From: Bacteroidaceae bacterium
Lineage (GTDB): Bacteria; Bacteroidota; Bacteroidia; Bacteroidales; Bacteroidaceae
Reading direction: 5' to 3'
Assembly: GCA_017428785.1 (NCBI GenBank)
Contig: JAFRQD010000046.1
Coordinates: 1-64,000, forward strand
DNA: 64,000 nt
This document shows positions 1 through 64,000 of this stretch, piece by piece. The notes under the pieces are model-generated. The model did no database searches. It worked only from the letters and a program-made list of their open reading frames with translations, and had not been told where the DNA came from. The translations under genes were made by a program, and so were the position numbers. The first letter of the stretch is position 1; every line of letters begins with the position of its first letter.

Positions 1-499
1 CGGCCTTCTGAACATCCATCAGCACCTGCTCAATCATCGACTTCGTCCAGCCGTAAGGATTGGTGCACTGGCCTTTCGGACACTCTTCAGTAATTGGAAT
101 GATGGCAGGGTCGCCATAGACGGTTGCGCTCGAGGAGAAGATGATGTTCTTGCAGCCGTGCTGCTGCATGACGTCAGCGAGCACGAACAGGCCGTTCATG
201 TTTGTTTCGTAGTACATGAGGGGCTTTGCCACCGACTCGCCCACGGCCTTAAGGCCTGCGAAGTTGATGACGGCATCAATCTTGTGGTCTGTGAAGACTT
301 TGTCCATTGCGGCACGGTCGCGGATGTCGGCCTCGACGAAGATGACCTTGTGGCCGATGATCTTCTCTACGCGACGGATTGCTTCGGGCTGGGAGTTGTA
401 GAAATTATCGACTACAACGACGCTGTGACCAGCCTTGTCTAACTCGATAAGGGTGTGGCTGCCTATGTAGCCAGCACCGCCGGTTAATAGAATGTTCAT
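1..499 (-). CDS. galE: UDP-glucose 4-epimerase, 5' part only
   Basis: This is the N-terminal 166 residues or so of a short-chain dehydrogenase-type sugar epimerase that interconverts UDP-glucose and UDP-galactose in the cytoplasm; the 3' end lies outside the window. The start is the ATG at 499-497, followed at once by the NAD-binding signature MNILLTGGAGYIGSHT (GxxGxxG). Further family marks are VVVVDNF, the D-I-R-D turn, NFAGLKAVGESV and the SSSATVYG segment that holds the catalytic serine. It follows rnfA on the same strand after a 117-bp gap with a half palindromic element and an octamer repeat, so it may be transcribed from the rnf operon or on its own. The family call is firm; which UDP-hexose is the physiological substrate cannot be read from this part. 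Confidence 0.9.
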   Translation of the reverse strand, partial: MNILLTGGAGYIGSHTLIELDKAGHSVVVVDNFYNSQPEAIRRVEKIIGHKVIFVEADIRDRAAMDKVFTDHKIDAVINFAGLKAVGESVAKPLMYYETNMNGLFVLADVMQQHGCKNIIFSSSATVYGDPAIIPITEECPKGQCTNPYGWTKSMIEQVLMDVQKA

Positions 500-517
500 C
501 TTGTTTATTTAAAATTT

Positions 518-552
518 AAGGCCCCCTCCAAACCTCCCCAAAGGGAGGCCTT
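518..552. repeat. half-copy of palindromic CTCC-AAAG-GGAG element
   Basis: Between rnfA and galE, outer arms AAGGCC and GGCCTT enclose the hairpin CCTCCCCAAAGGGAGG. The hairpin has the same style as the two-hairpin elements found in frame in ileS, maf and the DUF2520 gene, but only one hairpin is present here. Confidence 0.6.
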
Positions 553-576
553 TCTCGATAAGTCAGAGGGAGTGTG

Positions 577-614
577 ATTTTTCACTTTTCACTTTTCATT
601 TTTCACTATTCACT
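577..614. repeat. degenerate octamer repeat (TTTTCACT)n
   Basis: About four to five imperfect copies of TTTTCACT lie just downstream of rnfA. Other intergenic gaps of this window carry the same kind of 7-8 bp repeat with a different unit (TTTTCAAT, AAATCCTT). Confidence 0.6.
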
Positions 615-616
615 TG

Positions 617-1237
617 TTATAGCCCGAACAGCACCTTCAGCCCGTTATCTACGCCGCTGAATCCCATGAAGGCCATGGCCAGAAGGCCCGCCGTGATGAG
701 CGCGATGCTCATGCCCTGCAGGCCTTTGGGCACATCCATCATGGCCAGCTGCTCGCGAATGCCTGCGAACACTACGAGCGCCAAGGCAAAGCCGATGGCC
801 GTGCTGATGGCAAAGACAACGCCGGTCAGCAGGTTGGGCTCAAGGCCTTGTGTGGCGTATGTGCCGTTTGCCACGAGAATGGCAACGCCGAGGATGCAGC
901 AGTTGGTCGTGATGAGCGGCAGGAAGACGCCAAGCGCCTGATAGAGCGCAGGCGCACTCTTCTTCAGGATGATCTCCACCATCTGCACAAGGGCTGCAAT
1001 CACCAGGATGAAGGCAATCGTCTGCAGGTACTCGAGGCCAAAGGCATTGAGCACATAAATCTGCAAGAGATAGGTGACAATGGTGGCAAGCGTGAGCACA
1101 AAAGCCACCGCTGCCCCCATGCCAAGGGCGGAATCGACTTTCTTGCTGACGCCAAGGAAGGGACAGATGCCCAGGAACTGCGACAGGACAATGTTGTTAA
1201 CAAAGATTGCCGTGATGAATATAAGAATGTAAGCCAT
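617..1237 (-). CDS. rnfA: Rnf complex subunit A (RnfA)
   Basis: Integral membrane subunit of the Rnf ferredoxin:NAD+ oxidoreductase, the ion-pumping complex that couples ferredoxin oxidation to NAD reduction. The 206-residue protein has the usual six hydrophobic helices, the N-terminal signature IFVNNIVLSQFLGICPFLG, and the mid-protein motif LITTNCCILG; the two cysteine-bearing half-repeats are those that ligate the intramembrane iron centre in the RnfA/RnfE and NqrD/NqrE families. It is the last rnf gene on this strand, 58 bp after rnfE. The start is the ATG at 1237. The family is paralogous with RnfE; the A assignment rests on the N-terminal motif and gene order. Confidence 0.93.
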   Translation of the reverse strand: MAYILIFITAIFVNNIVLSQFLGICPFLGVSKKVDSALGMGAAVAFVLTLATIVTYLLQIYVLNAFGLEYLQTIAFILVIAALVQMVEIILKKSAPALYQALGVFLPLITTNCCILGVAILVANGTYATQGLEPNLLTGVVFAISTAIGFALALVVFAGIREQLAMMDVPKGLQGMSIALITAGLLAMAFMGFSGVDNGLKVLFGL

Positions 1238-1295
1238 ATCAATTTACTATTTACGATTTACGTTTTATTTGGGACTTTTATTCCTCCTAAAGGGG

Positions 1296-1880
1296 TTAGG
1301 GGGTCTTTATCTTATTCATTATCGCAATGAGATAGCCGAGGGCAATGAAGGCTCCTGGAGCCAAGATGAAGACAAGCGCTCCGTATTCCTCGGGGAAGAG
1401 CGTCGTGCCAAACACCTTGCCAGTGCCCAGCAACTCGCGCACAGCTCCCAAAAGGGTGAGGGCAAGCGTGAAGCCGATACCCATGCCTATGCCGTCGCAT
1501 ACGCTGCTCACCACGCCGTTCTTGGCGGCAAAGGCCTCGGCACGACCCAGAATGATGCAGTTCACCACAATGAGCGGGATGAAGAGGCCAAGGCTGGCGT
1601 CCACATTGGGCGCGTATGCCTTGATGAGCATCTGCAGGATGGTCACGAGGGACGCAATCACTACGATGAACGAGGGGATGCGTACCATATCGGGAATCAG
1701 GTTCTTTATGAGCGAAATGATGAGGTTGGAGAAGATGAGGACAGCCATCGTGGCGAGTCCCATCGACATACCGTTTATGGCGCTGCTGGTCGTGCCAAGC
1801 GTCGGACACATGCCAAGCAGAAGCACAAACGTCGGGTTCTCCTTTATAATGCCGTTAAGCAGGACTTTCATGTTATTCAT
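1296..1880 (-). CDS. rnfE: Rnf complex subunit E (RnfE)
   Basis: Second of the paired Rnf membrane subunits, 194 residues and about six membrane helices. It contains IKENPTFVLLLGMCPTLGTT near the N terminus and IPLIVVNCIILGRAEAFA in the middle, the two inverted half-sites that hold the shared iron centre with RnfA. The ATG at 1880 is preceded by GGAGG at a good distance, one of the few clear Shine-Dalgarno sites here, which settles the start. It lies 102 bp downstream of rnfG and 58 bp upstream of rnfA. Its last codons run into a CCTCCTAAAGGGG palindromic fragment of the dispersed family seen elsewhere in the window. Confidence 0.93.
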   Translation of the reverse strand: MNNMKVLLNGIIKENPTFVLLLGMCPTLGTTSSAINGMSMGLATMAVLIFSNLIISLIKNLIPDMVRIPSFIVVIASLVTILQMLIKAYAPNVDASLGLFIPLIVVNCIILGRAEAFAAKNGVVSSVCDGIGMGIGFTLALTLLGAVRELLGTGKVFGTTLFPEEYGALVFILAPGAFIALGYLIAIMNKIKTP

Positions 1881-1982
1881 TTCTGTTTCCTCCTATACAT
1901 TATATATTATATTAAAGGTTAAAAGTTGAAAAGGGTTAGGGTTAAATGGGTTTAGGTCTTGTTATTTCACCTTTTTACTTTT

Positions 1983-2501
1983 TTACCTTTCTCCCTTTAC
2001 TGTGGCGCCGCTTTGGGCATCCGGATTCTCGGAAAGCGTCTTGTAAGCATCGTTGATGCAATGCAGGAATGCTTTGCTGGTAATGGTCGATGCCGTGATG
2101 GCATCCACCTCACCCCCCTCCTTGCTGACTTTCAGGTTGCCAGCCTTCTTGCCGATGATGTCACCCTTCTGCCCCTTCTGGAACCAGTCCTGAGCCTTGG
2201 CACCGAGTCCCGGCGTTTCGCTGCTCTCGAGCACCTTGTAGCCAAGTATCGTACCGTCTTTAGCAAGGCCGACCATGACGGTCAGCGGTCCGCCGAAACC
2301 TTTCGAGTAAGATGTCTTGACCGCAGTTCCTTCCTGACCGTTCAGAACCTCCTGCTCAGCCTGTTTCTCCTGCTGTGCCTTGAGAGCCTCGATGGTCGGG
2401 GCGGTAATGCTGTTCACATAACCAAGTGCTGCGCCTGCAACAGTGGCAATGCCTGTCAGCACAATGGCCATGTTGTACCATGTGGATTTAAGCTTCTTCA
2501 T
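1983..2501 (-). CDS. rnfG: Rnf complex subunit G (RnfG), FMN-binding
   Basis: Periplasmic flavoprotein subunit of Rnf, 172 residues: one N-terminal membrane anchor (roughly residues 9-30) and an FMN-binding domain. The covalent FMN threonine is expected in the DAITASTIT segment near residue 145, and ETPGLGA is the other family motif. I start it at the ATG at 2501, not at the upstream in-frame leucine codon, because MKKLKSTWYNM begins the membrane anchor, GGAGG precedes it, and it overlaps the rnfD stop as ATGA (translational coupling). It is followed by a 102-bp gap before rnfE that contains only short A/G-rich imperfect repeats. Confidence 0.92.
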   Translation of the reverse strand: MKKLKSTWYNMAIVLTGIATVAGAALGYVNSITAPTIEALKAQQEKQAEQEVLNGQEGTAVKTSYSKGFGGPLTVMVGLAKDGTILGYKVLESSETPGLGAKAQDWFQKGQKGDIIGKKAGNLKVSKEGGEVDAITASTITSKAFLHCINDAYKTLSENPDAQSGATVKGER

Positions 2502-3499
2502 TTCTTTTCCTCCTTTCTGACGACTTCGCCGAAACGTTCTGGCTTGCAATATGTATTGATGAGGGGCGTGAAGGCATTCATGATGAGAATCGCAAAGGAC
2601 ATGCCTTCGGGATAGGCGCCCCAGTTACGGATGATGACGGTCAGCATGCCGATGCAGACGCCGTAGATGAGTTGTCCCTTGGCCGTCATGGGCGATGTCA
2701 CATAGTCCGTTGCCATGAAGCAGGCACCGAGAATCAAGCCACCGCTCATCAGCACGACATGCGGCATGGCATATATCGGGTTGACGATGTGCATGATGCC
2801 CGAGAAGACGGCAACTGTGCCAAGGATGCTGACGGGTATGTGCCATGTGATAATCTTGCGCCAAAGCATGAAGGCACAGCCAAGGAGAAGCAGCAAAGCG
2901 CTGACCTCACCCAGCGAACCTCCCGTCTGGCCGATAAGCATCTCTTTAGCGTCGGGCAGTTGACTAAGCACGGAGGCATTGCCGTCTGAGATGGCTTTCT
3001 GCATGATGAAGAGCGGCGTGGCTGCCGTCTCAGCATCGGTATAGGCAGTAAGCTGGCCGTTGACAGGCCATGAGGTCATCTGCACGGGGAAGCTGATGAG
3101 CAGGAATACGCGACCGACGAGGGCGGGATTGAACGGGTTCTGCCCCAAGCCGCCGAAGGTCATCTTGCCGATGCCGATGGCAACGAGGGCGCCGATAATG
3201 ATGAGCCATATTGGCAGGTTGCTCGGCAGGTTGAAGCCAAGGAGCAAGCCTGTCAGGATGGCGCTGCCGTCACAGACCGTGCAGGCAGGGCGTTTCAGCA
3301 GGAACTTCGTGATGGCCCACTCGAAGAAGACGCAAGAGGCCACCGATGTGGCAAGCACGATGGCTGCGCCTAGGCCAAAGAACCAAAGGCTGGCAAGCAG
3401 GGCAGGCACCAGTGCGATGCAGACACCATACATGTTCTTCTGCACGGAGTCGCCCCCGTGAACATGAGGTGAAAGGGAAACTATTAATCTATTAGCCAT
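2498..3499 (-). CDS. rnfD: Rnf complex subunit D (RnfD)
   Basis: Large membrane subunit of Rnf (about 333 residues, 9-10 helices) that carries a covalently bound flavin. SPHVHGGDS at the N terminus and GLGQNPFNPALVGR in the middle are signature RnfD/NqrB segments; the flavin-attaching threonine is probably in DAETAATPL. The first ATG, at 3499, gives MANRLIV; a longer reading needs a TTG three codons earlier and is less likely. The stop overlaps the rnfG start by four bases. The 30-bp gap to rnfC is an imperfect TTCAATA repeat. Confidence 0.93.
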   Translation of the reverse strand: MANRLIVSLSPHVHGGDSVQKNMYGVCIALVPALLASLWFFGLGAAIVLATSVASCVFFEWAITKFLLKRPACTVCDGSAILTGLLLGFNLPSNLPIWLIIIGALVAIGIGKMTFGGLGQNPFNPALVGRVFLLISFPVQMTSWPVNGQLTAYTDAETAATPLFIMQKAISDGNASVLSQLPDAKEMLIGQTGGSLGEVSALLLLLGCAFMLWRKIITWHIPVSILGTVAVFSGIMHIVNPIYAMPHVVLMSGGLILGACFMATDYVTSPMTAKGQLIYGVCIGMLTVIIRNWGAYPEGMSFAILIMNAFTPLINTYCKPERFGEVVRKEEKK

Positions 3500-3502
3500 A
3501 TC

Positions 3503-3531
3503 TTTCAATTTTCAATATTCAATATTCAATT
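3503..3531. repeat. TTCAAT-type octamer repeat between rnfC and rnfD
   Basis: Four imperfect copies of TTTTCAAT/TATTCAAT fill the short gap between rnfC and rnfD. The repeat sits at the rnfD translation start, where ribosome binding would normally occur. Confidence 0.5.
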
Positions 3532-4873
3532 ACTTTGCGGCTCTGCTGCGGATGATGCCCATGACGGTTGTCTTGCCGAGGCGAATCATGTCGAGCAGCG
3601 GGCGATGGCTGGGGCAGGTGAACTGGCAGCTGCCGCATTCGATGCAGCTTACCACATCGTTCTTCTCTGCGCCTTCCCAGTCTGCCGTTGCGCTCAACTT
3701 GCTGAGCAGGTAGGGCTCCAATCCCATCGGGCAAGCGCTGACGCACTTGGCGCAACGGATGCAGGGCTGCGGTTCGGCTCGACGGGTTTCCTTGTCGTTC
3801 ATGATGAGCAGACCGCTGGAGCCTTTCGTCATAGGAACATCGAGGCTGAGCAACGCCTTGCCCATCATGGGGCCGCCGCCGATAATCTTGCCTGTATCCT
3901 CAGGCAGGCCGCCGCATTCGTCCATAAGCTGCTGGAAGGGTGTGCCGAGGCGAGCCAGGAGGTTGCTCGGTTGCTTGACGCTCTTGCCCGTTACCGTGAT
4001 GATGCGGTCGATGAGCGGCTTGTTCTTCATGACGGCCTGATAGATGGCGAAGGCTGTACCGACATTCTGCACGACAGCTCCCACACTGATGGGAATGGCA
4101 GGGGGTGCTGGCACTTGTCGGCTGATGACGGCATCGATGAGCTGCTTCTCGCCGCCTTGCGGGTACTTCACCTTGAGGGGCACCACCTCGATGCCTGCAT
4201 AGTTCTTTGCCTTCTCTGTCATCAATGCGATGGCATCGGGCTTGTTGTTCTCGATGCCGATGTAGCCCTTGCTGACGCCGACTGCCTTCATGATGAGCTG
4301 CAAGCCGACGAGGATTTCCTCGGGATGCTCGAGCATGAGCCGGTGGTCGGCCGTGAGGTAAGGCTCGCACTCTACGGCATTGATGATGACGCATTCAGCT
4401 TTGCTTCCTGGAGGAGGCGAGAGCTTGACGTGGCAAGGGAATGTGGCGCCGCCCATGCCGACGATGCCGGCGTTCTTTATCTTCTCGACGATTGCCTTGC
4501 TGTCGAGTTCTGGGCGGTCGCTCAGCTTGACGAGGGCAGGGGAGCGGTCGATGCTCTCTTCCCACTCGTCGCCTTCTACATCTACATAAACTGCCATGCG
4601 ACGTGTGCCGCTGGCATCGAGGGCTACGTCAACCTTCGATACCTTGCCGCTGACGCTGCTATGGATGGGGGCACTGACGAAACCTCCTGCTTCTGCCAGC
4701 AAAGTGCCGACCTTCACCTCGTCGCCTTTCTTGACGACGGGCTTTGCAGGGGCTCCGATGTGCTGGAACATGCTGAATACTGCCTGTTTGGGCAGAGCTG
4801 CCTCGCGAATAGGACTTGAAGCAGACAGCTTATTCTCTGCGGGATGAACGCCGCCTATCTTAAATGTTTTCAT
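3530..4873 (-). CDS. rnfC: Rnf complex subunit C (RnfC)
   Basis: Soluble NADH/flavin-dependent subunit of Rnf at the cytoplasmic face, 447 residues. It begins with the RnfC barrel-sandwich region (MKTFKIGGVHP, then PxxPVVKKGDEVKVG near residue 45), continues with the Rossmann-like NuoF-type core containing GMGGATFPCHVK, and ends with two ferredoxin-type 4Fe-4S sites at residues 371-381 (CIRCAKCVSAC) and 410-420 (CIECGSCQFTC). The gene starts three bases after the rnfB stop. There are no degenerate cysteines, so the subunit looks fully functional. Confidence 0.95.
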   Translation of the reverse strand: MKTFKIGGVHPAENKLSASSPIREAALPKQAVFSMFQHIGAPAKPVVKKGDEVKVGTLLAEAGGFVSAPIHSSVSGKVSKVDVALDASGTRRMAVYVDVEGDEWEESIDRSPALVKLSDRPELDSKAIVEKIKNAGIVGMGGATFPCHVKLSPPPGSKAECVIINAVECEPYLTADHRLMLEHPEEILVGLQLIMKAVGVSKGYIGIENNKPDAIALMTEKAKNYAGIEVVPLKVKYPQGGEKQLIDAVISRQVPAPPAIPISVGAVVQNVGTAFAIYQAVMKNKPLIDRIITVTGKSVKQPSNLLARLGTPFQQLMDECGGLPEDTGKIIGGGPMMGKALLSLDVPMTKGSSGLLIMNDKETRRAEPQPCIRCAKCVSACPMGLEPYLLSKLSATADWEGAEKNDVVSCIECGSCQFTCPSHRPLLDMIRLGKTTVMGIIRSRAAK

Positions 4874-4876
4874 ATC

Positions 4877-5827
4877 TTATTCGGCTTTTGAGGGTTCAAC
4901 TTCTTTGGTCGGAGTGCTCGGAGTATTCGGAGTATTCTGAGGACTCTGAGTATTCTGAGGGCTTGGAGCTGTCGGCTCCTCTGTCTTGGGCTTGCGCGGC
5001 GGGAAGTTGAAGCCGTGGATGGCTCCCTTCGGGCAGGCCTCTTCGCACTTGCGGCACATCTTGCACTTCTCGGCATCGATGTAGGCGAGGTTGTTCTCGA
5101 GCGTGATGGCCTCGAACTTCTCGCAGGTCTTTACGCACTTGCCGCAGCCGATGCAGGATGCCTTGCAAGCCTTGTTGGCGATGGCGCCCTTGTCTTTGTT
5201 GTTGCAAAGCACGACGACGCGACGGCCTTTGGGGCCTTTCAGACGAATCTCGATGATGCCACGCGGGCAAGCCTTTGCACAGGCGCCGCAAGCCGTACAC
5301 TTCTCTTCGTCTACCTCGGGCAGACCGGTCTCCGGGTTCATGTGGAGGGCGTCGAACTGACACTTGCTTACGCAGTCACCACATCCGAGGCAACCGTAGC
5401 CGCAGCCCGTCTCGCCCATACCTGTCATTTGCTGTACCCGACAACTCTTCGCTCCATCGAACTGCGCTAGGCGAGGACGGTTCTCGCAAGTTCCGTTACA
5501 ACGGACCACAGCCACTTTCGGAGCACCCATCTCGACTGTCATGCCGAGAATGCTTGCCACCTGTTCCATGACAGGCTGGCCGCCTACAGGGCAAAGCTTG
5601 CCCTCCAGGCTTCCCTCGTTGGCTGCCTTTACGCACGCAGCCGCAAAGCCCGAGCAGCCTGGATAGCCGCAGCCGCCACAATTGGCCCCGGGCAGTACGG
5701 CTCCTACCTGAGCAATGCGAGGGTCTTCATGCACTGCAAATTTGTGAGAGACTATGAAAAGGATTACCGCAGCGGCAAGCCCGATGAGTCCCAGCACTAA
5801 TACTGCAATTAGGATTACATTCACCAT
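4877..5827 (-). CDS. rnfB: Rnf complex subunit B (RnfB), poly-ferredoxin
   Basis: Membrane-anchored iron-sulfur subunit that brings electrons from ferredoxin into Rnf. The N-terminal helix spans residues 4-27; a 4Fe-4S domain of the CxxCxxxxC...C type follows at C50, C53, C58 and C79; then come four ferredoxin-like sites (CLGCGDCVSKC, CTACGACAKAC, CIGCGKCVKTC, CKMCRKCEEAC). The 316-residue length exceeds that of proteobacterial RnfB, as is usual in Bacteroidetes and Clostridia. The last 35 residues are a low-complexity tail of Pro, Thr, Ser and Gln in which QNT(Q/P)SP(Q)NTP units come from a short DNA repeat (about 4905-4985). It lies 71 bp after rseC. Confidence 0.95.
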   Translation of the reverse strand: MVNVILIAVLVLGLIGLAAAVILFIVSHKFAVHEDPRIAQVGAVLPGANCGGCGYPGCSGFAAACVKAANEGSLEGKLCPVGGQPVMEQVASILGMTVEMGAPKVAVVRCNGTCENRPRLAQFDGAKSCRVQQMTGMGETGCGYGCLGCGDCVSKCQFDALHMNPETGLPEVDEEKCTACGACAKACPRGIIEIRLKGPKGRRVVVLCNNKDKGAIANKACKASCIGCGKCVKTCEKFEAITLENNLAYIDAEKCKMCRKCEEACPKGAIHGFNFPPRKPKTEEPTAPSPQNTQSPQNTPNTPSTPTKEVEPSKAE

Positions 5828-5898
5828 GTTTAATTATTTTTATTATTATTTCGTTATTTCGTTATGACGTTATTTCGATGAGAGGATAAATGAGCCTT

Positions 5899-6318
5899 TT
5901 ATGAATCGCTGTCGAGTTTGAACTCGAACGCTCTGCCCAGCCTGTTGCGCAGGAGGAAGAGCACGCCGTAGTAGAGGGCGAGGGTAAGCAATGCAGACAG
6001 CGCCCCGATGCCGTCGCCGCCATAGCGAGAACCGGCGAAAAGGGCAATGAGCATGAGTACGAGCGGGACGACATATGCCAGCACGCTTGCCCGGAGTCCC
6101 TGACGGACAGAACCGGTCAGGGTGACGGCGTCGCCGACGTGCAGGGCAGGGTAGTGCCCCCTGACCTCTATCAGCTTCTCCTTGCTTTCGCTGCTGCGGC
6201 AGAGCTGTCGTGCGCTGCAACTGCTGCAAGCCGATGCCTGCAGGATGCGCACCGTCAGCCTGTCTGCTCCGATGCTTTCCACAACGCCCTCGTGCCTTAT
6301 GGTCTCAGTTTTGCCCAT
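5899..6318 (-). CDS. rseC: RseC/MucC-family membrane protein (SoxR-reducing system)
   Basis: A 139-residue protein with a cysteine cluster (ACSSCSARQLC, residues about 31-41) in the N-terminal domain followed by two membrane helices (about 80-100 and 105-125), the layout of the RseC/MucC family. In Escherichia coli RseC works with the Rsx (Rnf) complex in keeping SoxR reduced. Here it is the first gene of the rnf cluster, which is common in Bacteroidetes, where SoxR itself is often absent, so its role may be in Rnf assembly or redox maturation (inference). A -7 element TATCTTTGC lies 17 bases upstream of the ATG, so the leader is very short. Confidence 0.85.
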   Translation of the reverse strand: MGKTETIRHEGVVESIGADRLTVRILQASACSSCSARQLCRSSESKEKLIEVRGHYPALHVGDAVTLTGSVRQGLRASVLAYVVPLVLMLIALFAGSRYGGDGIGALSALLTLALYYGVLFLLRNRLGRAFEFKLDSDS

Positions 6319-6334
6319 TCATATCCAAAATCAT

Positions 6335-6343
6335 GCAAAGATA
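6335..6343 (-). promoter_or_regulatory. Bacteroidetes -7 box for the rseC-rnf operon
   Basis: TATCTTTGC on the minus strand fits the TAnnTTTG consensus and lies 17 bases before the rseC ATG. I do not see a convincing TTTG at the -33 distance. Confidence 0.6.
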
Positions 6344-6487
6344 CACTTTTTCCCGTAATATACCTTATTTAATATATAGGGATTTTGCTAATTTGCATAA
6401 AAATTTAATTTTGCCCTTGTTTTTGCGTTAAAAGTCTTATCTTATGGTGCGCAAACGAGGCGTTTTCAGAGGTGGCATAAGGGGGTT

Positions 6488-6577
6488 CCAAACGCCGCGT
6501 GCGGAAATGGCAAACGCCGCACGCGGAATTGCCCATCGCCGCACGCGGAAATTGCCATCGCCGCACGCGGCGTTTGG
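6488..6577. repeat. GC palindrome array A (four units of about 22 bp)
   Basis: Inverted outer ends CCAAACGCC and GGCGTTTGG enclose four CCGCGTGCGG/CCGCACGCGG palindromes spaced about 22 bp apart by AAATGGCAAACG-like linkers. It lies in the 481-bp gap between the divergent rseC and 6800-8227 genes. Outside this array and the two promoter boxes, the gap shows only two small CCCCTG...CAGGGG and GGGGTT...CACCCC hairpins. Confidence 0.85.
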
Positions 6578-6728
6578 AATGCCCCTGAACAGGGGTTCTC
6601 AACACCCCTTTCTCCTCACAGTTTTTGTAAGTTTTTTTCTCCGACTTCTAAGCAGAAATAAGAACAACTCCACCCTGTTTAAAGTGCAAATATTGAGGGA
6701 AATATTTTAAGTTTTGAGAAAAGTGTTG

Positions 6729-6737
6729 TATCTTTGC
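6729..6737 (+). promoter_or_regulatory. -7 box upstream of the 6800-8227 gene
   Basis: TATCTTTGC lies 63 bases upstream of the ATG. The nearest TTTG (6713-6716) is only 12 bases away, so the -33 element is uncertain. Confidence 0.5.
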
Positions 6738-6799
6738 GGCGGAAAAATGGATTGACTCATACAATATAACCATAAAACTAAAAACTAAATAACTGAAAC

Positions 6800-8227
6800 A
6801 TGAAAAGGCTCCTTACCCTTATCTTCGCCCTCTTGACACTGACTATGGCGACACAGAATGTTTATGCAAAAGCTACAAAAAATCTGATCGTTTACCTGAC
6901 GGACGGAATGTGCCTTGACGATAGTAATGAAGACGCTTATATGGCTGTGTCGGCGTTGATTGCCTTTGGCCAAATAAAAAAGGAATATAACAATATACTT
7001 CACAGCGACGTTTATTCATCTAATTCAACAACTTTGTTTATTGAATATGGTATTGGAATTACCTTTTCTAACGAAGTTACTTATGAGGACGACATATATT
7101 ACACCATAACTGATGAGGACAGGGCTAAATTGACTGGCGCGGTCAAGCAATACATGGAGCCCTATAAGTTGATAGAGTTGCATTTCCTTACAAACTTGCA
7201 GGACATGACAGGCACAGTGAAAACGGGACTTGTAATCAAGCAAGACAAAGACGCACAAATGGTCGTTGAGTTATTTACGATATTCTTCAGACAACTGTAT
7301 AAAGAGAAAGATGCCATGACAGGAGACGATATATACCTTTCCAAGCAAGACAAAAAGCTGTTTTCTATTAATAATGATGGTGTTGTCTCCATTTCTTTAG
7401 GCGTTTCCTCTGCCGACGACATTATCTATACCATTACGAACGACGACAGGAGATATGTAAGGAGCTTAGGGATGGATACCGAAGCCACTCAAATGATTAT
7501 ACATTGCAAAACCATAAAGCTGCACTTCGACACGAGTGGCGGCACTGAGTTCTTGGGCCCCCACGGCGACCTTGGCACTCAAGGCACTTGGCGCTTAGAG
7601 GACGGTGTGCTGACCATCGACTATGTCGGACAGATGCCCTGGAACTGCACAAGCAAGACGACCGACCCGGAGGTGGCATATCGCCTGAAGTGGATTGACT
7701 ACCTGGCAGATATCAAGGAAATCGTCATCACTGGCGTCGATGTGGAGGTACAGCCCTACTTCCTCTTCTACTCGGGCGACGGCCCAAACGGCAGCCATCC
7801 CGACGACCATGTCAGGACGCTGACGCTCGGCTCGGGCGTGAAGAAGGTGGGCAAGCAAGCCCTCACGCTCTACGACCTCAAACGTGTGAATGTCTACAGG
7901 ATTGACCCTCCCGTACTCGCATCCGACTTGGGCGAAAGCAACTGCTTCTGGAAGTCGCGCATCGAAGCCAACCAGGCATTCCTCTATCTGCCCGCAAACG
8001 CAGGCATCGGCTATGCCATGATAAAGAGCGAATGGGCTTACTTCAACCACTCCACCAACCACCTCGACATGGCAGACGCCCCCGTCGGCATCAAGTTGAT
8101 AGATGAAGGACAACAGACGGCGGAGAACAGAGATGCCTGGTACACCCTCGATGGCCGCAAGCTTTCAGGCAAGCCCACTCAGAAAGGCATCTATGTGAAT
8201 AGCGGCAAGAAGGTCTTTGTGAAGTAA
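6800..8227 (+). CDS. secreted protein of unknown function with type IX secretion-like C-terminal tail
   Basis: A 475-residue exported protein. Residues 1-24 form a signal peptide (MKRLLTLIFALL... ending VYAKA). The first half contains two diverged copies of a segment with the core (D)DIIYTITNDDRR (about residues 95-112 and 211-222), so it is an internal duplication. Residues 240-390 read as beta-rich with LTLGSGVKKVGKQAL, resembling the capped repeats of BspA-type proteins. The end has WYTLDGRKLSGKP followed by KGIYVNSGKKVFVK, the tail typical of proteins exported by Por/type IX secretion in Prevotella and relatives. I recognise no enzyme motif. The ispE gene follows 12 bp later, so the two may be cotranscribed. 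Confidence 0.75.
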   Translation: MKRLLTLIFALLTLTMATQNVYAKATKNLIVYLTDGMCLDDSNEDAYMAVSALIAFGQIKKEYNNILHSDVYSSNSTTLFIEYGIGITFSNEVTYEDDIYYTITDEDRAKLTGAVKQYMEPYKLIELHFLTNLQDMTGTVKTGLVIKQDKDAQMVVELFTIFFRQLYKEKDAMTGDDIYLSKQDKKLFSINNDGVVSISLGVSSADDIIYTITNDDRRYVRSLGMDTEATQMIIHCKTIKLHFDTSGGTEFLGPHGDLGTQGTWRLEDGVLTIDYVGQMPWNCTSKTTDPEVAYRLKWIDYLADIKEIVITGVDVEVQPYFLFYSGDGPNGSHPDDHVRTLTLGSGVKKVGKQALTLYDLKRVNVYRIDPPVLASDLGESNCFWKSRIEANQAFLYLPANAGIGYAMIKSEWAYFNHSTNHLDMADAPVGIKLIDEGQQTAENRDAWYTLDGRKLSGKPTQKGIYVNSGKKVFVK

Positions 8228-8239
8228 CGACCTCATGAG

Positions 8240-9064
8240 ATGAATATGCCTTATCGCATCCAGACCGGCTGCAAGATAAACCTCGGGCTGAACATTGTGG
8301 AGCGCCGCCCCGACGGCTATCACAACCTCGAGACAATCTTCTATCCCGTCCCCCTCTTCGACGAACTGTCTGTCAGCGAGGGGAACGGGGAGGACGAACT
8401 GACGCTTGAAGGCAATCCCCTGGAAGGCGAAGTGCAGGACAACCTCGTCTTGCGAGCCGTGCGGCTGTTGAGGCAAGAGGGCTTCCCCGTTCCGCCTCTC
8501 AGTATCGACTTGAAGAAGGTCATCCCAAGCGGAGCAGGTCTCGGCGGAGGAAGTAGCGATGCGGCTTGCATGATAAAGACGGTCTCGCGGCTCTACAACC
8601 TTCCTCTCACAGAAGAACAGATGAAAGACCTTGTGAGAAAGCTTGGAGCCGACTGCCCGTTCTTCATCAGCCCGCAGCCTCTGTATGCCGAGGGAATAGG
8701 AGATGTGTTCACCTCCATCTCCCTGAACCTCAAAGGGTGGTACTTGATGCTTGTTAAGCCAGAAGTGCATGTCTCTACTCGCGAAGCCTATGCCGGAGTA
8801 AGACCGCACAGACCCACATGTTCTTTGCTTGAGACAGCGGCTTTGCCCGTGGGGCAGTGGTCGGAAAGGATGGTAAATGACTTCGAGGAGAGCATCTTCC
8901 TGAATCATCCCTTGCTTGGCGAGATAAAGGCAGAACTCTATCGTCAGGGAGCGGCATACGCTTCGATGAGCGGCAGCGGCAGCACCATCTTCGGCCTCTT
9001 CCGTTCGCGGCCGACTTGTGAGCAGCTCTTTGCAGAGCATTTCACTTTCGTCTGCCAATTATAA
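8240..9064 (+). CDS. ispE: 4-diphosphocytidyl-2-C-methyl-D-erythritol kinase
   Basis: GHMP kinase of the MEP isoprenoid pathway; it phosphorylates CDP-methylerythritol at the 2-hydroxyl in the cytoplasm. The 274 residues contain the N-terminal CKINLGLNI(V)xRRPDGYH segment that binds substrate, the glycine-rich ATP loop PSGAGLGGGSSDAA (about residues 95-108) and the C-terminal MSGSGSTIFGLF motif. The length is normal. I take the ATG at 8240; a second ATG two codons on is possible. Its 3' end overlaps the convergent BrkB-like gene by six bases. Confidence 0.95.
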   Translation: MNMPYRIQTGCKINLGLNIVERRPDGYHNLETIFYPVPLFDELSVSEGNGEDELTLEGNPLEGEVQDNLVLRAVRLLRQEGFPVPPLSIDLKKVIPSGAGLGGGSSDAACMIKTVSRLYNLPLTEEQMKDLVRKLGADCPFFISPQPLYAEGIGDVFTSISLNLKGWYLMLVKPEVHVSTREAYAGVRPHRPTCSLLETAALPVGQWSERMVNDFEESIFLNHPLLGEIKAELYRQGAAYASMSGSGSTIFGLFRSRPTCEQLFAEHFTFVCQL

Positions 9065-10273
9065 ATCGACGAGCAGGGCGTCTTCGTTCTCGTTGCGAAG
9101 ACTGCGCAAGGCATCCCATTCAAGTGTACTTGTCTGCCAGACAAGCGAAGGATTCTCAATGCCGTGAGAATCGATGCGGCGAGTGACCATCCCCACTGTA
9201 ATACGATGGATGTCGATAGCCGGCAGGTAGCGAGGCTCGTTGCCTTCCTCGGTGTGCATCTCAACAAGCAATTGCATGTCGGTCAGTTCGCCGAGCAGAA
9301 TGCCAACAAGGCTGTCGGGGAGTTGTGTGTCGACAGCCAATTTGTGAGCCGTGAACGGCTTGAGGCCAGAAGCGAAGTGCTTGCAGATACGGCTCATCAG
9401 CAGCAAGATAAGTGTGTCGCGGTAGCGGCGGCTAAGCTCGTCGCTGATGCGCTCGAAAGCGTAAGTGTGCAGGCTTTGGTTGGCATAGCAGAACTGTGCG
9501 CCGAACAGGCAGATGCACCATGATATCTGCATCCACAACATGAACAAGGGAATCGCGGCGAACGAACCGTAGATGGCATTGTAGGCGCTCAGCTTTATCT
9601 GATAGTGGACGTATATCCACTCGACAACCATGAACGTTGTGCCTGCCAGGATGCTTGGCCAAATGGTGTTCTTCCACTTGACCCGCGTGTTGGGCATGAA
9701 CTTGTAGAGCAGCATAAAGGCCAATATCGCAATGATGACCGGCGAGACATGCAGAGCAAAAGTCATCGTCTTGCTCAGCAGCTGTGCATTGGGCAAAAGC
9801 GTGCGGAAGGTCTGCAGGAAGATGCCAATACCGCTCATGATGACAACAACGAAGGGAAGCAGCAGGAAGATGCCGAAGTAGTCGATGACTTGACGATAGA
9901 CCGAACGCGAGCGCTTCACATACCAGATGGTGTTGAACGCTTGCTCGATGTTTGCCGTAAGCGAGAGCAGGGTGTAGAGCAGGAATATCAAGCCAATGCC
10001 GATGAAGACGCCGCCCTTGGTGTGTTGCAGGTACGAGTCAACAAAGTAGAGAATCGTGTCGGCAATGTCGGGATTGCCTTCGAGCGAACTCCTCAGCTTA
10101 GTCTCGATGATTGTGTCGAAGCCAAAGCCTCGGGCAATGGCAAAGATGATGGCAAGCACCGGAACAGCAGCCAGCATGCTGCTGTAGGTGAGGGCAGAAG
10201 CATAGTTCAGGATGTTGTTCTTGGTGATGCATTCCCAAGTGATGACGAACCGCTTCAGTATCCTCAGCCCCAT
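9059..10273 (-). CDS. YihY/BrkB-family inner-membrane protein
   Basis: An integral membrane protein of the YihY/virulence factor BrkB family, about 404 residues. Six hydrophobic segments fill the first two thirds; ASALTYSSMLAAVPVLAI and AIYGSFAAIPLFMLWMQISW are family-typical. A soluble C-terminal region of about 110 residues has the look of a winged-helix extension found in Bacteroidetes homologues. I start at the first ATG (10273); an in-frame TTG at 10333 would add 20 residues (VSLEHIWSVNEK), and since those residues look protein-like the longer form remains possible. rnpB ends about 30-90 bp upstream, so read-through from the rnpB promoter may drive this gene. The family's function is not settled; it is not the RNase BN it was once thought to be. 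Confidence 0.85.
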   Translation of the reverse strand: MGLRILKRFVITWECITKNNILNYASALTYSSMLAAVPVLAIIFAIARGFGFDTIIETKLRSSLEGNPDIADTILYFVDSYLQHTKGGVFIGIGLIFLLYTLLSLTANIEQAFNTIWYVKRSRSVYRQVIDYFGIFLLLPFVVVIMSGIGIFLQTFRTLLPNAQLLSKTMTFALHVSPVIIAILAFMLLYKFMPNTRVKWKNTIWPSILAGTTFMVVEWIYVHYQIKLSAYNAIYGSFAAIPLFMLWMQISWCICLFGAQFCYANQSLHTYAFERISDELSRRYRDTLILLLMSRICKHFASGLKPFTAHKLAVDTQLPDSLVGILLGELTDMQLLVEMHTEEGNEPRYLPAIDIHRITVGMVTRRIDSHGIENPSLVWQTSTLEWDALRSLRNENEDALLVDL

Positions 10274-10363
10274 CTTCTGCAGAAAGCTGAGCCGCTTCTC
10301 ATTGACGCTCCATATGTGCTCTAGGCTAACCAAGGTAAGGTTAAAAGAATTATAAGTTAAAAA

Positions 10364-10766
10364 GATAACAGTGAACCTGTAAGCCGGGTTCTGTATTCCC
10401 TTGCAGGAATGCTTGTCATTTATCTACGGACAGCGTCACCGCTATCCTCTATCGTTCTACCCTCCAGCTCGGACGGGCCGCCCTCTCTCTCTGTTGACTT
10501 GCGCCAAGCAAAGCTTCGCTGGTTTACATGAACTTTCAACTCTCGGAGTGCACAGCATCGACATCACTGCCGACCTGGTAGGCTCTTGCCCCACCTTCTC
10601 ACCCTTACCTCTTTCGAGGCGGTTGTTTTCTTCTGCACTGTCAGACCCTCGCGAACCTCTTCCTGTTAGGAAGCGAGATGCCCTGTGTTGCCCGGACTTT
10701 CCTCTCCTTTTCAGCAGCGACAAGCCGGTTCACTGTCTCTTTGTATTTGTCTTTTCGCAGCGTTTT
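10364..10766 (-). ncRNA. rnpB: RNase P RNA
   Basis: Catalytic RNA that removes 5' leaders from pre-tRNAs. On the minus strand the invariant 5' core GAGGAAAGTCCGGGC lies at 10704-10690 and the 3' core ACAGAACCCGGCTTACAG at 10394-10377. Helix P1 can form between GACAGTGAACC (about 10737-10727) and GGTTCACTGTT (about 10376-10366), which sets the mature ends near 10740 and 10364; the promoter suggests transcription begins near 10766. The length of about 375-400 nt and the core fit a bacterial type A RNA. Apparent reading frames across it on the plus strand are not genes. Confidence 0.95.
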
Positions 10767-10772
10767 GCTGCT

Positions 10773-10805
10773 GCAAAGGTACAATTAAGCAGGCAAATTA
10801 ACAAA
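10773..10805 (-). promoter_or_regulatory. rnpB promoter, full Bacteroidetes consensus
   Basis: TTTG at 10805-10802, 20 bases, then TACCTTTGC at 10781-10773, matching TTTG-N19/21-TAnnTTTG. Transcription should start about seven bases after the box. Confidence 0.85.
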
Positions 10806-10897
10806 TAATTCTTAATATTTTGTGCGAAAGGACTTCGGATTTTGCTAATAGTTGGCTCCTTTGGCTTGCAGGTGTCTGACGACATTCAGCCCCATAT

Positions 10898-10927
10898 AAA
10901 AAAGCACCAGGCCGTCAAGCCTGGTGC
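10898..10927 (-). terminator. rho-independent terminator
   Basis: A perfect 9-bp stem GCACCAGGC/GCCTGGTGC with a 6-base loop, followed on the minus strand by six T. It lies 33 bases after the small gene ending at 10960 and closes the 14813-10960 transcript. Confidence 0.85.
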
Positions 10928-10959
10928 ATAAAGGTGTTTGTACTCCCTAGGAGAGTGTG

Positions 10960-11133
10960 TTACCATTCTTCATCCCAAAGGTCGATATCGTTCATTCCTT
11001 TGGACAGGATATCGTTGGGATTATCGATGACTGGAGCATCAGGTTCAGAATTAACTCTCAGAGACTGAGCCATCATTTGCATTGTGCCGAGCTCTACAAC
11101 TGTGCAGGCGGGCTTGAAATATAACTTTTTCAT
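10960..11133 (-). CDS. 57-residue peptide with C-terminal DLWDEEW
   Basis: A small gene whose ATG shares one base with the stop of the preceding 1226-residue protein gene (TAATG), so the two are probably translated in a coupled way. The product starts MKKLYFKPACTVVELG and ends NDIDLWDEEW. I do not see a membrane segment or classical signal peptide. Short proteins starting MKKxYxxP with an acidic Trp-rich end are common in Prevotella and relatives (from general familiarity, not searched); their role is unknown. A strong terminator follows. The reading frame, coupling and terminator support a real gene; function is open. Confidence 0.7.
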   Translation of the reverse strand: MKKLYFKPACTVVELGTMQMMAQSLRVNSEPDAPVIDNPNDILSKGMNDIDLWDEEW

Positions 11134-14100
11134 TAGAATAAAACTTTTTTGCCGTTAATAATATTGATACCCTTTTGCATCTTGTTGATGCGCTGACCGG
11201 CGAGGTTGTAAATCTCATTGACCATTGAAGATTGACCATTGACCATTTCAATAGCGGTTGCATCGTCCTCGTTGTCGAATGTGTAGCCCTTGACGCCCGC
11301 ACTCTTTACAAAGTAAACTCTGCCTTCAGGAATGGTAACGGTGTTATCCACGCGATAGAAGCCAACATCCTCTCCTTCGGGCTTAGCCAAAGCATAGATG
11401 TTGTCGCCCTTAACGGTGCCGTCGGAGCCAAGGAGTTCGTTGTCTGCTATAGCCTCAGCACCAGTGGTGGGCATGAAGTTATAGAGACCGGCAGCGCCTT
11501 CAAGAACAACGGGTTCACCAGCCTTTATCTTTCCGTCAGCAGGAAGAAGCGTGATGCTTGCTGCGTTAATCTTGCCACCAAATGCCTCAATGCCAGAAGG
11601 AATAGTCACGTCAGAGTAAACATTGTACATTGTTGAGTAACTAGCCTCACCAATCTGAGCAACAAAGCCCTGAGCCTGGTCGAAGCAAGGATGACCGCTG
11701 CCAATGTTCTGACGGAAAGCATAGCCAAGCTTTGCGCAAACCTCGCCGGATGCAATCTCTTCGGATGTAACTTGTGTGGGATGGCCGCCCCAAGTGAGAT
11801 TCTTGTCGCAATAGCCGTTAATCACAGTTGAACCGCCACCAAGGCGTGCAAAGCCATCACAGTTCTCCATTTCGCCAATTGCATAGCAGTTTTTAACTAC
11901 AGCGCCATCGCCGCTCCAACCTGTAAGTTGGCCATTCTGGCTATTGCCTTTAATTTTGCCTGTACTATAGCAGTTGGTCATATAGAGCTTAGCATAACTA
12001 CCATTCAACATATTTACGCCTAGGATACCGCCGACATTGTTGCCATGACCTGTGATGTTGGCCTCATTGCCAAGACATTCAAGACGAACATCGCCGCTTT
12101 GTGAATGCCATATTTCGCCTACGATGCCGACATGGCCATTACCTGTGATAGAGCAAGAGCTGTCGAGCGTAAAGTTCTTGATGACTGCACCTTCAGAAAT
12201 CACGCCGAACACACCTACGTTGTCCTTGTTGAGGTCAACGACGAGGTTGGTAATCTTATGGTGCTGACCATCAAATGTGCCGGCATAGCGTGTGTTGTTC
12301 TGGCCCCAAAGACCGCCAATAGGCTCGAAGTCCTTGATGCCAGTGAAGTCGATGTCGTTCATCAGGCGAGCATTCACGGGAGCATTGCAATCTGCATTTG
12401 CTGTGAGATTGTGAACATTACGATAGTCCTTAATCATAGCTGCGAACCAACGCATCTGCTTGTTGTTGTAGATTTCATAGTATCCGTCTGTAGCAGGTGT
12501 CATGTAATTGGCATCATAGGAAATCATAGCATCGCAGACTGTACAGAAACCGCTAACAGGGGTATGGGCATCGTGAATCTCGTTGTTTTCATTTCCATAG
12601 ACAACAGCTCCCATTGCGTTACCTCCGCAGTCAAAATGCGCGTTGGCATATACCTTGCTGTGAGAAGAGAATGGAACGGGATGGGCATCAACTGTGCCAG
12701 TGAGGTTCTGATACCAGTTGTCGCCGCCGGCATTCAGCGTGTAGCAGAGTTCACCAGAAGCAAGCTTTGCATCGTTGGCACTGGTATAGTGGCAATTGGT
12801 AGTAGATGGGTTGTTACGTGCGAATTCTGCGCTATTACCATTCTTTGTGTATTCATTAGGAGCAACGAGACAGTTAATGTACTGGTTGTTGCCGCCGCCG
12901 CCAGCCCAACCTACGAGACCGCCGTTTCCTTCGGCTGTGCCAGTATTGATAGAACCGAGGAATGCGCAGTTCTTGAGGGTTACTTGACCTTCCATGTTGG
13001 CAAAGAAACCGCCACAAGTTGCGTCGCCGTTAGAGCCTGTATAGCTGACAGCAGTCTTCACGATAACATTTTCAATGAGAGTGCCATTGCCGTCAGAGCG
13101 ACCGCCGAGACCACCTACACAGTTGTTGCCGGCAGAAGTTGCGCTGCCTTCTACGATGAGGTTCTTGATTGTAGCAGCATTGATGTATGCAAAGAGGCCT
13201 GTGCGACTTAAACCATTGTTTACGATGTCGATGGTGATTGTGTGCTCCAGACCATCAAATGTACCTCTGAAAGGAGATGATTGACTTGCACCAATCCAGC
13301 CCTGCTTATAGCTTGTGTAGTCAATGTCTGCAGTCAGCTTTGCCTTGGCTGATTGATTGACGGTATTCACGAGTTCTGCAAACCAATGCAAATCGTAGGC
13401 ATTGCCGATGCCGTAGAAGCCTTCGCTGTCAGCTGTGAGGTAGTTTGCGTTAAGTGCGCCGCAGTCGGTACACCAACCACCATCAAAGGTGTGAGATAGA
13501 GTAGATGCTTGAGAGGCGGTATTTGTAAAGGTGTTGTTACCGAGTAGAGTTCCATCGCACTTTACATTGCCAGTAGCATAAACTTGGCTGTGACCTGTAG
13601 AGAAAGGAACGGGATAGGCATCTGTGCCAATAGTTTGATACCATGCGATTGTGTTTTGGTCGCCGTTCAATCTGAAGCAGAGTTCGCCACTTCCTTGCGT
13701 TGATGGGTCTAATCTCGTGCCTTGATCGCCTATTTCTGTCAAGTTATAACAATTGATAGCTGTTACAGCATCAGAGTTACGATAAAGCTCGGCTTGATTT
13801 TGATAGTTGTTAATTTCTCCAATGTTCCAGCAGTTAGTGAATTTAGTGCCGCTTTGTGTCCAGCCAGCTAAGGCAGCACACTCACCTTGCTGACCTTTTA
13901 CTGTACCCATATTACAGCAATTAGTGGCAATAATTATTGTGTTATCAGTTGCAGCTGCAATAAGACCAGCAGAATTGCCTTCGTTGCCAGATGAACCTCC
14001 TGTAGAAGTAACATTTGCCTTGTTGATGACATTGGTAAGTGTCACAGTTCCTCCATCACGAGCATGACCAGCTATGCCGCCTGTTTTTCCAAGTCCTGTA

Positions 14101-14813
14101 AAGGAGCAATGTTCACCCATAATAAGGTCATGGATTTTTGCGCCAGGGCCCAGGTAGCGGCAAAGACCTATCCTCGGTGAAGGGTCGCTGATAACTGCAT
14201 AGTCTATGGTATGACCTGCGCCATCCAATTCACCTTTGAATTTAAACTTGTCAGAAGAAATTGGGAAGAAATCCTTTCCTTCAAAACTTATATTTGCCGT
14301 AAGACGAGCTTTTGCCTCACTTTGGCCAGATGTCACATGACCGGCAAACCACATAAAGGCATCGACGCTCCCAAGCAGGTAATAATCTCCATCTTTTGAG
14401 GGCTCAGACAGTTTCTCTGCCTTTATCTTCAACCTATCTGTATAAACAGTAATTCTGTACATACCTGCTTCTGATACGCGGAACTTGTTGTCGCCAGTCC
14501 CACTTGTAGAGAGGTCTGCCTCTGTACTGCCAATAACATAATCCTGCGATGGTGCCCAGTAACCATGATCCCATCCTGTCAAATCGGTTGGAAGCTTGAA
14601 ACGCCCATTATCTCCAGAGTCATTTTTGAGCGTACCTACCCAAACCCATGTGTTTTCAGCAGTCCTTACCATTCTGCCAACAGTTCGATGCCATTCATTG
14701 TCAGTCCAGCCCGAACTAGTTGCTCCGCCTACAATTGTCAGATAAGTTGGATCCTCTGCCCAGCCTTGCAGCCCTGCTGCCGCCATGAGCATAAACAATA
14801 AAAGTTTTTTCAT
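11133..14813 (-). CDS. large secreted GLUG-repeat-like surface protein
   Basis: A 1226-residue exported protein with a signal peptide at residues 1-19 (cleavage after GWA). Residues 20-135 look like a carbohydrate-module or SusE-like beta sandwich (WVWVGTLKND, FRVSEAGMYRITVY). Three long repeats follow, each with a GxxYLLGS/YGIGNAYDLHWFAE/YEIYNNKQMRWFAA opening, an (F)xGTFDGxxHxI strand, and many GLUG-like GG(L/I)xGxxxxG turns; each ends with a cysteine pair (WCTDCGAL, FCTVCDAM). The C terminus EIYNLAGQRIN...KGINIINGKKVLF is a type IX secretion-like tail. The preceding segment MVNGQSSMVNE is encoded by a TGACCATTGA DNA repeat (about 11216-11251). Likely an adhesin or surface-layer protein (inference). 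Confidence 0.75.
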   Translation of the reverse strand: MKKLLLFMLMAAAGLQGWAEDPTYLTIVGGATSSGWTDNEWHRTVGRMVRTAENTWVWVGTLKNDSGDNGRFKLPTDLTGWDHGYWAPSQDYVIGSTEADLSTSGTGDNKFRVSEAGMYRITVYTDRLKIKAEKLSEPSKDGDYYLLGSVDAFMWFAGHVTSGQSEAKARLTANISFEGKDFFPISSDKFKFKGELDGAGHTIDYAVISDPSPRIGLCRYLGPGAKIHDLIMGEHCSFTGLGKTGGIAGHARDGGTVTLTNVINKANVTSTGGSSGNEGNSAGLIAAATDNTIIIATNCCNMGTVKGQQGECAALAGWTQSGTKFTNCWNIGEINNYQNQAELYRNSDAVTAINCYNLTEIGDQGTRLDPSTQGSGELCFRLNGDQNTIAWYQTIGTDAYPVPFSTGHSQVYATGNVKCDGTLLGNNTFTNTASQASTLSHTFDGGWCTDCGALNANYLTADSEGFYGIGNAYDLHWFAELVNTVNQSAKAKLTADIDYTSYKQGWIGASQSSPFRGTFDGLEHTITIDIVNNGLSRTGLFAYINAATIKNLIVEGSATSAGNNCVGGLGGRSDGNGTLIENVIVKTAVSYTGSNGDATCGGFFANMEGQVTLKNCAFLGSINTGTAEGNGGLVGWAGGGGNNQYINCLVAPNEYTKNGNSAEFARNNPSTTNCHYTSANDAKLASGELCYTLNAGGDNWYQNLTGTVDAHPVPFSSHSKVYANAHFDCGGNAMGAVVYGNENNEIHDAHTPVSGFCTVCDAMISYDANYMTPATDGYYEIYNNKQMRWFAAMIKDYRNVHNLTANADCNAPVNARLMNDIDFTGIKDFEPIGGLWGQNNTRYAGTFDGQHHKITNLVVDLNKDNVGVFGVISEGAVIKNFTLDSSCSITGNGHVGIVGEIWHSQSGDVRLECLGNEANITGHGNNVGGILGVNMLNGSYAKLYMTNCYSTGKIKGNSQNGQLTGWSGDGAVVKNCYAIGEMENCDGFARLGGGSTVINGYCDKNLTWGGHPTQVTSEEIASGEVCAKLGYAFRQNIGSGHPCFDQAQGFVAQIGEASYSTMYNVYSDVTIPSGIEAFGGKINAASITLLPADGKIKAGEPVVLEGAAGLYNFMPTTGAEAIADNELLGSDGTVKGDNIYALAKPEGEDVGFYRVDNTVTIPEGRVYFVKSAGVKGYTFDNEDDATAIEMVNGQSSMVNEIYNLAGQRINKMQKGINIINGKKVLF
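11216..11251. repeat. in-frame TTGACCAT-type short repeat
   Basis: Four imperfect copies of TTGACCAT/TTGAAGAT near the 3' end of the large surface protein gene encode EMVNGQSSMVNE just before the export tail. A related CAATGGTCAATGTTCAAT run lies between the lipoprotein and DUF5005-like genes near 32418-32440. Confidence 0.55.
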
Positions 14814-15030
14814 TTTTTTGTTTTGTTTGTTAATACTATGTTTACCTTAAACTTTTTATTCTTTTTGCACGCATTTTCCTACAAATGTACGGTTTTTATT
14901 GACACGGACAAAGTTTTCGCCAATATTTATTATATAAAATGTGTATTTTGGCACTTTTCCCTTCCGCCTCATGTGTTCGGCGATGCCAAAGCCGGCATGC
15001 TGTGTGGCCGGTTCCCGCTGGGGAGGTTGC

Positions 15031-15050
15031 AAAACGCCGCAGGCGGCGTT
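15031..15050. repeat. single unit of the GC palindrome family
   Basis: AACGCCGCAGGCGGCGTT is the end unit of the four-unit arrays, here on its own, two bases before a larger AT-rich palindrome. Confidence 0.6.
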
Positions 15051-15052
15051 CG

Positions 15053-15118
15053 TTGATGGGTCATGAATGTGCAATTGATTTATCATGATAATTCAATTGA
15101 ATCATCATGACCCATCAA
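15053..15118. repeat. 66-bp nested palindrome
   Basis: Perfect 14-bp arms TTGATGGGTCATGA and TCATGACCCATCAA enclose CAATTGA...TCAATTG and a central TATCATGATA, three nested levels of symmetry. It sits in the 459-bp gap between the large surface protein gene and the aminotransferase gene; apart from this, the GC unit and the terminator at 15182-15234, I see nothing else there. Confidence 0.75.
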
Positions 15119-15181
15119 TGAACATCTTGTGCGATGACGTGTGTCAACCTCTGTGCTGATGGGCGTTTCAGCACGGTGGAA

Positions 15182-15234
15182 ACGAAAACGCCAGACTCCG
15201 TCCGACAAATGACTGTGTCGGGTGAAGTCTGGCG
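15182..15234 (-). terminator. terminator of the aminotransferase gene
   Basis: Arms CGCCAGACT and AGTCTGGCG, with additional pairing CCGACA/TGTCGG inside, make a long stem followed on the minus strand by TTTTCGTTT. It lies about 40 bases after the stop codon of the minus-strand aminotransferase gene. Confidence 0.8.
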
Positions 15235-15272
15235 CGGTATGTTATAATATATAATAATGTATAGGTGGCTTG

Positions 15273-16469
15273 TTATTTCAGCCTGGCGAGTGTCTCCTTG
15301 ATGCGGCGCATGGCTTCGGTGATGTTCTCGTCGCTGGTGGCGTAGCTCATGCGGAAGCACTCGGGCGAGCCAAAGGCGTCGCCGCCTACGGTTGCCACAT
15401 GTCCCACTTCGAGCAGGTACATGGCGAGGTCGGTGCTGTTAGAGATGACGCGGTCGCCGTCCTTCTTGCCGAAGAAGCTGCTGCATTTCGGGAAGAGATA
15501 GAAGGCGCCTTGGGGGTTGTTGACCTCGAGGCCTGGTATCTCTTTTGCGAGGCGGACGATGAGGTTCTTGCGGCGTTCGAAGGCCTGGCGCATGTCCTCG
15601 ACACACTCTTGCGGACCGGAAAAGGCGGCTTCTGCTGCCTTCTGGCTGACGGAGCAAGGTCCGCTGGTGTATTGTCCCTGCAGCTTGTTGCAGCCCTTCA
15701 CTATCCACTCGGGCGCTGCGATGAAGCCGATGCGCCATCCCGTCATGGCGTAGGCCTTGCTGACGCCGTTGATGACGACCACTCTCTCCTTGATTTCTGG
15801 GAACTGCGCCATGCTGGCATGCTCGCCGATGTAGTTGATGTGCTCGTAGATCTCGTCGGCTATGACGATGACCTCTTCGTGACGGAGGAGCACGTCCTTC
15901 AGGGCCTCGAGTTCCTTCTTGCTGTAGACGGAGCCTGTCGGGTTGCTGGGCGAGCAGAGGATGAGTGCCTTTGTCTTCGGTGTGATGGCTGCCTCGAGTT
16001 GCTCGGGCGTTATCTTGAAGTCCTGCTCGATGGTAGCCTCTACGAAGACGGGCGTGCCTTCTGCCAGGAGCACCATCTGCGGATAGCTCACCCAATAGGG
16101 AGCGGGGATGATGACCTCGTCGCCGGCGTTGACGACAGCCATGATGGTGTTGCAGACGCTCTGCTTGGCGCCGTTCGACACGAGGATTTGGCTGGGCGCA
16201 TACTCCAGGCCGTTCTCGTTCTTGAGCTTGGCCACGATGGCCTTCTTCAGCTCGGGATAACCGGGCACGGGGCTGTAGCGGCTGTAGTTGTCCTCAACGG
16301 CCTTGATGGCTGCTGCCTTGATGTGGTCGGGCGTGTTGAAGTCGGGTTCGCCCACACTCATGTTAATCACATCCACGCCCTCTGCTTTGAGTTCGCTGCT
16401 GCGCTGGCTCATGGCAAGCGTTGCGCTGGGAGAGAGGCGTTGCAGCCTCTCGGAAAGATTTGTTTTCAT
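15273..16469 (-). CDS. aspC: class I aspartate-type aminotransferase (PLP)
   Basis: A 398-residue pyridoxal-phosphate aminotransferase of fold type I, probably aspartate aminotransferase of subgroup Ib. Family marks are GEPDFNTP near residue 40, SNGAKQSV, the PAPYWVSYP tyrosine region, SPSNPTGSVY, ADEIYEHI with the PLP-ring Asp, and GVSKAYAMTGWRIGF with the Schiff-base lysine; the C-terminal arginine that binds the substrate carboxylate is in FRMSYA. The ATG at 16469 gives a normal length. It is the third gene behind the LptF/G permease and ribBA on this strand. Other aromatic or branched-chain specificity cannot be excluded from sequence. Confidence 0.9.
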   Translation of the reverse strand: MKTNLSERLQRLSPSATLAMSQRSSELKAEGVDVINMSVGEPDFNTPDHIKAAAIKAVEDNYSRYSPVPGYPELKKAIVAKLKNENGLEYAPSQILVSNGAKQSVCNTIMAVVNAGDEVIIPAPYWVSYPQMVLLAEGTPVFVEATIEQDFKITPEQLEAAITPKTKALILCSPSNPTGSVYSKKELEALKDVLLRHEEVIVIADEIYEHINYIGEHASMAQFPEIKERVVVINGVSKAYAMTGWRIGFIAAPEWIVKGCNKLQGQYTSGPCSVSQKAAEAAFSGPQECVEDMRQAFERRKNLIVRLAKEIPGLEVNNPQGAFYLFPKCSSFFGKKDGDRVISNSTDLAMYLLEVGHVATVGGDAFGSPECFRMSYATSDENITEAMRRIKETLARLK

Positions 16470-16525
16470 TGCGATAGGTTTTTCTAGGCTGCCCTAGGTT
16501 TTCCTAAGCATTCCTAGGTAATTAT

Positions 16526-16553
16526 TAATTTTCAATTTTCAATTTTCAATTTT
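16526..16553. repeat. (TTTTCAAT)n repeat downstream of ribBA
   Basis: Three to four near-perfect octamers lie between the ribBA stop and the aminotransferase start. The adjacent 16483-16520 holds three CCTAGG/CTAGG repeats. Confidence 0.65.
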
Positions 16554-17757
16554 ACAGCTTGTGCCCCATTCGAGTCCGCTTTGTCTCGAGGTAGCGGCGG
16601 TTGTAGTCGTTGGGCTCGACCACGATGGGGACATTCTCCACGATGGTGAGGCCGTAGCTTTCCAGGCCGACGCGCTTCACGGGATTGTTCGTGATGAGGC
16701 GAATCTTGCCGACGCCCATCTCACGGAGTATCTGGGCGCCCACGCCGTACTCGCGCTCGTCGGGACGGAAGCCGAGGTGTATGTTGGCATCGACTGTGTC
16801 GTCGCCTTGCTCTTGAAGCTTGTAGGCGGCTATCTTGTTCATCAGCCCGATGCCTCGACCCTCCTGGCTGAGATAGACAATGAGGCCTTTGCCTTCCTTC
16901 TCAATCATGCGCATCGACTTGTGGAGCTGCTCGCCGCAATCGCAACGCTGGCTGCCGAAGATGTCGCCCGTCATGCAGCTCGAGTGCATGCGCACCAGCA
17001 CGGGCTCGTCCTCTGTCCATTCGCCTTTATAAAGGACGACATGCTCCAGTCCGTTGCTCTTCTGGCGGAAAGGAATGATGTGGAAGTGCCCGTCGGCTGT
17101 CGGCATGTCGGCCTCCACACCTCTCTCCACAAGGGATTCCTGTTTGAGGCGATAGGCGATGAGGTCGCGGATGCTGATAATCTTGAGTCCATGCTCGCGG
17201 GCCACCTCCTTGAGCTGTGGCATACGAGCCATCGTGCCGTCCTCGTTGAGGATTTCGATGAGGGCAGCTGCCGGCTTGAGGCCTGCGAGACGAGCCAAAT
17301 CGACTGCCGCTTCCGTGTGACCAGCACGGCGAAGCACGCCTTTGTCCTGAGCATAAAGCGGATTGATGTGACCCGGACGGCCGAAGTCGGACGGCTTGCG
17401 ATTGGGGTCGGCAAGAGCCTTGATGGTCGCCGCCCTGTCGTGCGTGCTGACACCCGTCGTGCAGCCTTCCAAGAGGTCCACGGTTATGGTGAACGGTGTG
17501 CCGAGCATGCTGGTGTTGTCCTCCACTTGATGGTCCAGCTCGAGCTCGGCGGCACGGCTCATCGTGATAGGAGCGCAGAGCACGCCTCTGCCGTTGCGCA
17601 GCATGAAGTTGACCTTTTCGGGCGTAATCATCTCTGCCGCCGTGATGAAGTCGCCCTCGTTCTCGCGGTCCTCATCATCCACGACGATGACAAACTTCCC
17701 TTGCCGGAAGTCCTCAAGAGCCGCTTCGATGGAGCTTAATGGGAATTCTGTGTCCAT
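16552..17757 (-). CDS. ribBA: bifunctional DHBP synthase / GTP cyclohydrolase II
   Basis: Bifunctional entry enzyme of riboflavin synthesis, 401 residues. The N-terminal half (1-200) is 3,4-dihydroxy-2-butanone-4-phosphate synthase, with [11 protein letters not shown], the [13 protein letters not shown] region and [14 protein letters not shown]. The C-terminal half is GTP cyclohydrolase II, with the zinc ligands in [15 protein letters not shown], the SQEGRGIG loop and [13 protein letters not shown]. Both active sites look complete. The gene starts 18 bases after the stop of the LptF/G permease gene. I see no FMN riboswitch in front of it. Confidence 0.95.
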
Positions 17758-17775
17758 TATGATTTCGTTATGACG

Positions 17776-19695
17776 TTATGATGTGATATCGTAATGTTGG
17801 GTTTTGTTGAGTCTTGCAATAATGAGGTTGTTTATCCTCTGTATGTTCTGCAGGTCGAGCCTAAGCCTCAGTCGGTAGCGCCAGATGCGCATATAGACAA
17901 GGAGCCCGAGCGGGAAGATGATGCCGAATATCATGTTCAGGCGCTTGTTGTTGAAAGGCCTGGTGTGTGCGCTTGGATTGATGATAGGGTATTCGTTGAT
18001 ATACATAATCAACACATTGTCTCGGCTGTTGTGGAGCTCCTCGATGATGTCCTCGAGCTGGTCCCTGAGTTGGGCTATGCGCTTGTCCTGTCCGGGACGG
18101 AAGAAGAGGTTGAAGTAGTTGGGGATGCGCCGCAGATGCTTCGTCCGGCGATATGCGATGCAGAACTCCGACATCTCGTTGAGGCGTTGGGGCAGGGTGG
18201 CATAGTCGGGGTCGTTGATGATGACCTCCTTCCTGTCCAGCTTGCGGCTGGGGCGAAGGCCGAGCAGTTTCATGAAGAAGTTCTTGTAGCCCTCGATGTT
18301 AAAGACCACACTGTCGCTGTTCGCCTTGTGCGTCAGGAAGATGCCTATGCCGAGCAGCACCGCCGAGCTGAGCCATGTGCCGCTTTCGATGGTCCAGGCA
18401 TCTACTTTGGCATTGTTCTCGCCTGCTTGGTTGACGATGTAATAGAAGATGAAGATGATGACGCTCACCACGACCGGCACGCCGAGTCCGCCTTTGCGGA
18501 TGATGGCTCCGAGCGGTGCTCCTATGAAGAAGAAGAGCAGACAGGCCAGGCTCATCGTGAACTTCTTGTACCATTCGATGCGGTGCTTGCGGATGTTCAG
18601 GTTGCGGTCACCTGTCTCGAGGGCTCGGAACTCGCATTCTGCTTGCATCGACTCGGCTCGGCTCCTTGCTCCTCGCCAGGCCTTGATGCGCTGGTCGTCG
18701 GACATGGCAAGGTAGAGCGAATCGAAGGGCGGCATTTCCTGAGCCTGCTGCACGATGGCGAGGGAATCCTTCGTGCCGACGGGCAACGCCTTGCGCATGT
18801 ACCATTGCAGGATGTTGGCATATATCATGTGGCGTGCGCTGTCGGCCTTGTGGTCAAGGGAGTCGATGGCATGCTCTATCTCTCCGAGGTTCTTGGTTTG
18901 TGCGTTGTGCGAGAAGAGGTCGGCATCCATTAGGTTGAAGTTGCCGTCGAAGGGGATGATGTCCTCTTCCTTAACGAACGACTCCCTCATGTATGGCACG
19001 TTAGCCCGCAGCATTGTGCCTTGATTGGCATCCATGTTCCTGAAGCGTTCGCCGCCCCAGAGCGTGAGTTTGAGGTGCATCTTGTCGGCTGTGCTCTGAA
19101 GGCGTGCGCTGTCGGAGAGCACAATCTGCGTGTCGTTGTAGCTGCCCGTATTCGTGTAAATCATCACTCCGTAGAGCATTCCCGTCTCGCGGTCCTTGTG
19201 CTCCACATAGAGGTTGTAGCCTGGTATCTCGCTGTAGAAGACGCCTTCCGGTATCTCGAGCTCGGGGCTTTTCTGCTTCATGCTCCACGCAAGGCGCGAC
19301 AGCTCACGGACTGCATAAGGGCTTACCTTGTTTTGGAAGACGAAGCTGGCTCCGCTGATGAGTGCTGCGACGATGATGAGAGGTGCGAGGATGCGGATGA
19401 GCGGAATGCCTGCGGACTTCATGCTGAGCAGTTCGAAGTGCTCGCCGAGGTTGCCGAACGAAATGAGGCTTGCCAGCAGTACGGCAAGAGGTACTGACCT
19501 CGGGATGACCGTCAGGCTGCTATACCAGAAGAACTTGGCCAGCAGGTCGATTGTGAGGCCTTTGCCGATGAGGTTGTTCATCCACATCCACAGGAACTGC
19601 ATGACGAAGATGAACAGACAAATGAAGAATGTCCCCGCGAAGAGTAGCAGGAATTCCTTGATGATGTAGATGTCGAGCTTCTTGATAAACCTCAT
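17776..19695 (-). CDS. LptF/LptG-family lipopolysaccharide transport permease
   Basis: YjgP/YjgQ-family inner-membrane subunit of the Lpt machine that lifts lipopolysaccharide off the inner membrane. I start it at the ATG at 19695 (MRFIKKLDIYIIKEFL); the open frame upstream runs through a palindrome array and is not coding. Of 639 residues, 1-110 hold three membrane helices, 115-330 the periplasmic jellyroll, and helices resume near 400 (FTMSLACLLFFFIGAPLGAIIRKGGLG, the family hallmark, abbreviated by its GAPLGAIIRKG core). The extra C-terminal 150 residues with a further helix are usual for Bacteroidetes. LptF and LptG cannot be told apart here. Confidence 0.9.
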   Translation of the reverse strand: MRFIKKLDIYIIKEFLLLFAGTFFICLFIFVMQFLWMWMNNLIGKGLTIDLLAKFFWYSSLTVIPRSVPLAVLLASLISFGNLGEHFELLSMKSAGIPLIRILAPLIIVAALISGASFVFQNKVSPYAVRELSRLAWSMKQKSPELEIPEGVFYSEIPGYNLYVEHKDRETGMLYGVMIYTNTGSYNDTQIVLSDSARLQSTADKMHLKLTLWGGERFRNMDANQGTMLRANVPYMRESFVKEEDIIPFDGNFNLMDADLFSHNAQTKNLGEIEHAIDSLDHKADSARHMIYANILQWYMRKALPVGTKDSLAIVQQAQEMPPFDSLYLAMSDDQRIKAWRGARSRAESMQAECEFRALETGDRNLNIRKHRIEWYKKFTMSLACLLFFFIGAPLGAIIRKGGLGVPVVVSVIIFIFYYIVNQAGENNAKVDAWTIESGTWLSSAVLLGIGIFLTHKANSDSVVFNIEGYKNFFMKLLGLRPSRKLDRKEVIINDPDYATLPQRLNEMSEFCIAYRRTKHLRRIPNYFNLFFRPGQDKRIAQLRDQLEDIIEELHNSRDNVLIMYINEYPIINPSAHTRPFNNKRLNMIFGIIFPLGLLVYMRIWRYRLRLRLDLQNIQRINNLIIARLNKTQHYDITS

Positions 19696-19718
19696 TTGTC
19701 TTGTGCGCACTTTGGTGC

Positions 19719-19727
19719 GCAAAGTTA
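19719..19727 (-). promoter_or_regulatory. -7 box before the LptF/G permease gene
   Basis: TAACTTTGC lies 24 bases before the ATG and runs directly into the direct/inverted repeat GTGCGCAC-TTT-GGTGCGC (about 19703-19720), which could act as an operator. Confidence 0.55.
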
Positions 19728-19850
19728 CGAAAAAAAAATGAATAATCAGCAAAGCCTCCCTTTTTTCTTCTCCATAGTGGTAACTATACGCCCAAGCTCC
19801 CATTTCCGGCGGGGTGAAGTGCCATAAAACAGACCCCTGTAGGGGGCATA

Positions 19851-19939
19851 AAAAACGCCGCACGCGGGGATTGCAATTTCCGCGTGCGGCGATGCCAATT
19901 TCCGCGTGCGGCGTTGGTGATTTCCGCAGGCGGCGTTTT
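19851..19939. repeat. GC palindrome array C (four units)
   Basis: AAAACGCC and GGCGTTTT ends enclose units with cores CCGCACGCGG, CCGCGTGCGG (twice) and CCGCAGGCGG. It lies between the stop of the aldolase gene and the start of the LptF/G permease gene on the same strand. Confidence 0.85.
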
Positions 19940-19954
19940 GAACCCTCGTCGGGC

Positions 19955-20953
19955 TTAGAGTTTATTGTTGCTTCCGAGCACCTCCACAATCTTGTGGATG
20001 TACATCTTCTTCATGCTCTCGCGAGCGGGCTTGAGATACTGGCGGGGATCGAAGTCGCCGGGCTTCTCGTCGAAGTGCTTGCGGATGGCAGCGGTCATGG
20101 CCAGACGGCTGTCGCTGTCGATGTTGATCTTGCAGACAGCGCTCTTGCTGGCCTCGCGGAGCTGCTCTTCGGGAATACCTACTGCATCGGGCAGCTTGCC
20201 GCCGTGTGCGTTGATGGTATCCACCTCGTCCTGAGGAACAGAAGAAGAGCCGTGGAGCACGATGGGGAAGCCGGGGAGCTTCTTCTCAATCTCGTGCAGG
20301 ATGTCGAAGGCCAATGGAGGAGGCACGAGCCTGCCGGTCTTCGGGTCGCGGGTGCACTGCTCGGGAGTGAACTTGTAGGCGCCGTGGCTCGTACCGATGC
20401 TGATGGCGAGGCTGTCGCAACCGCTGCGGGTGCTGAAGTCAACAACTTCCTCGGGCTTTGTGTAATGAGAAACCTCGCTGGCAACCTCATCCTCTACGCC
20501 TGCCAGTACGCCCAGCTCAGCCTCGACGGTCACGTCGTACTTGTGAGCATACTCCACAACCTTCTTCGTCAGGGCGATGTTCTCCTCATAGGGGAGAGAA
20601 GAGCCGTCGATCATGACGCTGGAGAAACCGTTGTCGATGCAGTCCTTGCAGAGTTCGAATGTGTCGCCGTGGTCGAGGTGAAGCACAATCTGAGGATTCT
20701 CGCAGCCGAGTTCCTTAGCGTATTCCACTGCGCCCTGAGCCATGTAGCGGAGGATGGTGCCGTTAGCATAGTTGCGTGCGCCCTTGCTGACCTGCATGAT
20801 GACGGGAGACTTTGTCTCTACTGCAGCCTGAATGATGGCCTGCATCTGTTCGAGAGTGTTGAAGTTGAAAGCTGGGATGGCATAGCCGCCAGCAACTGCC
20901 TTTGCGAACATTTCACGGGTGTTCACCAGGCCGAGTTCTTTGTAACTTGTCAT
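19955..20953 (-). CDS. fba: class II fructose-bisphosphate aldolase
   Basis: Zinc-dependent glycolytic/gluconeogenic aldolase that splits fructose-1,6-bisphosphate, 332 residues. It has AFNFNT near the N terminus, the zinc-binding LHLDHG(D) with its catalytic Asp, SSVMIDGSSLPYEEN, the VEAELG glutamate, GTSHGAYK and LHGSSSVP with zinc histidines, and INIDSDSRLA near the end. Length and start (ATG at 20953) are normal. A TATCTTTGC box lies 54 bases upstream. Array C follows its stop closely and could lie in the mRNA 3' end. Confidence 0.95.
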   Translation of the reverse strand: MTSYKELGLVNTREMFAKAVAGGYAIPAFNFNTLEQMQAIIQAAVETKSPVIMQVSKGARNYANGTILRYMAQGAVEYAKELGCENPQIVLHLDHGDTFELCKDCIDNGFSSVMIDGSSLPYEENIALTKKVVEYAHKYDVTVEAELGVLAGVEDEVASEVSHYTKPEEVVDFSTRSGCDSLAISIGTSHGAYKFTPEQCTRDPKTGRLVPPPLAFDILHEIEKKLPGFPIVLHGSSSVPQDEVDTINAHGGKLPDAVGIPEEQLREASKSAVCKINIDSDSRLAMTAAIRKHFDEKPGDFDPRQYLKPARESMKKMYIHKIVEVLGSNNKL

Positions 20954-21006
20954 AGATTTAATGGTTATTGTTTATTGGTTATGGGTTGTTGACTTTTAAA
21001 TCGGCT

Positions 21007-21015
21007 GCAAAGATA
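21007..21015 (-). promoter_or_regulatory. -7 box for the aldolase gene
   Basis: TATCTTTGC on the minus strand, 54 bases before the ATG of the aldolase gene; no clear -33 TTTG. Confidence 0.5.
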
Positions 21016-21087
21016 GTACAATTAATTCAGAATTCATAATTCGTAATTTATAATTTTCCTCTTTGCTGCAAATTTGCAATGTCTGCT

Positions 21088-22131
21088 TTACATTGCCTTC
21101 ACGAGATAGGTGACTGTAGGCAGGTGGTCGCTGAAGCCGTTGAGCCATACGCCTCCTGCGTGAGTTCGCTTCGGTGAGCCTTTATACTTGCCCTCTTGCT
21201 GAAGGAGGTAGTCGCGCTTGAAGATGTGATATCCGTAAAGCGTGAGTTCCTTGTACTCCTTCTTCCCGTCCACATCGAGCATGTTCTTGGAGCAAACAAT
21301 CTGGTCGAAGAGATTCCAGCCGCCCTGATAGGTGAGTGTGCCTTGTCCTTTGCTTCTGAGGATGTCCCACCACGGGTTGTAGAAGTCGCCTTCGCCCACA
21401 TCCTTCATCTTCCTCTTGGCCCCCAGGCATTTCGCCATGGAATTGTCGTCGGGGTCGTCGTTCATGTCGCCCATCACCATGATGTGTTGCGAAGGGTCGG
21501 CCAGGCGGATGCTGTCGGTCAATGCCCTGACTTGCTTGCCTCCGTCTTCTCGGTAGATGTTTTCATGTCCGCGACTCGGCAAGTGGCACACGATGACCGT
21601 GAGATTGTCGCCAGCCAGTTTGCCTTGCACGCAGAGGAAAGGACGGGTCTTCTGAGCCGTGTCGCCGTGCTCGAAGACATAGGGCTTGTGGAAAGCTTTG
21701 GTGATATGGAAAGCTTTGGGATTGTAGAGAAGGGCACAGTCCACGCCACGCTTGTCGGGACCCTCGAAGTGGATGTACTTGTATCCGCGCTGCTTCATGC
21801 AAGGCTGAGCCGTGAGGTCGTCGAGCACCTTGTCGTTCTCCACCTCCACACACCCGATGATGCTTGCTCCGTAGGGCAGCTTGTCTGTCCCTAAATCGCA
21901 GAGAGCTTTGGCCATGTTCGCCAACTTATTGGAGTACTTGTTCCCGTTCCATTGGAAAGAGCCGTTGGGCAGGAAGTCGTAGTCAATCTTGTGATTGTCG
22001 TGGCAAGTGTCGAAGAGATTCTCCAGATTGTAGAAGCCAACAGCATGAACCATCAGCTTACGATCCTGGGCATTTGAGTAGGCAGCACACACAAGGAGTG
22101 CTGTGATGAAAGCTAAAAATGTTTGTTTCAT
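21088..22131 (-). CDS. exported endonuclease/exonuclease/phosphatase-family protein
   Basis: A 347-residue protein with a signal peptide (residues 1-21, ending SNAQ) and the DNase I-like metal-dependent phosphodiesterase fold. Motifs in order are FYNLENLFD (metal-binding Glu), IIGCVEVEN, the catalytic HLPSRG, VMGDMNDDPDD, and the final GFSDHLPTVTY with the active-site Asp-His. It acts outside the cytoplasm. It is divergent from the TonB receptor gene at 22282; Bacteroidetes loci combining such nucleases with DUF5689 lipoproteins and TonB receptors suggest scavenging of nucleic acids or other phosphodiesters (inference). Confidence 0.88.
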   Translation of the reverse strand: MKQTFLAFITALLVCAAYSNAQDRKLMVHAVGFYNLENLFDTCHDNHKIDYDFLPNGSFQWNGNKYSNKLANMAKALCDLGTDKLPYGASIIGCVEVENDKVLDDLTAQPCMKQRGYKYIHFEGPDKRGVDCALLYNPKAFHITKAFHKPYVFEHGDTAQKTRPFLCVQGKLAGDNLTVIVCHLPSRGHENIYREDGGKQVRALTDSIRLADPSQHIMVMGDMNDDPDDNSMAKCLGAKRKMKDVGEGDFYNPWWDILRSKGQGTLTYQGGWNLFDQIVCSKNMLDVDGKKEYKELTLYGYHIFKRDYLLQQEGKYKGSPKRTHAGGVWLNGFSDHLPTVTYLVKAM

Positions 22132-22237
22132 TTCGGTAATCGTTTATTTCAATTGCAAAGTTAATGCTTTTTTATGAAGAAAACTCTTTTAACGAAAAAA
22201 ATATGCTGTTACTTGAAGAAGTTAGCATAATTTTTTA

Positions 22238-22246
22238 TAAGTTTGC
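22238..22246 (+). promoter_or_regulatory. -7 box before the 22282 TonB receptor operon
   Basis: TAAGTTTGC fits TAnnTTTG and lies 36 bases before the ATG; a weak CTTG at 22212-22215 is 22 bases upstream of it. Confidence 0.5.
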
Positions 22247-22281
22247 AGCATAATAAATAAATTCTAATAAGTATACGCGTA

Positions 22282-24849
22282 ATGAAAATGAAACATCTGC
22301 TTGTGGCGTTAGCCTTTATGGCTGCGCCTTTGAGCCACGCTCAGACCGTGGAGACGGCCGACGTGGATTCGCTGGGCACTGTGGAAGAAGAATTTCTGAC
22401 CGACGACAGTAATTTCACTTTCACGGAATCGCAGCTCGGCGAGAACGATGACATGACATCAGACGTCATTCACATCAATTCCTCCACCAACGTCTATACC
22501 AGCCAGATCAGTTGGACATGGAGTGGCATCTGGTTCAAGTATCGTGCATTGGACAATGCCTATAACGACATCTACATGAATGGCGTGCAGGTCAACAATC
22601 CAGAGAACGGTCGCTTTACATATTCCACCATCGGCGGCATGAACGATGCCGTTCGAAACAAGGACGATGTGAGTCCCTTCGAGGGCAACAACTTCTCCTT
22701 CAGCGGACTGGGCGGCAGCAGCAACTACAACTTCAGGGCCAGCCAAATGCCTTCAGGACACAAAGTTACGCTTTCCGGAGCCAATCGCAACTATACCCTT
22801 CGTGGCATGTACTCCTATGGCTCAGGTCTCAGCAAAGACGGTTGGGCTTTCTTCGGCACAATCGGCTATCGCTGGGCAAACATGCAGACTGCATCCATCA
22901 AGGGCACATTCTACAACAGTCTCGCTTACTTCATGGCTGTTCAAAAGGTTATCAACGAGAAGCACTCCCTGAACCTCGCAACATGGGGTAGTCCAACGGA
23001 AAGAGCCACAGCCGGCGCAAGTACCGACGAAGCTAATTGGCTCGCCAACGACTACCTTTATAACCCCTATTGGGGCTATCAGGGCGGCAAGAAGAGGGCC
23101 AGTCGCGTCGTCAACAACTTTGAGCCAAGCGTCCTCTTGACTTGGGACTATAACATAAAGGACAACATGAAGCTCACGACGAGCGCCTTCCTGAAGTTCG
23201 CCAAGTACAAGAGCACAAAGCTCAATTACAGCGGTACCAATCCGCATCCCGATTATTGGAAGCGCTTCCCATCATATAATTATGATGTATGGGGAAGAGA
23301 AGGCGACTACAACTACGACAACGCAGCTTTTTGGGCGGCTTACGACAATTGGCAGGACGAGTCCTATCGCCAGATTAACTTCGACGAGCTCTACTTCGCC
23401 AACACCCAGCTCAACAAGATCGGCGCAGACGCTATTTATTGGATTGAGGCCCGCCACAACAACCACTTGATGACTAATCTGGCAAGCACTTACGAGTGGA
23501 ACATAAGGCCGGGAGCCAAGTGGAGTGTTGGCGTACAGATGCTCAGCAATCGCGGTTCGCACTACAGGACTATCGATGACCTTTTGGGCGGTCAGTACTT
23601 CCACAATACCAACACCTATCTGGTGGGCGACTATCAAGAGACTTCGACCGAAGCGATGTATGATGTGAATCACGGTTATCAGAAACTCATCGAAGGCGAC
23701 CGCTACGGTTATGACTATGACCTGTGGAACCAGGATGTCAAGCTCTGGACGAGCTTCACAATGGACCGCGACATCATGCATAGCTTTATTACCGGCAAGA
23801 TAGGTGGACGCAGGATGTGGCGTGAAGGCTTCATGCGTAACGGTCTCTTCCAGGACAACAGCTATGGCAAGAGCGGCATAGCACACTTCCTCGATGGTGG
23901 CTTGAAGTTGGGTTCTACCGTCAATCTCGGCAAAGGTCATGCTGTTACAGCAGGCTTGGGGTATGAACTCAGAGCTCCTGGAGCATCTGTCGCTTTCATG
24001 TGTCCCGAGATGAACAATGATTATGCCCAGAACCTCGAGAATGAGAAGGTGCTGAGTGCTGAACTTGGCTATGCCATCAATAACAAGTGGTTCCGCCTTA
24101 ACCTGAATGGATACTACTATCGCATCAACGACGGAAACGAGTGGCAGCAATACTACAACGACGACATCAACAGCTTCTCATACAATAGCCTTACAGGTGT
24201 GAAAAGGGAATACTATGGCGTGGAACTCGGTTTGAAGTTCAAGATTACCAGCAGTCTCGACATTCTTGCATTAGGTACTTATAGCGAAGCCAAGTATATC
24301 GCAGATACACAGGTCAACTGGATGAGCAGTACCACCGGCAAGATAAACGAGGAAATCTGCCACAACAAGGGAATGCGTCAAAGCGGAACGCCTTTGGCTG
24401 CAGCAAGTCTCGGGGTGAACTATCGCATCAAGCGTTGGTTCCTCAATGTGACAGGCAATTATTACGACCGCATCTATCTCTCCTACAGCACGAACATGCG
24501 CTACGAGAACAATCTCAAGAATGCAGGCCGCTATCATGCAGGAGAATATGATGTACCAGCTCAGGCAAAGGGCAATGGAGGCTTTATGCTCGATGCAAGC
24601 ATTGGCCGTCAGTTCTTTGTCTTCCATCATCCCCTTAGCGTCAATCTGCAGCTCTGCAACCTGACTCACCGTCGCAACATCACAACCGGCGGTTATGAGC
24701 AGAGCAGAAGCAACTACAGCGTCACAGAAACAGAAAACGCAGGCACGGAAGTCACTACGAAGCCTCGTACCTATAACTTCGAGAAGAATGCCAAGCGCTT
24801 CTATGCTCAGGGCTTCAACTTCTTGCTTAACGTGAACTACAGATTCTAA
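22282..24849 (+). CDS. TonB-dependent outer-membrane receptor
   Basis: An 855-residue receptor-type barrel. The signal peptide covers residues 1-21 (LSHAQ); there is no N-terminal carboxypeptidase-regulatory domain. The plug begins near residue 60 (SDVIHINSSTNVYTSQ) and includes DIYMNGVQVNNPENG; the rest alternates beta strands and long loops rich in Tyr, Asn and Gly, and the chain ends in an aromatic residue (NFLLNVNYRF). It heads a same-strand group in which gaps are 41, 32 and 6 bases. No SusD partner is encoded, so this is not a classical glycan-utilisation pair; the DUF5689 and OB-fold lipoproteins that follow are probably its surface partners (inference). Confidence 0.85.
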   Translation: MKMKHLLVALAFMAAPLSHAQTVETADVDSLGTVEEEFLTDDSNFTFTESQLGENDDMTSDVIHINSSTNVYTSQISWTWSGIWFKYRALDNAYNDIYMNGVQVNNPENGRFTYSTIGGMNDAVRNKDDVSPFEGNNFSFSGLGGSSNYNFRASQMPSGHKVTLSGANRNYTLRGMYSYGSGLSKDGWAFFGTIGYRWANMQTASIKGTFYNSLAYFMAVQKVINEKHSLNLATWGSPTERATAGASTDEANWLANDYLYNPYWGYQGGKKRASRVVNNFEPSVLLTWDYNIKDNMKLTTSAFLKFAKYKSTKLNYSGTNPHPDYWKRFPSYNYDVWGREGDYNYDNAAFWAAYDNWQDESYRQINFDELYFANTQLNKIGADAIYWIEARHNNHLMTNLASTYEWNIRPGAKWSVGVQMLSNRGSHYRTIDDLLGGQYFHNTNTYLVGDYQETSTEAMYDVNHGYQKLIEGDRYGYDYDLWNQDVKLWTSFTMDRDIMHSFITGKIGGRRMWREGFMRNGLFQDNSYGKSGIAHFLDGGLKLGSTVNLGKGHAVTAGLGYELRAPGASVAFMCPEMNNDYAQNLENEKVLSAELGYAINNKWFRLNLNGYYYRINDGNEWQQYYNDDINSFSYNSLTGVKREYYGVELGLKFKITSSLDILALGTYSEAKYIADTQVNWMSSTTGKINEEICHNKGMRQSGTPLAAASLGVNYRIKRWFLNVTGNYYDRIYLSYSTNMRYENNLKNAGRYHAGEYDVPAQAKGNGGFMLDASIGRQFFVFHHPLSVNLQLCNLTHRRNITTGGYEQSRSNYSVTETENAGTEVTTKPRTYNFEKNAKRFYAQGFNFLLNVNYRF

Positions 24850-24890
24850 AAGCGACATCAACTATACATTATATATAATAATAGGAAGCA

Positions 24891-25733
24891 ATGAAAAAGC
24901 AATCATTCATCATAGCCCTTTTGGCAGGAGCCTTCGCTTTGGCCTCCTGTCAAGACGGGAATTGGGACATTCCCGAGGGCATTCCTTATGGCAATAACGA
25001 CCTGCAGGCTGGCACCGCAGTTACCATTGCAGAATTGCAGAGCACTTATGCCAGCGTCATCAGCAGCGACAGCTACAAGCAGATAACAGACGACCTTTGG
25101 CTGCGCTGCGTGGTCAACGGTAACGACTATGGCGATAACCTCTATAAGCAAGTATCCGTTCAGGACGAGACCGGCGGCATCATCATAGGCATCAATGGTT
25201 CCGACCAAGGTGCATTCATGCCTGTCGGCCAGAAGCTCCTCATCAGCCTCAAGAACCTCTATATTGGCGGCTATGGCAATATGGCACAGATAGGAGGCCT
25301 TTATAATGGAAGCCTGGGGCGCATGGAACTCCCAGAATGGAAGCAGCATGTCCGCCTCATTATGGATAATACATCAGAGGCTGCAGCTTTTGGCTCGATG
25401 AAGGTAGATACTCTTGACTTCGATCCAAACAAGACGATGGCTCAGCAATCGGGTAGAGTGGTGCGTCTGAGTGGCGTGACTATCAGCAGGGAAGGCACTC
25501 CTGTTATCGCTCCCGACGACGGCTCTGTAAGTCTCGTCAGCAATTGCGTTAACCGTACCCTTTCAGGAGGCAACGCAGGCAGTAAGTGCGTGCTTCGCAC
25601 CAGCACATATGCAGTCTTCAAGGGTATCACTGTTCCCACCGAAGCCGTTGAACTCTATGGCATCGCTACCATCTATCGTGGCACATGGCAGATACTTGCC
25701 CGTACCCAAAGCGATTTGGCTTGGACTAAATAA
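24891..25733 (+). CDS. DUF5689-type surface lipoprotein
   Basis: A 280-residue lipoprotein: signal peptide and lipobox LASC with the acylated Cys near residue 20, followed by QDG. The body has the DUF5689 pattern, with an OB-like barrel containing LRCVVNGNDYGDN, VQDETGGIIIGING, GQKLLISLKNLYIGGYGN, a mid domain, and a second region ending VELYGIATIYRGTWQI. DUF5689 proteins are usually encoded next to TonB receptors and secreted nucleases, as here. No catalytic motif is visible, so it more likely binds substrate or cleavage products on the cell surface (inference). Confidence 0.78.
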   Translation: MKKQSFIIALLAGAFALASCQDGNWDIPEGIPYGNNDLQAGTAVTIAELQSTYASVISSDSYKQITDDLWLRCVVNGNDYGDNLYKQVSVQDETGGIIIGINGSDQGAFMPVGQKLLISLKNLYIGGYGNMAQIGGLYNGSLGRMELPEWKQHVRLIMDNTSEAAAFGSMKVDTLDFDPNKTMAQQSGRVVRLSGVTISREGTPVIAPDDGSVSLVSNCVNRTLSGGNAGSKCVLRTSTYAVFKGITVPTEAVELYGIATIYRGTWQILARTQSDLAWTK

Positions 25734-25765
25734 ATAAGAAAACAAACAATAACACATATAGCATT

Positions 25766-28102
25766 ATGAAAAAGACTTTAAAAACATTTGCACTCATGTT
25801 GCTGACGGCTTTAGCTTTCAGTAGCTGTGTTGACGTTCCCGCTCCATTCAATCTGCCTGACAAGAGCAGCAACGGCGGTGGCTCATCAGAAGTAGTAGGC
25901 ATTTCTGCGACTTGCAAGGAAGCTCTGGATATTATCAATGCCTTGAGCAATGGTGGGGCTACAAGCCAAACCTATGTGGTAACAGGTTACATTACTGATG
26001 TCTTCGCTATTAGTGGCAAGCCATGCTTCTGGATGGCTGACACTCCTGATGGCGGTAAGGTTATCGAGGCATTTGCTGCTTCATTACCTGAAGGAGTGGC
26101 CGCTTTCGAAATTGGTATGAAGGTGAAGGTAACAGGTAAACTCAAGAAATATGTTAAGAACGATAACGTTACCCCTGAAGTTGAGAACCCCACAGTTGTA
26201 GTTCTTGAGAATGGTGGCGGATCTTCATCAGGAGAATCAACACTGATTGACTTTACTAAGGGGCAAGGCTCTTGGACCATCAATAGTGTAAGTGGTCCTG
26301 AAGTCTGGACCAATAGCTCACAATATGGTCAAGTAGCAAGCGGCTTTATTGACAATGGCTGCAAAGCTGCTGAAGGATGGCTGATATCTCCGGAGATTGA
26401 CTTGACAAATAGCACGAATACCCAGATTGTCCTCAACGAGGCAGTCAACAAGATTGCAACTGGCAGTAGTGTGGATTCGCAGTGCCAAGTGCTTGCCTGT
26501 CTGAGTGGTGACGCAAGCGGGGCCAACAATTGGCAGCTCCTTACAGCAGACAAGCGTCCGGCAGGCACAAGCTGGACTTTCCAGGACGATACATTCAATG
26601 CTTCTGCTTTTGACGGCAAGAAGATTCTGCTTGCTTTCAAGTACATCAGCACGGATAGTAGTGCGCCTTCATGGGAAATAAAGGCCGTCAAGTTAAGGAA
26701 TGGTAATGGCAGCCAAGGCAGTGGTGACAATGGTGGCGGTTCAAGTACATCTGGTTCCTCAAAGCAGAGTCCGCTTTCCGTTGCTCAAGCTAAGAATGCC
26801 AGCGGAAACAACTATGTGAAGGGATATATTGTAGGATATGTTGATGGAATGACTTTGGCTTCTGGTGCAACATTTGCAGTTCCGTCTAATGCAGAAACAG
26901 AAATACTATTGGCAGATTCGCCCGATGAGACTAACCCGGACAATGCATTCCCAGTTCAGCTTCCTACTGGAGCGATTCGCGACGCATTAGAACTCTCGGC
27001 TCATCCTGATTATTTAAAGCAGGAAGTCCTGTTGTATGGCTCTTTGGAGAAATACTTCGGTGTGCAGGGCATGAAGAGTACCTCATGGGCTCAAATCAAT
27101 GGCCAATCCTTTGGCGTAGATCCAGAGGGAGGCAGTAGTAGCGGGGACAATACAGGAGAAGGAGAATCTGCAACTCCTCAAGGCAACGGAACATTAGATA
27201 ATCCCTATAATGTCGCTGGAGCAATAAACTTTGTAATAAGTTTAGGCTCTGACGTTGCTTCCCCCCAGGAAGTATATGTTAAGGGCATTGTTAAGGCCAA
27301 TACTACAAATCAAAGTAAGTTTGAACAGTATGGCGACATGACCTTTACCATGATAGACAAGAATTACGAGAATGCGGAGTTCCTTGCATATCAGGTTTTA
27401 GGTCTTGAGAACAAGAAATTCACTGACATAAATGATATCAAACCAGGTGATGAGGTGGTTGTATATGGAAAGGTTGTCTATTTTAAGGGCAACACTCCCG
27501 AAACGAGCAAGGGTACTGCACATGTATATAGTATAAATGGAAAGACTCAGTCCGATAACGGACAGGGTGGTAATGGCGACGATACGCCTCCCACTCCTGG
27601 CCCTGGTGGCGAAGAGGTAAACGAACTTGTCAATGGTAATTTCGAGGAGTGGGTGAGTGCCTCAGAGCCTCTTGGATGGAAGTCGGTAAGCTCTGCAAGC
27701 AGTGCAACCGTAGAGCAATTCCAGGACTCTCACGACCAAGGAACCTTTTCTTGCCTTATTAAAGCAAATCCAGACACAAATATGCGTCTTGCCACTCAGG
27801 AAATTACTCTTGCCGCAGGAACCTATGTCTTCTCCTTCTATGCTAAAGCAGCGTCGGCCTCATATGCTCAGACTCGCATCGGCTATGTGCCCATAAAGGC
27901 CGACGGCAGCGTGGATTCATATAAATACAATAGTGCATTCTTCGACATCAATAATAATGAGTGGACTTATATTGAGAACGAATTTACGCTGACAGCGGAA
28001 ACTAAGGTTTGTCTCCTTGTTATGAATCCAAAGAGCAACAAAGACAAGCAATATGAGGCTCAGGACATCCTCGTCGACGATGCCGCTTTGGTAAAGAAAT
28101 AA
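25766..28102 (+). CDS. multidomain lipoprotein with OB-fold and ligand-binding modules
   Basis: A 778-residue lipoprotein (lipobox SSC near residue 20). Modules follow in series, separated by Gly/Ser-rich linkers (GGGSSSGES, GSQGSGDNGGGSST, GGSSSGDNTGEGES): an OB-like domain at about 45-150 (YVVTGYITDVFAISG), a choice-of-anchor/jellyroll-like domain at about 155-312 (ends WEIKAVKLRNG), a second OB-like domain of DUF6359 type at about 335-455 (YVKGYIVGYVDG), a third at about 475-600 (VYVKGIVKAN, VVVYGKVVYFKG), and a terminal carbohydrate-module-like domain from about 620 (LVNGNFEEW, DILVDDAALVKK). Three repeated OB-type modules suggest a multivalent surface binder. No enzyme motif seen. Confidence 0.7.
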   Translation: MKKTLKTFALMLLTALAFSSCVDVPAPFNLPDKSSNGGGSSEVVGISATCKEALDIINALSNGGATSQTYVVTGYITDVFAISGKPCFWMADTPDGGKVIEAFAASLPEGVAAFEIGMKVKVTGKLKKYVKNDNVTPEVENPTVVVLENGGGSSSGESTLIDFTKGQGSWTINSVSGPEVWTNSSQYGQVASGFIDNGCKAAEGWLISPEIDLTNSTNTQIVLNEAVNKIATGSSVDSQCQVLACLSGDASGANNWQLLTADKRPAGTSWTFQDDTFNASAFDGKKILLAFKYISTDSSAPSWEIKAVKLRNGNGSQGSGDNGGGSSTSGSSKQSPLSVAQAKNASGNNYVKGYIVGYVDGMTLASGATFAVPSNAETEILLADSPDETNPDNAFPVQLPTGAIRDALELSAHPDYLKQEVLLYGSLEKYFGVQGMKSTSWAQINGQSFGVDPEGGSSSGDNTGEGESATPQGNGTLDNPYNVAGAINFVISLGSDVASPQEVYVKGIVKANTTNQSKFEQYGDMTFTMIDKNYENAEFLAYQVLGLENKKFTDINDIKPGDEVVVYGKVVYFKGNTPETSKGTAHVYSINGKTQSDNGQGGNGDDTPPTPGPGGEEVNELVNGNFEEWVSASEPLGWKSVSSASSATVEQFQDSHDQGTFSCLIKANPDTNMRLATQEITLAAGTYVFSFYAKAASASYAQTRIGYVPIKADGSVDSYKYNSAFFDINNNEWTYIENEFTLTAETKVCLLVMNPKSNKDKQYEAQDILVDDAALVKK

Positions 28103-28108
28103 AGCGAC

Positions 28109-29011
28109 ATGAAACACTCCATATTGTCCTGCCTGATTCTTATGCTGTGCCCAATTCTTTGGGCACAGCAATATGCCACTATCCTCTATCGGCAGACGGA
28201 ATTGCCTCGTGCTGTTCCTGTGGTTGAGATAGATTCGGTTGTCGTTCGGGATGTTGCTGAGGTGGATGCCACCTATTTTGCAACGCCCAAGGACACGGTC
28301 TATGTGGCACAAGTACGCGAATCGCATTGGAAGGGAAAGAGAATTGGCTTCCTTGGCGACAGCATTACGCAGTTTGCCGAGTATGTCAATTCGTATGCCA
28401 GCTTGACAGGATGTACGGCTGTCAACTATGGGGTTTCTGCCACTCACATGGCAAAAAGCAGTTCCAGCGACACGAATGCTTTTGAGAGGCGATACAGCAG
28501 TATGGCCAGGAACCTTGATATGGTCATTGTCTTTGGCGGTACCAACGACTTTGGTCATACCACAACGGCTGCCTTCGGAGAGTTTAGCGACGGGACGAAA
28601 AGCAGCAAATACACATTCTATGCTGGGCTCCACCGTCTCTTCAAGGGGCTGAAGACTCGTTATCCCGATATTCCTGTCGTCGTCATGCTGCCTATACATC
28701 ATGGCACGGAGATTGATCAGAAGGAGTATATCATTAACTCTGACAATACGATTACAGAGGGAACAAATGCCACGACGGGCAAGACTTTCCGCGAATATGT
28801 CAACGCCATTCGAGAGGTGGCTGCCTACTATTCCCTTATAGTTCTGGATGCTTACAGCTATTCAGGCCTGACGCCCATGACGGAGATAGGTGCGTCGAAC
28901 CGAAAGTTCTTCCGCGATGGTTTGCACCTGAATGAAGCGGGAGGCTTGCGCCTGGCTCGCTGGATGTATCCTCAACTTGAAGCTGTTTACGAAATGTATT
29001 ATGATTTTTAA
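28109..29011 (+). CDS. exported SGNH/GDSL-family hydrolase
   Basis: A 300-residue esterase-like protein with a signal peptide (1-19, LWAQ) and an SGNH fold in the C-terminal two thirds. Block I is FLGDSIT at residues 81-87 with Ser85 as nucleophile; block III is GGTNDFG with Asn146; block V is DGLHLN with Asp270 and His273. The first 70 residues form a short N-terminal module of unknown type. It starts six bases after the preceding lipoprotein stop and ends directly against the next ATG (29012), so it is in the same operon. A deacetylase or phospho/acyl esterase acting on polysaccharide or lipid is likely; substrate unknown. Confidence 0.85.
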   Translation: MKHSILSCLILMLCPILWAQQYATILYRQTELPRAVPVVEIDSVVVRDVAEVDATYFATPKDTVYVAQVRESHWKGKRIGFLGDSITQFAEYVNSYASLTGCTAVNYGVSATHMAKSSSSDTNAFERRYSSMARNLDMVIVFGGTNDFGHTTTAAFGEFSDGTKSSKYTFYAGLHRLFKGLKTRYPDIPVVVMLPIHHGTEIDQKEYIINSDNTITEGTNATTGKTFREYVNAIREVAAYYSLIVLDAYSYSGLTPMTEIGASNRKFFRDGLHLNEAGGLRLARWMYPQLEAVYEMYYDF

Positions 29012-29899
29012 ATGAGAAGATACCTTATATATTTGCTCCTTACTTTCTGCAATTTGTCCTTTGTCCACGCATTTGTCGTGGAGATAGATGGCATTTGCTA
29101 CGAGATTATCGGTTCTTTGGCTGCTGTCACTCATCAGGAATGGGAGCGCATTGATGGATGGTATGTCGGCGATATTGTTATCCCTGAGCAGATAACTTAT
29201 AAAGGTCAGACCTACAATGTCCGTTCTGTCGACGAGAATGCTTTCGCTTATCAGGAGGAGCTGACATCCGTTAAGTTTCCATCTACCGTCCGTGCTTTCA
29301 GTGCATGCGCCTTCATTGGATGTACGAAACTGCGCCAAGTATCTGCTTCCGACAATCTTCTGGTCATTGGAAGTTCTGCTTTCACGGGGTGTACATCCCT
29401 CCAGTCGATAGCTTTGCCTCGTTCTTCAAAGAAGGTCGATACGCTTTCGTTCTATTGCTGTGCTTCCCTTTCTTCGCTGATTCTGCCGCATCGCATTCGT
29501 ACTGTCTGTCAGGGAGCGCTCGAGCATCTCCCTTCGTTGAAGAATCTGTACCTGTTTGCTTCCGAGCCACCGGTTGCTGAGCAGGGAGCCTTCACGCTTT
29601 CCGACCAGAAGCGTTGCACCTTGCATGTCCCGAAGGAAACCCTCGAGAAGTATCAGCAGTCGCCAGACTGGCAGGATTTCTATCGCATTGTGCCGCTCAC
29701 TGATGCAGAATATGCAAGGCAGAACTACCATCGAGGTGACATCAACGACGACGGCAAGGTCGATGCCTTGGATCTGGAATTGATGCGTCTCATCATAGTT
29801 AACCTGCCCGATGATTCGGCTGTTCGTTGGGCTGCAGATATCAATGAAGACGGGAAAGTCAATGCCGCAGATTATGTCCTGCTGGCAAAGCGTCTGTAG
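29012..29899 (+). CDS. BspA-type leucine-rich repeat protein with C-terminal dockerin-like domain
   Basis: A 295-residue exported protein: signal peptide 1-20, then LRR_5/BspA-type repeats at about 50-220 with the pattern NAFxxxxxLTSVxFPxxVxxFSxxAFxGCTxL, and at the end two calcium-binding EF-like loops, GDINDDGKVDALDLELM and ADINEDGKVNAADYVLL (residues about 242-294), which is the dockerin type I layout. Dockerins bind cohesins in cellulosomes, but in Bacteroidetes similar domains often close secreted proteins with no known cohesin; I see no cohesin in this window. The ATG follows the GDSL stop with no gap. Confidence 0.82.
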   Translation: MRRYLIYLLLTFCNLSFVHAFVVEIDGICYEIIGSLAAVTHQEWERIDGWYVGDIVIPEQITYKGQTYNVRSVDENAFAYQEELTSVKFPSTVRAFSACAFIGCTKLRQVSASDNLLVIGSSAFTGCTSLQSIALPRSSKKVDTLSFYCCASLSSLILPHRIRTVCQGALEHLPSLKNLYLFASEPPVAEQGAFTLSDQKRCTLHVPKETLEKYQQSPDWQDFYRIVPLTDAEYARQNYHRGDINDDGKVDALDLELMRLIIVNLPDDSAVRWAADINEDGKVNAADYVLLAKRL

Positions 29900-29977
29900 C
29901 TGGTATCATTTATCATAATAAAGCAGTAAAGTAATAAAACTAATAATGAATAACTATTAAAGAAATAACGAAATACT

Positions 29978-31552
29978 ATGAAAGTAAGAAACCTTTTGGC
30001 GGCATTGTCGCTAATGCTGGTTGGTGTGCAGGCATTGAATGCACAGAAGATGTTGGTCAAGTTGACAGACAAACAATATGCGGAATATGATGTCTCGCAA
30101 GTTGAACTCGTCACGTTCGTTGACGGGTATGTTGACCTTGGCCTGCCCAGCGGGACTTTGTGGGCGACATGCAATGTGGGTGCAAGCAGTCCCGAGGATT
30201 TCGGCGAGCACTTTGCCTGGGGCGAGACGCAGCCGAAGCAGCGCTATGCGTGGGACACTTACTTTGACACTGAGGATGGTAAGACATTCAACAAGTATAA
30301 CAACGATGGCGGCCTGACAGAGCTTCAGTCCGAGGACGATGCCGCGACGGCTAACTTTGGCGAGGGCTGGCGGATACCAAGCAAAGCTCAAATAGAAGAA
30401 CTGGCCAACAGTAGCTATACGACGACCGTATGGACTACGCAGAACGGTGTCAATGGCTTAAGGGTTACAGGCAAGAACGGTAATTCTATTTTCCTGCCTG
30501 CTGCTGGTTTCTGCAACGGCATAGGTGTCACCAGCGGCGGCTCAATGGGCTTCTATTGTACGAGTTCTCTCAATACGAACAACTCCAACACCGCGGAAAT
30601 CATGCACTTCATTTCGAGCGGCTTCAACAATCTCTTCAGCGGTCGCCAATTTGGCTTCAGCATCCGTCCGGTTGTGTATCAGAAGGCTCCGAAACTTGTC
30701 ACCGAAATTGTGCTGAACAATACATCGCTTAGTATGTCCATAGATGACACACAGATGCTCACAGCTACTGTCTTGCCGGAGAACGCTACTTACAAGACCC
30801 TGTTATGGGATAGCAACAACAGAGCCGTGGCAACCGTCAGCAAAGACGGCTTTGTGACAGCCATAAAAAAGGGCACGGCCACCATTACCTGCATTGCCAC
30901 AGACGGCAGTGGCAAGAAGGCTGCATGTCAGGTGAATGTTTTAGATAAAACATTTAAGGCGTGTCCCGATAACAACCATCCCCATGTCATCGACCTCGGC
31001 TTGGAATGGAGCAATTGGGCTTGTTGCAACATCGGTGCGAGCAGCCCTCTGGAATATGGCAATTACTATGCTTGGGGCGAGACGGCACCCAAAAGTGTGT
31101 ATACCAGAGATACGTACGCCTATTATGATCATAATACGTATTCTTATACCATAGTTGGCAATGACCCGGGCCCATGGTATGTGGGGGTTGACGGTACGGA
31201 ATATGATGCCGCAGTCGTTAATTGGGGCAACAACGGTTGGCAGATGCCGAGCACCTCCCTACAAAGAGAGCTTGTCGAAAAATGCTCCAGAGAGTGGACT
31301 CAGCTGAACGGTGTGAACGGTATTCTTGTGACCGGCCCGAATGGAGGTCAGATCTTCCTTCCTGCCGCCGGCTACCGCGATGGAAGCGATCTCATAGATG
31401 CGGAAGAAGAAGGGTACTACTGGAGCGGTTCGTATGGAGATGAGAACTATACGGAATGTGGAAGCTACCTGGAATTTGATTCTTCTAACTGGAGGTATGA
31501 TGATGGAGATCGCTACAAGGGGTTTACTATCCGCGCCGTGCAATTGAAATAG
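29978..31552 (+). CDS. exported protein: two FISUMP-like domains around a BIg_2 domain
   Basis: A 524-residue secreted protein with a signal peptide (1-22, LNAQ). Residues 50-230 and 330-524 are two copies of a Fibrobacter-succinogenes-major-paralogous-domain-like module; shared marks are VDLGLPSGTLWATCNVGAS / IDLGLEWSNWACCNIGASS, HFAWGETQPK / YYAWGETAPK, W(R/Q)(I/M)PS, IFLPAAG and FSIRPV / FTIRAV. Between them, about 240-320, lies a bacterial Ig-like group 2 domain (LNNTSLSMSIDDTQMLTATVLPENAT core). Residues 23-50 match the short KLTDKQYAEYDVSQVE leader found before such domains. Function unknown; probably surface-exposed. Confidence 0.75.
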   Translation: MKVRNLLAALSLMLVGVQALNAQKMLVKLTDKQYAEYDVSQVELVTFVDGYVDLGLPSGTLWATCNVGASSPEDFGEHFAWGETQPKQRYAWDTYFDTEDGKTFNKYNNDGGLTELQSEDDAATANFGEGWRIPSKAQIEELANSSYTTTVWTTQNGVNGLRVTGKNGNSIFLPAAGFCNGIGVTSGGSMGFYCTSSLNTNNSNTAEIMHFISSGFNNLFSGRQFGFSIRPVVYQKAPKLVTEIVLNNTSLSMSIDDTQMLTATVLPENATYKTLLWDSNNRAVATVSKDGFVTAIKKGTATITCIATDGSGKKAACQVNVLDKTFKACPDNNHPHVIDLGLEWSNWACCNIGASSPLEYGNYYAWGETAPKSVYTRDTYAYYDHNTYSYTIVGNDPGPWYVGVDGTEYDAAVVNWGNNGWQMPSTSLQRELVEKCSREWTQLNGVNGILVTGPNGGQIFLPAAGYRDGSDLIDAEEEGYYWSGSYGDENYTECGSYLEFDSSNWRYDDGDRYKGFTIRAVQLK

Positions 31553-31626
31553 GTCTGTCGACATGTCGGAAAGCCTGGCCTCGATTCCATTAACCTTTCA
31601 GGCTGAATCCTCCGGACAACAATGGC

Positions 31627-32418
31627 TTATTTGGAATCATAGATAATTTTCTTCCCGTTCCGGATGACAATTTTGCTGTTCTTTGTAGCGGGGCGTCCAC
31701 TCAAATCGAACGGCTTGGCTCCCTGTCTATTGGAGAAGGTGGGGGCGAGGCGTGTTGCTTCCGTCACTATAATCGTGCGAGCCAAAGAGGCGTTGCGATT
31801 CTCAACAAACGAGCCGTTTGCTGTGCCTGCATGAAACAGTCGTGAGCCCTTGGCATCGGTGTATTTGCTGTATTTGTCGAGCCCTTCGTCGGCTTCCTCG
31901 TCGCCGCCCATGAAATCAATCTTGTAGGTGCCGGGTTTCGCGTCTTCGGGAACGGTGACGAGGAATGTGACGCGAATGCTGTCGCAGCCATTCCGCCAAC
32001 ATGCTGAGATGTTCTTCGGAATCTTTGTGACGCTCTTGAAAGCCGTCCAGCTGTAGCCCGTTCTGGGGCAAGCGGAATTGTAGAATTGCGAGAGTTTTTC
32101 GCTATACTCCATATCGTGGGCGCTGTTGACTTTTGAGCCGTCCTGATAGTAAACCCAGTCCTCGGCAAATTGCTGGTGAGCGCCTGCAGGAACAGTTACC
32201 GACCAGCCTTTCGGCACACGCACCCCTGCATAGCTCCAGTCTGTCACGAAGTTCTGGGGGTCGGAGCCGTCGTCAACAACTGTAAAACTGACCTCAAAGG
32301 TCTGCCCGGGCTCCACCTCACTCGGAGCAAAAGTGGAGATGAGCTTGTAGCAGGAACTTACAAGACAACAGACAACTGTCAACAGACAACAGAGGAGAAG
32401 ATATTTGGTAGGCTTCAT
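31627..32418 (-). CDS. exported lipoprotein with type IX-like tail
   Basis: A 263-residue protein with a lipoprotein signal (CCLVSSC near residue 23). The body is a beta-sandwich-like domain (SEVEPGQTFEVSFTVVDDG, VPKGWSVTVPAG, RVTFLVTVPEDAKPGTYKIDF), as in extracellular Ig-like or invasion-associated modules. The end, FDLSGRPATKNSKIVIRNGKKI, resembles the sorting tail seen on two other proteins in this window, although a lipobox together with such a tail is unusual. The DUF5005-like gene lies 17 bp upstream, so the two probably form an operon. No enzyme motif. Confidence 0.65.
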   Translation of the reverse strand: MKPTKYLLLCCLLTVVCCLVSSCYKLISTFAPSEVEPGQTFEVSFTVVDDGSDPQNFVTDWSYAGVRVPKGWSVTVPAGAHQQFAEDWVYYQDGSKVNSAHDMEYSEKLSQFYNSACPRTGYSWTAFKSVTKIPKNISACWRNGCDSIRVTFLVTVPEDAKPGTYKIDFMGGDEEADEGLDKYSKYTDAKGSRLFHAGTANGSFVENRNASLARTIIVTEATRLAPTFSNRQGAKPFDLSGRPATKNSKIVIRNGKKIIYDSK

Positions 32419-32435
32419 ATTTCAATGGTCAATGT

Positions 32436-33785
32436 TCAATCGTCGAATATTGCTTTCCAGTTATAGACGCGGAAGAAGTAGGGGCGGTAGAAATCGGCCG
32501 AACCTTTCGCATTGAAGTTGTCCCAGAAGTCCTTGCAATCCGTATTGGTGGAGAAGACCAGCTCGCCCTCTCTGGAGAGCGACTGATGCAGGTGCGGCAT
32601 ATAGAAATGCTGGTAAGTGCGCGTTCCCAGCTTGTCGAGCACATACGGCATCGTCCATAGCTGGTGGCATTCCTCAAACGGTCCCCATGGATTGCGGCTT
32701 CGCATGATATAGACCTGCTTTCCGAAGGGGAAGCCCTGCCCTGTCATGTAGTACCAGTCGCCCTCCTTGAAGACCCATGCTGTCGAGACACTGCGCGAAC
32801 TGATGGCCGAGCGCCTGACCTCCGCATCTGTGGGGTAGGAGCTTTGCCATTGGAAAGTCCCGTTCGCGTTGGCCACATAGTATTCCCAAGGCGAGCGAAG
32901 GTCGTGCGTTTGCGAGCGGGCCACAACGGGCGAAGAGGTGTTGATTGCGTCATCGGCCTTCTTCTTGTACTGGTAGCAAGCATAGAGGTATGTGTGGCCG
33001 TCCTCGTCCTCCCAAAGTGTACCGCCATAGCCAATCGGGTCTTGCTCGAAGAAATTGTGATCTACGCTCAAGAGCTTGAGGTAAGTTGAGCTGCCGGGTG
33101 TACCCTCGAGCGAATAGATGGCCAGAGCCTTGTTGTCGCTTTGCATCAGGTTCTCCGAGCCGTTATAGACGCCAGCCCAAAGCACTTGCAGCTGGCCGTC
33201 CACCACTGTGCCGTCGCCCGCCCAATAGAGGTATGTCTGGTCTATCTCGCCGTTCTTGATCTGAGCTTCCGTCTTCTCTCCTTTAGGATGACGAAGGTGT
33301 GTGCGTGCATGGTAATAGCCGCTAGCCGACGAATTGGAGCGCTGCACCCAATCGGCCAGCCATTTGAGGTCGGAGCTCTTGGTGCCAGGCAGCCCGTCGT
33401 CGCCAGGGATCTGCACCATGATGGAGTTGCGGGGGAAGCTGCACGACTGCCGGATACGAGTCGTTGCTCCTGTTACTTTGCCGTAGAAGCTGTCGTTGAA
33501 GCTCCAGAAGACATTTCCGTCGGGCAGGGCTACGGTTTGCACCCCGTCGCCGCCGTTCCAGCCAAGCGTCCTCGTGAACAGAGCGTCGTAGAGCTTGTCC
33601 TTATAGACATAGACATTTCGGTTCGCATTGTTGTGGGGCAGGAGCTCCAGCCTCCAGTCTGCATCGGGCTGCGGTGCAGGCCATCGCATAGTGTCGGCGG
33701 CCACCTCGTGTGTCAGGTCGCCTTCAGCCATCGCCTTTTGCATGGAAAGGACGCATAGCAGAGCAAGGAGCAGTAGGGTTCTCAT
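32436..33785 (-). CDS. exported DUF5005-like five-bladed propeller protein
   Basis: A 449-residue exported protein, start at the ATG at 33785 (MRTLLLLALLCVLS, signal peptide ending MAEG). Repeated motifs such as DGNVFWSFNDSFYG, QTYLYWAGDGTVVDGQLQVLWAG, GYGGTLWEDEDGHTYLYA and WYYMTGQGFPFGKQVYIMRS suggest a glycosidase-like beta-propeller (DUF5005/DUF4185 type, related in shape to GH43). Possible acid residues are visible but I cannot assign a catalytic pair. A TACCTTTGC box lies 24 bases upstream. The lipoprotein gene follows it. Could be a glycoside hydrolase or a binding protein. Confidence 0.7.
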   Translation of the reverse strand: MRTLLLLALLCVLSMQKAMAEGDLTHEVAADTMRWPAPQPDADWRLELLPHNNANRNVYVYKDKLYDALFTRTLGWNGGDGVQTVALPDGNVFWSFNDSFYGKVTGATTRIRQSCSFPRNSIMVQIPGDDGLPGTKSSDLKWLADWVQRSNSSASGYYHARTHLRHPKGEKTEAQIKNGEIDQTYLYWAGDGTVVDGQLQVLWAGVYNGSENLMQSDNKALAIYSLEGTPGSSTYLKLLSVDHNFFEQDPIGYGGTLWEDEDGHTYLYACYQYKKKADDAINTSSPVVARSQTHDLRSPWEYYVANANGTFQWQSSYPTDAEVRRSAISSRSVSTAWVFKEGDWYYMTGQGFPFGKQVYIMRSRNPWGPFEECHQLWTMPYVLDKLGTRTYQHFYMPHLHQSLSREGELVFSTNTDCKDFWDNFNAKGSADFYRPYFFRVYNWKAIFDD

Positions 33786-33808
33786 ATCTTTATCGGGCAA
33801 AATCCGCT

Positions 33809-33817
33809 GCAAAGGTA
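33809..33817 (-). promoter_or_regulatory. -7 box for the DUF5005-like gene
   Basis: TACCTTTGC on the minus strand, 24 bases before the ATG at 33785. No good -33 element. Confidence 0.55.
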
Positions 33818-33912
33818 GTGAATTCTTTTTACTTTTCGACGGATTGCTGCAAAAAAAGTGCAAAAATCATGTGGAGCGAAGGCAGTCCGGACAGCCTGAA
33901 AGCCAGGCCTTG

Positions 33913-33999
33913 AAACGCCGGCTGCGGCGATGGCAATCTCCGGCTGCGGCGATGGCAATCCCCGGCTGCGGCGTTGCCCAATTCCGCAGGCGGCGTTTT
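33913..33999. repeat. GC palindrome array D (four units)
   Basis: AAACGCC/GGCGTTT ends enclose three CCGGCTGCGG units and a final CCGCAGGCGG unit, about 22 bp apart. It is in the 394-bp gap between the divergent DUF5005-like gene and the 34180 operon; besides the two -7 boxes I see nothing else in the gap. Confidence 0.85.
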
Positions 34000-34149
34000 C
34001 CGCCCCCGCCTGCCGACCTGAAATCCGCCACTCATCTTGCAGGGAATCATGGTGTTACATGGTGCAGGCAAAGTGTGACAAATGTTCCCTTTCCGTTGCC
34101 GTTAAGATTTTTTTTCATTGTTCACCCCTCATTTTCCATTTATTCTTCG

Positions 34150-34158
34150 TACCTTTGC
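34150..34158 (+). promoter_or_regulatory. -7 box before the kinase/peptidase/PqqD operon
   Basis: TACCTTTGC lies 21 bases upstream of the ATG at 34180. No clear TTTG at -33. Confidence 0.6.
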
Positions 34159-34179
34159 ACCCGATATTATAATTTCTTC

Positions 34180-34644
34180 ATGAAGATAACGAAGTTTATA
34201 GTTTTCATAGGCCTTCTTTTGGTAGCCTCGATGCCCCTCGATGCCAAAACGAGAAGGGTGGGGCAGAAGCCTGTCTATATGATTGGCGTGGGCATCTCGC
34301 TGGTCGATTCGATGGTCTTTATCACCGATATGATGCAGGTGGACAGTGTCACGCTCGAGAAGAAGACGAATTTCCTGATGGACCGGCAGCTCTATTCCTT
34401 CCAGCTGCAACGCTACCTGGAGCAAAACTACAAGGGCGGTCCCTATGTGCCCAGTGTCTTTTTCGGGACGAAAAGGAAGAAGATGGAGCGCCAGTACCTC
34501 TCCCTGCACAAACGCTATGTCAATCGTAAAGACTTGAGAATGGTGCTGGTGGACCAGGGGCAGTTCCGCTTCAAAACGGAAGAATATGTGGAGCAGGAGC
34601 TTGTGGAAATCGAGAAGCCTAAGAAGAAAGACAATAAGAAATGA
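34180..34644 (+). CDS. exported protein of unknown function, first gene of the kinase/PqqD operon
   Basis: A 154-residue protein with a signal peptide (residues 1-22, ending LDAK). The remainder is rich in Met, Lys and Tyr (VYMIGVGISLVDSMVFITDM, FLMDRQLYSFQLQRYLEQNY), ends in a charged Lys/Glu tail, and has no cysteines or recognised motif. The longer frame upstream passes through array D and is not coding; the ATG at 34180 follows a -7 box by 21 bases. Its stop overlaps the next ATG (ATGATG), so it is coupled to the HprK-like gene. Conserved function unknown; a periplasmic partner or target of the system is possible (inference). Confidence 0.7.
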   Translation: MKITKFIVFIGLLLVASMPLDAKTRRVGQKPVYMIGVGISLVDSMVFITDMMQVDSVTLEKKTNFLMDRQLYSFQLQRYLEQNYKGGPYVPSVFFGTKRKKMERQYLSLHKRYVNRKDLRMVLVDQGQFRFKTEEYVEQELVEIEKPKKKDNKK

Positions 34645-35561
34645 TGGAACGGACATGTTACTATAAGGTCGGCGGACATTCGCTGGCCATCACCTTTGTT
34701 GATGAGGGAAACGACGAAAGGCTCATCCCTTCGTTTGCACCATTCCGACTGGAAGAGAAGCCGGATGAAGTGGTCTTCTCAATGATGGTTGACGACCATC
34801 TCGATTGGGAAGAAGATGGCGAAGAGGTAGGTGTGTTCGATTGCGGGGGCTGCGACCACGGCGTTTACCGTTTGTCCAATGGCGGCTACGGGTATTCTGT
34901 CCACGACATCAGGAATGTCCTTTGCAGCCGGATGCGCACCAATGCCGACTTTTCTGTCTGCCAGGTCTCGCTTTTCGGAGAGACATGGGTGCAGCGGAAC
35001 TATGGCTTGAACAATGCGCTGATGATGGCTTACGCTTTCTCGACAGCTTGCATGGGGACGATGCTGATGCATGCCTCCGTGATTCGCCATGAGGGAAAGG
35101 GCTATCTCATGACCGCTCCCAGCGGCACTGGCAAAAGTACACACACGCGTCTTTGGTACGACAACATCCCTGGTTGCGACCTCATGAACGACGACAATCC
35201 TGTGGTTCGCGTCATCAACGGGCAAGCCATCGTGTATGGCAGTCCCTGGAGCGGCAAGACAGCGTGCTATCGCAACATCGAGGCTCCCGTGGGCGGCCTT
35301 GTCCGCATCCAGCAAAGGCCGGAGAACACGATTCGCAAATACAGCACCATCGAGGCTTTCTGCAACCTGCTCCCTGCCATGAGCAATATGAAGTGGGACG
35401 AGCGCGTCTATAAAGGTGTGTGCGACGGCATCAGCGAGCTCATCCGCATAGTTGGTATGTACGAGTTGGGCTGCCTCCCAAATGCGGAAGCTGCAATCCT
35501 TTGCCACGATACGATTACGGGAGAAGGCTCCTCCCATGCTCCCTTAAAGGAGAAACTCTAA
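34641..35561 (+). CDS. HPr kinase-like serine/threonine kinase
   Basis: A 306-residue protein of the HprK-like family found beside PqqD proteins. The nucleotide-binding half starts near residue 140 with LMHASVI, then Walker A APSGTGKST at 159-167, CDLMNDDNPVV (acidic metal-binding motif near 180-190) and PWSGKTACYRN near 205. It lacks the HPr-specific N-terminal domain; instead residues 1-135 form a separate domain with a CGGC (68-71). Lasso-peptide-related and other peptide-maturation loci carry such kinases, so a peptide or small protein may be the substrate rather than HPr (inference). It overlaps the preceding gene by four bases and is six bases from the next. Confidence 0.8.
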   Translation: MMERTCYYKVGGHSLAITFVDEGNDERLIPSFAPFRLEEKPDEVVFSMMVDDHLDWEEDGEEVGVFDCGGCDHGVYRLSNGGYGYSVHDIRNVLCSRMRTNADFSVCQVSLFGETWVQRNYGLNNALMMAYAFSTACMGTMLMHASVIRHEGKGYLMTAPSGTGKSTHTRLWYDNIPGCDLMNDDNPVVRVINGQAIVYGSPWSGKTACYRNIEAPVGGLVRIQQRPENTIRKYSTIEAFCNLLPAMSNMKWDERVYKGVCDGISELIRIVGMYELGCLPNAEAAILCHDTITGEGSSHAPLKEKL

Positions 35562-35567
35562 GTTAAT

Positions 35568-36104
35568 ATGAGCTCACTTAAATCGATAATAAAGCGGCTG
35601 ACAAGCATCCTGATGACTCCTGTCAGAAGGCGTTATCGGAAGCGCAATGGAGTGGCTTCGGGCCAGGTTCGCAAGGAACTGCCTAACGATGCATGGCTGG
35701 GGGAAGTCTCGCAGATGCTGAAAGAGGACAAACCATATGCCATCTTCGTCAAGGGCTACAGCATGCGCCCCTTTATCGAGCACACCCGCGACAGGGTTTT
35801 CCTCGAGAAACGCGACAGCTATAATGTGGGCGATGCAGTCCTGGCACAGATAGCTCCAGGGCATTATGTGCTTCATCGCATCATCGAGAAGAGTGGCGAC
35901 AATCTTGTCCTGCAAGGCGACGGCAATGTGAAAGGTGTGGAGCGATGCCTGGAGCAGGATGTGTGCGGAGTTGTGACACAGTATATTCGTCCGAACCGCA
36001 TCATTCCAGCCGACGACCCAAAGCTTGTCCGTCGCATCATATTGTGGCGAAAACTGAGGCCGATAAGGAAGTATTTACTTTTTATTTATAACGCAATAAG
36101 ATGA
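35568..36104 (+). CDS. S24/S26-family peptidase-like protein
   Basis: A 178-residue protein with the signal-peptidase-like fold: FVKGYSMRPFI at residues 60-70 holds the nucleophile (Ser65 of GYSM), RDRVFLEKRDSYNVGDAVLAQ follows, then YVLHRIIE (100-107) and LQGDGN (115-120). The usual catalytic lysine of bacterial type I signal peptidases is not obvious; a His-Arg stands there, as in archaeal/ER-type enzymes. There is no clear N-terminal membrane helix, and the start is a basic stretch, so it may act in the cytoplasm, unlike leader peptidase. It overlaps the PqqD gene by four bases (ATGA). Confidence 0.8.
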   Translation: MSSLKSIIKRLTSILMTPVRRRYRKRNGVASGQVRKELPNDAWLGEVSQMLKEDKPYAIFVKGYSMRPFIEHTRDRVFLEKRDSYNVGDAVLAQIAPGHYVLHRIIEKSGDNLVLQGDGNVKGVERCLEQDVCGVVTQYIRPNRIIPADDPKLVRRIILWRKLRPIRKYLLFIYNAIR

Positions 36105-36370
36105 AGATTAAGAAAGGATTTGAGCTCCGCCAGGTTTGTGGCGAGAACATTATTGTGGCTTATGGCATCGCGAACATCGACTTCAACAAGGTCATCAGCC
36201 TGAACGAATCGGCAACCTTCCTTTGGAAGAACATCATCGATAAGGACTTCACAGCCGATACGATGGCTTCCCTGCTTTGCAAGGAGTATGAGGTGGATGC
36301 CGAAACAGCCAAGAAGGATGCGCAGGCACTCCTCGATGAATGGACAAAAGTGGGTCTGGTGGAAGATTGA
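36101..36370 (+). CDS. PqqD-family peptide chaperone
   Basis: An 89-residue PqqD-type RiPP recognition element: the family pattern GFELRQVCGENIIVAYG, then INESATFLW-like SLNESATFLWKNI, and a winged-helix end AQALLDEWTKVGLVE. Such proteins present leader peptides to modifying enzymes. It is the last gene of a four-gene operon with an exported protein, an HprK-like kinase and an S24/S26 peptidase. No precursor peptide or radical SAM gene is adjacent; a radical SAM gene is at 63674 and a short DLWDEEW peptide gene at 10960, both far away. Therefore the peptide partner is unknown. Confidence 0.85.
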   Translation: MKIKKGFELRQVCGENIIVAYGIANIDFNKVISLNESATFLWKNIIDKDFTADTMASLLCKEYEVDAETAKKDAQALLDEWTKVGLVED

Positions 36371-36469
36371 AAATGAAAGGTTGAAAAAATTAAAAGGTTA
36401 AAGAGTTAAAGAGTTTATAAGAATATGTTTTGCCTTTTCAACTTTTCAATTTTTAACCTTTTGCAGGAC

Positions 36470-38353
36470 ATGGGCGACACTTTGCGGTTGCCTGTCACTT
36501 TCGTCATCATCGAGTTCATAGGCACTTTCGCCTTTGCCATCTCGGGTGTCCGGCTGTCCTCGACCAAGCAGTTCGACATCTTCGGCGCTTGGATTGTGGG
36601 TATGGCCACAGCCATAGGGGGTGGGACGATTCGCGACCTCATGCTTGGTGTCAACCCCTTTTGGATGACCAACGGCAGCTACTTTGTCTGCTGTGCCCTT
36701 GCTGTGCTGGCAGTAGGCATGTTCGGCAAGTATATCATCCACCACAACTACACATGGTTCATCTTCGACACCATCGGTCTTGCCCTCTTCAATGTAGTAG
36801 GTCTCGAGAAAGCGCTCACCTTCGGTCATCCCTATTGGGTGGCCATCACTATGGGAGCGGTGACAGGAGCAGGAGGCGGCATCATTCGTGATGTCCTGAT
36901 GAACGATGTTCCGCTCATCTTCAGGAGCGAGATCTATGCCCTTGCCTGTGTGGCAGGAGGACTGGCTTATGTTACCTGCATAGAGCTCGGATTGAGCGTG
37001 GAAATCAGCGCCTTGCTGAGTGCTTTCAGCGTCATCCTGATTCGCATCCTGGCTGTCAAATATCATTGGCAACTGCCTGTCCTGAAAGGGGAGAGCAAGC
37101 CCGATAACAACGAAAGCAGCATCCTCCGCATCCTCGTTCTTCTGTTGACCATTGTCAGTTGTCCGTTGTCTTCAAAAGCCCAGGTTCAGCAAGTCTTCAA
37201 CAGCAACATCAAGACACTCACCCTCACTGTTGACGACGACCCGACGCTGCCGCCTTTCCTGCAATTGAGAGGCCGTCAGAGCCTCAGCATAGAGTGGGAC
37301 GAGATGAGCCACGACTATAAACGCTATCGCTACCACATCGACCATTGTAACTGGGATTGGCAGCCCACCGACGACATCTTCGAGAGCGACTTTCTGGAAG
37401 GCTTGAACGACCAGCTCATCGAGGACTATGAGAAGAGCTTCAACACCACTCAAATCTATACCCACTATCGGCTCCGCATTCCCAGCAAGGAGGTCCGCCT
37501 TCGCCTGAGCGGCAACTATCGCGTCCAAATCTATGAGGAGAACGAAAAGGATGAGCCCGTCCTCGAGGCCCGCTTCTGTATCTATGAAAGAGAGATGGGC
37601 ATCGTGGCCCAACTGAGCAGCAACACCGATGTGGATTTCAACAGCAGCCACCATCAGATGACGCTCTCCATCGGCTACGGCAGCCTCCAGGTCTATGACC
37701 CTCAGCGAGAGTTGAAGGTCATCGTCATGCAGAATCGTCGTTGGGAGAGCAGAGTGGAAAACCTCGTTCCCAACATCCTCAAGGCCAACGGCATAGAGTT
37801 CACACACAACCGCAACCTCATCTTCCCTGCCGGCAACGAGTATCATCGTTTCGAAATCCTCGATGTGCACAGAACTAATGCAGGAGTGGACCGCATCGAC
37901 TGGTTCGAGCCATACTATCATGCCACACTCTTCGCCGCTCAAATCGACCACTCATATACCTATTTCGAGGACCAGAACGGAGTCTATGTGGTCAGGAGTT
38001 CGGACAATTATGATGATTGGACAACAGCAGAATATGTGGTCGTACACTTCTTCCTGCAGACCCCCAGGCTGGAGGGCGGCGATGTGTATGTGAGCGGTTG
38101 GTGGGCAGGGCAGACCTTCAATCCCGACTGCAAGATGGAATACGACGAAGTCCATAAGCAGTATCATGCAGCCATCCTCCTGAAGCAAGGCTACTACAGC
38201 TACGAGTTCATCCAGAAGGATGGGCTGACACGAAGGACAATGGGCAGTTTCTTCGAGACCGAGAACGAATACGAAGTCCTGGTCTATTACCGCCAGCAAG
38301 GTTCCCGCTACGACCGCCTCGCAGGCTTCAACATCATGCACAATGCAAGATGA
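36470..38353 (+). CDS. fusion: TRIC-type cation channel plus type IX secretion plug (DUF5103)
   Basis: One open frame joins two normally separate proteins. Residues 1-200 are a TRIC/UPF0126 (YadS-like) channel with seven helices and the two glycine motifs GGGTIRDL (51-57) and GAGGGIIRDVL (133-143). A hydrophilic linker (205-217) leads to residues 218-238, which look like a cleavable signal peptide (ILRILVLLLTIVSCPLSSKAQ). Residues 240-627 are DUF5103, the type IX secretion plug protein domain, including HCNWDWQPTDD, SGNYRVQIYEE and VSGWWAGQ. The first ATG after the octamer repeat (36470) gives a complete channel; the longer ORF upstream reads through that repeat. No stop or frameshift separates the halves. 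Confidence 0.85.
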   Translation: MGDTLRLPVTFVIIEFIGTFAFAISGVRLSSTKQFDIFGAWIVGMATAIGGGTIRDLMLGVNPFWMTNGSYFVCCALAVLAVGMFGKYIIHHNYTWFIFDTIGLALFNVVGLEKALTFGHPYWVAITMGAVTGAGGGIIRDVLMNDVPLIFRSEIYALACVAGGLAYVTCIELGLSVEISALLSAFSVILIRILAVKYHWQLPVLKGESKPDNNESSILRILVLLLTIVSCPLSSKAQVQQVFNSNIKTLTLTVDDDPTLPPFLQLRGRQSLSIEWDEMSHDYKRYRYHIDHCNWDWQPTDDIFESDFLEGLNDQLIEDYEKSFNTTQIYTHYRLRIPSKEVRLRLSGNYRVQIYEENEKDEPVLEARFCIYEREMGIVAQLSSNTDVDFNSSHHQMTLSIGYGSLQVYDPQRELKVIVMQNRRWESRVENLVPNILKANGIEFTHNRNLIFPAGNEYHRFEILDVHRTNAGVDRIDWFEPYYHATLFAAQIDHSYTYFEDQNGVYVVRSSDNYDDWTTAEYVVVHFFLQTPRLEGGDVYVSGWWAGQTFNPDCKMEYDEVHKQYHAAILLKQGYYSYEFIQKDGLTRRTMGSFFETENEYEVLVYYRQQGSRYDRLAGFNIMHNAR

Positions 38354-38392
38354 CGAATAATTGCAGTCCGAGGAATTCAGCTCAAAGGGGCA

Positions 38393-38443
38393 GAAATCCT
38401 CAAATCCTCAAATCCTTAAATCCTTAAATCCTAAAATCCTTAA
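38393..38443 (+). repeat. AAATCCTY octamer repeat abutting the ampG start
   Basis: About six and a half copies of AAATCCT(T/C) run directly into the ATG at 38444. The repeat occupies the place of the ribosome binding site, so its copy number could change expression of ampG. Confidence 0.75.
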
Positions 38444-39757
38444 ATGAATAAGCCTCTTTCGTGGATTCCGACGCTCTATCTTGGAGAGTCGTTGCCCTTT
38501 GCAGCAGTGATGCTGATGTCGCTTGTCCTTTATCAGGAGATGGGCTTGACAGACACGCAGATTACGCTTTATACAGGTTGGCTCGGGCTGCCCTGGGTGA
38601 TAAAGCCCCTTTGGAGCCCTATCGTGGACGGCATCAAGACAAAGCGCTGGTGGATTCTTGCCATGCAGTTGCTCATCGGCGCATCGCTCGCTTTGCTTGC
38701 CTTCACCCTGCCCACCGCTTTTTGGCTGCAATGCTCGCTTGCACTCTTCATGCTGATTGCCTTCAGCAGTGCCACTCACGACATCTGTGCCGACGGCTTC
38801 TACATCCTCGGCCTCACGAATAAAGACCAGGAACTCTATGTCGGCCTCCGCAACACCTTCTATCGCATAGGAATGGTGCTGGGGCAGGGCGGACTGGTCA
38901 TGCTGGCCGGCCTTTTGCAGAAGAGCGAGATGAGCATTCCATTGTCGTGGAGCATCACCTTCCTCGCCGTTGCCGGCCTGATGCTGATGCTGGCGGCATA
39001 TCATTGGAAAGCATTGCCGAACCCCGAGGGGAAAGTGAAAAGTGAAAAGTTAAAAACGAAAAGTGATAGTAACTTGGCGAGCGATAGTAGCTCTGAGTCT
39101 TCATCCAGCAGTCTTCACTCTTCAGTTATAGAAGACTTCAAGGCAACTTTCAGAGTCTTCTTCACCAAGCCGCACCTCATCACGGCTCTGCTCTTCATCC
39201 TGCTTTTCCGCTTGCCAGAGGGACTGCTGACGAAGATTGTGCCCCTCTTCCTGAAGCGCACGATTGCTGAGGGCGGACTGGCGCTGACGGATGTTCAGTA
39301 CGGCTTTGTCTATGGCACTCTGGGAGTCATCGGACTGCTTGGCGGCGGCATCGTAGGCGGTTGGCTCGTCTCGAAGTTCGGCTTGAAGAAGATGCTTTGG
39401 CCGCTCGTGCTTTGCATCACCTTGCCCGACATCGTATATGTCTATCTGAGCCTTGTCCAGTCGCAAAGCCTGCCCCTCATAGCCACCTGCGTCTTCATCG
39501 AGCAAGTGGGCTACGGACTTGGCTTCACAGCCTACACCCTCTACCTCGTCAGTTTCTCTCATGGCGAGCGAAGCACCTCAGTCTTCTCCTTCTGCACCGC
39601 CTTCCAGTACCTCGGCGGCGTGATGCTGCCAGGCATGGTGAGCGGCTGGATGTCCGACCAGATGGGCTACCAGCAGTTCTTCATCGCCGTGATGGGCTTC
39701 TGCCTCGTCACCTTCGCGGTGACGGCCTTAGTCCGCCTTCCTAAAGAAGATAATTAA
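38444..39757 (+). CDS. ampG: AmpG-family muropeptide permease (MFS)
   Basis: A 437-residue major facilitator protein with twelve predicted helices. The first helix region LYLGESLPFAAVMLM and GLPWVIKPLWSPIVDG near residue 48 are AmpG/acetyl-CoA transporter signatures; SSATHDICADGFYIL follows in helix 4. AmpG imports anhydro-muropeptides for cell-wall recycling. The central cytoplasmic loop (about 195-225) contains a Lys/Ser-rich stretch derived from a GAAAAGT octamer repeat, absent from typical homologues. The DUF1460 amidase-like gene follows 20 bases later, which supports a role in peptidoglycan recycling. Confidence 0.85.
   Translation: MNKPLSWIPTLYLGESLPFAAVMLMSLVLYQEMGLTDTQITLYTGWLGLPWVIKPLWSPIVDGIKTKRWWILAMQLLIGASLALLAFTLPTAFWLQCSLALFMLIAFSSATHDICADGFYILGLTNKDQELYVGLRNTFYRIGMVLGQGGLVMLAGLLQKSEMSIPLSWSITFLAVAGLMLMLAAYHWKALPNPEGKVKSEKLKTKSDSNLASDSSSESSSSSLHSSVIEDFKATFRVFFTKPHLITALLFILLFRLPEGLLTKIVPLFLKRTIAEGGLALTDVQYGFVYGTLGVIGLLGGGIVGGWLVSKFGLKKMLWPLVLCITLPDIVYVYLSLVQSQSLPLIATCVFIEQVGYGLGFTAYTLYLVSFSHGERSTSVFSFCTAFQYLGGVMLPGMVSGWMSDQMGYQQFFIAVMGFCLVTFAVTALVRLPKEDN
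39028..39065 (+). repeat. in-frame GTGAAAAG-type repeat inside ampG
   Basis: Copies of GTGAAAAG/GTTAAAAA/CGAAAAGTG encode the KVKSEKLKTKSD part of the central loop of AmpG. This is the same class of octamer repeat that lies between genes elsewhere in the window. Confidence 0.6.
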
Positions 39758-39777
39758 AATAAGAAAAAAAAATAGAA

Positions 39778-40635
39778 ATGAAGACAATAATCTCTGTTAT
39801 CCTTTCTCTAATCCCCATACTGCCAGTCTTTGCTGAAGAGCAAGTCTCTTACACCAAAGATGACAGCCTGCGCGTTGTCGAACTGTTGGAGAAGGGTTCA
39901 AAAGCCCCTGCAAACGAAGTGCTTACATTGTTTTATGCGAAGCAACTGATGAACCTTCCTTATGTGGCTCACACGCTCGAGATCAAGGACAAGGAAGAGC
40001 ATCTCGCCATCAACCTGCAGAGCCTCGACTGCACCACATTGGTCGAGAACTGTTGCGCCCTTGCCCTCACCACCTCTCACGGCAGCAAGAGTTGGAAGGA
40101 CTACCTCGCCTGGCTGCAAAAGTTGCGTTATGACAATGGCAAGATAGACGGCTACAAGAGTCGCAACCACTACTTCAGCCAGTGGATTCAGTCGGGCACG
40201 CGGCTCGGACTGGTCAAGGAAATCGTGCCCGACAAGCGCATCTCCGTGCCGATGAAACTCAGCCTGACCTATATGAGCGAGCATCCCGACTCCTATCCAT
40301 TGCTCAAGGTCAGCATGGAAGAGCGCAGGCTCATAGCCGAGATGGAGAAGCGCGTCTCCGGAGCCACCGTCCGATACATCCCGAAGGAACGGGTAGGGGA
40401 CAGCAGGAAGGCACTTGGCGACATCAGAGACGGTGATATCCTGGCACTCACCACCAACAGGAAAGGCCTCGATGTCAGTCATGTCGGCTTCGCAGTCTGG
40501 GGCAAGGACGGCAAACTGCACCTGCTCAATGCCAGCAGCATCCACAAGAAAGTCGTGCTCGAACCCATGACACTCTACCAGTACATGCAGAAACACCCTG
40601 TGCAGACAGGCATCCGTGTCATAAGACTGCAATAG
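39778..40635 (+). CDS. exported DUF1460 amidase-like protein
   Basis: A 285-residue exported protein (signal peptide 1-19, VFAEE) of the DUF1460 family, which has an NlpC/P60-like fold and includes N-acetylmuramoyl-L-alanine amidase-like enzymes. The catalytic cysteine is expected in LDCTTLVEN (near residue 83) and the histidine in DVSHVGFAVW (near 237); NASSIHKKV follows. With AmpG directly upstream it probably trims wall peptides in the periplasm before uptake (inference from context and family). Confidence 0.82.
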   Translation: MKTIISVILSLIPILPVFAEEQVSYTKDDSLRVVELLEKGSKAPANEVLTLFYAKQLMNLPYVAHTLEIKDKEEHLAINLQSLDCTTLVENCCALALTTSHGSKSWKDYLAWLQKLRYDNGKIDGYKSRNHYFSQWIQSGTRLGLVKEIVPDKRISVPMKLSLTYMSEHPDSYPLLKVSMEERRLIAEMEKRVSGATVRYIPKERVGDSRKALGDIRDGDILALTTNRKGLDVSHVGFAVWGKDGKLHLLNASSIHKKVVLEPMTLYQYMQKHPVQTGIRVIRLQ

Positions 40636-40688
40636 GCTGATTATCAGGCAATCATGTCCCGAGTGCAAACTCCAGTTGCCACATGTCC

Positions 40689-40775
40689 AAACGCCGGCTG
40701 CGGGGATTGCCAACGCCGCACGCGGAAATGGTCAACGCCGCACGCGGAAATTGCCAACGCCGCACGCGGCGTTTT
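40689..40775. repeat. GC palindrome array E (four units)
   Basis: AAACGCC/GGCGTTT ends enclose one CCGGCTGCGG and three CCGCACGCGG units. It lies between the same-strand DUF1460 and phosphopantetheinyl transferase genes and is followed by CAGACCCC, a flank shared with arrays A and F. Confidence 0.85.
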
Positions 40776-40818
40776 CAGACCCCCTGCACGGTGCTCGATA
40801 ACAACACTTAAGTGACCT

Positions 40819-41412
40819 ATGAAAACCATACTTTGCATCAATGACCATATCGCGGAGATGAGCGACGAGCAGACTGGGAAACTCATCGATTCTCTGCCTG
40901 GTTGGCGACGCGAGATTGCCTTGCGATACAAGCATCTGCAGGGTAGGAGGGAGTGTGCGGTCGGCTATGTGGAGTTGCTCAGGGGGCTTCGTGTGCGCTT
41001 CGGCATAAATGGCTTTCCGTCATTCACTTACAACGAGCACGGGAAACCTTTCCTTCAGGAATATCCCGACCTGTTTTTCAGCATCAGTCATTGCAAGGAA
41101 GCTGCCGGTTGCCTGGTCGCCGATTGCCCCTGCGGGCTCGATGTGGAGTGCATTCGAAAGGCCAAGCCCGACCTCGTGCGCCACACCATGAGCCCGGATG
41201 AAACGGAGCGCATCTTCTCCAATCCCTTTCCCGATATCGCCTTCTCTCACCTGTGGACACAGAAGGAGGCGGTGCTGAAACTCAAGGGTACCGGCATCAT
41301 CGACGACCTCCACTCGGTGCTCGAACCGGAAAAGCTGCAAGGACTGGAACTGCATACGGTCGAGAACCCCTGGCGCGGCTATGTCTATAGCATCGCAATT
41401 CAACATCAATAA
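40819..41412 (+). CDS. 4'-phosphopantetheinyl transferase superfamily protein
   Basis: A 197-residue Sfp-type enzyme that attaches phosphopantetheine to carrier proteins. Visible motifs are FFSISHC (P1-like, near 90), CGLDVECIRK with the magnesium-binding Asp and Glu, and SHLWTQKEAVLKLKGTGI (WxxKEA hallmark). The family normally has 210-240 residues, so this is a compact member. It is 19 bases upstream of the GH130 gene ATG. Array E sits just upstream; I see no clear -7 box, so it may be read from the ampG promoter. Confidence 0.85.
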   Translation: MKTILCINDHIAEMSDEQTGKLIDSLPGWRREIALRYKHLQGRRECAVGYVELLRGLRVRFGINGFPSFTYNEHGKPFLQEYPDLFFSISHCKEAAGCLVADCPCGLDVECIRKAKPDLVRHTMSPDETERIFSNPFPDIAFSHLWTQKEAVLKLKGTGIIDDLHSVLEPEKLQGLELHTVENPWRGYVYSIAIQHQ

Positions 41413-41431
41413 ATTCAAACTTCAAAATATT

Positions 41432-42580
41432 ATGCGACACTTACTGCTTCTGTTTGTTACCCTGTTTGCTTGCACGACAAATGGTCGGGCGCAGTTGCCA
41501 TCTTCAAACAAAGTTCCGAACAGCGAGAAGAGATGGGCTTGGCTGGGCTTCGAGCGGCCGGCGGGAGCAAACCCCATTGTGCGCCCCGACACGACAAGCC
41601 GCTTCTTCTGCCCTATGTGGAAGAGGGTGGCGCAATGGGAGAACAGCGAGACCTTCAACCCTGCTGCAACCCTCATCAATGGGGGCATTGCGCTGCTCTA
41701 TCGTGCTGAGGACAACATCGCCCAGGGCATCGGTTCGCGCACTTCCCGCATCGGCTATGCCTTCAGTCAGGACGGCATCCACTTCCAGCATCACGGCGCT
41801 CCTGTCCTCTTTCCCGGAGGCGACGACTGGGAGGAGTTCGATGTGCCAGGAGGCTGCGAAGACCCGCGTGTCTGCATGACAGAGGACGGCCTCTATGTGA
41901 TGACCTATACAAGTTGGAACCACAAACTGGCCCGGCTGAGCGTTGCCACAAGTCGCGACCTCGTGCATTGGACAAAGCATGGCCCCATCTTCTCCGACGA
42001 CCACAAGAGCCAGTTGAGCAAGGGCTTCACGAAGTCGGGCTCCATTGTGACGGAGATGAAGAAAGGCAGGCAAGTCATTGCACGCATCAAGGGCAAGTAT
42101 ATGATGTATTGGGGCGAGAACTTCGTCAACATCGCCACCAGCGACGACCTCATCCACTGGACGCCCATGCTGGCTTCGGACGGGCAGTTGCTTCATGTCA
42201 TGGACACGCGCAGAGGTTACTTCGACAGCCAACTTGTAGAGTGCGGCCCTCCGGCCATCAAGACTAAGCATGGCATCATGCTCTTCTACAACGGGAAGAA
42301 CAGGGGTGGGGACGATGGCGACCTGCGCTATGCCTCGGGGGCCTATTGTGCAGGGCAGGCGCTCTTCTCCCTGAAAGACCCGACGAAACTCCTGGACCGC
42401 CTGGACGAGCCTTACTTCTATCCGGAGGACGACTTCGAGAAGAGCGGACAGTATCCTTCGGGAACGGTCTTCACCGAGGGACTTGTGCCGTTTGAAGGCA
42501 AGTGGTATCTCTTCTACGGATGCGCCGATTCGTTCGTCGGAATGGCTGTTTACGACCCTGCAAAAGCAAAGAAACATTAA
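41432..42580 (+). CDS. exported GH130-family mannoside phosphorylase/mannosidase
   Basis: A 382-residue five-bladed propeller enzyme of glycoside hydrolase family 130. The ATG at 41432 opens a signal peptide (MRHLLLLFVTLFACTTNGRA, ending AQ); the frame upstream overlaps the transferase gene. Family motifs: NPAATLINGGIALLYRAEDN, SRIGYAFSQDGIHF, GGCEDPRVC (with the key acidic residue), GENFVNIATSDDLIHW and YFDSQLVECGPP. Cytosolic members are phosphorylases; exported Bacteroides members of subfamily GH130_3 act as beta-1,2-mannosidases, so hydrolysis is possible here (inference from the signal peptide). Confidence 0.85.
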   Translation: MRHLLLLFVTLFACTTNGRAQLPSSNKVPNSEKRWAWLGFERPAGANPIVRPDTTSRFFCPMWKRVAQWENSETFNPAATLINGGIALLYRAEDNIAQGIGSRTSRIGYAFSQDGIHFQHHGAPVLFPGGDDWEEFDVPGGCEDPRVCMTEDGLYVMTYTSWNHKLARLSVATSRDLVHWTKHGPIFSDDHKSQLSKGFTKSGSIVTEMKKGRQVIARIKGKYMMYWGENFVNIATSDDLIHWTPMLASDGQLLHVMDTRRGYFDSQLVECGPPAIKTKHGIMLFYNGKNRGGDDGDLRYASGAYCAGQALFSLKDPTKLLDRLDEPYFYPEDDFEKSGQYPSGTVFTEGLVPFEGKWYLFYGCADSFVGMAVYDPAKAKKH

Positions 42581-42615
42581 AAAAAGTGCTAAAGCACATT
42601 TTTTCTTCCCACTCT

Positions 42616-42647
42616 TTTGGCAGAGTACGCAAAAAATGGTATCTTTG
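42616..42647 (+). promoter_or_regulatory. bamD promoter, full consensus
   Basis: TTTG at 42616-42619, 20 bases, then TATCTTTGC at 42640-42648 or one base either side. Transcription should start within a few bases of the ATG at 42657, so the mRNA is nearly leaderless. Confidence 0.8.
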
Positions 42648-42656
42648 CGCCCTGAT

Positions 42657-43520
42657 ATGAGAACGCATCGACTTCTTATCCTGCTTCTGGCGCTTTGCTC
42701 TCTGCTTCTTGAATCTTGCAGCGAGTACTCTGCCGTGCTCAAGAGCAACGACTATGAGTACAAGTACGAGGCAGCAAAAGCCCTCTATGCAGGTGGTCAC
42801 TATCGTCAGGCCTCGGAACTGTTCAGCCTGCTGCTCGCTCCTCTGAAAGGCACTTCCTACGGAGAAGAGAGCCTCTATATGCTGGGCGAAAGCAACCTGA
42901 AGGCAAAGGACTATGAGTCGGCTGTGATGTTCTTCAAGAAGTACTACCAGATGTATCCGAAGGGCAGTTACATGGAGTTGGCCCGCTTCAACAGCGGCTA
43001 TGCGCTCTACAAGCAGACGCCGGATCTGCGACTGGACCAGTCGAGCACGATGGAAGCCCTTAAGGAGTTTCAGGACTTCCTCGACTACTGCCCCGAGACA
43101 AGCCTCAAGGGACAGGTTCATGAGATCATCTATGCCATGCAGGACAAGTTGGTGGAGAAGGAGTATCAGGCGGCAAAACTCTACTTCGACCTCGGCACAT
43201 ATACGCTCAACAGCATCTATGGAGGCAACAACTATGAGGCTTGTGTGGTGACAGCACAGAATGCCCTGAAGGACTATCCCTATGCCTCGGCAAAACTTCG
43301 CGAGGAACTCTCCATCCTGGCTCTCAGAGCAAAGTATCATCTGGCCAGGCAAAGTGTGGAAGGGAAGCGAGTGGAGCGTTTCCGCGATGCCATCGACGAG
43401 TACTATGCCTTCCAGAACGACTACCCCGAAAGCCAGTACATGAAGGAAGCCAACTCCATACTCAAGTACTCGGAGAAAGTGGTCGAAAGGAAAGGCGCCA
43501 TCCTCAAAGATGATGATTAG
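42657..43520 (+). CDS. bamD: BamD-like outer-membrane assembly lipoprotein
   Basis: A 287-residue tetratricopeptide lipoprotein of the Bam complex that inserts beta-barrel proteins in the outer membrane. Lipobox LESC puts the acylated Cys near residue 21. TPR helices follow from about 35 (YEAAKALYAGGHYRQASELFS, shown here only by its YAGGHYRQA core), with PKGSYMELARFNSGYALY in the third. An earlier ATG at 42636 would lie inside the -7 box, so 42657 is the start. rpoZ and a DUF4293 gene follow, the normal Bacteroidetes arrangement. Confidence 0.9.
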   Translation: MRTHRLLILLLALCSLLLESCSEYSAVLKSNDYEYKYEAAKALYAGGHYRQASELFSLLLAPLKGTSYGEESLYMLGESNLKAKDYESAVMFFKKYYQMYPKGSYMELARFNSGYALYKQTPDLRLDQSSTMEALKEFQDFLDYCPETSLKGQVHEIIYAMQDKLVEKEYQAAKLYFDLGTYTLNSIYGGNNYEACVVTAQNALKDYPYASAKLREELSILALRAKYHLARQSVEGKRVERFRDAIDEYYAFQNDYPESQYMKEANSILKYSEKVVERKGAILKDDD

Positions 43521-43588
43521 ACAATAGCCTGCAGACCTTCCGCGACTAAATAAGAAAATAAGAAAATCGTTAAATAGTCAAATATAAG

Positions 43589-43927
43589 ATGGATTACAAG
43601 AAAACACAAGCACCCAACGACACCGTGAACAGAGACCCGATGAGCCTCTGCGAAGAGACAGGCAACATCTACGAAAGCGTCGTAATCATTGGAAAGCGTG
43701 CCAATCAGATTTCTGCCGACATCAAGCAGGAACTCAGCAAGAAACTCTCAGAGTTCGCCAGCACACAGGACAACCTCGACGAGGTGTTCGAGAACCGCGA
43801 ACAGATAGAAATAAGCCGCTATTACGAGAAACTCCCCAAGGCTACCCTCATGGCAACACAGGAGTTCATCGAAGGCAAGATCTACTATCGCAACCCAAGC
43901 AAGGAGACAACCACTCTGCTCGACTAA
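43589..43927 (+). CDS. rpoZ: RNA polymerase omega subunit (Bacteroidetes type)
   Basis: A 112-residue Rpb6/omega-like protein: YESVVIIGKRANQIS near residue 28 is the conserved omega core that clamps the beta' subunit, followed by a charged helix (KQELSKKLSEFAST) and EFIEGKIYYRNPS near the end. It lies 68 bases after bamD and 47 bases before the DUF4293 gene in the usual order. Confidence 0.9.
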   Translation: MDYKKTQAPNDTVNRDPMSLCEETGNIYESVVIIGKRANQISADIKQELSKKLSEFASTQDNLDEVFENREQIEISRYYEKLPKATLMATQEFIEGKIYYRNPSKETTTLLD

Positions 43928-43974
43928 GACAAGTCGGCTTGGAATAGTCAAGGTATTATCAATCTGACTAAGAC

Positions 43975-44460
43975 ATGATACAACGCATCCAGACCATCTA
44001 CCTGCTTCTGGCCTTTGCTCTATGCTTAGGCTGCCTTTGTATGCCGGTTGCCCACTTCTGGTCGGGCGATGCAGGCATGTTGGCAGAACTCTGGGGAGGC
44101 TATGTAAATGTGGACATGTACAACCTCTGGCTTGTCTCGGAAGGCAAGCATGTGTTCTACTTCTGCCCGGTATTGATGGGGCTTCTCGTCATCACAGCAG
44201 GCTTGGTCTTCATCGACATCTGGCTCTTCAAGCGTAGGGCCTTGCAGATGCGAGTGGCCACATTCTGCATGATACTGCTGGTGTTCTGGTACATCGCCTA
44301 TGGCATCATCTGCTTCTATTTGCTCGACCCGACTGTGAATCTCTATCGTCCGCATTGGGCGGCAGCCCTCCCTGCAGCAGCCCTCATCCTGCTCTACCTC
44401 GCATTCCGAGGCATCCTCAAGGACGAGATGCTGGTTCGGTCGCTCGACAGGCTGAGATAG
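43975..44460 (+). CDS. DUF4293 membrane protein
   Basis: A 161-residue integral membrane protein with four helices (about 8-28, 58-78, 85-107, 118-140). MIQRIQTIYLLLA at the N terminus is the DUF4293 signature. It is found after rpoZ in many Bacteroidetes; function unknown. A terminator follows within 60 bases, so it closes the bamD operon. Confidence 0.88.
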   Translation: MIQRIQTIYLLLAFALCLGCLCMPVAHFWSGDAGMLAELWGGYVNVDMYNLWLVSEGKHVFYFCPVLMGLLVITAGLVFIDIWLFKRRALQMRVATFCMILLVFWYIAYGIICFYLLDPTVNLYRPHWAAALPAAALILLYLAFRGILKDEMLVRSLDRLR

Positions 44461-44486
44461 GACTACACATTATATATAATATAAAG

Positions 44487-44520
44487 GAAGGCGTCGCCAA
44501 CAGGCAGCGCCTTCTTTTGT
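44487..44520 (+). terminator. terminator of the bamD-rpoZ-DUF4293 operon
   Basis: GAAGGCG...CGCCTTC stem with inner GCC/GGC pairs (44487-44514), followed by TTTTG. Confidence 0.8.
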
Positions 44521-44580
44521 TTCTGCTTATGGTGAGTGCATTTTCTCTTTGCACCCTTTTACTTTTTCAATTATATTTCG

Positions 44581-44589
44581 TACCTTTGC
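44581..44589 (+). promoter_or_regulatory. -7 box for the phosphoethanolamine transferase gene
   Basis: TACCTTTGC ends 22 bases before the ATG at 44612. The nearest TTTG (44548-44551) is 29 bases upstream, longer than the consensus spacing. Confidence 0.55.
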
Positions 44590-44611
44590 AGAGCAAAAAG
44601 GTAATTGGTCG

Positions 44612-46321
44612 ATGCTAAAAAGGCTTGTTGATATCGTTTTCCTGCCGATACAGAGGCAAAGGGTGCTCTTCTGCTTCCTGTTGCTGATGTCGTGCTTGGT
44701 GATACCTGTGATGTGCTATGCCACAGGTGCTTTCCCGAAGCCCTTTGTCTTTGCGCCGCCCATCTTCGACTGCTATCTGCTCACCTTGCTTGCCTATTGG
44801 CTGAAGCGCATCCGCTTGCACTGGATTGTCTGGATAGTGGCCATCTTGTTGCTTGGAGGCGAGGTGTTCAGTCTGCTTTGCTACCAGTCTCCTTATTCGA
44901 TGACGGTGCTCCAGCTTCTCTTGGAGACGAATAGCAGAGAGGCGACGGAGTTTCTGAAAGGTCATGGAGTGGCAGGGCAGTTGTGCTTGGCCACAGCCAT
45001 CACATTTGGCACGATGCTGGTGGCTTGCGGAGCCAGGGCGATCAGAAGGCTGCCTCTGAAGTGGGTGTGGCTCGTCCTTCTCCTTCTTTCTGCTTCGTGC
45101 CAAGGCTATTCCTACTACCGCCTCTACCAGGCTTATACTGCAGATGTCACGACTACCATTGCCGAGAACAAGTACATGCCTTTGCGCAACAGCCCTTTCA
45201 TCCGCTTCCTCTATGGGCACGCTCTCAATGTGGTGAGCACAAAGGAACTGGGCAAACTGGCCCATACTGTTAGGGCTACAGAGGTGGAGGGCTGTTCCCA
45301 TCGCAGTCCCATCATCCTGCTGCTCATCGGCGAGTCGTACAACAAATACCATTCCCCCCTCTACAATCCCGAGGCACGACAGACCACTCCCCATCTGTGC
45401 CGACTTCATGAGCAGGGCAACCTTGTTGTCTTCGACGACGCACTTTCGCCCTATAATGTGACGAGCAAGACTTTCCGACACATGTTTTCCATCTACTATC
45501 CGGGCTGTGGACGCGAGTGGGTGAATTGCACGCTCTTTCCTGCTGTCTTCCGAAAGGCAGGCTATCGGGTCTGGTTCATCACCAACCAGTTTGCAGGAGA
45601 GGAGAACAACAAAGACCATCACGACCATGCAGGCGGCACCATCTTCAACCAAAGAGAACTTCGCAAGCTGCAGTTCACCCACATGAACACAGAGGCTTGC
45701 CGCTATGATGGCGAACTGCTTGCCCAACTCCCTCCTGCCGACACACTTGCTGCACAGCCGTCTCTGCTCATCTTCCACATGATAGGGCAGCACGAGGACT
45801 ATCGCGAACGCTATCCCTCCGAGTACAGTCACTTTACTGCCGACAGCATCCAGAATCCCTATACCGACGAGCAAGGCCGACAGATTGTGGCTGAATACGA
45901 CAATGCCACGCTCTATAACGATGCTGTTGTTTCGAGGCTTTTGGAGAAGTATGCTGAGCAGGATGTGGTGGCGCTTTATCTGGCCGATCATGGAGAGGAG
46001 ATTTATGACTGGCGCAACTCCTGCTATCGAACCAACAGCGACCAGATGACACCCGAGATTGCCCGTTTCCAGTATGAGATACCCCTTCTGTTCTATGTCT
46101 CGGACAACTTCAAGGCCAATCATTCCGACCTGCTTGAAGATATCGTCGCTGCTCAGCACAAGCCCTTCATCGCCACCTTGTTGCCCTTTGCCCTCTTCCA
46201 TTTGGCAGGCATCCAGCATCCTGACTACAAGCCTTCGCTCGACCTCCTTTCTCCCGATTACGACGAAAACTTTCCTCGCATCATTCGCGAAGATGTCTAT
46301 TACGATGAGTTGATGAAGTGA
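44612..46321 (+). CDS. phosphoethanolamine transferase-like sulfatase-fold membrane enzyme
   Basis: A 569-residue inner-membrane protein. Five N-terminal helices occupy about 1-160; the periplasmic alkaline-phosphatase/sulfatase domain follows. IILLLIGESYNKYH binds metal and substrate, SPYNVTSKTFRHMFS holds the presumed nucleophile Thr, and LYLADHGEEIYDW carries the C-terminal Asp-His metal ligands, as in EptA/MCR-type enzymes. These transfer phosphoethanolamine to lipid A or other glycans. I start at 44612 after the -7 box; the upstream frame is not coding. It stands alone between a terminator and the convergent TonB receptor gene. Confidence 0.85.
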   Translation: MLKRLVDIVFLPIQRQRVLFCFLLLMSCLVIPVMCYATGAFPKPFVFAPPIFDCYLLTLLAYWLKRIRLHWIVWIVAILLLGGEVFSLLCYQSPYSMTVLQLLLETNSREATEFLKGHGVAGQLCLATAITFGTMLVACGARAIRRLPLKWVWLVLLLLSASCQGYSYYRLYQAYTADVTTTIAENKYMPLRNSPFIRFLYGHALNVVSTKELGKLAHTVRATEVEGCSHRSPIILLLIGESYNKYHSPLYNPEARQTTPHLCRLHEQGNLVVFDDALSPYNVTSKTFRHMFSIYYPGCGREWVNCTLFPAVFRKAGYRVWFITNQFAGEENNKDHHDHAGGTIFNQRELRKLQFTHMNTEACRYDGELLAQLPPADTLAAQPSLLIFHMIGQHEDYRERYPSEYSHFTADSIQNPYTDEQGRQIVAEYDNATLYNDAVVSRLLEKYAEQDVVALYLADHGEEIYDWRNSCYRTNSDQMTPEIARFQYEIPLLFYVSDNFKANHSDLLEDIVAAQHKPFIATLLPFALFHLAGIQHPDYKPSLDLLSPDYDENFPRIIREDVYYDELMK

Positions 46322-46382
46322 AAAGGCAGCTTTTTGTAATCCCCTTTGCTTCAGGCAGTTCCAACCCCTGCGCCGAAAGCTG

Positions 46383-46470
46383 AAAACGCCGGCTGCGGCG
46401 TTGGCAATTTCCGGCTGCGGCGATGGTGATTTCCGGCTGCGGCGTTGGCAATTTCCGCAGGCGGCGTTTT
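46383..46470. repeat. GC palindrome array F (four units)
   Basis: AAAACGCC/GGCGTTTT ends enclose three CCGGCTGCGG units and a final CCGCAGGCGG. It lies between two convergent genes, so it may serve as a shared terminator region. Confidence 0.85.
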
Positions 46471-46486
46471 CAATCCCCTTGTGGCA

Positions 46487-48883
46487 TCACATTTCAACCA
46501 GGATGCGGGCATTTATCATGCGGCCAGTCAAGTAGTTGGGAACGGCATACTGGTGGTTGCTGATATCCGTTATCCAATAGTAGCTGCTCACATTGTCGAG
46601 ACCGAAGATGTTGAAGCAATCCAGGCCGAGCCAGATGTTGCGCAGATACTTGCAACGGCGCAGGTGATGGTCTTCGTTGTCGATGAGCCTGTAGTTCATG
46701 CCGACATCGAAGCGCTTGTATGCAGGGGCTCGGAAGGCGTTTCGCTCCAATCCTGTATGAGGCGGTCCGAAAGGAAGTCCGTCGGCAAAGGTGGCCTTGA
46801 GGTTCATCTTCCATCGCGTCGTATTCGGGAAATAGTCGGTGAAGAAGAGGTTGATGTTGTATCGCTGGTCGGTGGGCTGCGGTATCTTCTGCCCATTCAG
46901 GTTCATCGATGCCTTCATCAGGCCGAAGCTAATCCATGAGTCTGTGCCTGGGACGAATTCTCCGTAGAGCTTGAAGTCGGCACCTACCACATAACCAGTT
47001 GCGCAGTTGTTACCATAATAGACAATCTTCAGGTTGTCCACATTGTAGGGATTCAGCTTCCATTGAGCCTTGTAGTAGGCTTCGGTGGTGAACTTGAAGG
47101 GGCGGTTGGCTATCTTGAACTTGTACTCCATTCCTCCGACCACTTGGAACGAGCGCTGCGACTTGATGTTCTGATTGAGCTGAACGGTGGTGTTGCCTGC
47201 CAGGGTGACGGTGTCGCGAAGCTCCTTATAGAAGGGCCGCTGATTGTAGAGGCCGAGAGCAAGGCGGAAGGTGAAGTTGTCGTTGGCTGCAGGCACGAAT
47301 CCGATGCTTGCACGAGGGCTGATGAGCCACTCTTTGTTCCAACTCCAATAGCTCAGCCTCAAGCCATAGTTGAAGCTCAGAATGCCCAAGCTGCTCTCTT
47401 TTCGCCAAGTGTCCTGGGCATAAAGCTCGAGTTGGTTCGAGTTGATGGAGTTGGCGGCTCGCATGTTGTAAATAATCTGCAGGTCTTTTCCAGTATGAGG
47501 AACGCTGTAGCCGCTGCTGTCGCGATACTCCCATTCGTTCGAGTTCTCGCGCACCTTCTCGTGCTTCCAGCCCAGGCCTGTATGGATCTGATGTGCGCCG
47601 AGTTTGAGGTCGTAGGCGAGCTTCATGCTCTGCACAGAGCTGTAGAGGAAGTTGCGGGCGTGCTCCATATAAGAGCCCACACCAAGCTGCTCGTCGCCGT
47701 TTGTCTCGTTCAGCCAGTACTGGCCCTGAATGTCGTAGGTCTCCTTCTCGCGGTTGCTGAAGAGCGATGTGGTGAGACTGAGCGCTCCCTTGCCAAGCAT
47801 GCGTGCAGCCCGAATGGTTCCGAAGAGTGTCTGGAACTGGTCTTCCTCTTTGCCGTCGAAATAGACCTTGAAGCTCTTCACATCCTCCATTGTGCCGAAC
47901 TTGGTCTCGCGGTCAGCAGGCTTGAAGTTGTAGTTGTTGCGGTTGATATAGACAATTGCGTCAAAAGCCCAGTCCTTCGTCGGAGCCCAGCGGAAGTAGG
48001 CCTGATAGTCGAGGAAGTTAGGCTTGTACTCGCCCTTTGTCTCGAGTGAGCCGAGCATGTACTGGTTTGTCTTGTAGCGAAGTCCGTTGCTGAAGGAGAA
48101 CTTCTTCTTGCCGTAGCCCACATAGACATTTGCGCCGAGCAGACTGGCTGCAACCGATGCCTCGAGCTTTTCGGGATGAGCGTAGGTGATGTCGAGCACG
48201 CTGGACATCCTGTCGCCATACTTCGCCTCGAAGCCGCCGGCAGAGAAGTTGATCTTCTCCACCATATCGCTGTTGATGACGGAAAGTCCTTCCTGCTGTC
48301 CGCTGCTGATGAGCATCGGGCGATAGACCTCCACACCATTGATATAGACACAGTTCTCGTCGAACGAACCTCCGCGGACATTGTACTGGCTGCTTAGCTC
48401 GTTGTGGGTGCTGACACCGGCTTGAGTGGCCACAAGTTCCTCCACCGCATTGCCCGAAGTAGAAGGCATCCGCTTGAGGTCCTTCTTGTTGAGCTCCTGC
48501 ATCGAACCCATTTGCCTTCGCGTCTCTGCTACAGTTACCTCGGAGAGCTCTTTCCCGCTCTCCTTCATCACGATGTTGAGCGTCAGGTTGCCTTGCGGCT
48601 TCTTCAGAACACGTTTGCGAGTCTCGTAGCCAATCATGGTGTAGATGACCACCACGCTGTCGGCAGTTCGGAAGGAGAGGTTGTATGTTCCGTCGAGCGC
48701 AGCAGTAGTGCCGAAAGGCTGTCCCTCGATGCGCACCTGGCACAATGAAACAGGGTCTTGGCTCTCGTCAACAACCTTTCCCTTCAGGTGAACCCGGGCA
48801 GTATCCGCCTGCTGCTCTTCCTGTGCAAACACACTCATCATGCCCCAAAAGAGAGGCAAAAGAAACAATATGAAACGTCTCAT
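46487..48883 (-). CDS. TonB-dependent outer-membrane receptor with carboxypeptidase-regulatory domain
   Basis: A 798-residue receptor. Start at the ATG at 48883 (MRRFILFLLPLF, signal peptide ending VFAQ). Residues 30-115 form a carboxypeptidase-D-regulatory-like domain (HLKGKVVDESQDPVSLCQV, TAALDGTYNLSF); the plug spans about 120-230 (KDLKRMPSTSGNAVEELVATQAGVS core) with YNVRGGSFDENCVYINGVEVYRP; the barrel runs to the end. No SusD or other partner is adjacent. It is isolated between array F and the hairpin-rich region. Ligand unknown; a metal or small-molecule transporter fits a receptor without SusD. Confidence 0.9.
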   Translation of the reverse strand: MRRFILFLLPLFWGMMSVFAQEEQQADTARVHLKGKVVDESQDPVSLCQVRIEGQPFGTTAALDGTYNLSFRTADSVVVIYTMIGYETRKRVLKKPQGNLTLNIVMKESGKELSEVTVAETRRQMGSMQELNKKDLKRMPSTSGNAVEELVATQAGVSTHNELSSQYNVRGGSFDENCVYINGVEVYRPMLISSGQQEGLSVINSDMVEKINFSAGGFEAKYGDRMSSVLDITYAHPEKLEASVAASLLGANVYVGYGKKKFSFSNGLRYKTNQYMLGSLETKGEYKPNFLDYQAYFRWAPTKDWAFDAIVYINRNNYNFKPADRETKFGTMEDVKSFKVYFDGKEEDQFQTLFGTIRAARMLGKGALSLTTSLFSNREKETYDIQGQYWLNETNGDEQLGVGSYMEHARNFLYSSVQSMKLAYDLKLGAHQIHTGLGWKHEKVRENSNEWEYRDSSGYSVPHTGKDLQIIYNMRAANSINSNQLELYAQDTWRKESSLGILSFNYGLRLSYWSWNKEWLISPRASIGFVPAANDNFTFRLALGLYNQRPFYKELRDTVTLAGNTTVQLNQNIKSQRSFQVVGGMEYKFKIANRPFKFTTEAYYKAQWKLNPYNVDNLKIVYYGNNCATGYVVGADFKLYGEFVPGTDSWISFGLMKASMNLNGQKIPQPTDQRYNINLFFTDYFPNTTRWKMNLKATFADGLPFGPPHTGLERNAFRAPAYKRFDVGMNYRLIDNEDHHLRRCKYLRNIWLGLDCFNIFGLDNVSSYYWITDISNHQYAVPNYLTGRMINARILVEM

Positions 48884-49167
48884 CTTATATAATAACGTAT
48901 AAAGCCTCGATTTATTGTAATTCACCCTTACTTTCTCCCGCGACAACCCAGAAAAAATGGTTAATCCATCAGGCGGAAATGTAAAGGATTTTTCACTGTC
49001 GAGATGGCTCTCTATGTGTATGCTGATTCCCTCCGACCCGAAACACCAGTCTCATATTGCAGGGAAAAAGCCTCATTCCACGCTTCCCTCCAACAGCCTG
49101 ACAATGAGCCGCTTTTGTTCTCCCCTTGGAGAGTCACAAACCGACACATGGTTAAATGCAGAAATAG
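48884..49167. other. intergenic region without visible genes
   Basis: First part of a 938-bp gap between the TonB receptor and the CoiA-like nuclease gene. I see no gene, promoter consensus or strong hairpin here; short reading frames have no coding character. Confidence 0.5.
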
Positions 49168-49275
49168 ACGTGTGTAGTTGCCAAAGTTCACGTGTGAAGT
49201 TGGCGATTTTCACTTGTCAATTTTCCCATTTTCACATGTGATGTTTGCCATTTTGACGCGTGAGGTTTAGCGAGC
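49168..49275. repeat. AT-rich palindromic array with 22-bp period
   Basis: Five units start at about 49171, 49193, 49215, 49237 and 49259, exactly 22 bp apart. Unit pattern is TGTGnnGTTnnCnATTTTCA ending with an ACGTGT/ACATGT/ACGCGT palindrome at each junction. The period and palindrome-plus-linker design match the GC arrays, but the sequence is different. Confidence 0.75.
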
Positions 49276-49375
49276 ACACATGTATCGCCTCGAATATGTA
49301 AAGGTTTTTGTAGGTGTCATGTCAAACTTATTTCATGATCACCTGCACTCAGAATGACATCAGCATTTATAATGA

Positions 49376-49640
49376 ATAGCTGTTGTCAGGGGCTTGGAAA
49401 TGCAATGATGTAAAAAAGCCTGGAAGGCTTCACTATAAGGACACCAGCTTTGCTGCCTGACCGAAGGGAAGAACCGAGGGCGCAGCCCTCGGACAGAACA
49501 TAGAGAGCATCTCGCCGCTCCTGCCTGGAAGGCAGTACACTGGCCTCTCATAGTACTGCCCTCCAGGCAAAGGGGAGCAAGTTATCGGCTGATTCCGAGG
49601 GCTTCGCCCCCGGTTACTCATAGTATAGCCCTATGGGCTT
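49376..49640. repeat. hairpin-rich intergenic repeat block
   Basis: Contains CCGAGGGCGCAGCCCTCGG (49474-49492), the long inverted pair GCCTGGAAGGCAGTAC / GTACTGCCCTCCAGGC (49523-49538 and 49553-49568), CCGAGGGCTTCGCCCCCGG (about 49594-49612) and GCCCTATGGGC (about 49628-49638). The block resembles multi-hairpin repeats or remnants of a mobile element; no transposase is visible. Confidence 0.65.
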
Positions 49641-49682
49641 AATATGCAAACAGACTATGCTCAGTAGCAAAGCAGTCAGCAC

Positions 49683-49703
49683 GAATTTACCGGACAGCAA
49701 TAA
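49683..49703 (+). repeat. copy 1 of the GAATTTACCGRACAGCAATAA repeat
   Basis: One of three copies in the window of a 21-bp sequence (others at 50986-51006 and 60156-60176). Two copies flank the CoiA-like nuclease gene. Confidence 0.65.
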
Positions 49704-49733
49704 GTCTTTATATGCATTTTCCTTTGTGAAATG

Positions 49734-49764
49734 TTGGAATGTGAAGGAAAAAGTGTATCTTTGC
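49734..49764 (+). promoter_or_regulatory. promoter of the CoiA-like nuclease gene
   Basis: TATCTTTGC at 49756-49764 with a weaker TTG at 49734-49736, 19 bases upstream. The ATG at 49822 lies 57 bases downstream. Confidence 0.55.
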
Positions 49765-49821
49765 AGAAGAAAACAATTTGGTATTTTAAATGTAGCGGTC
49801 TGTTCGGTAAAAGGTGAAATA

Positions 49822-50835
49822 ATGATAAAAGAACTATATTTTATACATGCGGAAAACGCAGAAGGCAGGATTGTTTCTATTGATGAAGTTCCAAGAGGTT
49901 TGAACTGTAGATGTGTTTGCCCATGCTGTCAGGAAAGGGTAGAGGCATGTAAAGGAGAAATAAGGGAGCATTATTTTAGACATCATAGTGTTAATCGTGG
50001 AGTGAACACGAAAATATGCTACAATGTGACAATGTATAAGTTAGCAGAACAAATTATCCAGACATATAAGCGTATCCGTGTTCCTTCATATTATGGTATA
50101 TTCCCTGAAAGAGACATTGAGTTCGTAGATGTTAAAATTGATAGTCAGTATAAAAGAGAAGATAAGCAACCAGATGTTATTGCAACCACAAATGATGGTA
50201 AACAATATCTAATAGAGTTTAAGTTTCAAGATAAAGTTCAACATAAGAGAGCTATTGACTACGAGAATCTCAATTGTCTTGAAGTCGATTTATCAGAGCA
50301 GTCATTAGAAACAATAGAAAGTTTTCTTTTAAGTACATCCAATGAAAGAGGAAAATGGATGAAATGGATTAATAGCGAAAACTATTTCTGTAAAATAGAA
50401 GAAACTTATAGAAAAGCAGGCAAGGAAGTAAAGATTGTATGTGAAAGCGAATGCAATAATTGTGAAATCTTTAATTCATGTTGTGCGGTAAAACGAAACA
50501 ATTCTATTATTCTTATTGAGAATAACGGCAAACGATTTCGGCTATGCAAGCCTATAGAATTAGAAACTTACAAACACCAATCTCAAGGGGCAAAACATAT
50601 TCAGGAAGAACAGGAGAGGATACAGAGGAACATTCTTAATCCAATTTCACAGAAGACGAAAGAAATAAACACATCGTTAAACACAAGGAGTTGCTATAAC
50701 TGTAAATATAATATTTATTGGAAAAATAAAGATGGATTGGCTTATTGTGATCCATGCATGAACTTTGGACATCCTAACCCAATCCAACCCAGTTATGCAA
50801 TGCAATGTGATAACTTTAGTTATAAAGAGGAATGA
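49822..50835 (+). CDS. CoiA-like zinc-finger/PD-(D/E)XK nuclease protein
   Basis: A 337-residue protein. Residues about 24-48 hold a zinc-finger-like CVCPCCQERVEACKG...HYFRHH, as at the start of competence protein CoiA; about 95-150 contain a PD-(D/E)XK-type core, PDVIATTNDGK followed by YLIEFKFQ (catalytic Asp, Glu, Lys). The C-terminal half has two cysteine clusters (CESECNNCEIFNSCC and CYNCKYN...CDPC), suggesting more zinc sites. I start at the ATG at 49822. Codon use is strongly AT-rich, unlike neighbouring genes, and repeats flank it, so lateral acquisition is likely. Natural-competence helper, restriction or phage defence are possible roles. Confidence 0.65.
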   Translation: MIKELYFIHAENAEGRIVSIDEVPRGLNCRCVCPCCQERVEACKGEIREHYFRHHSVNRGVNTKICYNVTMYKLAEQIIQTYKRIRVPSYYGIFPERDIEFVDVKIDSQYKREDKQPDVIATTNDGKQYLIEFKFQDKVQHKRAIDYENLNCLEVDLSEQSLETIESFLLSTSNERGKWMKWINSENYFCKIEETYRKAGKEVKIVCESECNNCEIFNSCCAVKRNNSIILIENNGKRFRLCKPIELETYKHQSQGAKHIQEEQERIQRNILNPISQKTKEINTSLNTRSCYNCKYNIYWKNKDGLAYCDPCMNFGHPNPIQPSYAMQCDNFSYKEE

Positions 50836-50972
50836 TTCCTAAGTAATAATGAACTGCCCATAAAACTATGACGCTCCCTTGATAGCGAAGGGTTTGTTGA
50901 GTCAACTCTCTTTGACTAGGGCTTGGGACGCACCAAAGGGGCAGAAAGCTGTCAGCCCGGGGACATCTTAAT

Positions 50973-51006
50973 GGCCTTTCAGGCCGAGTTTACCGAACAC
51001 CAATAA
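50973..51006 (+). repeat. copy 2 of the 21-bp repeat, with GGCCTTTCAGGCC hairpin
   Basis: GGCCTTTCAGGCC is followed directly by GAGTTTACCGAACACCAATAA. The preceding 50836-50972 stretch contains no gene; a diffuse GAGTCAACTCTCTTTGACT partial palindrome is the only other feature. Confidence 0.65.
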
Positions 51007-51026
51007 ATAAAAATAAGTAAATTTAT

Positions 51027-51058
51027 TTTGTATTGTCTTCGCTTATTCGTACCTTTGC
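51027..51058 (+). promoter_or_regulatory. promoter of the nitroreductase operon, full consensus
   Basis: TTTG at 51027-51030, 19 bases, then TACCTTTGC at 51050-51058. The ATG follows at 51080. Confidence 0.85.
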
Positions 51059-51079
51059 ACTGCAAATATTCAAGGTATT

Positions 51080-51604
51080 ATGGAATTCAGTGAATTGATA
51101 AAGACAAGGCGCAGTATGCGTCAGTTTACCGACGAGCTCTTGAGCGGCGATGAGGTGAAGCTGCTTCTGCGGGCAGGACTTATGTCGCCAAGCAGCAAGG
51201 GCCTTCACAGCTACGAGTTCGTTGTGGTCGAGGACAAGCAAATGCTCTCGGCCTTGAGCCAAAGCAAACAGGTTGGCTCGGACTTCCTGGCTGGAGCTCC
51301 TCTGGCTATTGTGGTGCTTGCCGACCCCAGTATCAGCGATGTATGGATTGAAGATGCCTCTGTGGCAGCGACAAACATCTTGCTTCAAGCCGAGGACTTG
51401 GGCTTGGGTGCTTGCTGGATACAGGTGCGCGACCGACAAGATGCTGAAGGTCGTCCGACAGAAGATATCGTGAAGTCTCTGCTTGGCATACCAGAAGGCA
51501 TGAGAGCCGTGTGCATGATTGCCGTCGGACATAAAGGGATGGAACGCAAGCCACAGAACGAGGACCGACTGAAATGGGAGCGCGTACATATAGGACAGTA
51601 CTGA
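51080..51604 (+). CDS. nitroreductase-family flavoprotein
   Basis: A 174-residue FMN-dependent oxidoreductase of the nitroreductase superfamily. TRRSMRQFTDELL near the N terminus binds the FMN phosphate; LMSPSSKGLHSYEFVVVED and the helix DASVAATNILLQAEDLGLGACWIQVR follow, then a C-terminal IAVGHKG. It heads a four-gene chain with the DUF2520, kdsC and maf genes: the next gene starts inside it (31-base overlap). Substrate unknown. Confidence 0.88.
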   Translation: MEFSELIKTRRSMRQFTDELLSGDEVKLLLRAGLMSPSSKGLHSYEFVVVEDKQMLSALSQSKQVGSDFLAGAPLAIVVLADPSISDVWIEDASVAATNILLQAEDLGLGACWIQVRDRQDAEGRPTEDIVKSLLGIPEGMRAVCMIAVGHKGMERKPQNEDRLKWERVHIGQY

Positions 51605-52344
51605 TAGGCTCGGGCAATGTGGCGAGTTTCTTGAAGGAGCACATAGCAGGCCCCTTCGAGGTGATGCAGGTCAAAGGACGGAGCCTCACACAGTCCTCTC
51701 CGAAAGGAAAGGGCTTGAAGTCTCTCCCTTTAGGGGAAGCTTTTGAAGAGGCTGCTCTTTATATTATTGCAGTTAGCGACAGAGCTATTCCCTCTGTTGC
51801 AGAGGAACTGAAGGACGTGAAAGGTCTCGTGGTTCATACTGCAGGAAGTGTGCCGATGGATATATTGAAGCAGAGTAGGAGAGGAGTGCTTTATCCTTTG
51901 CAAACCATATCAAAAGCACGGAAGCTCCCTGCTTCGAAGGTGCCTTTCTACATTGAAGCGTCGAGAGAGGAAGACCTCGGGTTGCTTCGTCTGCTGGCGG
52001 AGAGCATGGGCAGCAAGGCTACGCCCATGACAAGCGAGAAGCGCAGATACCTGCATCTTGCTGCTGTCTTCTGCTGCAACTTTGTGAATCGCCTTTATGG
52101 CATCACAGCCGACCTTCTTGCAGAGCACGACATTCCTTTCTCGTCGATGCTCCCGCTCATTCATGAGACAGCAGATAAGGTGGAAGAACTTACTCCGCAT
52201 CAAGCCCAAACAGGTCCCGCAGTTCGTTGGGACGAGGAAGTGATGGCGCAGCAAATGACACTCCTCGACGATGAACAACGCGAACTCTATCAACTACTTA
52301 GCAAAAGCATACACGATGATAAACTACGATTTGACAAAGATTAA
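51574..52344 (+). CDS. Rossmann/DUF2520 oxidoreductase-like protein with in-frame palindromic insert
   Basis: A 256-residue protein of the DUF2520 / ProC-like group: the N-terminal Rossmann fold begins VLIGSGNVASFL (GxGNxA), continues ALYIIAVSDRAIPSVAEEL and VVHTAGSVPMDIL, with YPLQTISK, and the helical C-terminal domain has HLAAVFCCNFVNRLYG. Residues 36-60 include SSPKGKGLKSLPLGEAF, encoded by a 73-bp two-hairpin element (51681-51753). It overlaps nitroreductase by 31 bases and kdsC by 29. Function unproven; the fold suggests NAD(P)-dependent reduction. Confidence 0.82.
   Translation: MGARTYRTVLIGSGNVASFLKEHIAGPFEVMQVKGRSLTQSSPKGKGLKSLPLGEAFEEAALYIIAVSDRAIPSVAEELKDVKGLVVHTAGSVPMDILKQSRRGVLYPLQTISKARKLPASKVPFYIEASREEDLGLLRLLAESMGSKATPMTSEKRRYLHLAAVFCCNFVNRLYGITADLLAEHDIPFSSMLPLIHETADKVEELTPHQAQTGPAVRWDEEVMAQQMTLLDDEQRELYQLLSKSIHDDKLRFDKD
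51681..51753. repeat. two-hairpin palindromic element inside the DUF2520 gene
   Basis: Outer arms AGCCTC (51682-51687) and GAGGCT (51748-51753) enclose CCTCTCCGAAAGGAAAGG and TCTCCCTTTAGGGGA. The layout matches the elements in maf and ileS; the reading frame stays open through it. Confidence 0.75.
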
Positions 52345-52834
52345 GGCACTCGTCTTCGATGTGGATGGCGTGCTCAGTGCCGAGACCATACAGATGAATG
52401 ATGAAGGCGTGCTCATGCGTTCCGTGAACACGAAGGATGGCTATGCACTTCGCCTTGCAGTCACGGAAGGGCTGCATGTGGCCGTCATCACAGGAGCTCG
52501 CGAAGAAGCCATCCGCAATCGCTATGAAGGGCTCAACATATATGATGTCTTCCTCGGCAGTTCCGTCAAGACAGACTCTATGCAGCAGTTGCTCGACAAG
52601 TACAGTCTCTCTCTCGACGAAGTTCTCTACATGGGCGACGACATCCCCGACTATGAGGTGATGAAGATGGTGGGGCTTCCCTGCTGCCCTGCAGACGCAG
52701 CCCCAGAGATTAGGGACATCAGCCTCTATGTGAGCCATCGCAGTGGAGGTTATGGTTGCGTTCGCGATGTGATAGAGCAAGTCCTCAAGGCTCAAGGCAA
52801 ATGGATGGCAAATGCTGAGGCGTTCAGCTGGTAA
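52316..52834 (+). CDS. kdsC: KdsC-type HAD phosphatase
   Basis: A 172-residue HAD-family hydrolase of the 3-deoxy-D-manno-octulosonate-8-phosphate phosphatase type, which gives KDO for lipopolysaccharide. The nucleophile motif FDVDGVLS is near residue 13; VITGAR (Thr motif II), VKTDSMQQLLDKY and the acidic MGDDIPDYE (motif IV) follow. There is no cap domain and the length is right for KdsC. I start at the ATG at 52316 inside the end of the DUF2520 gene (29-base overlap). Maf follows two bases after the stop. Confidence 0.9.
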   Translation: MINYDLTKIKALVFDVDGVLSAETIQMNDEGVLMRSVNTKDGYALRLAVTEGLHVAVITGAREEAIRNRYEGLNIYDVFLGSSVKTDSMQQLLDKYSLSLDEVLYMGDDIPDYEVMKMVGLPCCPADAAPEIRDISLYVSHRSGGYGCVRDVIEQVLKAQGKWMANAEAFSW

Positions 52835-52836
52835 CT

Positions 52837-53493
52837 ATGGACTATGGACTAATGACTATGAAGTACAAGATTATTCTTGCAAGTAACTCTCCTCGCCGAA
52901 AGGAACTCCTTTCCGGACTTGGACTTGACTATGAAGTTCGCACGCTTCAAGGTCTTGATGAGTCTTATCCGGAAGGTCTCCCGATGGAGGAGATTCCGCA
53001 ATATATCAGCCGTAAGAAGGCTGCGGCTTATACTCTTAAACCCGATGAACTGCTCATCACGGCCGATACTATCGTGTATCTCGACGGCGAAGTCCTGGGC
53101 AAGCCTGCAGATGAAGCAGAAGCAAAACAGATGCTCAGGAAACTCTCGGGCAAGACTCATCAGGTTGTGACAGGCGTGACGCTGAAAGCCTCTCCCGACC
53201 CCTCCAAAGGAGGGGAGAATGGCAACAACAAAACCCTCTCTCCTTTGGAGAGGGATGGGGTGAGGCTTTATTCTTTCGCCTCCGTCTCTCAAGTCACCTT
53301 TGCCCAACTCACTGAAGCCGAGATAGAGCATTATGTGACACAATATCGTCCCCTCGACAAAGCAGGAGCCTATGGCATACAAGAGTGGATTGGCTACATC
53401 GGCGTCACCTCTCTGCAAGGTTCTTACTTCAATGTGATGGGACTTCCGGTTCAGCGACTCTATACGGAAATGAAGAAGTTAAACTTATTATAA
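52837..53493 (+). CDS. maf: Maf-family nucleotide pyrophosphatase with in-frame palindromic insert
   Basis: A 218-residue Maf protein, which hydrolyses non-canonical nucleoside triphosphates. ILASNSPRRKELLSGLG is the N-terminal signature (SNSPRR), followed by ADTIVYLDGEVLGKP and the middle YRPLDKAGAYGIQEWIG. Residues 117-144 (SPDPSKGGEN...LSPLERDG) are encoded by a palindromic element and interrupt the loop after VTGVTLKA. I use the ATG at 52837; ATGs at 52852 and 52858 would shorten it by 5-7 residues. The gene comes two bases after kdsC. Confidence 0.9.
   Translation: MDYGLMTMKYKIILASNSPRRKELLSGLGLDYEVRTLQGLDESYPEGLPMEEIPQYISRKKAAAYTLKPDELLITADTIVYLDGEVLGKPADEAEAKQMLRKLSGKTHQVVTGVTLKASPDPSKGGENGNNKTLSPLERDGVRLYSFASVSQVTFAQLTEAEIEHYVTQYRPLDKAGAYGIQEWIGYIGVTSLQGSYFNVMGLPVQRLYTEMKKLNLL
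53185..53269. repeat. two-hairpin palindromic element inside maf
   Basis: Outer arms AAAGCCTC(T)CCC and GGGGTGAGGCTTT enclose CCCCTCCAAAGGAGGGG (53199-53215) and CCCTCTCTCCTTTGGAGAGGG (53234-53254). The insertion is in frame and carries no stop. Confidence 0.8.
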
Positions 53494-53499
53494 TATATA

Positions 53500-54072
53500 A
53501 TGTATCAATCCAAAATTCAAAAGCTCTTGACGCTTGCCTGTTGTCTGTTGACAGTCGGTTGCACGAAGAACGACTACAGTTCCTATTGTCCCACATGGCT
53601 CGGCTTTACCTATAAGACAGGCAATTACCCCAATTATGTGCAAGGCAATCCCAGAAAAGTCATCCTGCATTCTGGCGACTCCATTCACATTACAGCTCAT
53701 CAAGACAAACGCGGTCATCTCATCAATGCCACGTATTATACATGGACGATTTGTTATGATACAATCGACATCGAGAGTGGCGAAAGAGTTCATGCCAAGA
53801 AGTCGTATGATAGGCATACCAACTATGATGGCTATGCAGATGGTGCCGACGACCCTGTTTGCCATTTGCTTCTGCCTGCTAATGCTTTGCCCACAGAGTA
53901 TGGAAAGCCCGACACCATTAAGTTCGTGGCTCGGTATAGCTATAGCGGACAGGGAATTACAATTGAGACAGGCAACATCGTCACCAATACCTCCTACAAT
54001 GGTCGCATCACTCCGCAGAGTGGTCCCACAGGAGGAGGCGCTGCCGGGAACTTCTATTTCGATGTAGAGTAG
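53500..54072 (+). CDS. lipoprotein of unknown function
   Basis: A 190-residue lipoprotein with lipobox TVGC (Cys near residue 21) followed by TKNDYSSYC. The mature part is rich in Tyr, Asn and Asp and may be an all-beta fold (VILHSGDSIHITAHQ, YYTWTICYDTIDIESG); the C terminus has a GPTGGGAAGNFYFDVE tail. It starts six bases after maf. No function recognised. The gene converges on the small minus-strand gene at 54085. Confidence 0.7.
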   Translation: MYQSKIQKLLTLACCLLTVGCTKNDYSSYCPTWLGFTYKTGNYPNYVQGNPRKVILHSGDSIHITAHQDKRGHLINATYYTWTICYDTIDIESGERVHAKKSYDRHTNYDGYADGADDPVCHLLLPANALPTEYGKPDTIKFVARYSYSGQGITIETGNIVTNTSYNGRITPQSGPTGGGAAGNFYFDVE

Positions 54073-54084
54073 GAGGACTGAGCG

Positions 54085-54255
54085 TCAGTTACTTTTCCTG
54101 CAGTCGAATGTTTCGCCAATCCATTCGACAAAAGGCTCTTCTTCCTGAAGCTTGTGCCAGCTGAGGAGATGTCCGTCTTTGTCAGTCTCTACAATAATCG
54201 GACCTTGCTGGAGTGTTCCGTCAGGCAGAAGGATATCATGATAGGCACGTTTCAT
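54085..54255 (-). CDS. small conserved-type protein (56 residues) at the end of the lspA operon
   Basis: A short gene whose ATG overlaps the DUF4296 stop as ATGA. The product begins MKRAYHDILLPDGTLQQG and contains WHKLQEEEPFVEWIGETFD. It has no signal peptide or membrane helix. Similar short PDGT...P(F)xEWIGGT proteins occur in Bacteroides next to related operons (from general familiarity). The overlap and frame make it credible; function unknown. Confidence 0.7.
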   Translation of the reverse strand: MKRAYHDILLPDGTLQQGPIIVETDKDGHLLSWHKLQEEEPFVEWIGETFDCRKSN

Positions 54256-55250
54256 CTCCTTCTGATTCGCTGTGGAATGCCCTTCTGCGGACGAATCGGA
54301 TTGGGATTCTCCTTAGTGACATGTATCTTGCGTTCCTTGGGCTGGCTTTCGCGGACTTGGAGAGGAGAGAGACGCTCGGACTTCTGCTTGGGAAGTGTAT
54401 CTTCTTTGAGGGAATCGGTGCGAAGTGTATCGACAGGAAGTTTGGGTGCGACGGGTTGCTTCTTGTGCATCCTGACGAGTTGCATCTCGCTGATGAGCAA
54501 AGGCTTTGGCTGGTCGGCATCCTTTGTCAAAGGCAGATAAATGAAGCCGGAGATGGAACGAAGCTCCAGTGAATCGAGAGCTTTTCCTGATGTGTGGCGC
54601 ATCTCGTTCTTGGGGCTGTATCGAAGCAAGTCTGTCACGCAAGCAACGGTGTCTGTATCATAATAGAAGTTGAGCAGAGCTATTGCTTCGTTGTTCATGG
54701 AGCGACCTACGAACTGTGTCTTGAAGCGCCAGATGAAACTGTCTCCCAGTTTGAAGGTCGAGTCGGCTTTCATCGTGAAGGAATAGACGCACTGAACAGG
54801 GTTGGCAACGACGCAGGCAAAGTCCTTTCCAAGCCAGATGTTTGCCGTGTCGCCTTCGCTTGTGAGGGATGCAAAGCGATCCTGACTGTCTGTCGCCTCG
54901 AGCCCCATTCGCTCGGCTTGTGCCTGCACTCGATTCACCACATCGTCATAGATATGCGTGAACTCCTCTGCACGACCACTGTAATAAACCATCGAGGAGT
55001 CGAACACAGCCTCAGTGATGCGGTGCTTCTTGAAAACAGCTTGAATGTACTTGTAGCGAGCGATGTCGGGATTCTCTCCCTGTGCCTCTGCCATACCTTG
55101 TGCCAGATGGTAGTCGACCAGCACATCTGTCATCTTCTTCTTGCTCAGAATGCCATGAGGCTGAGAAGGGGAGCAAGAGATGAAGAAGAATGCTCCCATC
55201 AAACCTCCCCAAAGGGAAGCTTTAATAGAACCTCGTTTACTTGCCATCAT
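54252..55250 (-). CDS. DUF4296 lipoprotein with Pro/Lys-rich extension
   Basis: A lipoprotein of about 332 residues. The signal peptide ends at FISC (Cys near residue 27). The DUF4296 core covers about 40-140 (MTDVLVDYHLAQGMAEAQG, YSGRAEEFTHIYDDVVNRV); a second domain follows to about 265, and the last 65 residues are low-complexity Lys/Pro/Arg. The N-terminal codons KASLWGGL derive from a single-hairpin CTCCCCAAAGGGAAG element, so the signal peptide itself seems partly built from a repeat. The start at 55250 (or 55247) overlaps lspA by 14 bases. DUF4296 function is unknown; the lspA neighbourhood is usual. Confidence 0.75.
   Translation of the reverse strand: MMASKRGSIKASLWGGLMGAFFFISCSPSQPHGILSKKKMTDVLVDYHLAQGMAEAQGENPDIARYKYIQAVFKKHRITEAVFDSSMVYYSGRAEEFTHIYDDVVNRVQAQAERMGLEATDSQDRFASLTSEGDTANIWLGKDFACVVANPVQCVYSFTMKADSTFKLGDSFIWRFKTQFVGRSMNNEAIALLNFYYDTDTVACVTDLLRYSPKNEMRHTSGKALDSLELRSISGFIYLPLTKDADQPKPLLISEMQLVRMHKKQPVAPKLPVDTLRTDSLKEDTLPKQKSERLSPLQVRESQPKERKIHVTKENPNPIRPQKGIPQRIRRR
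55200..55225. repeat. single-hairpin palindromic element in the DUF4296 signal-peptide region
   Basis: AAACCTCCCCAAAGGGAAGCTTT, a partial copy of the CTCC-AAAG-GGAG family, lies in frame near the start of the DUF4296 gene. Confidence 0.6.
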
Positions 55251-55887
55251 AATTCTCCTCATCCTTGGTGGAGGCAGGGATGGGACCAAACACGTTCTTG
55301 TTGAAGAATAAGATGAGGGCGATGACACCGCAGCTGATGCTGGCATCGGCAAAGTTGAAGATGGGGCTGAAGAAGATGAAATGCTCACCACCTATATAGG
55401 GAAGGCTCGATGGCCAATCCCATTCGACAAGAGGGAAGTAGAACATATCCACGACTCGCCCGAGCATCAGTTGCCCGTAGCCAGTGCCCCATGGAACAAG
55501 TTCTGCCGTCATTGGTGCAGGCGGATTGTTGAATATCATCCCATAAAACATGCAATCGAAGATGTTGCCTGCTGCTCCGGCCGTTATTAGTATCAGGCAA
55601 ATGAGATAGCCCCAGCCGATGCCTCGTTTTATGCAATGGGAGATGTACCAAACAAGAAAGGCAACTGCCCCAATCCGGAAGGATGTGAGAAACCACTTGG
55701 GAATGACTTCCATGCCAAATGCCATTCCATCATTCTCGGTGAAGAGAATCTGGAACCAATCCGTCACCCTGATGCTCTGATGCAGATACATGCCGGTCTT
55801 GACAGCAACCTTGATGATCTGGTCAGTGACGACAATGCCGGCAGCAAGAGCCACGGAAGCCAGTGCTTGTGCCTGCCTGCGAGTCAT
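55237..55887 (-). CDS. lspA: lipoprotein signal peptidase (LspA), long Bacteroidetes form
   Basis: Inner-membrane aspartyl peptidase that cleaves prolipoproteins, 216 residues and four helices. TENDGMAFGM, GAAGNIFDCM (the NxxD active-site region) and GRVVDMF and FNFADASISCG hold the catalytic Asp pair. The protein is longer than E. coli LspA because of an insertion near 110-150. The ATG at 55887 shares bases with the preceding stop (TAATG), so it is coupled to the TraR/DksA-like gene. The DUF4296 gene overlaps its 3' end. Confidence 0.92.
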   Translation of the reverse strand: MTRRQAQALASVALAAGIVVTDQIIKVAVKTGMYLHQSIRVTDWFQILFTENDGMAFGMEVIPKWFLTSFRIGAVAFLVWYISHCIKRGIGWGYLICLILITAGAAGNIFDCMFYGMIFNNPPAPMTAELVPWGTGYGQLMLGRVVDMFYFPLVEWDWPSSLPYIGGEHFIFFSPIFNFADASISCGVIALILFFNKNVFGPIPASTKDEENYDGK

Positions 55888-56273
55888 TATTTCTTCTTGT
55901 CGCGAGCTTGTTTGGCTTCGATGGAGAGGGTTGCATGAGGCACAGCGCGGAGGCGTTCCTTCGGAATGAGCTTGCCTGTCTCGCGGCAGATGCCGTAGGT
56001 CTTGTTCTGAATGCGTACGAGTGCGGCCTGCAGACCTGTGATGAACTTCTGAGCACGCATACACTCGTTCATGAGGCTTTCCTTAGAAAGAGTCTCAGAA
56101 CCTTCTTCCAAAGTGTGGTATGTGGAGTGTGTTTCGTCGTCGTTGACACCACTTTCGTTTATCTTCTTCATAAGAATCTCGTAATCGCTCTTTGCCACTG
56201 CGAGCTTCTCGTTGATGAGCTGGCGGAACTCCTCGAGCTCCTCGTCGGAGTACCTTACTTTGTTTTCTTCCAT
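55887..56273 (-). CDS. TraR/DksA-family protein with degenerate zinc finger
   Basis: A 128-residue DksA/TraR-like regulator of RNA polymerase. The coiled-coil part has LINEKLAVAKSDYEILMKKI, followed by TYGICRETGKLIPKERLRAVPHATLS, the position of the C4 zinc finger; only one of the four cysteines (GIC) is kept. Loss of cysteines is common in Bacteroidetes homologues. It starts 12 bases after ileS and overlaps lspA by one base. Whether it binds ppGpp/polymerase is unknown. Confidence 0.88.
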   Translation of the reverse strand: MEENKVRYSDEELEEFRQLINEKLAVAKSDYEILMKKINESGVNDDETHSTYHTLEEGSETLSKESLMNECMRAQKFITGLQAALVRIQNKTYGICRETGKLIPKERLRAVPHATLSIEAKQARDKKK

Positions 56274-56285
56274 ATTTTTACCTTA

Positions 56286-59200
56286 TTATATTTTGCTAAC
56301 TTTCAATTCGCTGCCGAGTGTGATGTTGTTGGCAAGAACTTGTGATGCTATGTAATCGCTGAACTTGCTGAGGCAAGTGCGGTTGTCGTCGCTCTCGGGA
56401 ATAGTGACGTTGATGCGGTCGGTGATGTCGAAGCCGCTGTCCTTGCGAAGTGTCTGGATGCTGCGGATAAGCTCACGGGCAATGCCTTCCAGGCGCAGGT
56501 CTTCTGTGATGGTGAGGTCGAGGGCAACGGTCAGCGTGCCTTCGTTGGCAACGCTCCAGCCAGGGATGTCTTGGCTGAAGATCTCGATATCCTCGAGGTC
56601 AACGGTAACCTGCTCGCCTGTGTCGAGCGTGAGGGGCAGATGCTCCTTTGCTTCGAGTTCGGCAATCTGCTCCTGACTCATGGCCAGAACTGCTGCATTG
56701 ACACTCTTCATCAGCTTGCCGAACTTCTTGCCCATAGTGCGGAAGTTGCACTTCACTTGCTTGACGAGCATTCCCTCTGCCTCAACGAACTCGAGTTCCT
56801 TGACGTTTACCTCGTCGAGGATGAGCTGCTGCATGGCCTGGATGCGCTGTTGCTGCTCGGCGCTTGTGGCAGGGATGGCGATGCGCTGAAGCGGTTGCTT
56901 CACCACAATCTGCTCTTTCTTGCGGAGCGAGAGAATCATGCTTGTAACCTGCTGAGCGAGAGCCATGCGCTGTTCCTGCTCTTGGTCTATCTTTGCATCG
57001 TCGGCAACGGGGAACTTTGCCAGATGTACGCTCTTTGTCTCGCCCTTGCCAGTCGCATCGTTCAGGTCTCTCCAAAGGCGGTCGGCATAGTAGGGAGCGA
57101 TGGGAGCCATCAGTCGGGCAACGGTCTCAAGGCAAGTGTAGAGTGTCTGATAAGCGCTCAGCTTGTCGAGACTCATGGCAGAGCCCCAGAAGCGTTTCTT
57201 CGAGAGACGAACGAACCAGTTGCTGACATTATCGACCACAAAGGCCTGAATGAGGCGTCCTGCTCTCGTGGGCTCGTATTCCTCGTAGCATTGCTCAACC
57301 TCACGGATGAGGCTGTTCAGGCAAGAGAGTATCCAGCGGTCCATCTCGGGACGCTCGTTCATGGGCACATCCGGCTCTTCGTAGCACCAGCCGTCAACGT
57401 TGGCGTACATCGTGAGGAAGGAATATGTCTGGAAGAGCTTGCCGAAGAATGTGCGGCTCACTTCCTGCACGCCTTCCTCGTCGAACTTCAGGTTGTCCCA
57501 AGGCGCACTGTTCGTTATCATGTACCAGCGTACGGCGTCGCTTCCGTACTTCTCGATGGCTCCGAATGGGTCGACGGCGTTGCCGAGACGCTTCGACATC
57601 TTCATGCCGTTCTTGTCGAGCACGAGACCGTTGCTGATGACGGCCTTGTAGCTGACGCTATCGAAGACCATCGTGGCAATGGCGTGCAGCGTATAGAACC
57701 AGCCACGGGTTTGGTCCACGCCTTCTGCGATGAAGTCGGCAGGGAAGACGATTCCCTTGTCGAGCTGCTCTTTGTTCTCGAAAGGATAATGTATTTGGGC
57801 ATAAGGCATAGCACCAGAGTCGAACCAAACATCGATGAGGTCGAGTTCACGCTTCAGCACGGCGCCACTCTCGCCGACGAGCCATATCTGGTCGACATAC
57901 GGGCGATGAAGGTCGATGCGGTCGTAGTTCTCCTGACTCATATCGCCAGGCACGAAGCCTTTCTCCTTGAGAGGATTGCTGGGCATCACGCCGGCAGCAA
58001 CTGCCTTCTCTATCTCGTTGTACAGCTCTTCTACGGAGCCGATGCAAATCTCTTCGCGAGTATCCTTGTTGCGCCAAATCGGAAGCGGCGTGCCCCAATA
58101 ACGTGAGCGACTGAGGTTCCAGTCGTTGAGGTTCTCGAGCCACTTGCCGAAGCGGCCCGTACCTGTGCTTTCGGGCTTCCAGAGAATGGTGTTGTTGAGT
58201 TCCATCATGCGCTCCTTAGCGGCCGACGAACGGATGAACCAGGAGTCGAGAGGGTAGTAGAGGACGGGCTTGTCTGTGCGCCAGCAATGGGGATAGTTGT
58301 GGACGTGCTTCTCTATCTTGAAGGCCGTTCCTTCGTCCTTCATCTCGATGCACATCTTCACATTGAGGTCCATCTCCTTTGCCGCAGCCTTCTCGTCGTA
58401 CTTGCCGCCTTCGTTGAACTTCGGGTCGTAGGCATTCTTCACGAAATCGCCGCTGTGATGCCAATAGCTGTCGTTCACGCAGGTCTTCACGAAGTCGGCG
58501 TCCATATCGTCCTTCACGAAGTACTTGCCGGTGAAGTCAACCATCGGACGCGTGTCGCCTGCCTTGTCGATGACGAAGAGGCTGGGGATGCCTGCATCCT
58601 TTGCCACCTTGGCGTCGTCGGCACCAAAGGTAGGAGCGATGTGCACGATGCCGGTACCGTCTTCCGTGGTGACATAATCGCCCGGGATGACGCGGAAAGC
58701 TTCTGCACTCTTATCGACGACTTTGCCGTCCTCGAGGGCACAAGGCTTCACCCACGGGAAGAGCTGCTCGTACTTCAAGCCAACGAGGTCAGTTCCCTTG
58801 CCTCGCCAAAGAATCTCGAGCTCCTTGCCTTCTTCAGCTTGGAAGTAGGCAGAGAGTCGTGCCTCGGCGAGAATGTAAATGGCTTCCTCGTTGGTATATG
58901 GATTGCTGCCCTTGACGGCAACATAATCAATCTTAGGGCCAACGCAGAGGGCTGTGTTGGAAGGCAAGGTCCAAGGAGTCGTGGTCCAAGCAAGGAAATA
59001 AACAGGAAGACCCTCTAAATCTCCCTTAAAGGGAGACTTCTTATCCTCCCCCTTTAAGGGGGAGTTAGAGAGGGTCTTAAACTGCGCCGTAACCGTGGTG
59101 TCCTTCACGTCTCTGTAGCAGCCGGGCTGGTTGAGCTCGTGGCTCGACAGACCTGTGCCTGCGGCTGGAGAATACGGCTGGATGGTGTAGCCCTTATACA

Positions 59201-59720
59201 GTAAGTCCTTCTGGTAGAGCTGCTTCAGGAGCCACCAAAGCGTCTCGATGTACTTGTTGTCGTAGGTGATGTAGGGGTGCTCCATGTCGACCCAGTAGCC
59301 CATTCGGTGGCTGAGGTCGGCCCACTCGCTCGTGTACATCATCACGTTCTCGCGGCACTTCCGGTTGTACTCCTCGATGCTGATGCTCTTGCCGATGTCT
59401 TCCTTGGTGATGCCAAGCTCTTTCTCCACGCCAAGCTCGACGGGGAGTCCGTGAGTGTCCCAGCCGGCCTTGCGCTTCACTTGGTAGCCCTTCATCGTCT
59501 TGAAGCGGCAGAAAGTGTCCTTGATGCTGCGAGCCAGGACGTGATGGATGCCCGGATGTCCGTTGGCCGATGGGGGGCCTTCGTAAAAGACGAACGACGG
59601 GCAACCCTCTCGCTCGGATATACTTGAATGGAACACATCTTCGGCGTCCCACTGCTGGAGCACTTCCTTGTTTACTTCACTCAGATTGAGCTTATTGCGT
59701 TCTGTGAATTTCTTGCTCAT
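56286..59720 (-). CDS. ileS: isoleucyl-tRNA synthetase with in-frame palindromic insert
   Basis: A 1144-residue class I aminoacyl-tRNA synthetase. The HIGH-type motif is in PPSANGHPGIHH (about 49-60), the KMSKR motif in GMKMSKRLGN near residue 705, and IEEYNRKCRENV / GWDTHGLPVE mark the family. Residues 215-238 (KTLSNSPLKGEDKKSPFKGDL, split here at about 20) are encoded by a 68-bp two-hairpin element, absent from ordinary IleRS, at the beginning of the CP1 editing domain. Expression starts from a consensus promoter 38 bases upstream; traR/dksA follows. Confidence 0.95.
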   Translation of the reverse strand: MSKKFTERNKLNLSEVNKEVLQQWDAEDVFHSSISEREGCPSFVFYEGPPSANGHPGIHHVLARSIKDTFCRFKTMKGYQVKRKAGWDTHGLPVELGVEKELGITKEDIGKSISIEEYNRKCRENVMMYTSEWADLSHRMGYWVDMEHPYITYDNKYIETLWWLLKQLYQKDLLYKGYTIQPYSPAAGTGLSSHELNQPGCYRDVKDTTVTAQFKTLSNSPLKGEDKKSPFKGDLEGLPVYFLAWTTTPWTLPSNTALCVGPKIDYVAVKGSNPYTNEEAIYILAEARLSAYFQAEEGKELEILWRGKGTDLVGLKYEQLFPWVKPCALEDGKVVDKSAEAFRVIPGDYVTTEDGTGIVHIAPTFGADDAKVAKDAGIPSLFVIDKAGDTRPMVDFTGKYFVKDDMDADFVKTCVNDSYWHHSGDFVKNAYDPKFNEGGKYDEKAAAKEMDLNVKMCIEMKDEGTAFKIEKHVHNYPHCWRTDKPVLYYPLDSWFIRSSAAKERMMELNNTILWKPESTGTGRFGKWLENLNDWNLSRSRYWGTPLPIWRNKDTREEICIGSVEELYNEIEKAVAAGVMPSNPLKEKGFVPGDMSQENYDRIDLHRPYVDQIWLVGESGAVLKRELDLIDVWFDSGAMPYAQIHYPFENKEQLDKGIVFPADFIAEGVDQTRGWFYTLHAIATMVFDSVSYKAVISNGLVLDKNGMKMSKRLGNAVDPFGAIEKYGSDAVRWYMITNSAPWDNLKFDEEGVQEVSRTFFGKLFQTYSFLTMYANVDGWCYEEPDVPMNERPEMDRWILSCLNSLIREVEQCYEEYEPTRAGRLIQAFVVDNVSNWFVRLSKKRFWGSAMSLDKLSAYQTLYTCLETVARLMAPIAPYYADRLWRDLNDATGKGETKSVHLAKFPVADDAKIDQEQEQRMALAQQVTSMILSLRKKEQIVVKQPLQRIAIPATSAEQQQRIQAMQQLILDEVNVKELEFVEAEGMLVKQVKCNFRTMGKKFGKLMKSVNAAVLAMSQEQIAELEAKEHLPLTLDTGEQVTVDLEDIEIFSQDIPGWSVANEGTLTVALDLTITEDLRLEGIARELIRSIQTLRKDSGFDITDRINVTIPESDDNRTCLSKFSDYIASQVLANNITLGSELKVSKI
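59009..59076. repeat. two-hairpin palindromic element inside ileS
   Basis: Outer arms GACCCTCT (59009-59016) and AGAGGGTC (59069-59076) enclose CTCCCTTAAAGGGAG (59021-59035) and CTCCCCCTTTAAGGGGGAG (59046-59064). It is in frame in ileS and matches the layout of the elements in maf and the DUF2520 gene. Confidence 0.85.
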
Positions 59721-59757
59721 ATAGTGTGCTTTGTTATATACCTTTTAATTTGGGTGT

Positions 59758-59789
59758 GCAAAGGTACGAAATATATATCAAACTACAAA
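59758..59789 (-). promoter_or_regulatory. ileS promoter, full consensus
   Basis: TTTG at 59789-59786, 19 bases, TACCTTTGC at 59766-59758, then the ATG at 59720. Confidence 0.85.
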
Positions 59790-60002
59790 GCACAATAAGA
59801 AAAAAAACAAAAAAGCCGTCCGATGGTATGCTCGAACGCCTGTTTTGTTGATAAAACATGCTGTTTTTTCAATCTAAGCACGTGTTGTTGGCGTTTATAC
59901 CAGTGCCTTTTTCTCCTTCATTTGTGGATGCAGATGCCTTTCTCGCATAGGCGTCGTCAGTTGCTGTCACCCCGAGGCGGAAGGCCCTTGAGGGGCGTCT
60001 GC

Positions 60003-60089
60003 AAACGCCGCGTGCGGCGATGGCAATTTCCGCGTGCGGCGATGGGCAATTCCGCGTGCGGCGATGGGCAACGCCGCAGGCGGCGTTTT
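60003..60089. repeat. GC palindrome array G (four units)
   Basis: AAACGCC/GGCGTTT ends enclose three CCGCGTGCGG units and a final CCGCAGGCGG. It is in the 550-bp gap between ileS and the FadL gene. In 59790-60002 I see no gene or other signal. Confidence 0.85.
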
Positions 60090-60141
60090 GAGGGACTCCA
60101 CGCGAGGTTGGAAGTGCCTGCATTTCAGGACTTTACATTTT

Positions 60142-60176
60142 TGGCTTTTCAGGCCGAATTTACCGAACAGCAATAA
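60142..60176 (+). repeat. copy 3 of the 21-bp repeat
   Basis: GGCTTTTCAGGCC followed by GAATTTACCGAACAGCAATAA (60156-60176), close to copies 1 and 2 near 49.7 and 51.0 kb. Confidence 0.65.
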
Positions 60177-60181
60177 TTATT

Positions 60182-60218
60182 AACAAAAATGCCGCCCGAG
60201 ATGTTCCCGAGCGGCATT
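60182..60218 (-). terminator. terminator of the FadL/OmpP1 gene
   Basis: AATGCCGC / GCGGCATT stem (8 bp, 15-base loop) followed on the minus strand by TTTTTGTTA. A TTCAATATT-type octamer repeat (60218-60270) lies between it and the FadL stop. Confidence 0.55.
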
Positions 60219-60270
60219 CCAATCTTCAATATTTCAATTTTCAATCTTCAATCTTCAATATCTCAATCTT

Positions 60271-61710
60271 CTACAGATCGAGGTTGACGCCGATGCCGAA
60301 GGTGTGGTTCTTGCGCTCGTAGACGTCTGTCTTGTCGTAGGGGCCTACTTTTGTTGTTACCTCACTATTGTTGTAGAATGTGCACATGTAACCGAGGTCG
60401 AAGCTGAGCCTCTTTGTGGCATTTATGCGGACGCCGGCACCAATCATGTTGTTCGTAAGGTTGAACGAGAGGTCGTTCATGAATTCATCATCCATGCCAT
60501 AACGCGTGGTTTCCCAAGAACCGGAAATGGTGATGAGCTTGCAGATGTCCCACTCAGCACCCAGGATGAACTCGTGTGTGTTGTGGCTGATGAGGTCCTG
60601 GCGATCCATGTACTTTGTGCTGACCTTGTCGAAGAACTGGTGGTAGGCGGCATCGAGGCGTACATTCTCAATCGGAGAGTACTGCGCACCGAGAGCAAGA
60701 AGTGCAGGAATGTCCTCGCGAACATGTCTGCCGTCCTCGAACTGGCCGAGGATGGGAGCGGCTTGTGCTCTGACTTCCTCGCTGGGAACATTGATCTCGC
60801 TCTTGTTCTTCATGTTCAGTCTGGTCGGGCACTCATATTTTGCCGACACATTCCATTTGTCGTTAATCTTATAATCAACACCCAGCACGACCGTTGCGCC
60901 AAAGCCAGTCTGGTCGCAATTCAACTCGATGCCGTAGTTGTTGAGAGCCTGCGTGTTGCTGATGATTCCCTGAGGAGTCTGAAGACTGTAGGCGATGGAG
61001 GGATTGACGGCGCCGTTGTAGTTGGCCGTAGCGTAGATGCCTCGTACGCCGACATAACCGGCAAGGTGGTTCGAGAACTGATAAGTGCCACCTATCTGCA
61101 AGCCGAAATGGTAATTCTTTCCTTTCATGAAGCTGTTCAAAGAGTAGCCCTTGAACTGACCTGTACCGGCAAGAGCGGAGGCAGTAGCAAGGTCGTAACC
61201 CCTTGCCAATAGCCCTTGTGCCAAAAGACCGGAAAGGACGCCGGGCGTTTGCATCTTCTGCATAATCATTGCCGAGTAGGCAGACTCGAAGGAACCGAGG
61301 CCTCTGTCGAACTCACACTTGCCGCCGCCGCCGCTGATGGCAAAGTGCGCCGACACGCTCCACTTGTCCTTATTATAAGAAACGGTAAAGGAAGGAACAG
61401 TAGGAGCCGTTGCCCTGCCCTCGAAACGATGGGTAGGGTTGGGATCGTCGGTGTTATACTTGAAAAGCGGGAAGGTCGTTTCGATGTTACGTTGCTGGAA
61501 AGCCGTCTGGTTGTTGAGACTCAAGTGCCATCCGTTCTCGAGGAAAGCGCCGCCGGCAGGATTGGCATAGATACTGGTTAAGTCAATCTTACCTTCCTGA
61601 GCGAAGTTGCGGACGAAGGCAGCATTCTGGTTGGTGTTGGTCAGGAGACCACCTGCAAATGCGCTGCTTACAGCTGCAAATGCCATTAAACTAAGGAGTG
61701 TTTTCTTCAT
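60271..61710 (-). CDS. FadL/OmpP1-family outer-membrane transport protein
   Basis: A 479-residue outer-membrane channel for hydrophobic compounds (OmpP1/FadL/TodX family). Signal peptide 1-19 (AFAGG); the N-terminal hatch region NTNQNAAFVRNFAQEGKID is family-typical, as are YANPAGGAFLENGW and the alternating beta strands to the end, closing in an aromatic-like tail (NHTFGIGVNLDL). It transports fatty acids or other hydrophobic molecules; specificity not inferable. A TTACCTTTGC box lies 30 bases before the ATG. Confidence 0.88.
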   Translation of the reverse strand: MKKTLLSLMAFAAVSSAFAGGLLTNTNQNAAFVRNFAQEGKIDLTSIYANPAGGAFLENGWHLSLNNQTAFQQRNIETTFPLFKYNTDDPNPTHRFEGRATAPTVPSFTVSYNKDKWSVSAHFAISGGGGKCEFDRGLGSFESAYSAMIMQKMQTPGVLSGLLAQGLLARGYDLATASALAGTGQFKGYSLNSFMKGKNYHFGLQIGGTYQFSNHLAGYVGVRGIYATANYNGAVNPSIAYSLQTPQGIISNTQALNNYGIELNCDQTGFGATVVLGVDYKINDKWNVSAKYECPTRLNMKNKSEINVPSEEVRAQAAPILGQFEDGRHVREDIPALLALGAQYSPIENVRLDAAYHQFFDKVSTKYMDRQDLISHNTHEFILGAEWDICKLITISGSWETTRYGMDDEFMNDLSFNLTNNMIGAGVRINATKRLSFDLGYMCTFYNNSEVTTKVGPYDKTDVYERKNHTFGIGVNLDL

Positions 61711-61739
61711 TTTTTACCTTAAATTGGTTAAAATCGGCT

Positions 61740-61748
61740 GCAAAGGTA
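61740..61748 (-). promoter_or_regulatory. -7 box for the FadL gene
   Basis: TACCTTTGC on the minus strand, 30 bases before the ATG at 61710. A weak TTG about 20 bases upstream. The rest of the 61711-61955 gap contains short GTGCAA/TGCAAT repeats but no gene. Confidence 0.6.
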
Positions 61749-61955
61749 ACACAATTCTCCCGTTTGTGCAAGTTTTTCGTCGGGAAATGCACACAAAGAT
61801 GCCGTTTTGTGCAATTATGCAAGGAAAACACAAGCATAGGATTGTGCATTGCCTTAAATGAATTAACTTTGCATCTGTTTTGTATCTTTCAGGAAAAAAC
61901 AGTTATGGCCGTGCAGTCTTTTGGCAGTTCGTCGGACTATATAGAAGGAGGCATC

Positions 61956-63611
61956 ATGTTTACGATGGAGATAACACGGCTGATAGAACGATGCAGACAA
62001 GGCGATTCGGAAGCTCTCGGCGAACTGTACAAAGCGTACGCTCACAGGATGCGTGGCGTGTGCCGACGCTATATCTCCGACGAACAAACGGTCAGCGATG
62101 TGTTGCACGATGCGTTTGTGATTATCTTCACCTCTTTCGAAAAGCTGCGCGACGACAGCAAGGCCGAAGCTTGGATGATGTCAATAACGAGGAATGTTGC
62201 CTCGAAGTATAAGGACTATCAAGATGCGCATCGGACTTTCCTGCTTGAAGAAACAACCGAAACAAACCTTCTTGCAGAAAAGGCCGAAGAGCAGGATGTG
62301 AGGGGAATCCCTTTGGATGAGGTAATAAGACTAATTGATAGATTGCCTGAAGGATATGGGAAGGTGTTCCGCCTCTCGGTCTTCGATGGCTTGTCGCACA
62401 AAGAGATTGCCAACATCTTGGGCATTGAGGCGCATTCGTCCTCGTCGCAATTGGCACGCGCAAAGAAGATGCTTCGCAAGATGATGAGGCGTTACTGGCT
62501 TGTATTCATATTGCTTCTTGTCCCCCTTATCCTTATTCTGTACAGGAAAGATGGCGTCGCCCCAAAAGACGAAAAGCCTATCGTGGAGAAGCAAAAGCCT
62601 CTTCCTGTTGATTCGCATCACGAGGAGACGGGGGAACCTGCAATTGCCTCCGTGCCTAAGCATCAAGTAGCGGCAGTTGCTGCAGATACCGTGCAGGACG
62701 CAATAACTCAAGAACGGATAATGCCAGACACCTTGCAGGACAAGGAACAAGGCGATACAGTTCGTCCTGCCCCAAAGATAGAGGTAATACAGCACTATGA
62801 CATGGCCGACATAATCCATGATAATCCTCATCGGGGGACTCGTCATGAAAGAAAGTGGTCGCTTGAACTCGCATACGCGAGCGGCTTCGGCGAACAGCGC
62901 TTCAACCGTCCTTATGCTTTCACCGAGACGCCGATGATAAGTCCGACGGGCGAGGCTGCGTCGCCTGTCACGTTCGAAAACTGGAGCGACTATGCTGCAT
63001 ATCTTTCTGAACTCCCTGCCGATGTCAATTCGCATACGCGTAGCGTTATCATGAATGTGGCTTTGAACAATGCCAATCAACCCGGAACAGACAAGATTAT
63101 GCGAACGAGTCACCATTATATGCCTTTCACATGCTCGTTGGCATTGAAGTACAGTCTGAGCCATCGCCTAAGCTTAGAGTCGGGTCTGAGCTATAGCCGT
63201 CTTGTTTCCAACTTCGAAATGGGATCCGACGGCAATGCCATTCGCGAACATCAAGTCATCCATTATCTCGGAATCCCCGTAAAGGGTATATATAATATGT
63301 ATAACAGAAAGGCATGGAGCCTTTATGCAAGTGTCGGCATAACAGCGGAAATCCCCGTCTTCTCATCGTTGAGCAAAAGTTATTACTTGCACAATGTGAT
63401 AGCAGGCGCTGATGGAGAAAGCATCCATGCTCCGTGGCAGTGGTCAGTTGGCACGGGAATCGGCATGGAATATAAACTGACACCAGGCATCGGCCTCTTT
63501 GTCGAGCCGAGTCTGAGATACTATATCCCTACAGGCAGCCACATCGAAACTTACTATACCAAGCATCCGTTTACATTCTCCTTGCCTTTAGGTATAAGAT
63601 TTACATGGTAG
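61956..63611 (+). CDS. ECF sigma factor fused to a transmembrane segment and an outer-membrane beta-barrel
   Basis: A single 551-residue protein with an unusual architecture. Residues 5-85 are sigma region 2 (RLIERCRQGDSEALGELYKAY, HDAFVIIFTSFEKL, ITRNVASKYKDY, shown in parts); 121-178 are sigma region 4 (LPEGYGKVFRLSVFDGLSHKEIANILGI, a helix-turn-helix). Residues 180-196 form one hydrophobic segment; 200-298 are a Pro/Glu/Asp-rich linker; 299-551 are an OMP_b-brl-type eight-stranded barrel ending in GIRFTW. A strong AAGGAGG at about 61943 sets the ATG at 61956; the frame upstream is not coding. The layout resembles dual-membrane-spanning anti-sigma factors of Bacteroides, but the cytoplasmic part is a sigma factor. 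Confidence 0.85.
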   Translation: MFTMEITRLIERCRQGDSEALGELYKAYAHRMRGVCRRYISDEQTVSDVLHDAFVIIFTSFEKLRDDSKAEAWMMSITRNVASKYKDYQDAHRTFLLEETTETNLLAEKAEEQDVRGIPLDEVIRLIDRLPEGYGKVFRLSVFDGLSHKEIANILGIEAHSSSSQLARAKKMLRKMMRRYWLVFILLLVPLILILYRKDGVAPKDEKPIVEKQKPLPVDSHHEETGEPAIASVPKHQVAAVAADTVQDAITQERIMPDTLQDKEQGDTVRPAPKIEVIQHYDMADIIHDNPHRGTRHERKWSLELAYASGFGEQRFNRPYAFTETPMISPTGEAASPVTFENWSDYAAYLSELPADVNSHTRSVIMNVALNNANQPGTDKIMRTSHHYMPFTCSLALKYSLSHRLSLESGLSYSRLVSNFEMGSDGNAIREHQVIHYLGIPVKGIYNMYNRKAWSLYASVGITAEIPVFSSLSKSYYLHNVIAGADGESIHAPWQWSVGTGIGMEYKLTPGIGLFVEPSLRYYIPTGSHIETYYTKHPFTFSLPLGIRFTW

Positions 63612-63673
63612 TGGTGCAGTCATCCGTTGCATAATCGGACTTATTTAATAGAGAACAATATGCAACGAAAGCT

Positions 63674-64000
63674 ATGTACAACATCTATGATTATGCTTAC
63701 AACGGATTCCTCTACTTGAATAATATGGCAAGGCCGAGGCACAAACTGCTGTCGGGGCTGATGATATACTCAACCACACTTTGCCAGTCGAGATGCAAGC
63801 ATTGCAACATTTGGCAAAAGCCACCAGAGCATCTGCCATTCGAAGATATCAAAAGAGTGATGGAGAGTCGCTGCATAACTCGTCGGACAACCGTTGGTTT
63901 GGAAGGCGGAGAGTTTGTCTTGCATCCGCAGGCCTATGAGATTATGGCGTGGTTCAGAGAGCATCATCCCAATTATACTTTGCTATCGAATTGTCTCGCA
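63674..64000 (+). CDS. radical SAM protein, 5' part only
   Basis: The first 109 residues of a radical SAM enzyme, cut by the window end. After a 30-residue leader the CxxxCxxC site that binds the 4Fe-4S cluster is CQSRCKHCNIW (near residue 37), followed by EDIKRVMES and LEGGEFVLHP, the GGEP-like SAM-binding motif. This resembles AstB/PqqE-type and oligosaccharide-modifying proteins. It lies 62 bases after the sigma-barrel fusion on the same strand, so it may be its neighbour in an operon. Its substrate is not inferable. Confidence 0.8.
   Translation, partial: MYNIYDYAYNGFLYLNNMARPRHKLLSGLMIYSTTLCQSRCKHCNIWQKPPEHLPFEDIKRVMESRCITRRTTVGLEGGEFVLHPQAYEIMAWFREHHPNYTLLSNCLA

Follow-up and report, generated by a model that had tools for sequence, protein, structure and literature searches.

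The window, that is, the whole stretch of 64,000 nucleotides that was analysed, harbors a gene in which an ECF sigma factor and a small beta-barrel are encoded in one frame, preceded by a promoter-like element and a ribosome-binding site (Table 1). A sequence-only reading of the same DNA had proposed one 551-residue frame with the order sigma domain, membrane helix, tether and barrel, and a strong ribosome-binding site; both proposals were borne out, the former by Pfam, AlphaFold2 and Foldseek. No sigma gene adjoins the fused gene, which lies between an OmpP1/FadL-like gene and a radical SAM gene. The assembly of this genome is a fragmented draft of 71 contigs, 84% complete.

Table 1. Features at the locus of the fused gene (residue numbers refer to the fused protein).
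Feature	Position	Strand	Basis
OmpP1/FadL-like gene, upstream	60271-61710	divergent	neighbour of the fused gene
-35-like half of the element, TGCAGTCTTTT	61912..61922	+	conserved ahead of 97 of 98 distinct fused genes
-10-like half, GGACTAT, 15 bases past TGCAGTC	61934..61940	+	conserved element
Ribosome-binding site AAGGAGG	61945..61951	+	sequence
Fused sigma-barrel gene, 551 aa plus stop	61956..63611	+	single uninterrupted open frame
Sigma region 2, residues 24-85	62025..62210	+	Pfam PF04542
Sigma region 4, residues 121-173, containing HSSSSQ (160-165)	62316..62474	+	Pfam PF08281
Membrane helix with proline, about residues 177-197	62484..62546	+	hydrophobicity, AlphaFold2 model
Disordered tether, residues 198-300	62547..62855	+	pLDDT below 50 at 198-296
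Eight-stranded barrel, residues 301-551, ending in Trp	62856..63608	+	Pfam, AlphaFold2, Foldseek
Second copy of the element, ahead of the radical SAM gene	63615..63643	+	pattern match
Start of the radical SAM/SPASM gene (to contig position 64762)	63674..64000	+	family search
Gfo/Idh/MocA-family gene, outside the window	64728-65753		family search

Domains and predicted structure of the fused protein

Sigma70_r2 (residues 24-85), Sigma70_r4_2 (121-173) and Sigma70_ECF (PF07638, 5-174) matched the fused protein above their curated Pfam cut-offs, and regions 2 and 4 lie in one compact domain, as in an ECF sigma factor. OMP_b-brl_2 was also matched above its curated cut-off (residues 390-524), the OMP_b-brl family itself scoring below its own. 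Just one hydrophobic window was found (residues 177-195); it is preceded by a basic stretch, which fits an N-terminus lying in the cytoplasm.

The AlphaFold2 model was built on an alignment of 46 relatives. The sigma part is mostly predicted with a pLDDT of 79-96, with residues 94-117 disordered, and residues 159-196 form one unbroken helix running from region 4 through the membrane segment. Residues 198-296 are disordered (pLDDT below 50), and the barrel (301-551) is confidently predicted, mostly above 90, with an insertion containing a helix after strand 1. The overall pTM of 0.50 is as expected, because the folded parts are joined by a disordered tether. Foldseek searches against the PDB retrieved sigma-E as the best fold match of the sigma part (1or7, E-value 1.1e-8) and eight-stranded OmpA-type barrels for the barrel part (9fzc, target TM-score 0.66; 1bxw, 0.54). 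The sequence-only reading had staked its claim on a folded barrel, and the barrel does fold in the prediction.

In 112 distinct fused frames, the best hydrophobic window starts close to where the sigma domain ends, at offsets of -6 to +6 residues (median 1). There is therefore no room for an anti-sigma domain; the one known from Dma proteins is, judging from these sequences, absent from the fused proteins, and the sigma factor stands in its place, as the earlier reading had supposed. Between helix and barrel we met just a disordered, poorly conserved tether and no periplasmic anti-sigma domain of the IutY type. This stretch measures 97-140 residues (median 117) in the 102 measurable frames, and such a constant length despite poor conservation is as expected if the tether has to cross the periplasm.

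A proline in the helix occurs in 79 of 84 fused proteins and, in a larger set for which the helix window differed slightly, in 98 of 112 distinct frames (14 lack it), compared with one of 21 Dma rows, three of which are repeats; some Bacteroides fused members are without it. Helix-breaking residues favour cutting by RseP. The accessible part of PMC8144685 held no usable support for a helix-breaking residue in RseP substrates.

Conservation and origin of the fusion

The homologues with the same order that the sequence-only reading had advised looking for were found: 75 of the 80 named loci carry sigma domain, helix, tether and barrel in a single full-length frame, the remaining five being located at contig ends (L102, L120) or interrupted (L100, L106, L116). 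Among the named relatives, the nearest come from genome bins of uncultured Bacteroidales/Prevotellaceae (L041, L042). In close relatives sigma factor and barrel are likewise joined, and the separate sigma gene that would have spoken against the fusion was not seen in them.

A wider set across the loci comprised 143 fused frames, 112 of them distinct. The C-terminal residue is Trp in 110 of the latter (one has Tyr and one, at a contig end, Ala) and in all 84 distinct proteins of a smaller set. At the family level, end-to-end alignments were obtained in at least 68 of 398 genomes, two of them with one in-frame stop. At the order level (148 genomes), among the matches listed, only the window's genome and G619 gave end-to-end alignments and G102 a broken copy of the fused gene; unfused sigma genes and barrel genes are widespread across the same 148 genomes.

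Mean conservation is 0.80 for sigma region 2, 0.86 for region 4 and 0.69 for the barrel, the least conserved parts being the tether (0.49) and the residues just before the barrel (0.48). Comparison with the orthologue L012 (89% identical) gave dN/dS values of 0.07 for the sigma part, 0.34 for the tether and 0.17 for the barrel; according to these values, both folded ends are under purifying selection.

These data bear on two readings in which no such protein would exist. A gene-model or assembly artefact joining two genes might be suspected in a draft of 71 contigs, the more so as three of the 80 named loci are interrupted; since 75 loci keep the order in one frame, as do the 112 distinct frames, and since both ends are under purifying selection, we take the fusion to be real and the chance of an artefact to be negligible. 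It is also very improbable that sigma factor and barrel are made as two proteins, with the helix acting as a signal peptide or an internal start giving a separate barrel. Met codons do lie directly ahead of the helix in the window protein, but these residues are not retained in the Bacteroides members, and sigma factor and barrel share one frame in the same 75 loci.

Related genomes harbor two-gene pairs, in which a sigma gene is followed by a gene for a protein with an anti-sigma-like N-terminal part, a helix, a tether and a barrel. In a tree of the sigma sequences (70 rows), the fused sigmas form one clade (support 100/100) beside the Das-type sigmas; it includes the fused gene L168, in which the frame ends within the region 4 signature HSSSSQ. 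This signature is present in all 143 fused frames. Elsewhere it was found in nine sigma-only frames from four genomes (repeat copies included), all adjoining a barrel frame and representing interrupted fused genes.

The fused barrels group at 100/97, with two anti-sigma-type proteins, L028 and L033, nested inside; therefore, the barrel tree alone is not proof of a single fusion, and we dropped it as a second test of one origin. The nesting probably means that the barrel was transferred to another anti-sigma protein at a later time. Both genes (L028:3-1631 (-) and L033:481-2040 (+)) carry fused-clade barrels on an anti-sigma-like N-terminal part without a sigma domain, a hint that the barrel sensor might be swappable between regulators.

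In two genomes (L106/L143 and L173/L181), one break within the tether divides the fused gene into a sigma-plus-helix frame and a barrel frame, the cause being sequencing error, decay or a real split.

A promoter-like element and the neighbouring genes

The promoter-like element reads TGCAGTC-N15-GGAC, with TATC or CATC as variants of the second half. GCAGTC occurs within 160 bases ahead of 97 of 98 distinct fused genes, almost invariably in the form TGCAGTCTTT, the 98th having GCAGCC; about 15 bases past TGCAGTCTTT, GGAC is found in the Prevotella-like majority and TATC or CATC in the others. The distance from the element to the start codon ranges from 41 to 122 bases. Out of 36 sigma-only genes, three have GCAGTC, all of them fused fragments (L026, L116, L168); it is absent from the other 33 unfused Das rows, some of which were fetched twice. 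Several unfused rows have related motifs as judged by eye: TGCAGTA, TGCAAC and TGCAGC lie at similar places in unfused Das upstream stretches (e.g., L189, L196, L199), which suggests that region 4 and promoter may have changed together among Das and fused sigmas. A housekeeping promoter was also considered and rejected: TAnnTTTG appears in just 22 of 98 upstream stretches, at scattered distances, and lacks conservation, although the window does contain one copy.

The pattern was then matched in 40 genomes of the window's genus, 20 with the fusion and 20 without, the same pattern read backwards being the control; the fusion-less genomes are incomplete drafts, in which absence of the fusion is not proof. 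Genomes with the fusion gave 54 matches (10 backwards) and those without gave 18 (6 backwards); the canonical second half was present in 41 of the 54 (in 16 genomes) versus one of the 18. One of the 41 (G032:C100) resembles the single canonical site of the fusion-less G027, and the two may be coding sequence shared by both genomes. Four genomes with the fusion have no canonical site; three of them (G013, G034 and G052; L022-L024) have the element at a spacing one base longer than the pattern permits, the fourth being G214. From this co-occurrence we infer that the fused sigma, and not another regulator, would read the element.

Three sites in the window's genome match the pattern; they lie ahead of the fused gene (61912), of the next gene (63615) and of a second fused gene on contig C52. 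Fourteen pattern sites, 63615 included, were inspected, and only those at the two fused genes and at the radical SAM gene appeared promoter-like (the rest judged by eye). The second fused gene (L219/L275; G000:C52:50735 to the contig end at 50824) is cut by the contig end and belongs to the subfamily whose -10-like half reads GTATC; about 4.3 kb ahead of it there is an RseP gene.

The genes downstream were surveyed in 89 loci with at least 1.5 kb of downstream sequence, six gene types being sought within 3.5 kb. Radical SAM genes were found in 59 loci, small lipoprotein-like genes in 55, Gfo/Idh/MocA-family genes in 54 and, as read from the translations and not from a family search, methyltransferase genes in eight and glycosyltransferase genes in two; seven loci have no lipoprotein, radical SAM, methyltransferase or glycosyltransferase gene within this distance. 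The element precedes 62 of 64 radical SAM genes, 54 of 62 lipoprotein genes, four of eight methyltransferase genes, one of three genes for a long exported protein and none of the glycosyltransferase (0/2) or Gfo/Idh/MocA (0/54) genes, in comparison with two of the 601 remaining frames of 200 aa or more at these loci, a control in which many frames are not real genes; the relatives counted here are not independent. The search for a regulon called for by the sequence-only reading has in this way placed the element ahead of the fusion and of the neighbouring radical SAM and lipoprotein genes.

The Gfo/Idh/MocA genes seem to share the radical SAM transcript. A TTATC variant, missed by the strict expression, lies ahead of the methyltransferase gene in both L256 and L261 and of the glycosyltransferase gene in L257. 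Our guess is that the neighbour enzymes modify surface glycans. The divergent OmpP1/FadL-like gene was discarded as a partner, a related gene being found there in just 3 of 89 loci.

The small lipoprotein-like protein (about 188 aa) has an invariant Cys after a signal-like start, and its gene has its own element (L013:866-1429 (-) and 19 others); it is absent beside the window's fused gene. A relationship with NigD was rejected, with no match in Pfam (two members) or NCBIfam (one member). Moreover, a 20-row profile gave no sequence match in the PDB and a model of mean pLDDT 75 no fold match with E below 0.001; the protein is left as an orphan. In one subfamily (L262:8462-11296 (+) and L263 (-)), a long exported protein of 932-944 aa is encoded 3' of the methyltransferase gene, that of L262 having its own copy of the element.

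Known systems and a possible mode of action

Dma1-3 of B. thetaiotaomicron have been described in PMC13088901. According to the accessible part of that paper, Dma3 (bt_2778-2779) is a Dma family member with a sigma factor as its own N-terminal domain and without an ECF21 sigma gene beside it; expression of its locus goes up in dma1 and dma2 mutants, whose vesicle profile does not revert when it is deleted. The window protein likewise has an N-terminal sigma domain on a barrel protein and no adjacent sigma gene, the two being compared by description and not by sequence. The sequence-only reading knew of no characterised example of this order; as the architecture has a named precedent already in print, its claim of novelty is right only in part. 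The same part of PMC13088901 gives no promoter, targets or mechanism, the accessible parts of PMC12596196 and PMC7366714 contain no mention of BT_2778/2779, and no paper on the promoter or targets of a sigma-barrel fusion was found in a search that left most subscription papers outside. The promoter-like element, the likely targets, the family history and the differences from the Das/Dma pairs are the new contribution here.

The sigma and barrel parts of the fused protein are homologous to those of the Das/Dma pairs (Dma1/Das1, Dma2/Das2; EcfO/Reo), with which it shares a sigma that, by its place beside the Das sigmas in the tree, would be of the ECF21 type, a single helix, a long disordered tether and a C-terminal barrel. 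The pairs differ, however, in consisting of two genes, with an anti-sigma domain ahead of the helix, and in having another region 4 signature and other upstream motifs. As far as the accessible texts go, IutY of Pseudomonas putida combines a sigma factor with a periplasmic anti-sigma domain and undergoes processing by Prc and RseP (PMC5411451, PMC8999054). It resembles the fusion in having sigma domain and membrane anchor in one chain, with proteolytic release on an outer-membrane signal of the kind proposed below, but it has the periplasmic anti-sigma domain, needs a separate outer-membrane receptor and has no barrel of its own. The actinobacterial ECF48, ECF52 and ECF53 (PMC8999054, accessible part) also have a C-terminal membrane-spanning extension and an expected proteolytic activation, whereas they carry a zinc-finger anti-sigma-like domain and no outer-membrane barrel.

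We consider it fairly probable that the fused protein is a single-chain trans-envelope switch of the Dma3 kind, i.e., an autoregulated, tethered sigma factor freed by proteolysis on a barrel signal. The domain order, the predicted folds, the single sigma clade, the absence of an anti-sigma domain and the element with its tie to the locus come from sequence and comparison; from them we infer the topology, the inactivity while tethered, the reading of the element by the sigma, the proteolysis, the signal and the enzyme roles. The ECF sigma domain would lie in the cytoplasm, pinned to the inner membrane by the helix that continues from the -35-reading region, with the tether of about 100 residues spanning the periplasm and the small barrel sitting in the outer membrane. 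Because there is no anti-sigma domain, unlike in the Das/Dma pairs, tethering itself most likely holds the sigma domain inactive. The tether would most likely become exposed to a periplasmic protease upon a change at the outer membrane, either a failing barrel or a surface signal; an RseP-type protease would then cut the membrane helix and free the sigma domain. Outer-membrane stress is a possible signal; it has been put forward for EcfO/Reo in the accessible parts of PMC9308784 and PMC13114119. The freed sigma would read TGCAGTC-N15-GGAC/TATC promoters and raise expression of its own gene and its neighbours, the putative targets being the radical SAM enzyme and the oxidoreductase, in many relatives the small lipoprotein and in other lineages the methyltransferase. 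The site-2-type protease sought at the suggestion of the sequence-only reading is present as an RseP-family gene in the window's genome, which says little, because all 14 control genomes carry one too.

A bolder formulation, in which doubt slightly outweighs belief, is that one chain holds a whole surface-signalling pathway: the barrel as sensor, the tether as wire, the membrane as inhibitor (region 4 being locked to the bilayer by the continuous helix), intramembrane cutting as switch, and a private promoter serving little beyond its own locus. If true, a transcription factor tied to the outer membrane without an anti-sigma partner would be a very short route from surface to promoter; the element, the likely targets, the single sigma clade and the differences from the Das/Dma pairs make the function and release of the fusion experimentally answerable.

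The main rival, which we hold to be unlikely, is that the sigma is active while tethered and draws RNA polymerase to promoters near the inner membrane, with the barrel placing or tuning it and no proteolysis involved. In agreement with this reading, the locus showed neither a cleavage site nor a dedicated protease; however, region 4 running into the membrane helix should hinder binding to the -35 element, the helix proline marks the fused family, and the analogous fused sigmas in the accessible part of PMC8999054 are all placed under proteolytic activation. Alternatively, an anti-sigma protein encoded separately and unlinked, or the sigma's own barrel or tether part reaching back, could keep it off in place of the tether alone, an arrangement that we regard as decidedly unlikely. 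Anti-sigma proteins are the usual partners of ECF sigmas, and a genome 84% complete leaves room for one, but the downstream census of six gene types, which is a weak test, showed no anti-sigma gene of the Das/Dma type next to the fused genes, and the genome's other OMP_b-brl_2 matches are frames of 225-337 aa, shorter than the Dma frames elsewhere.
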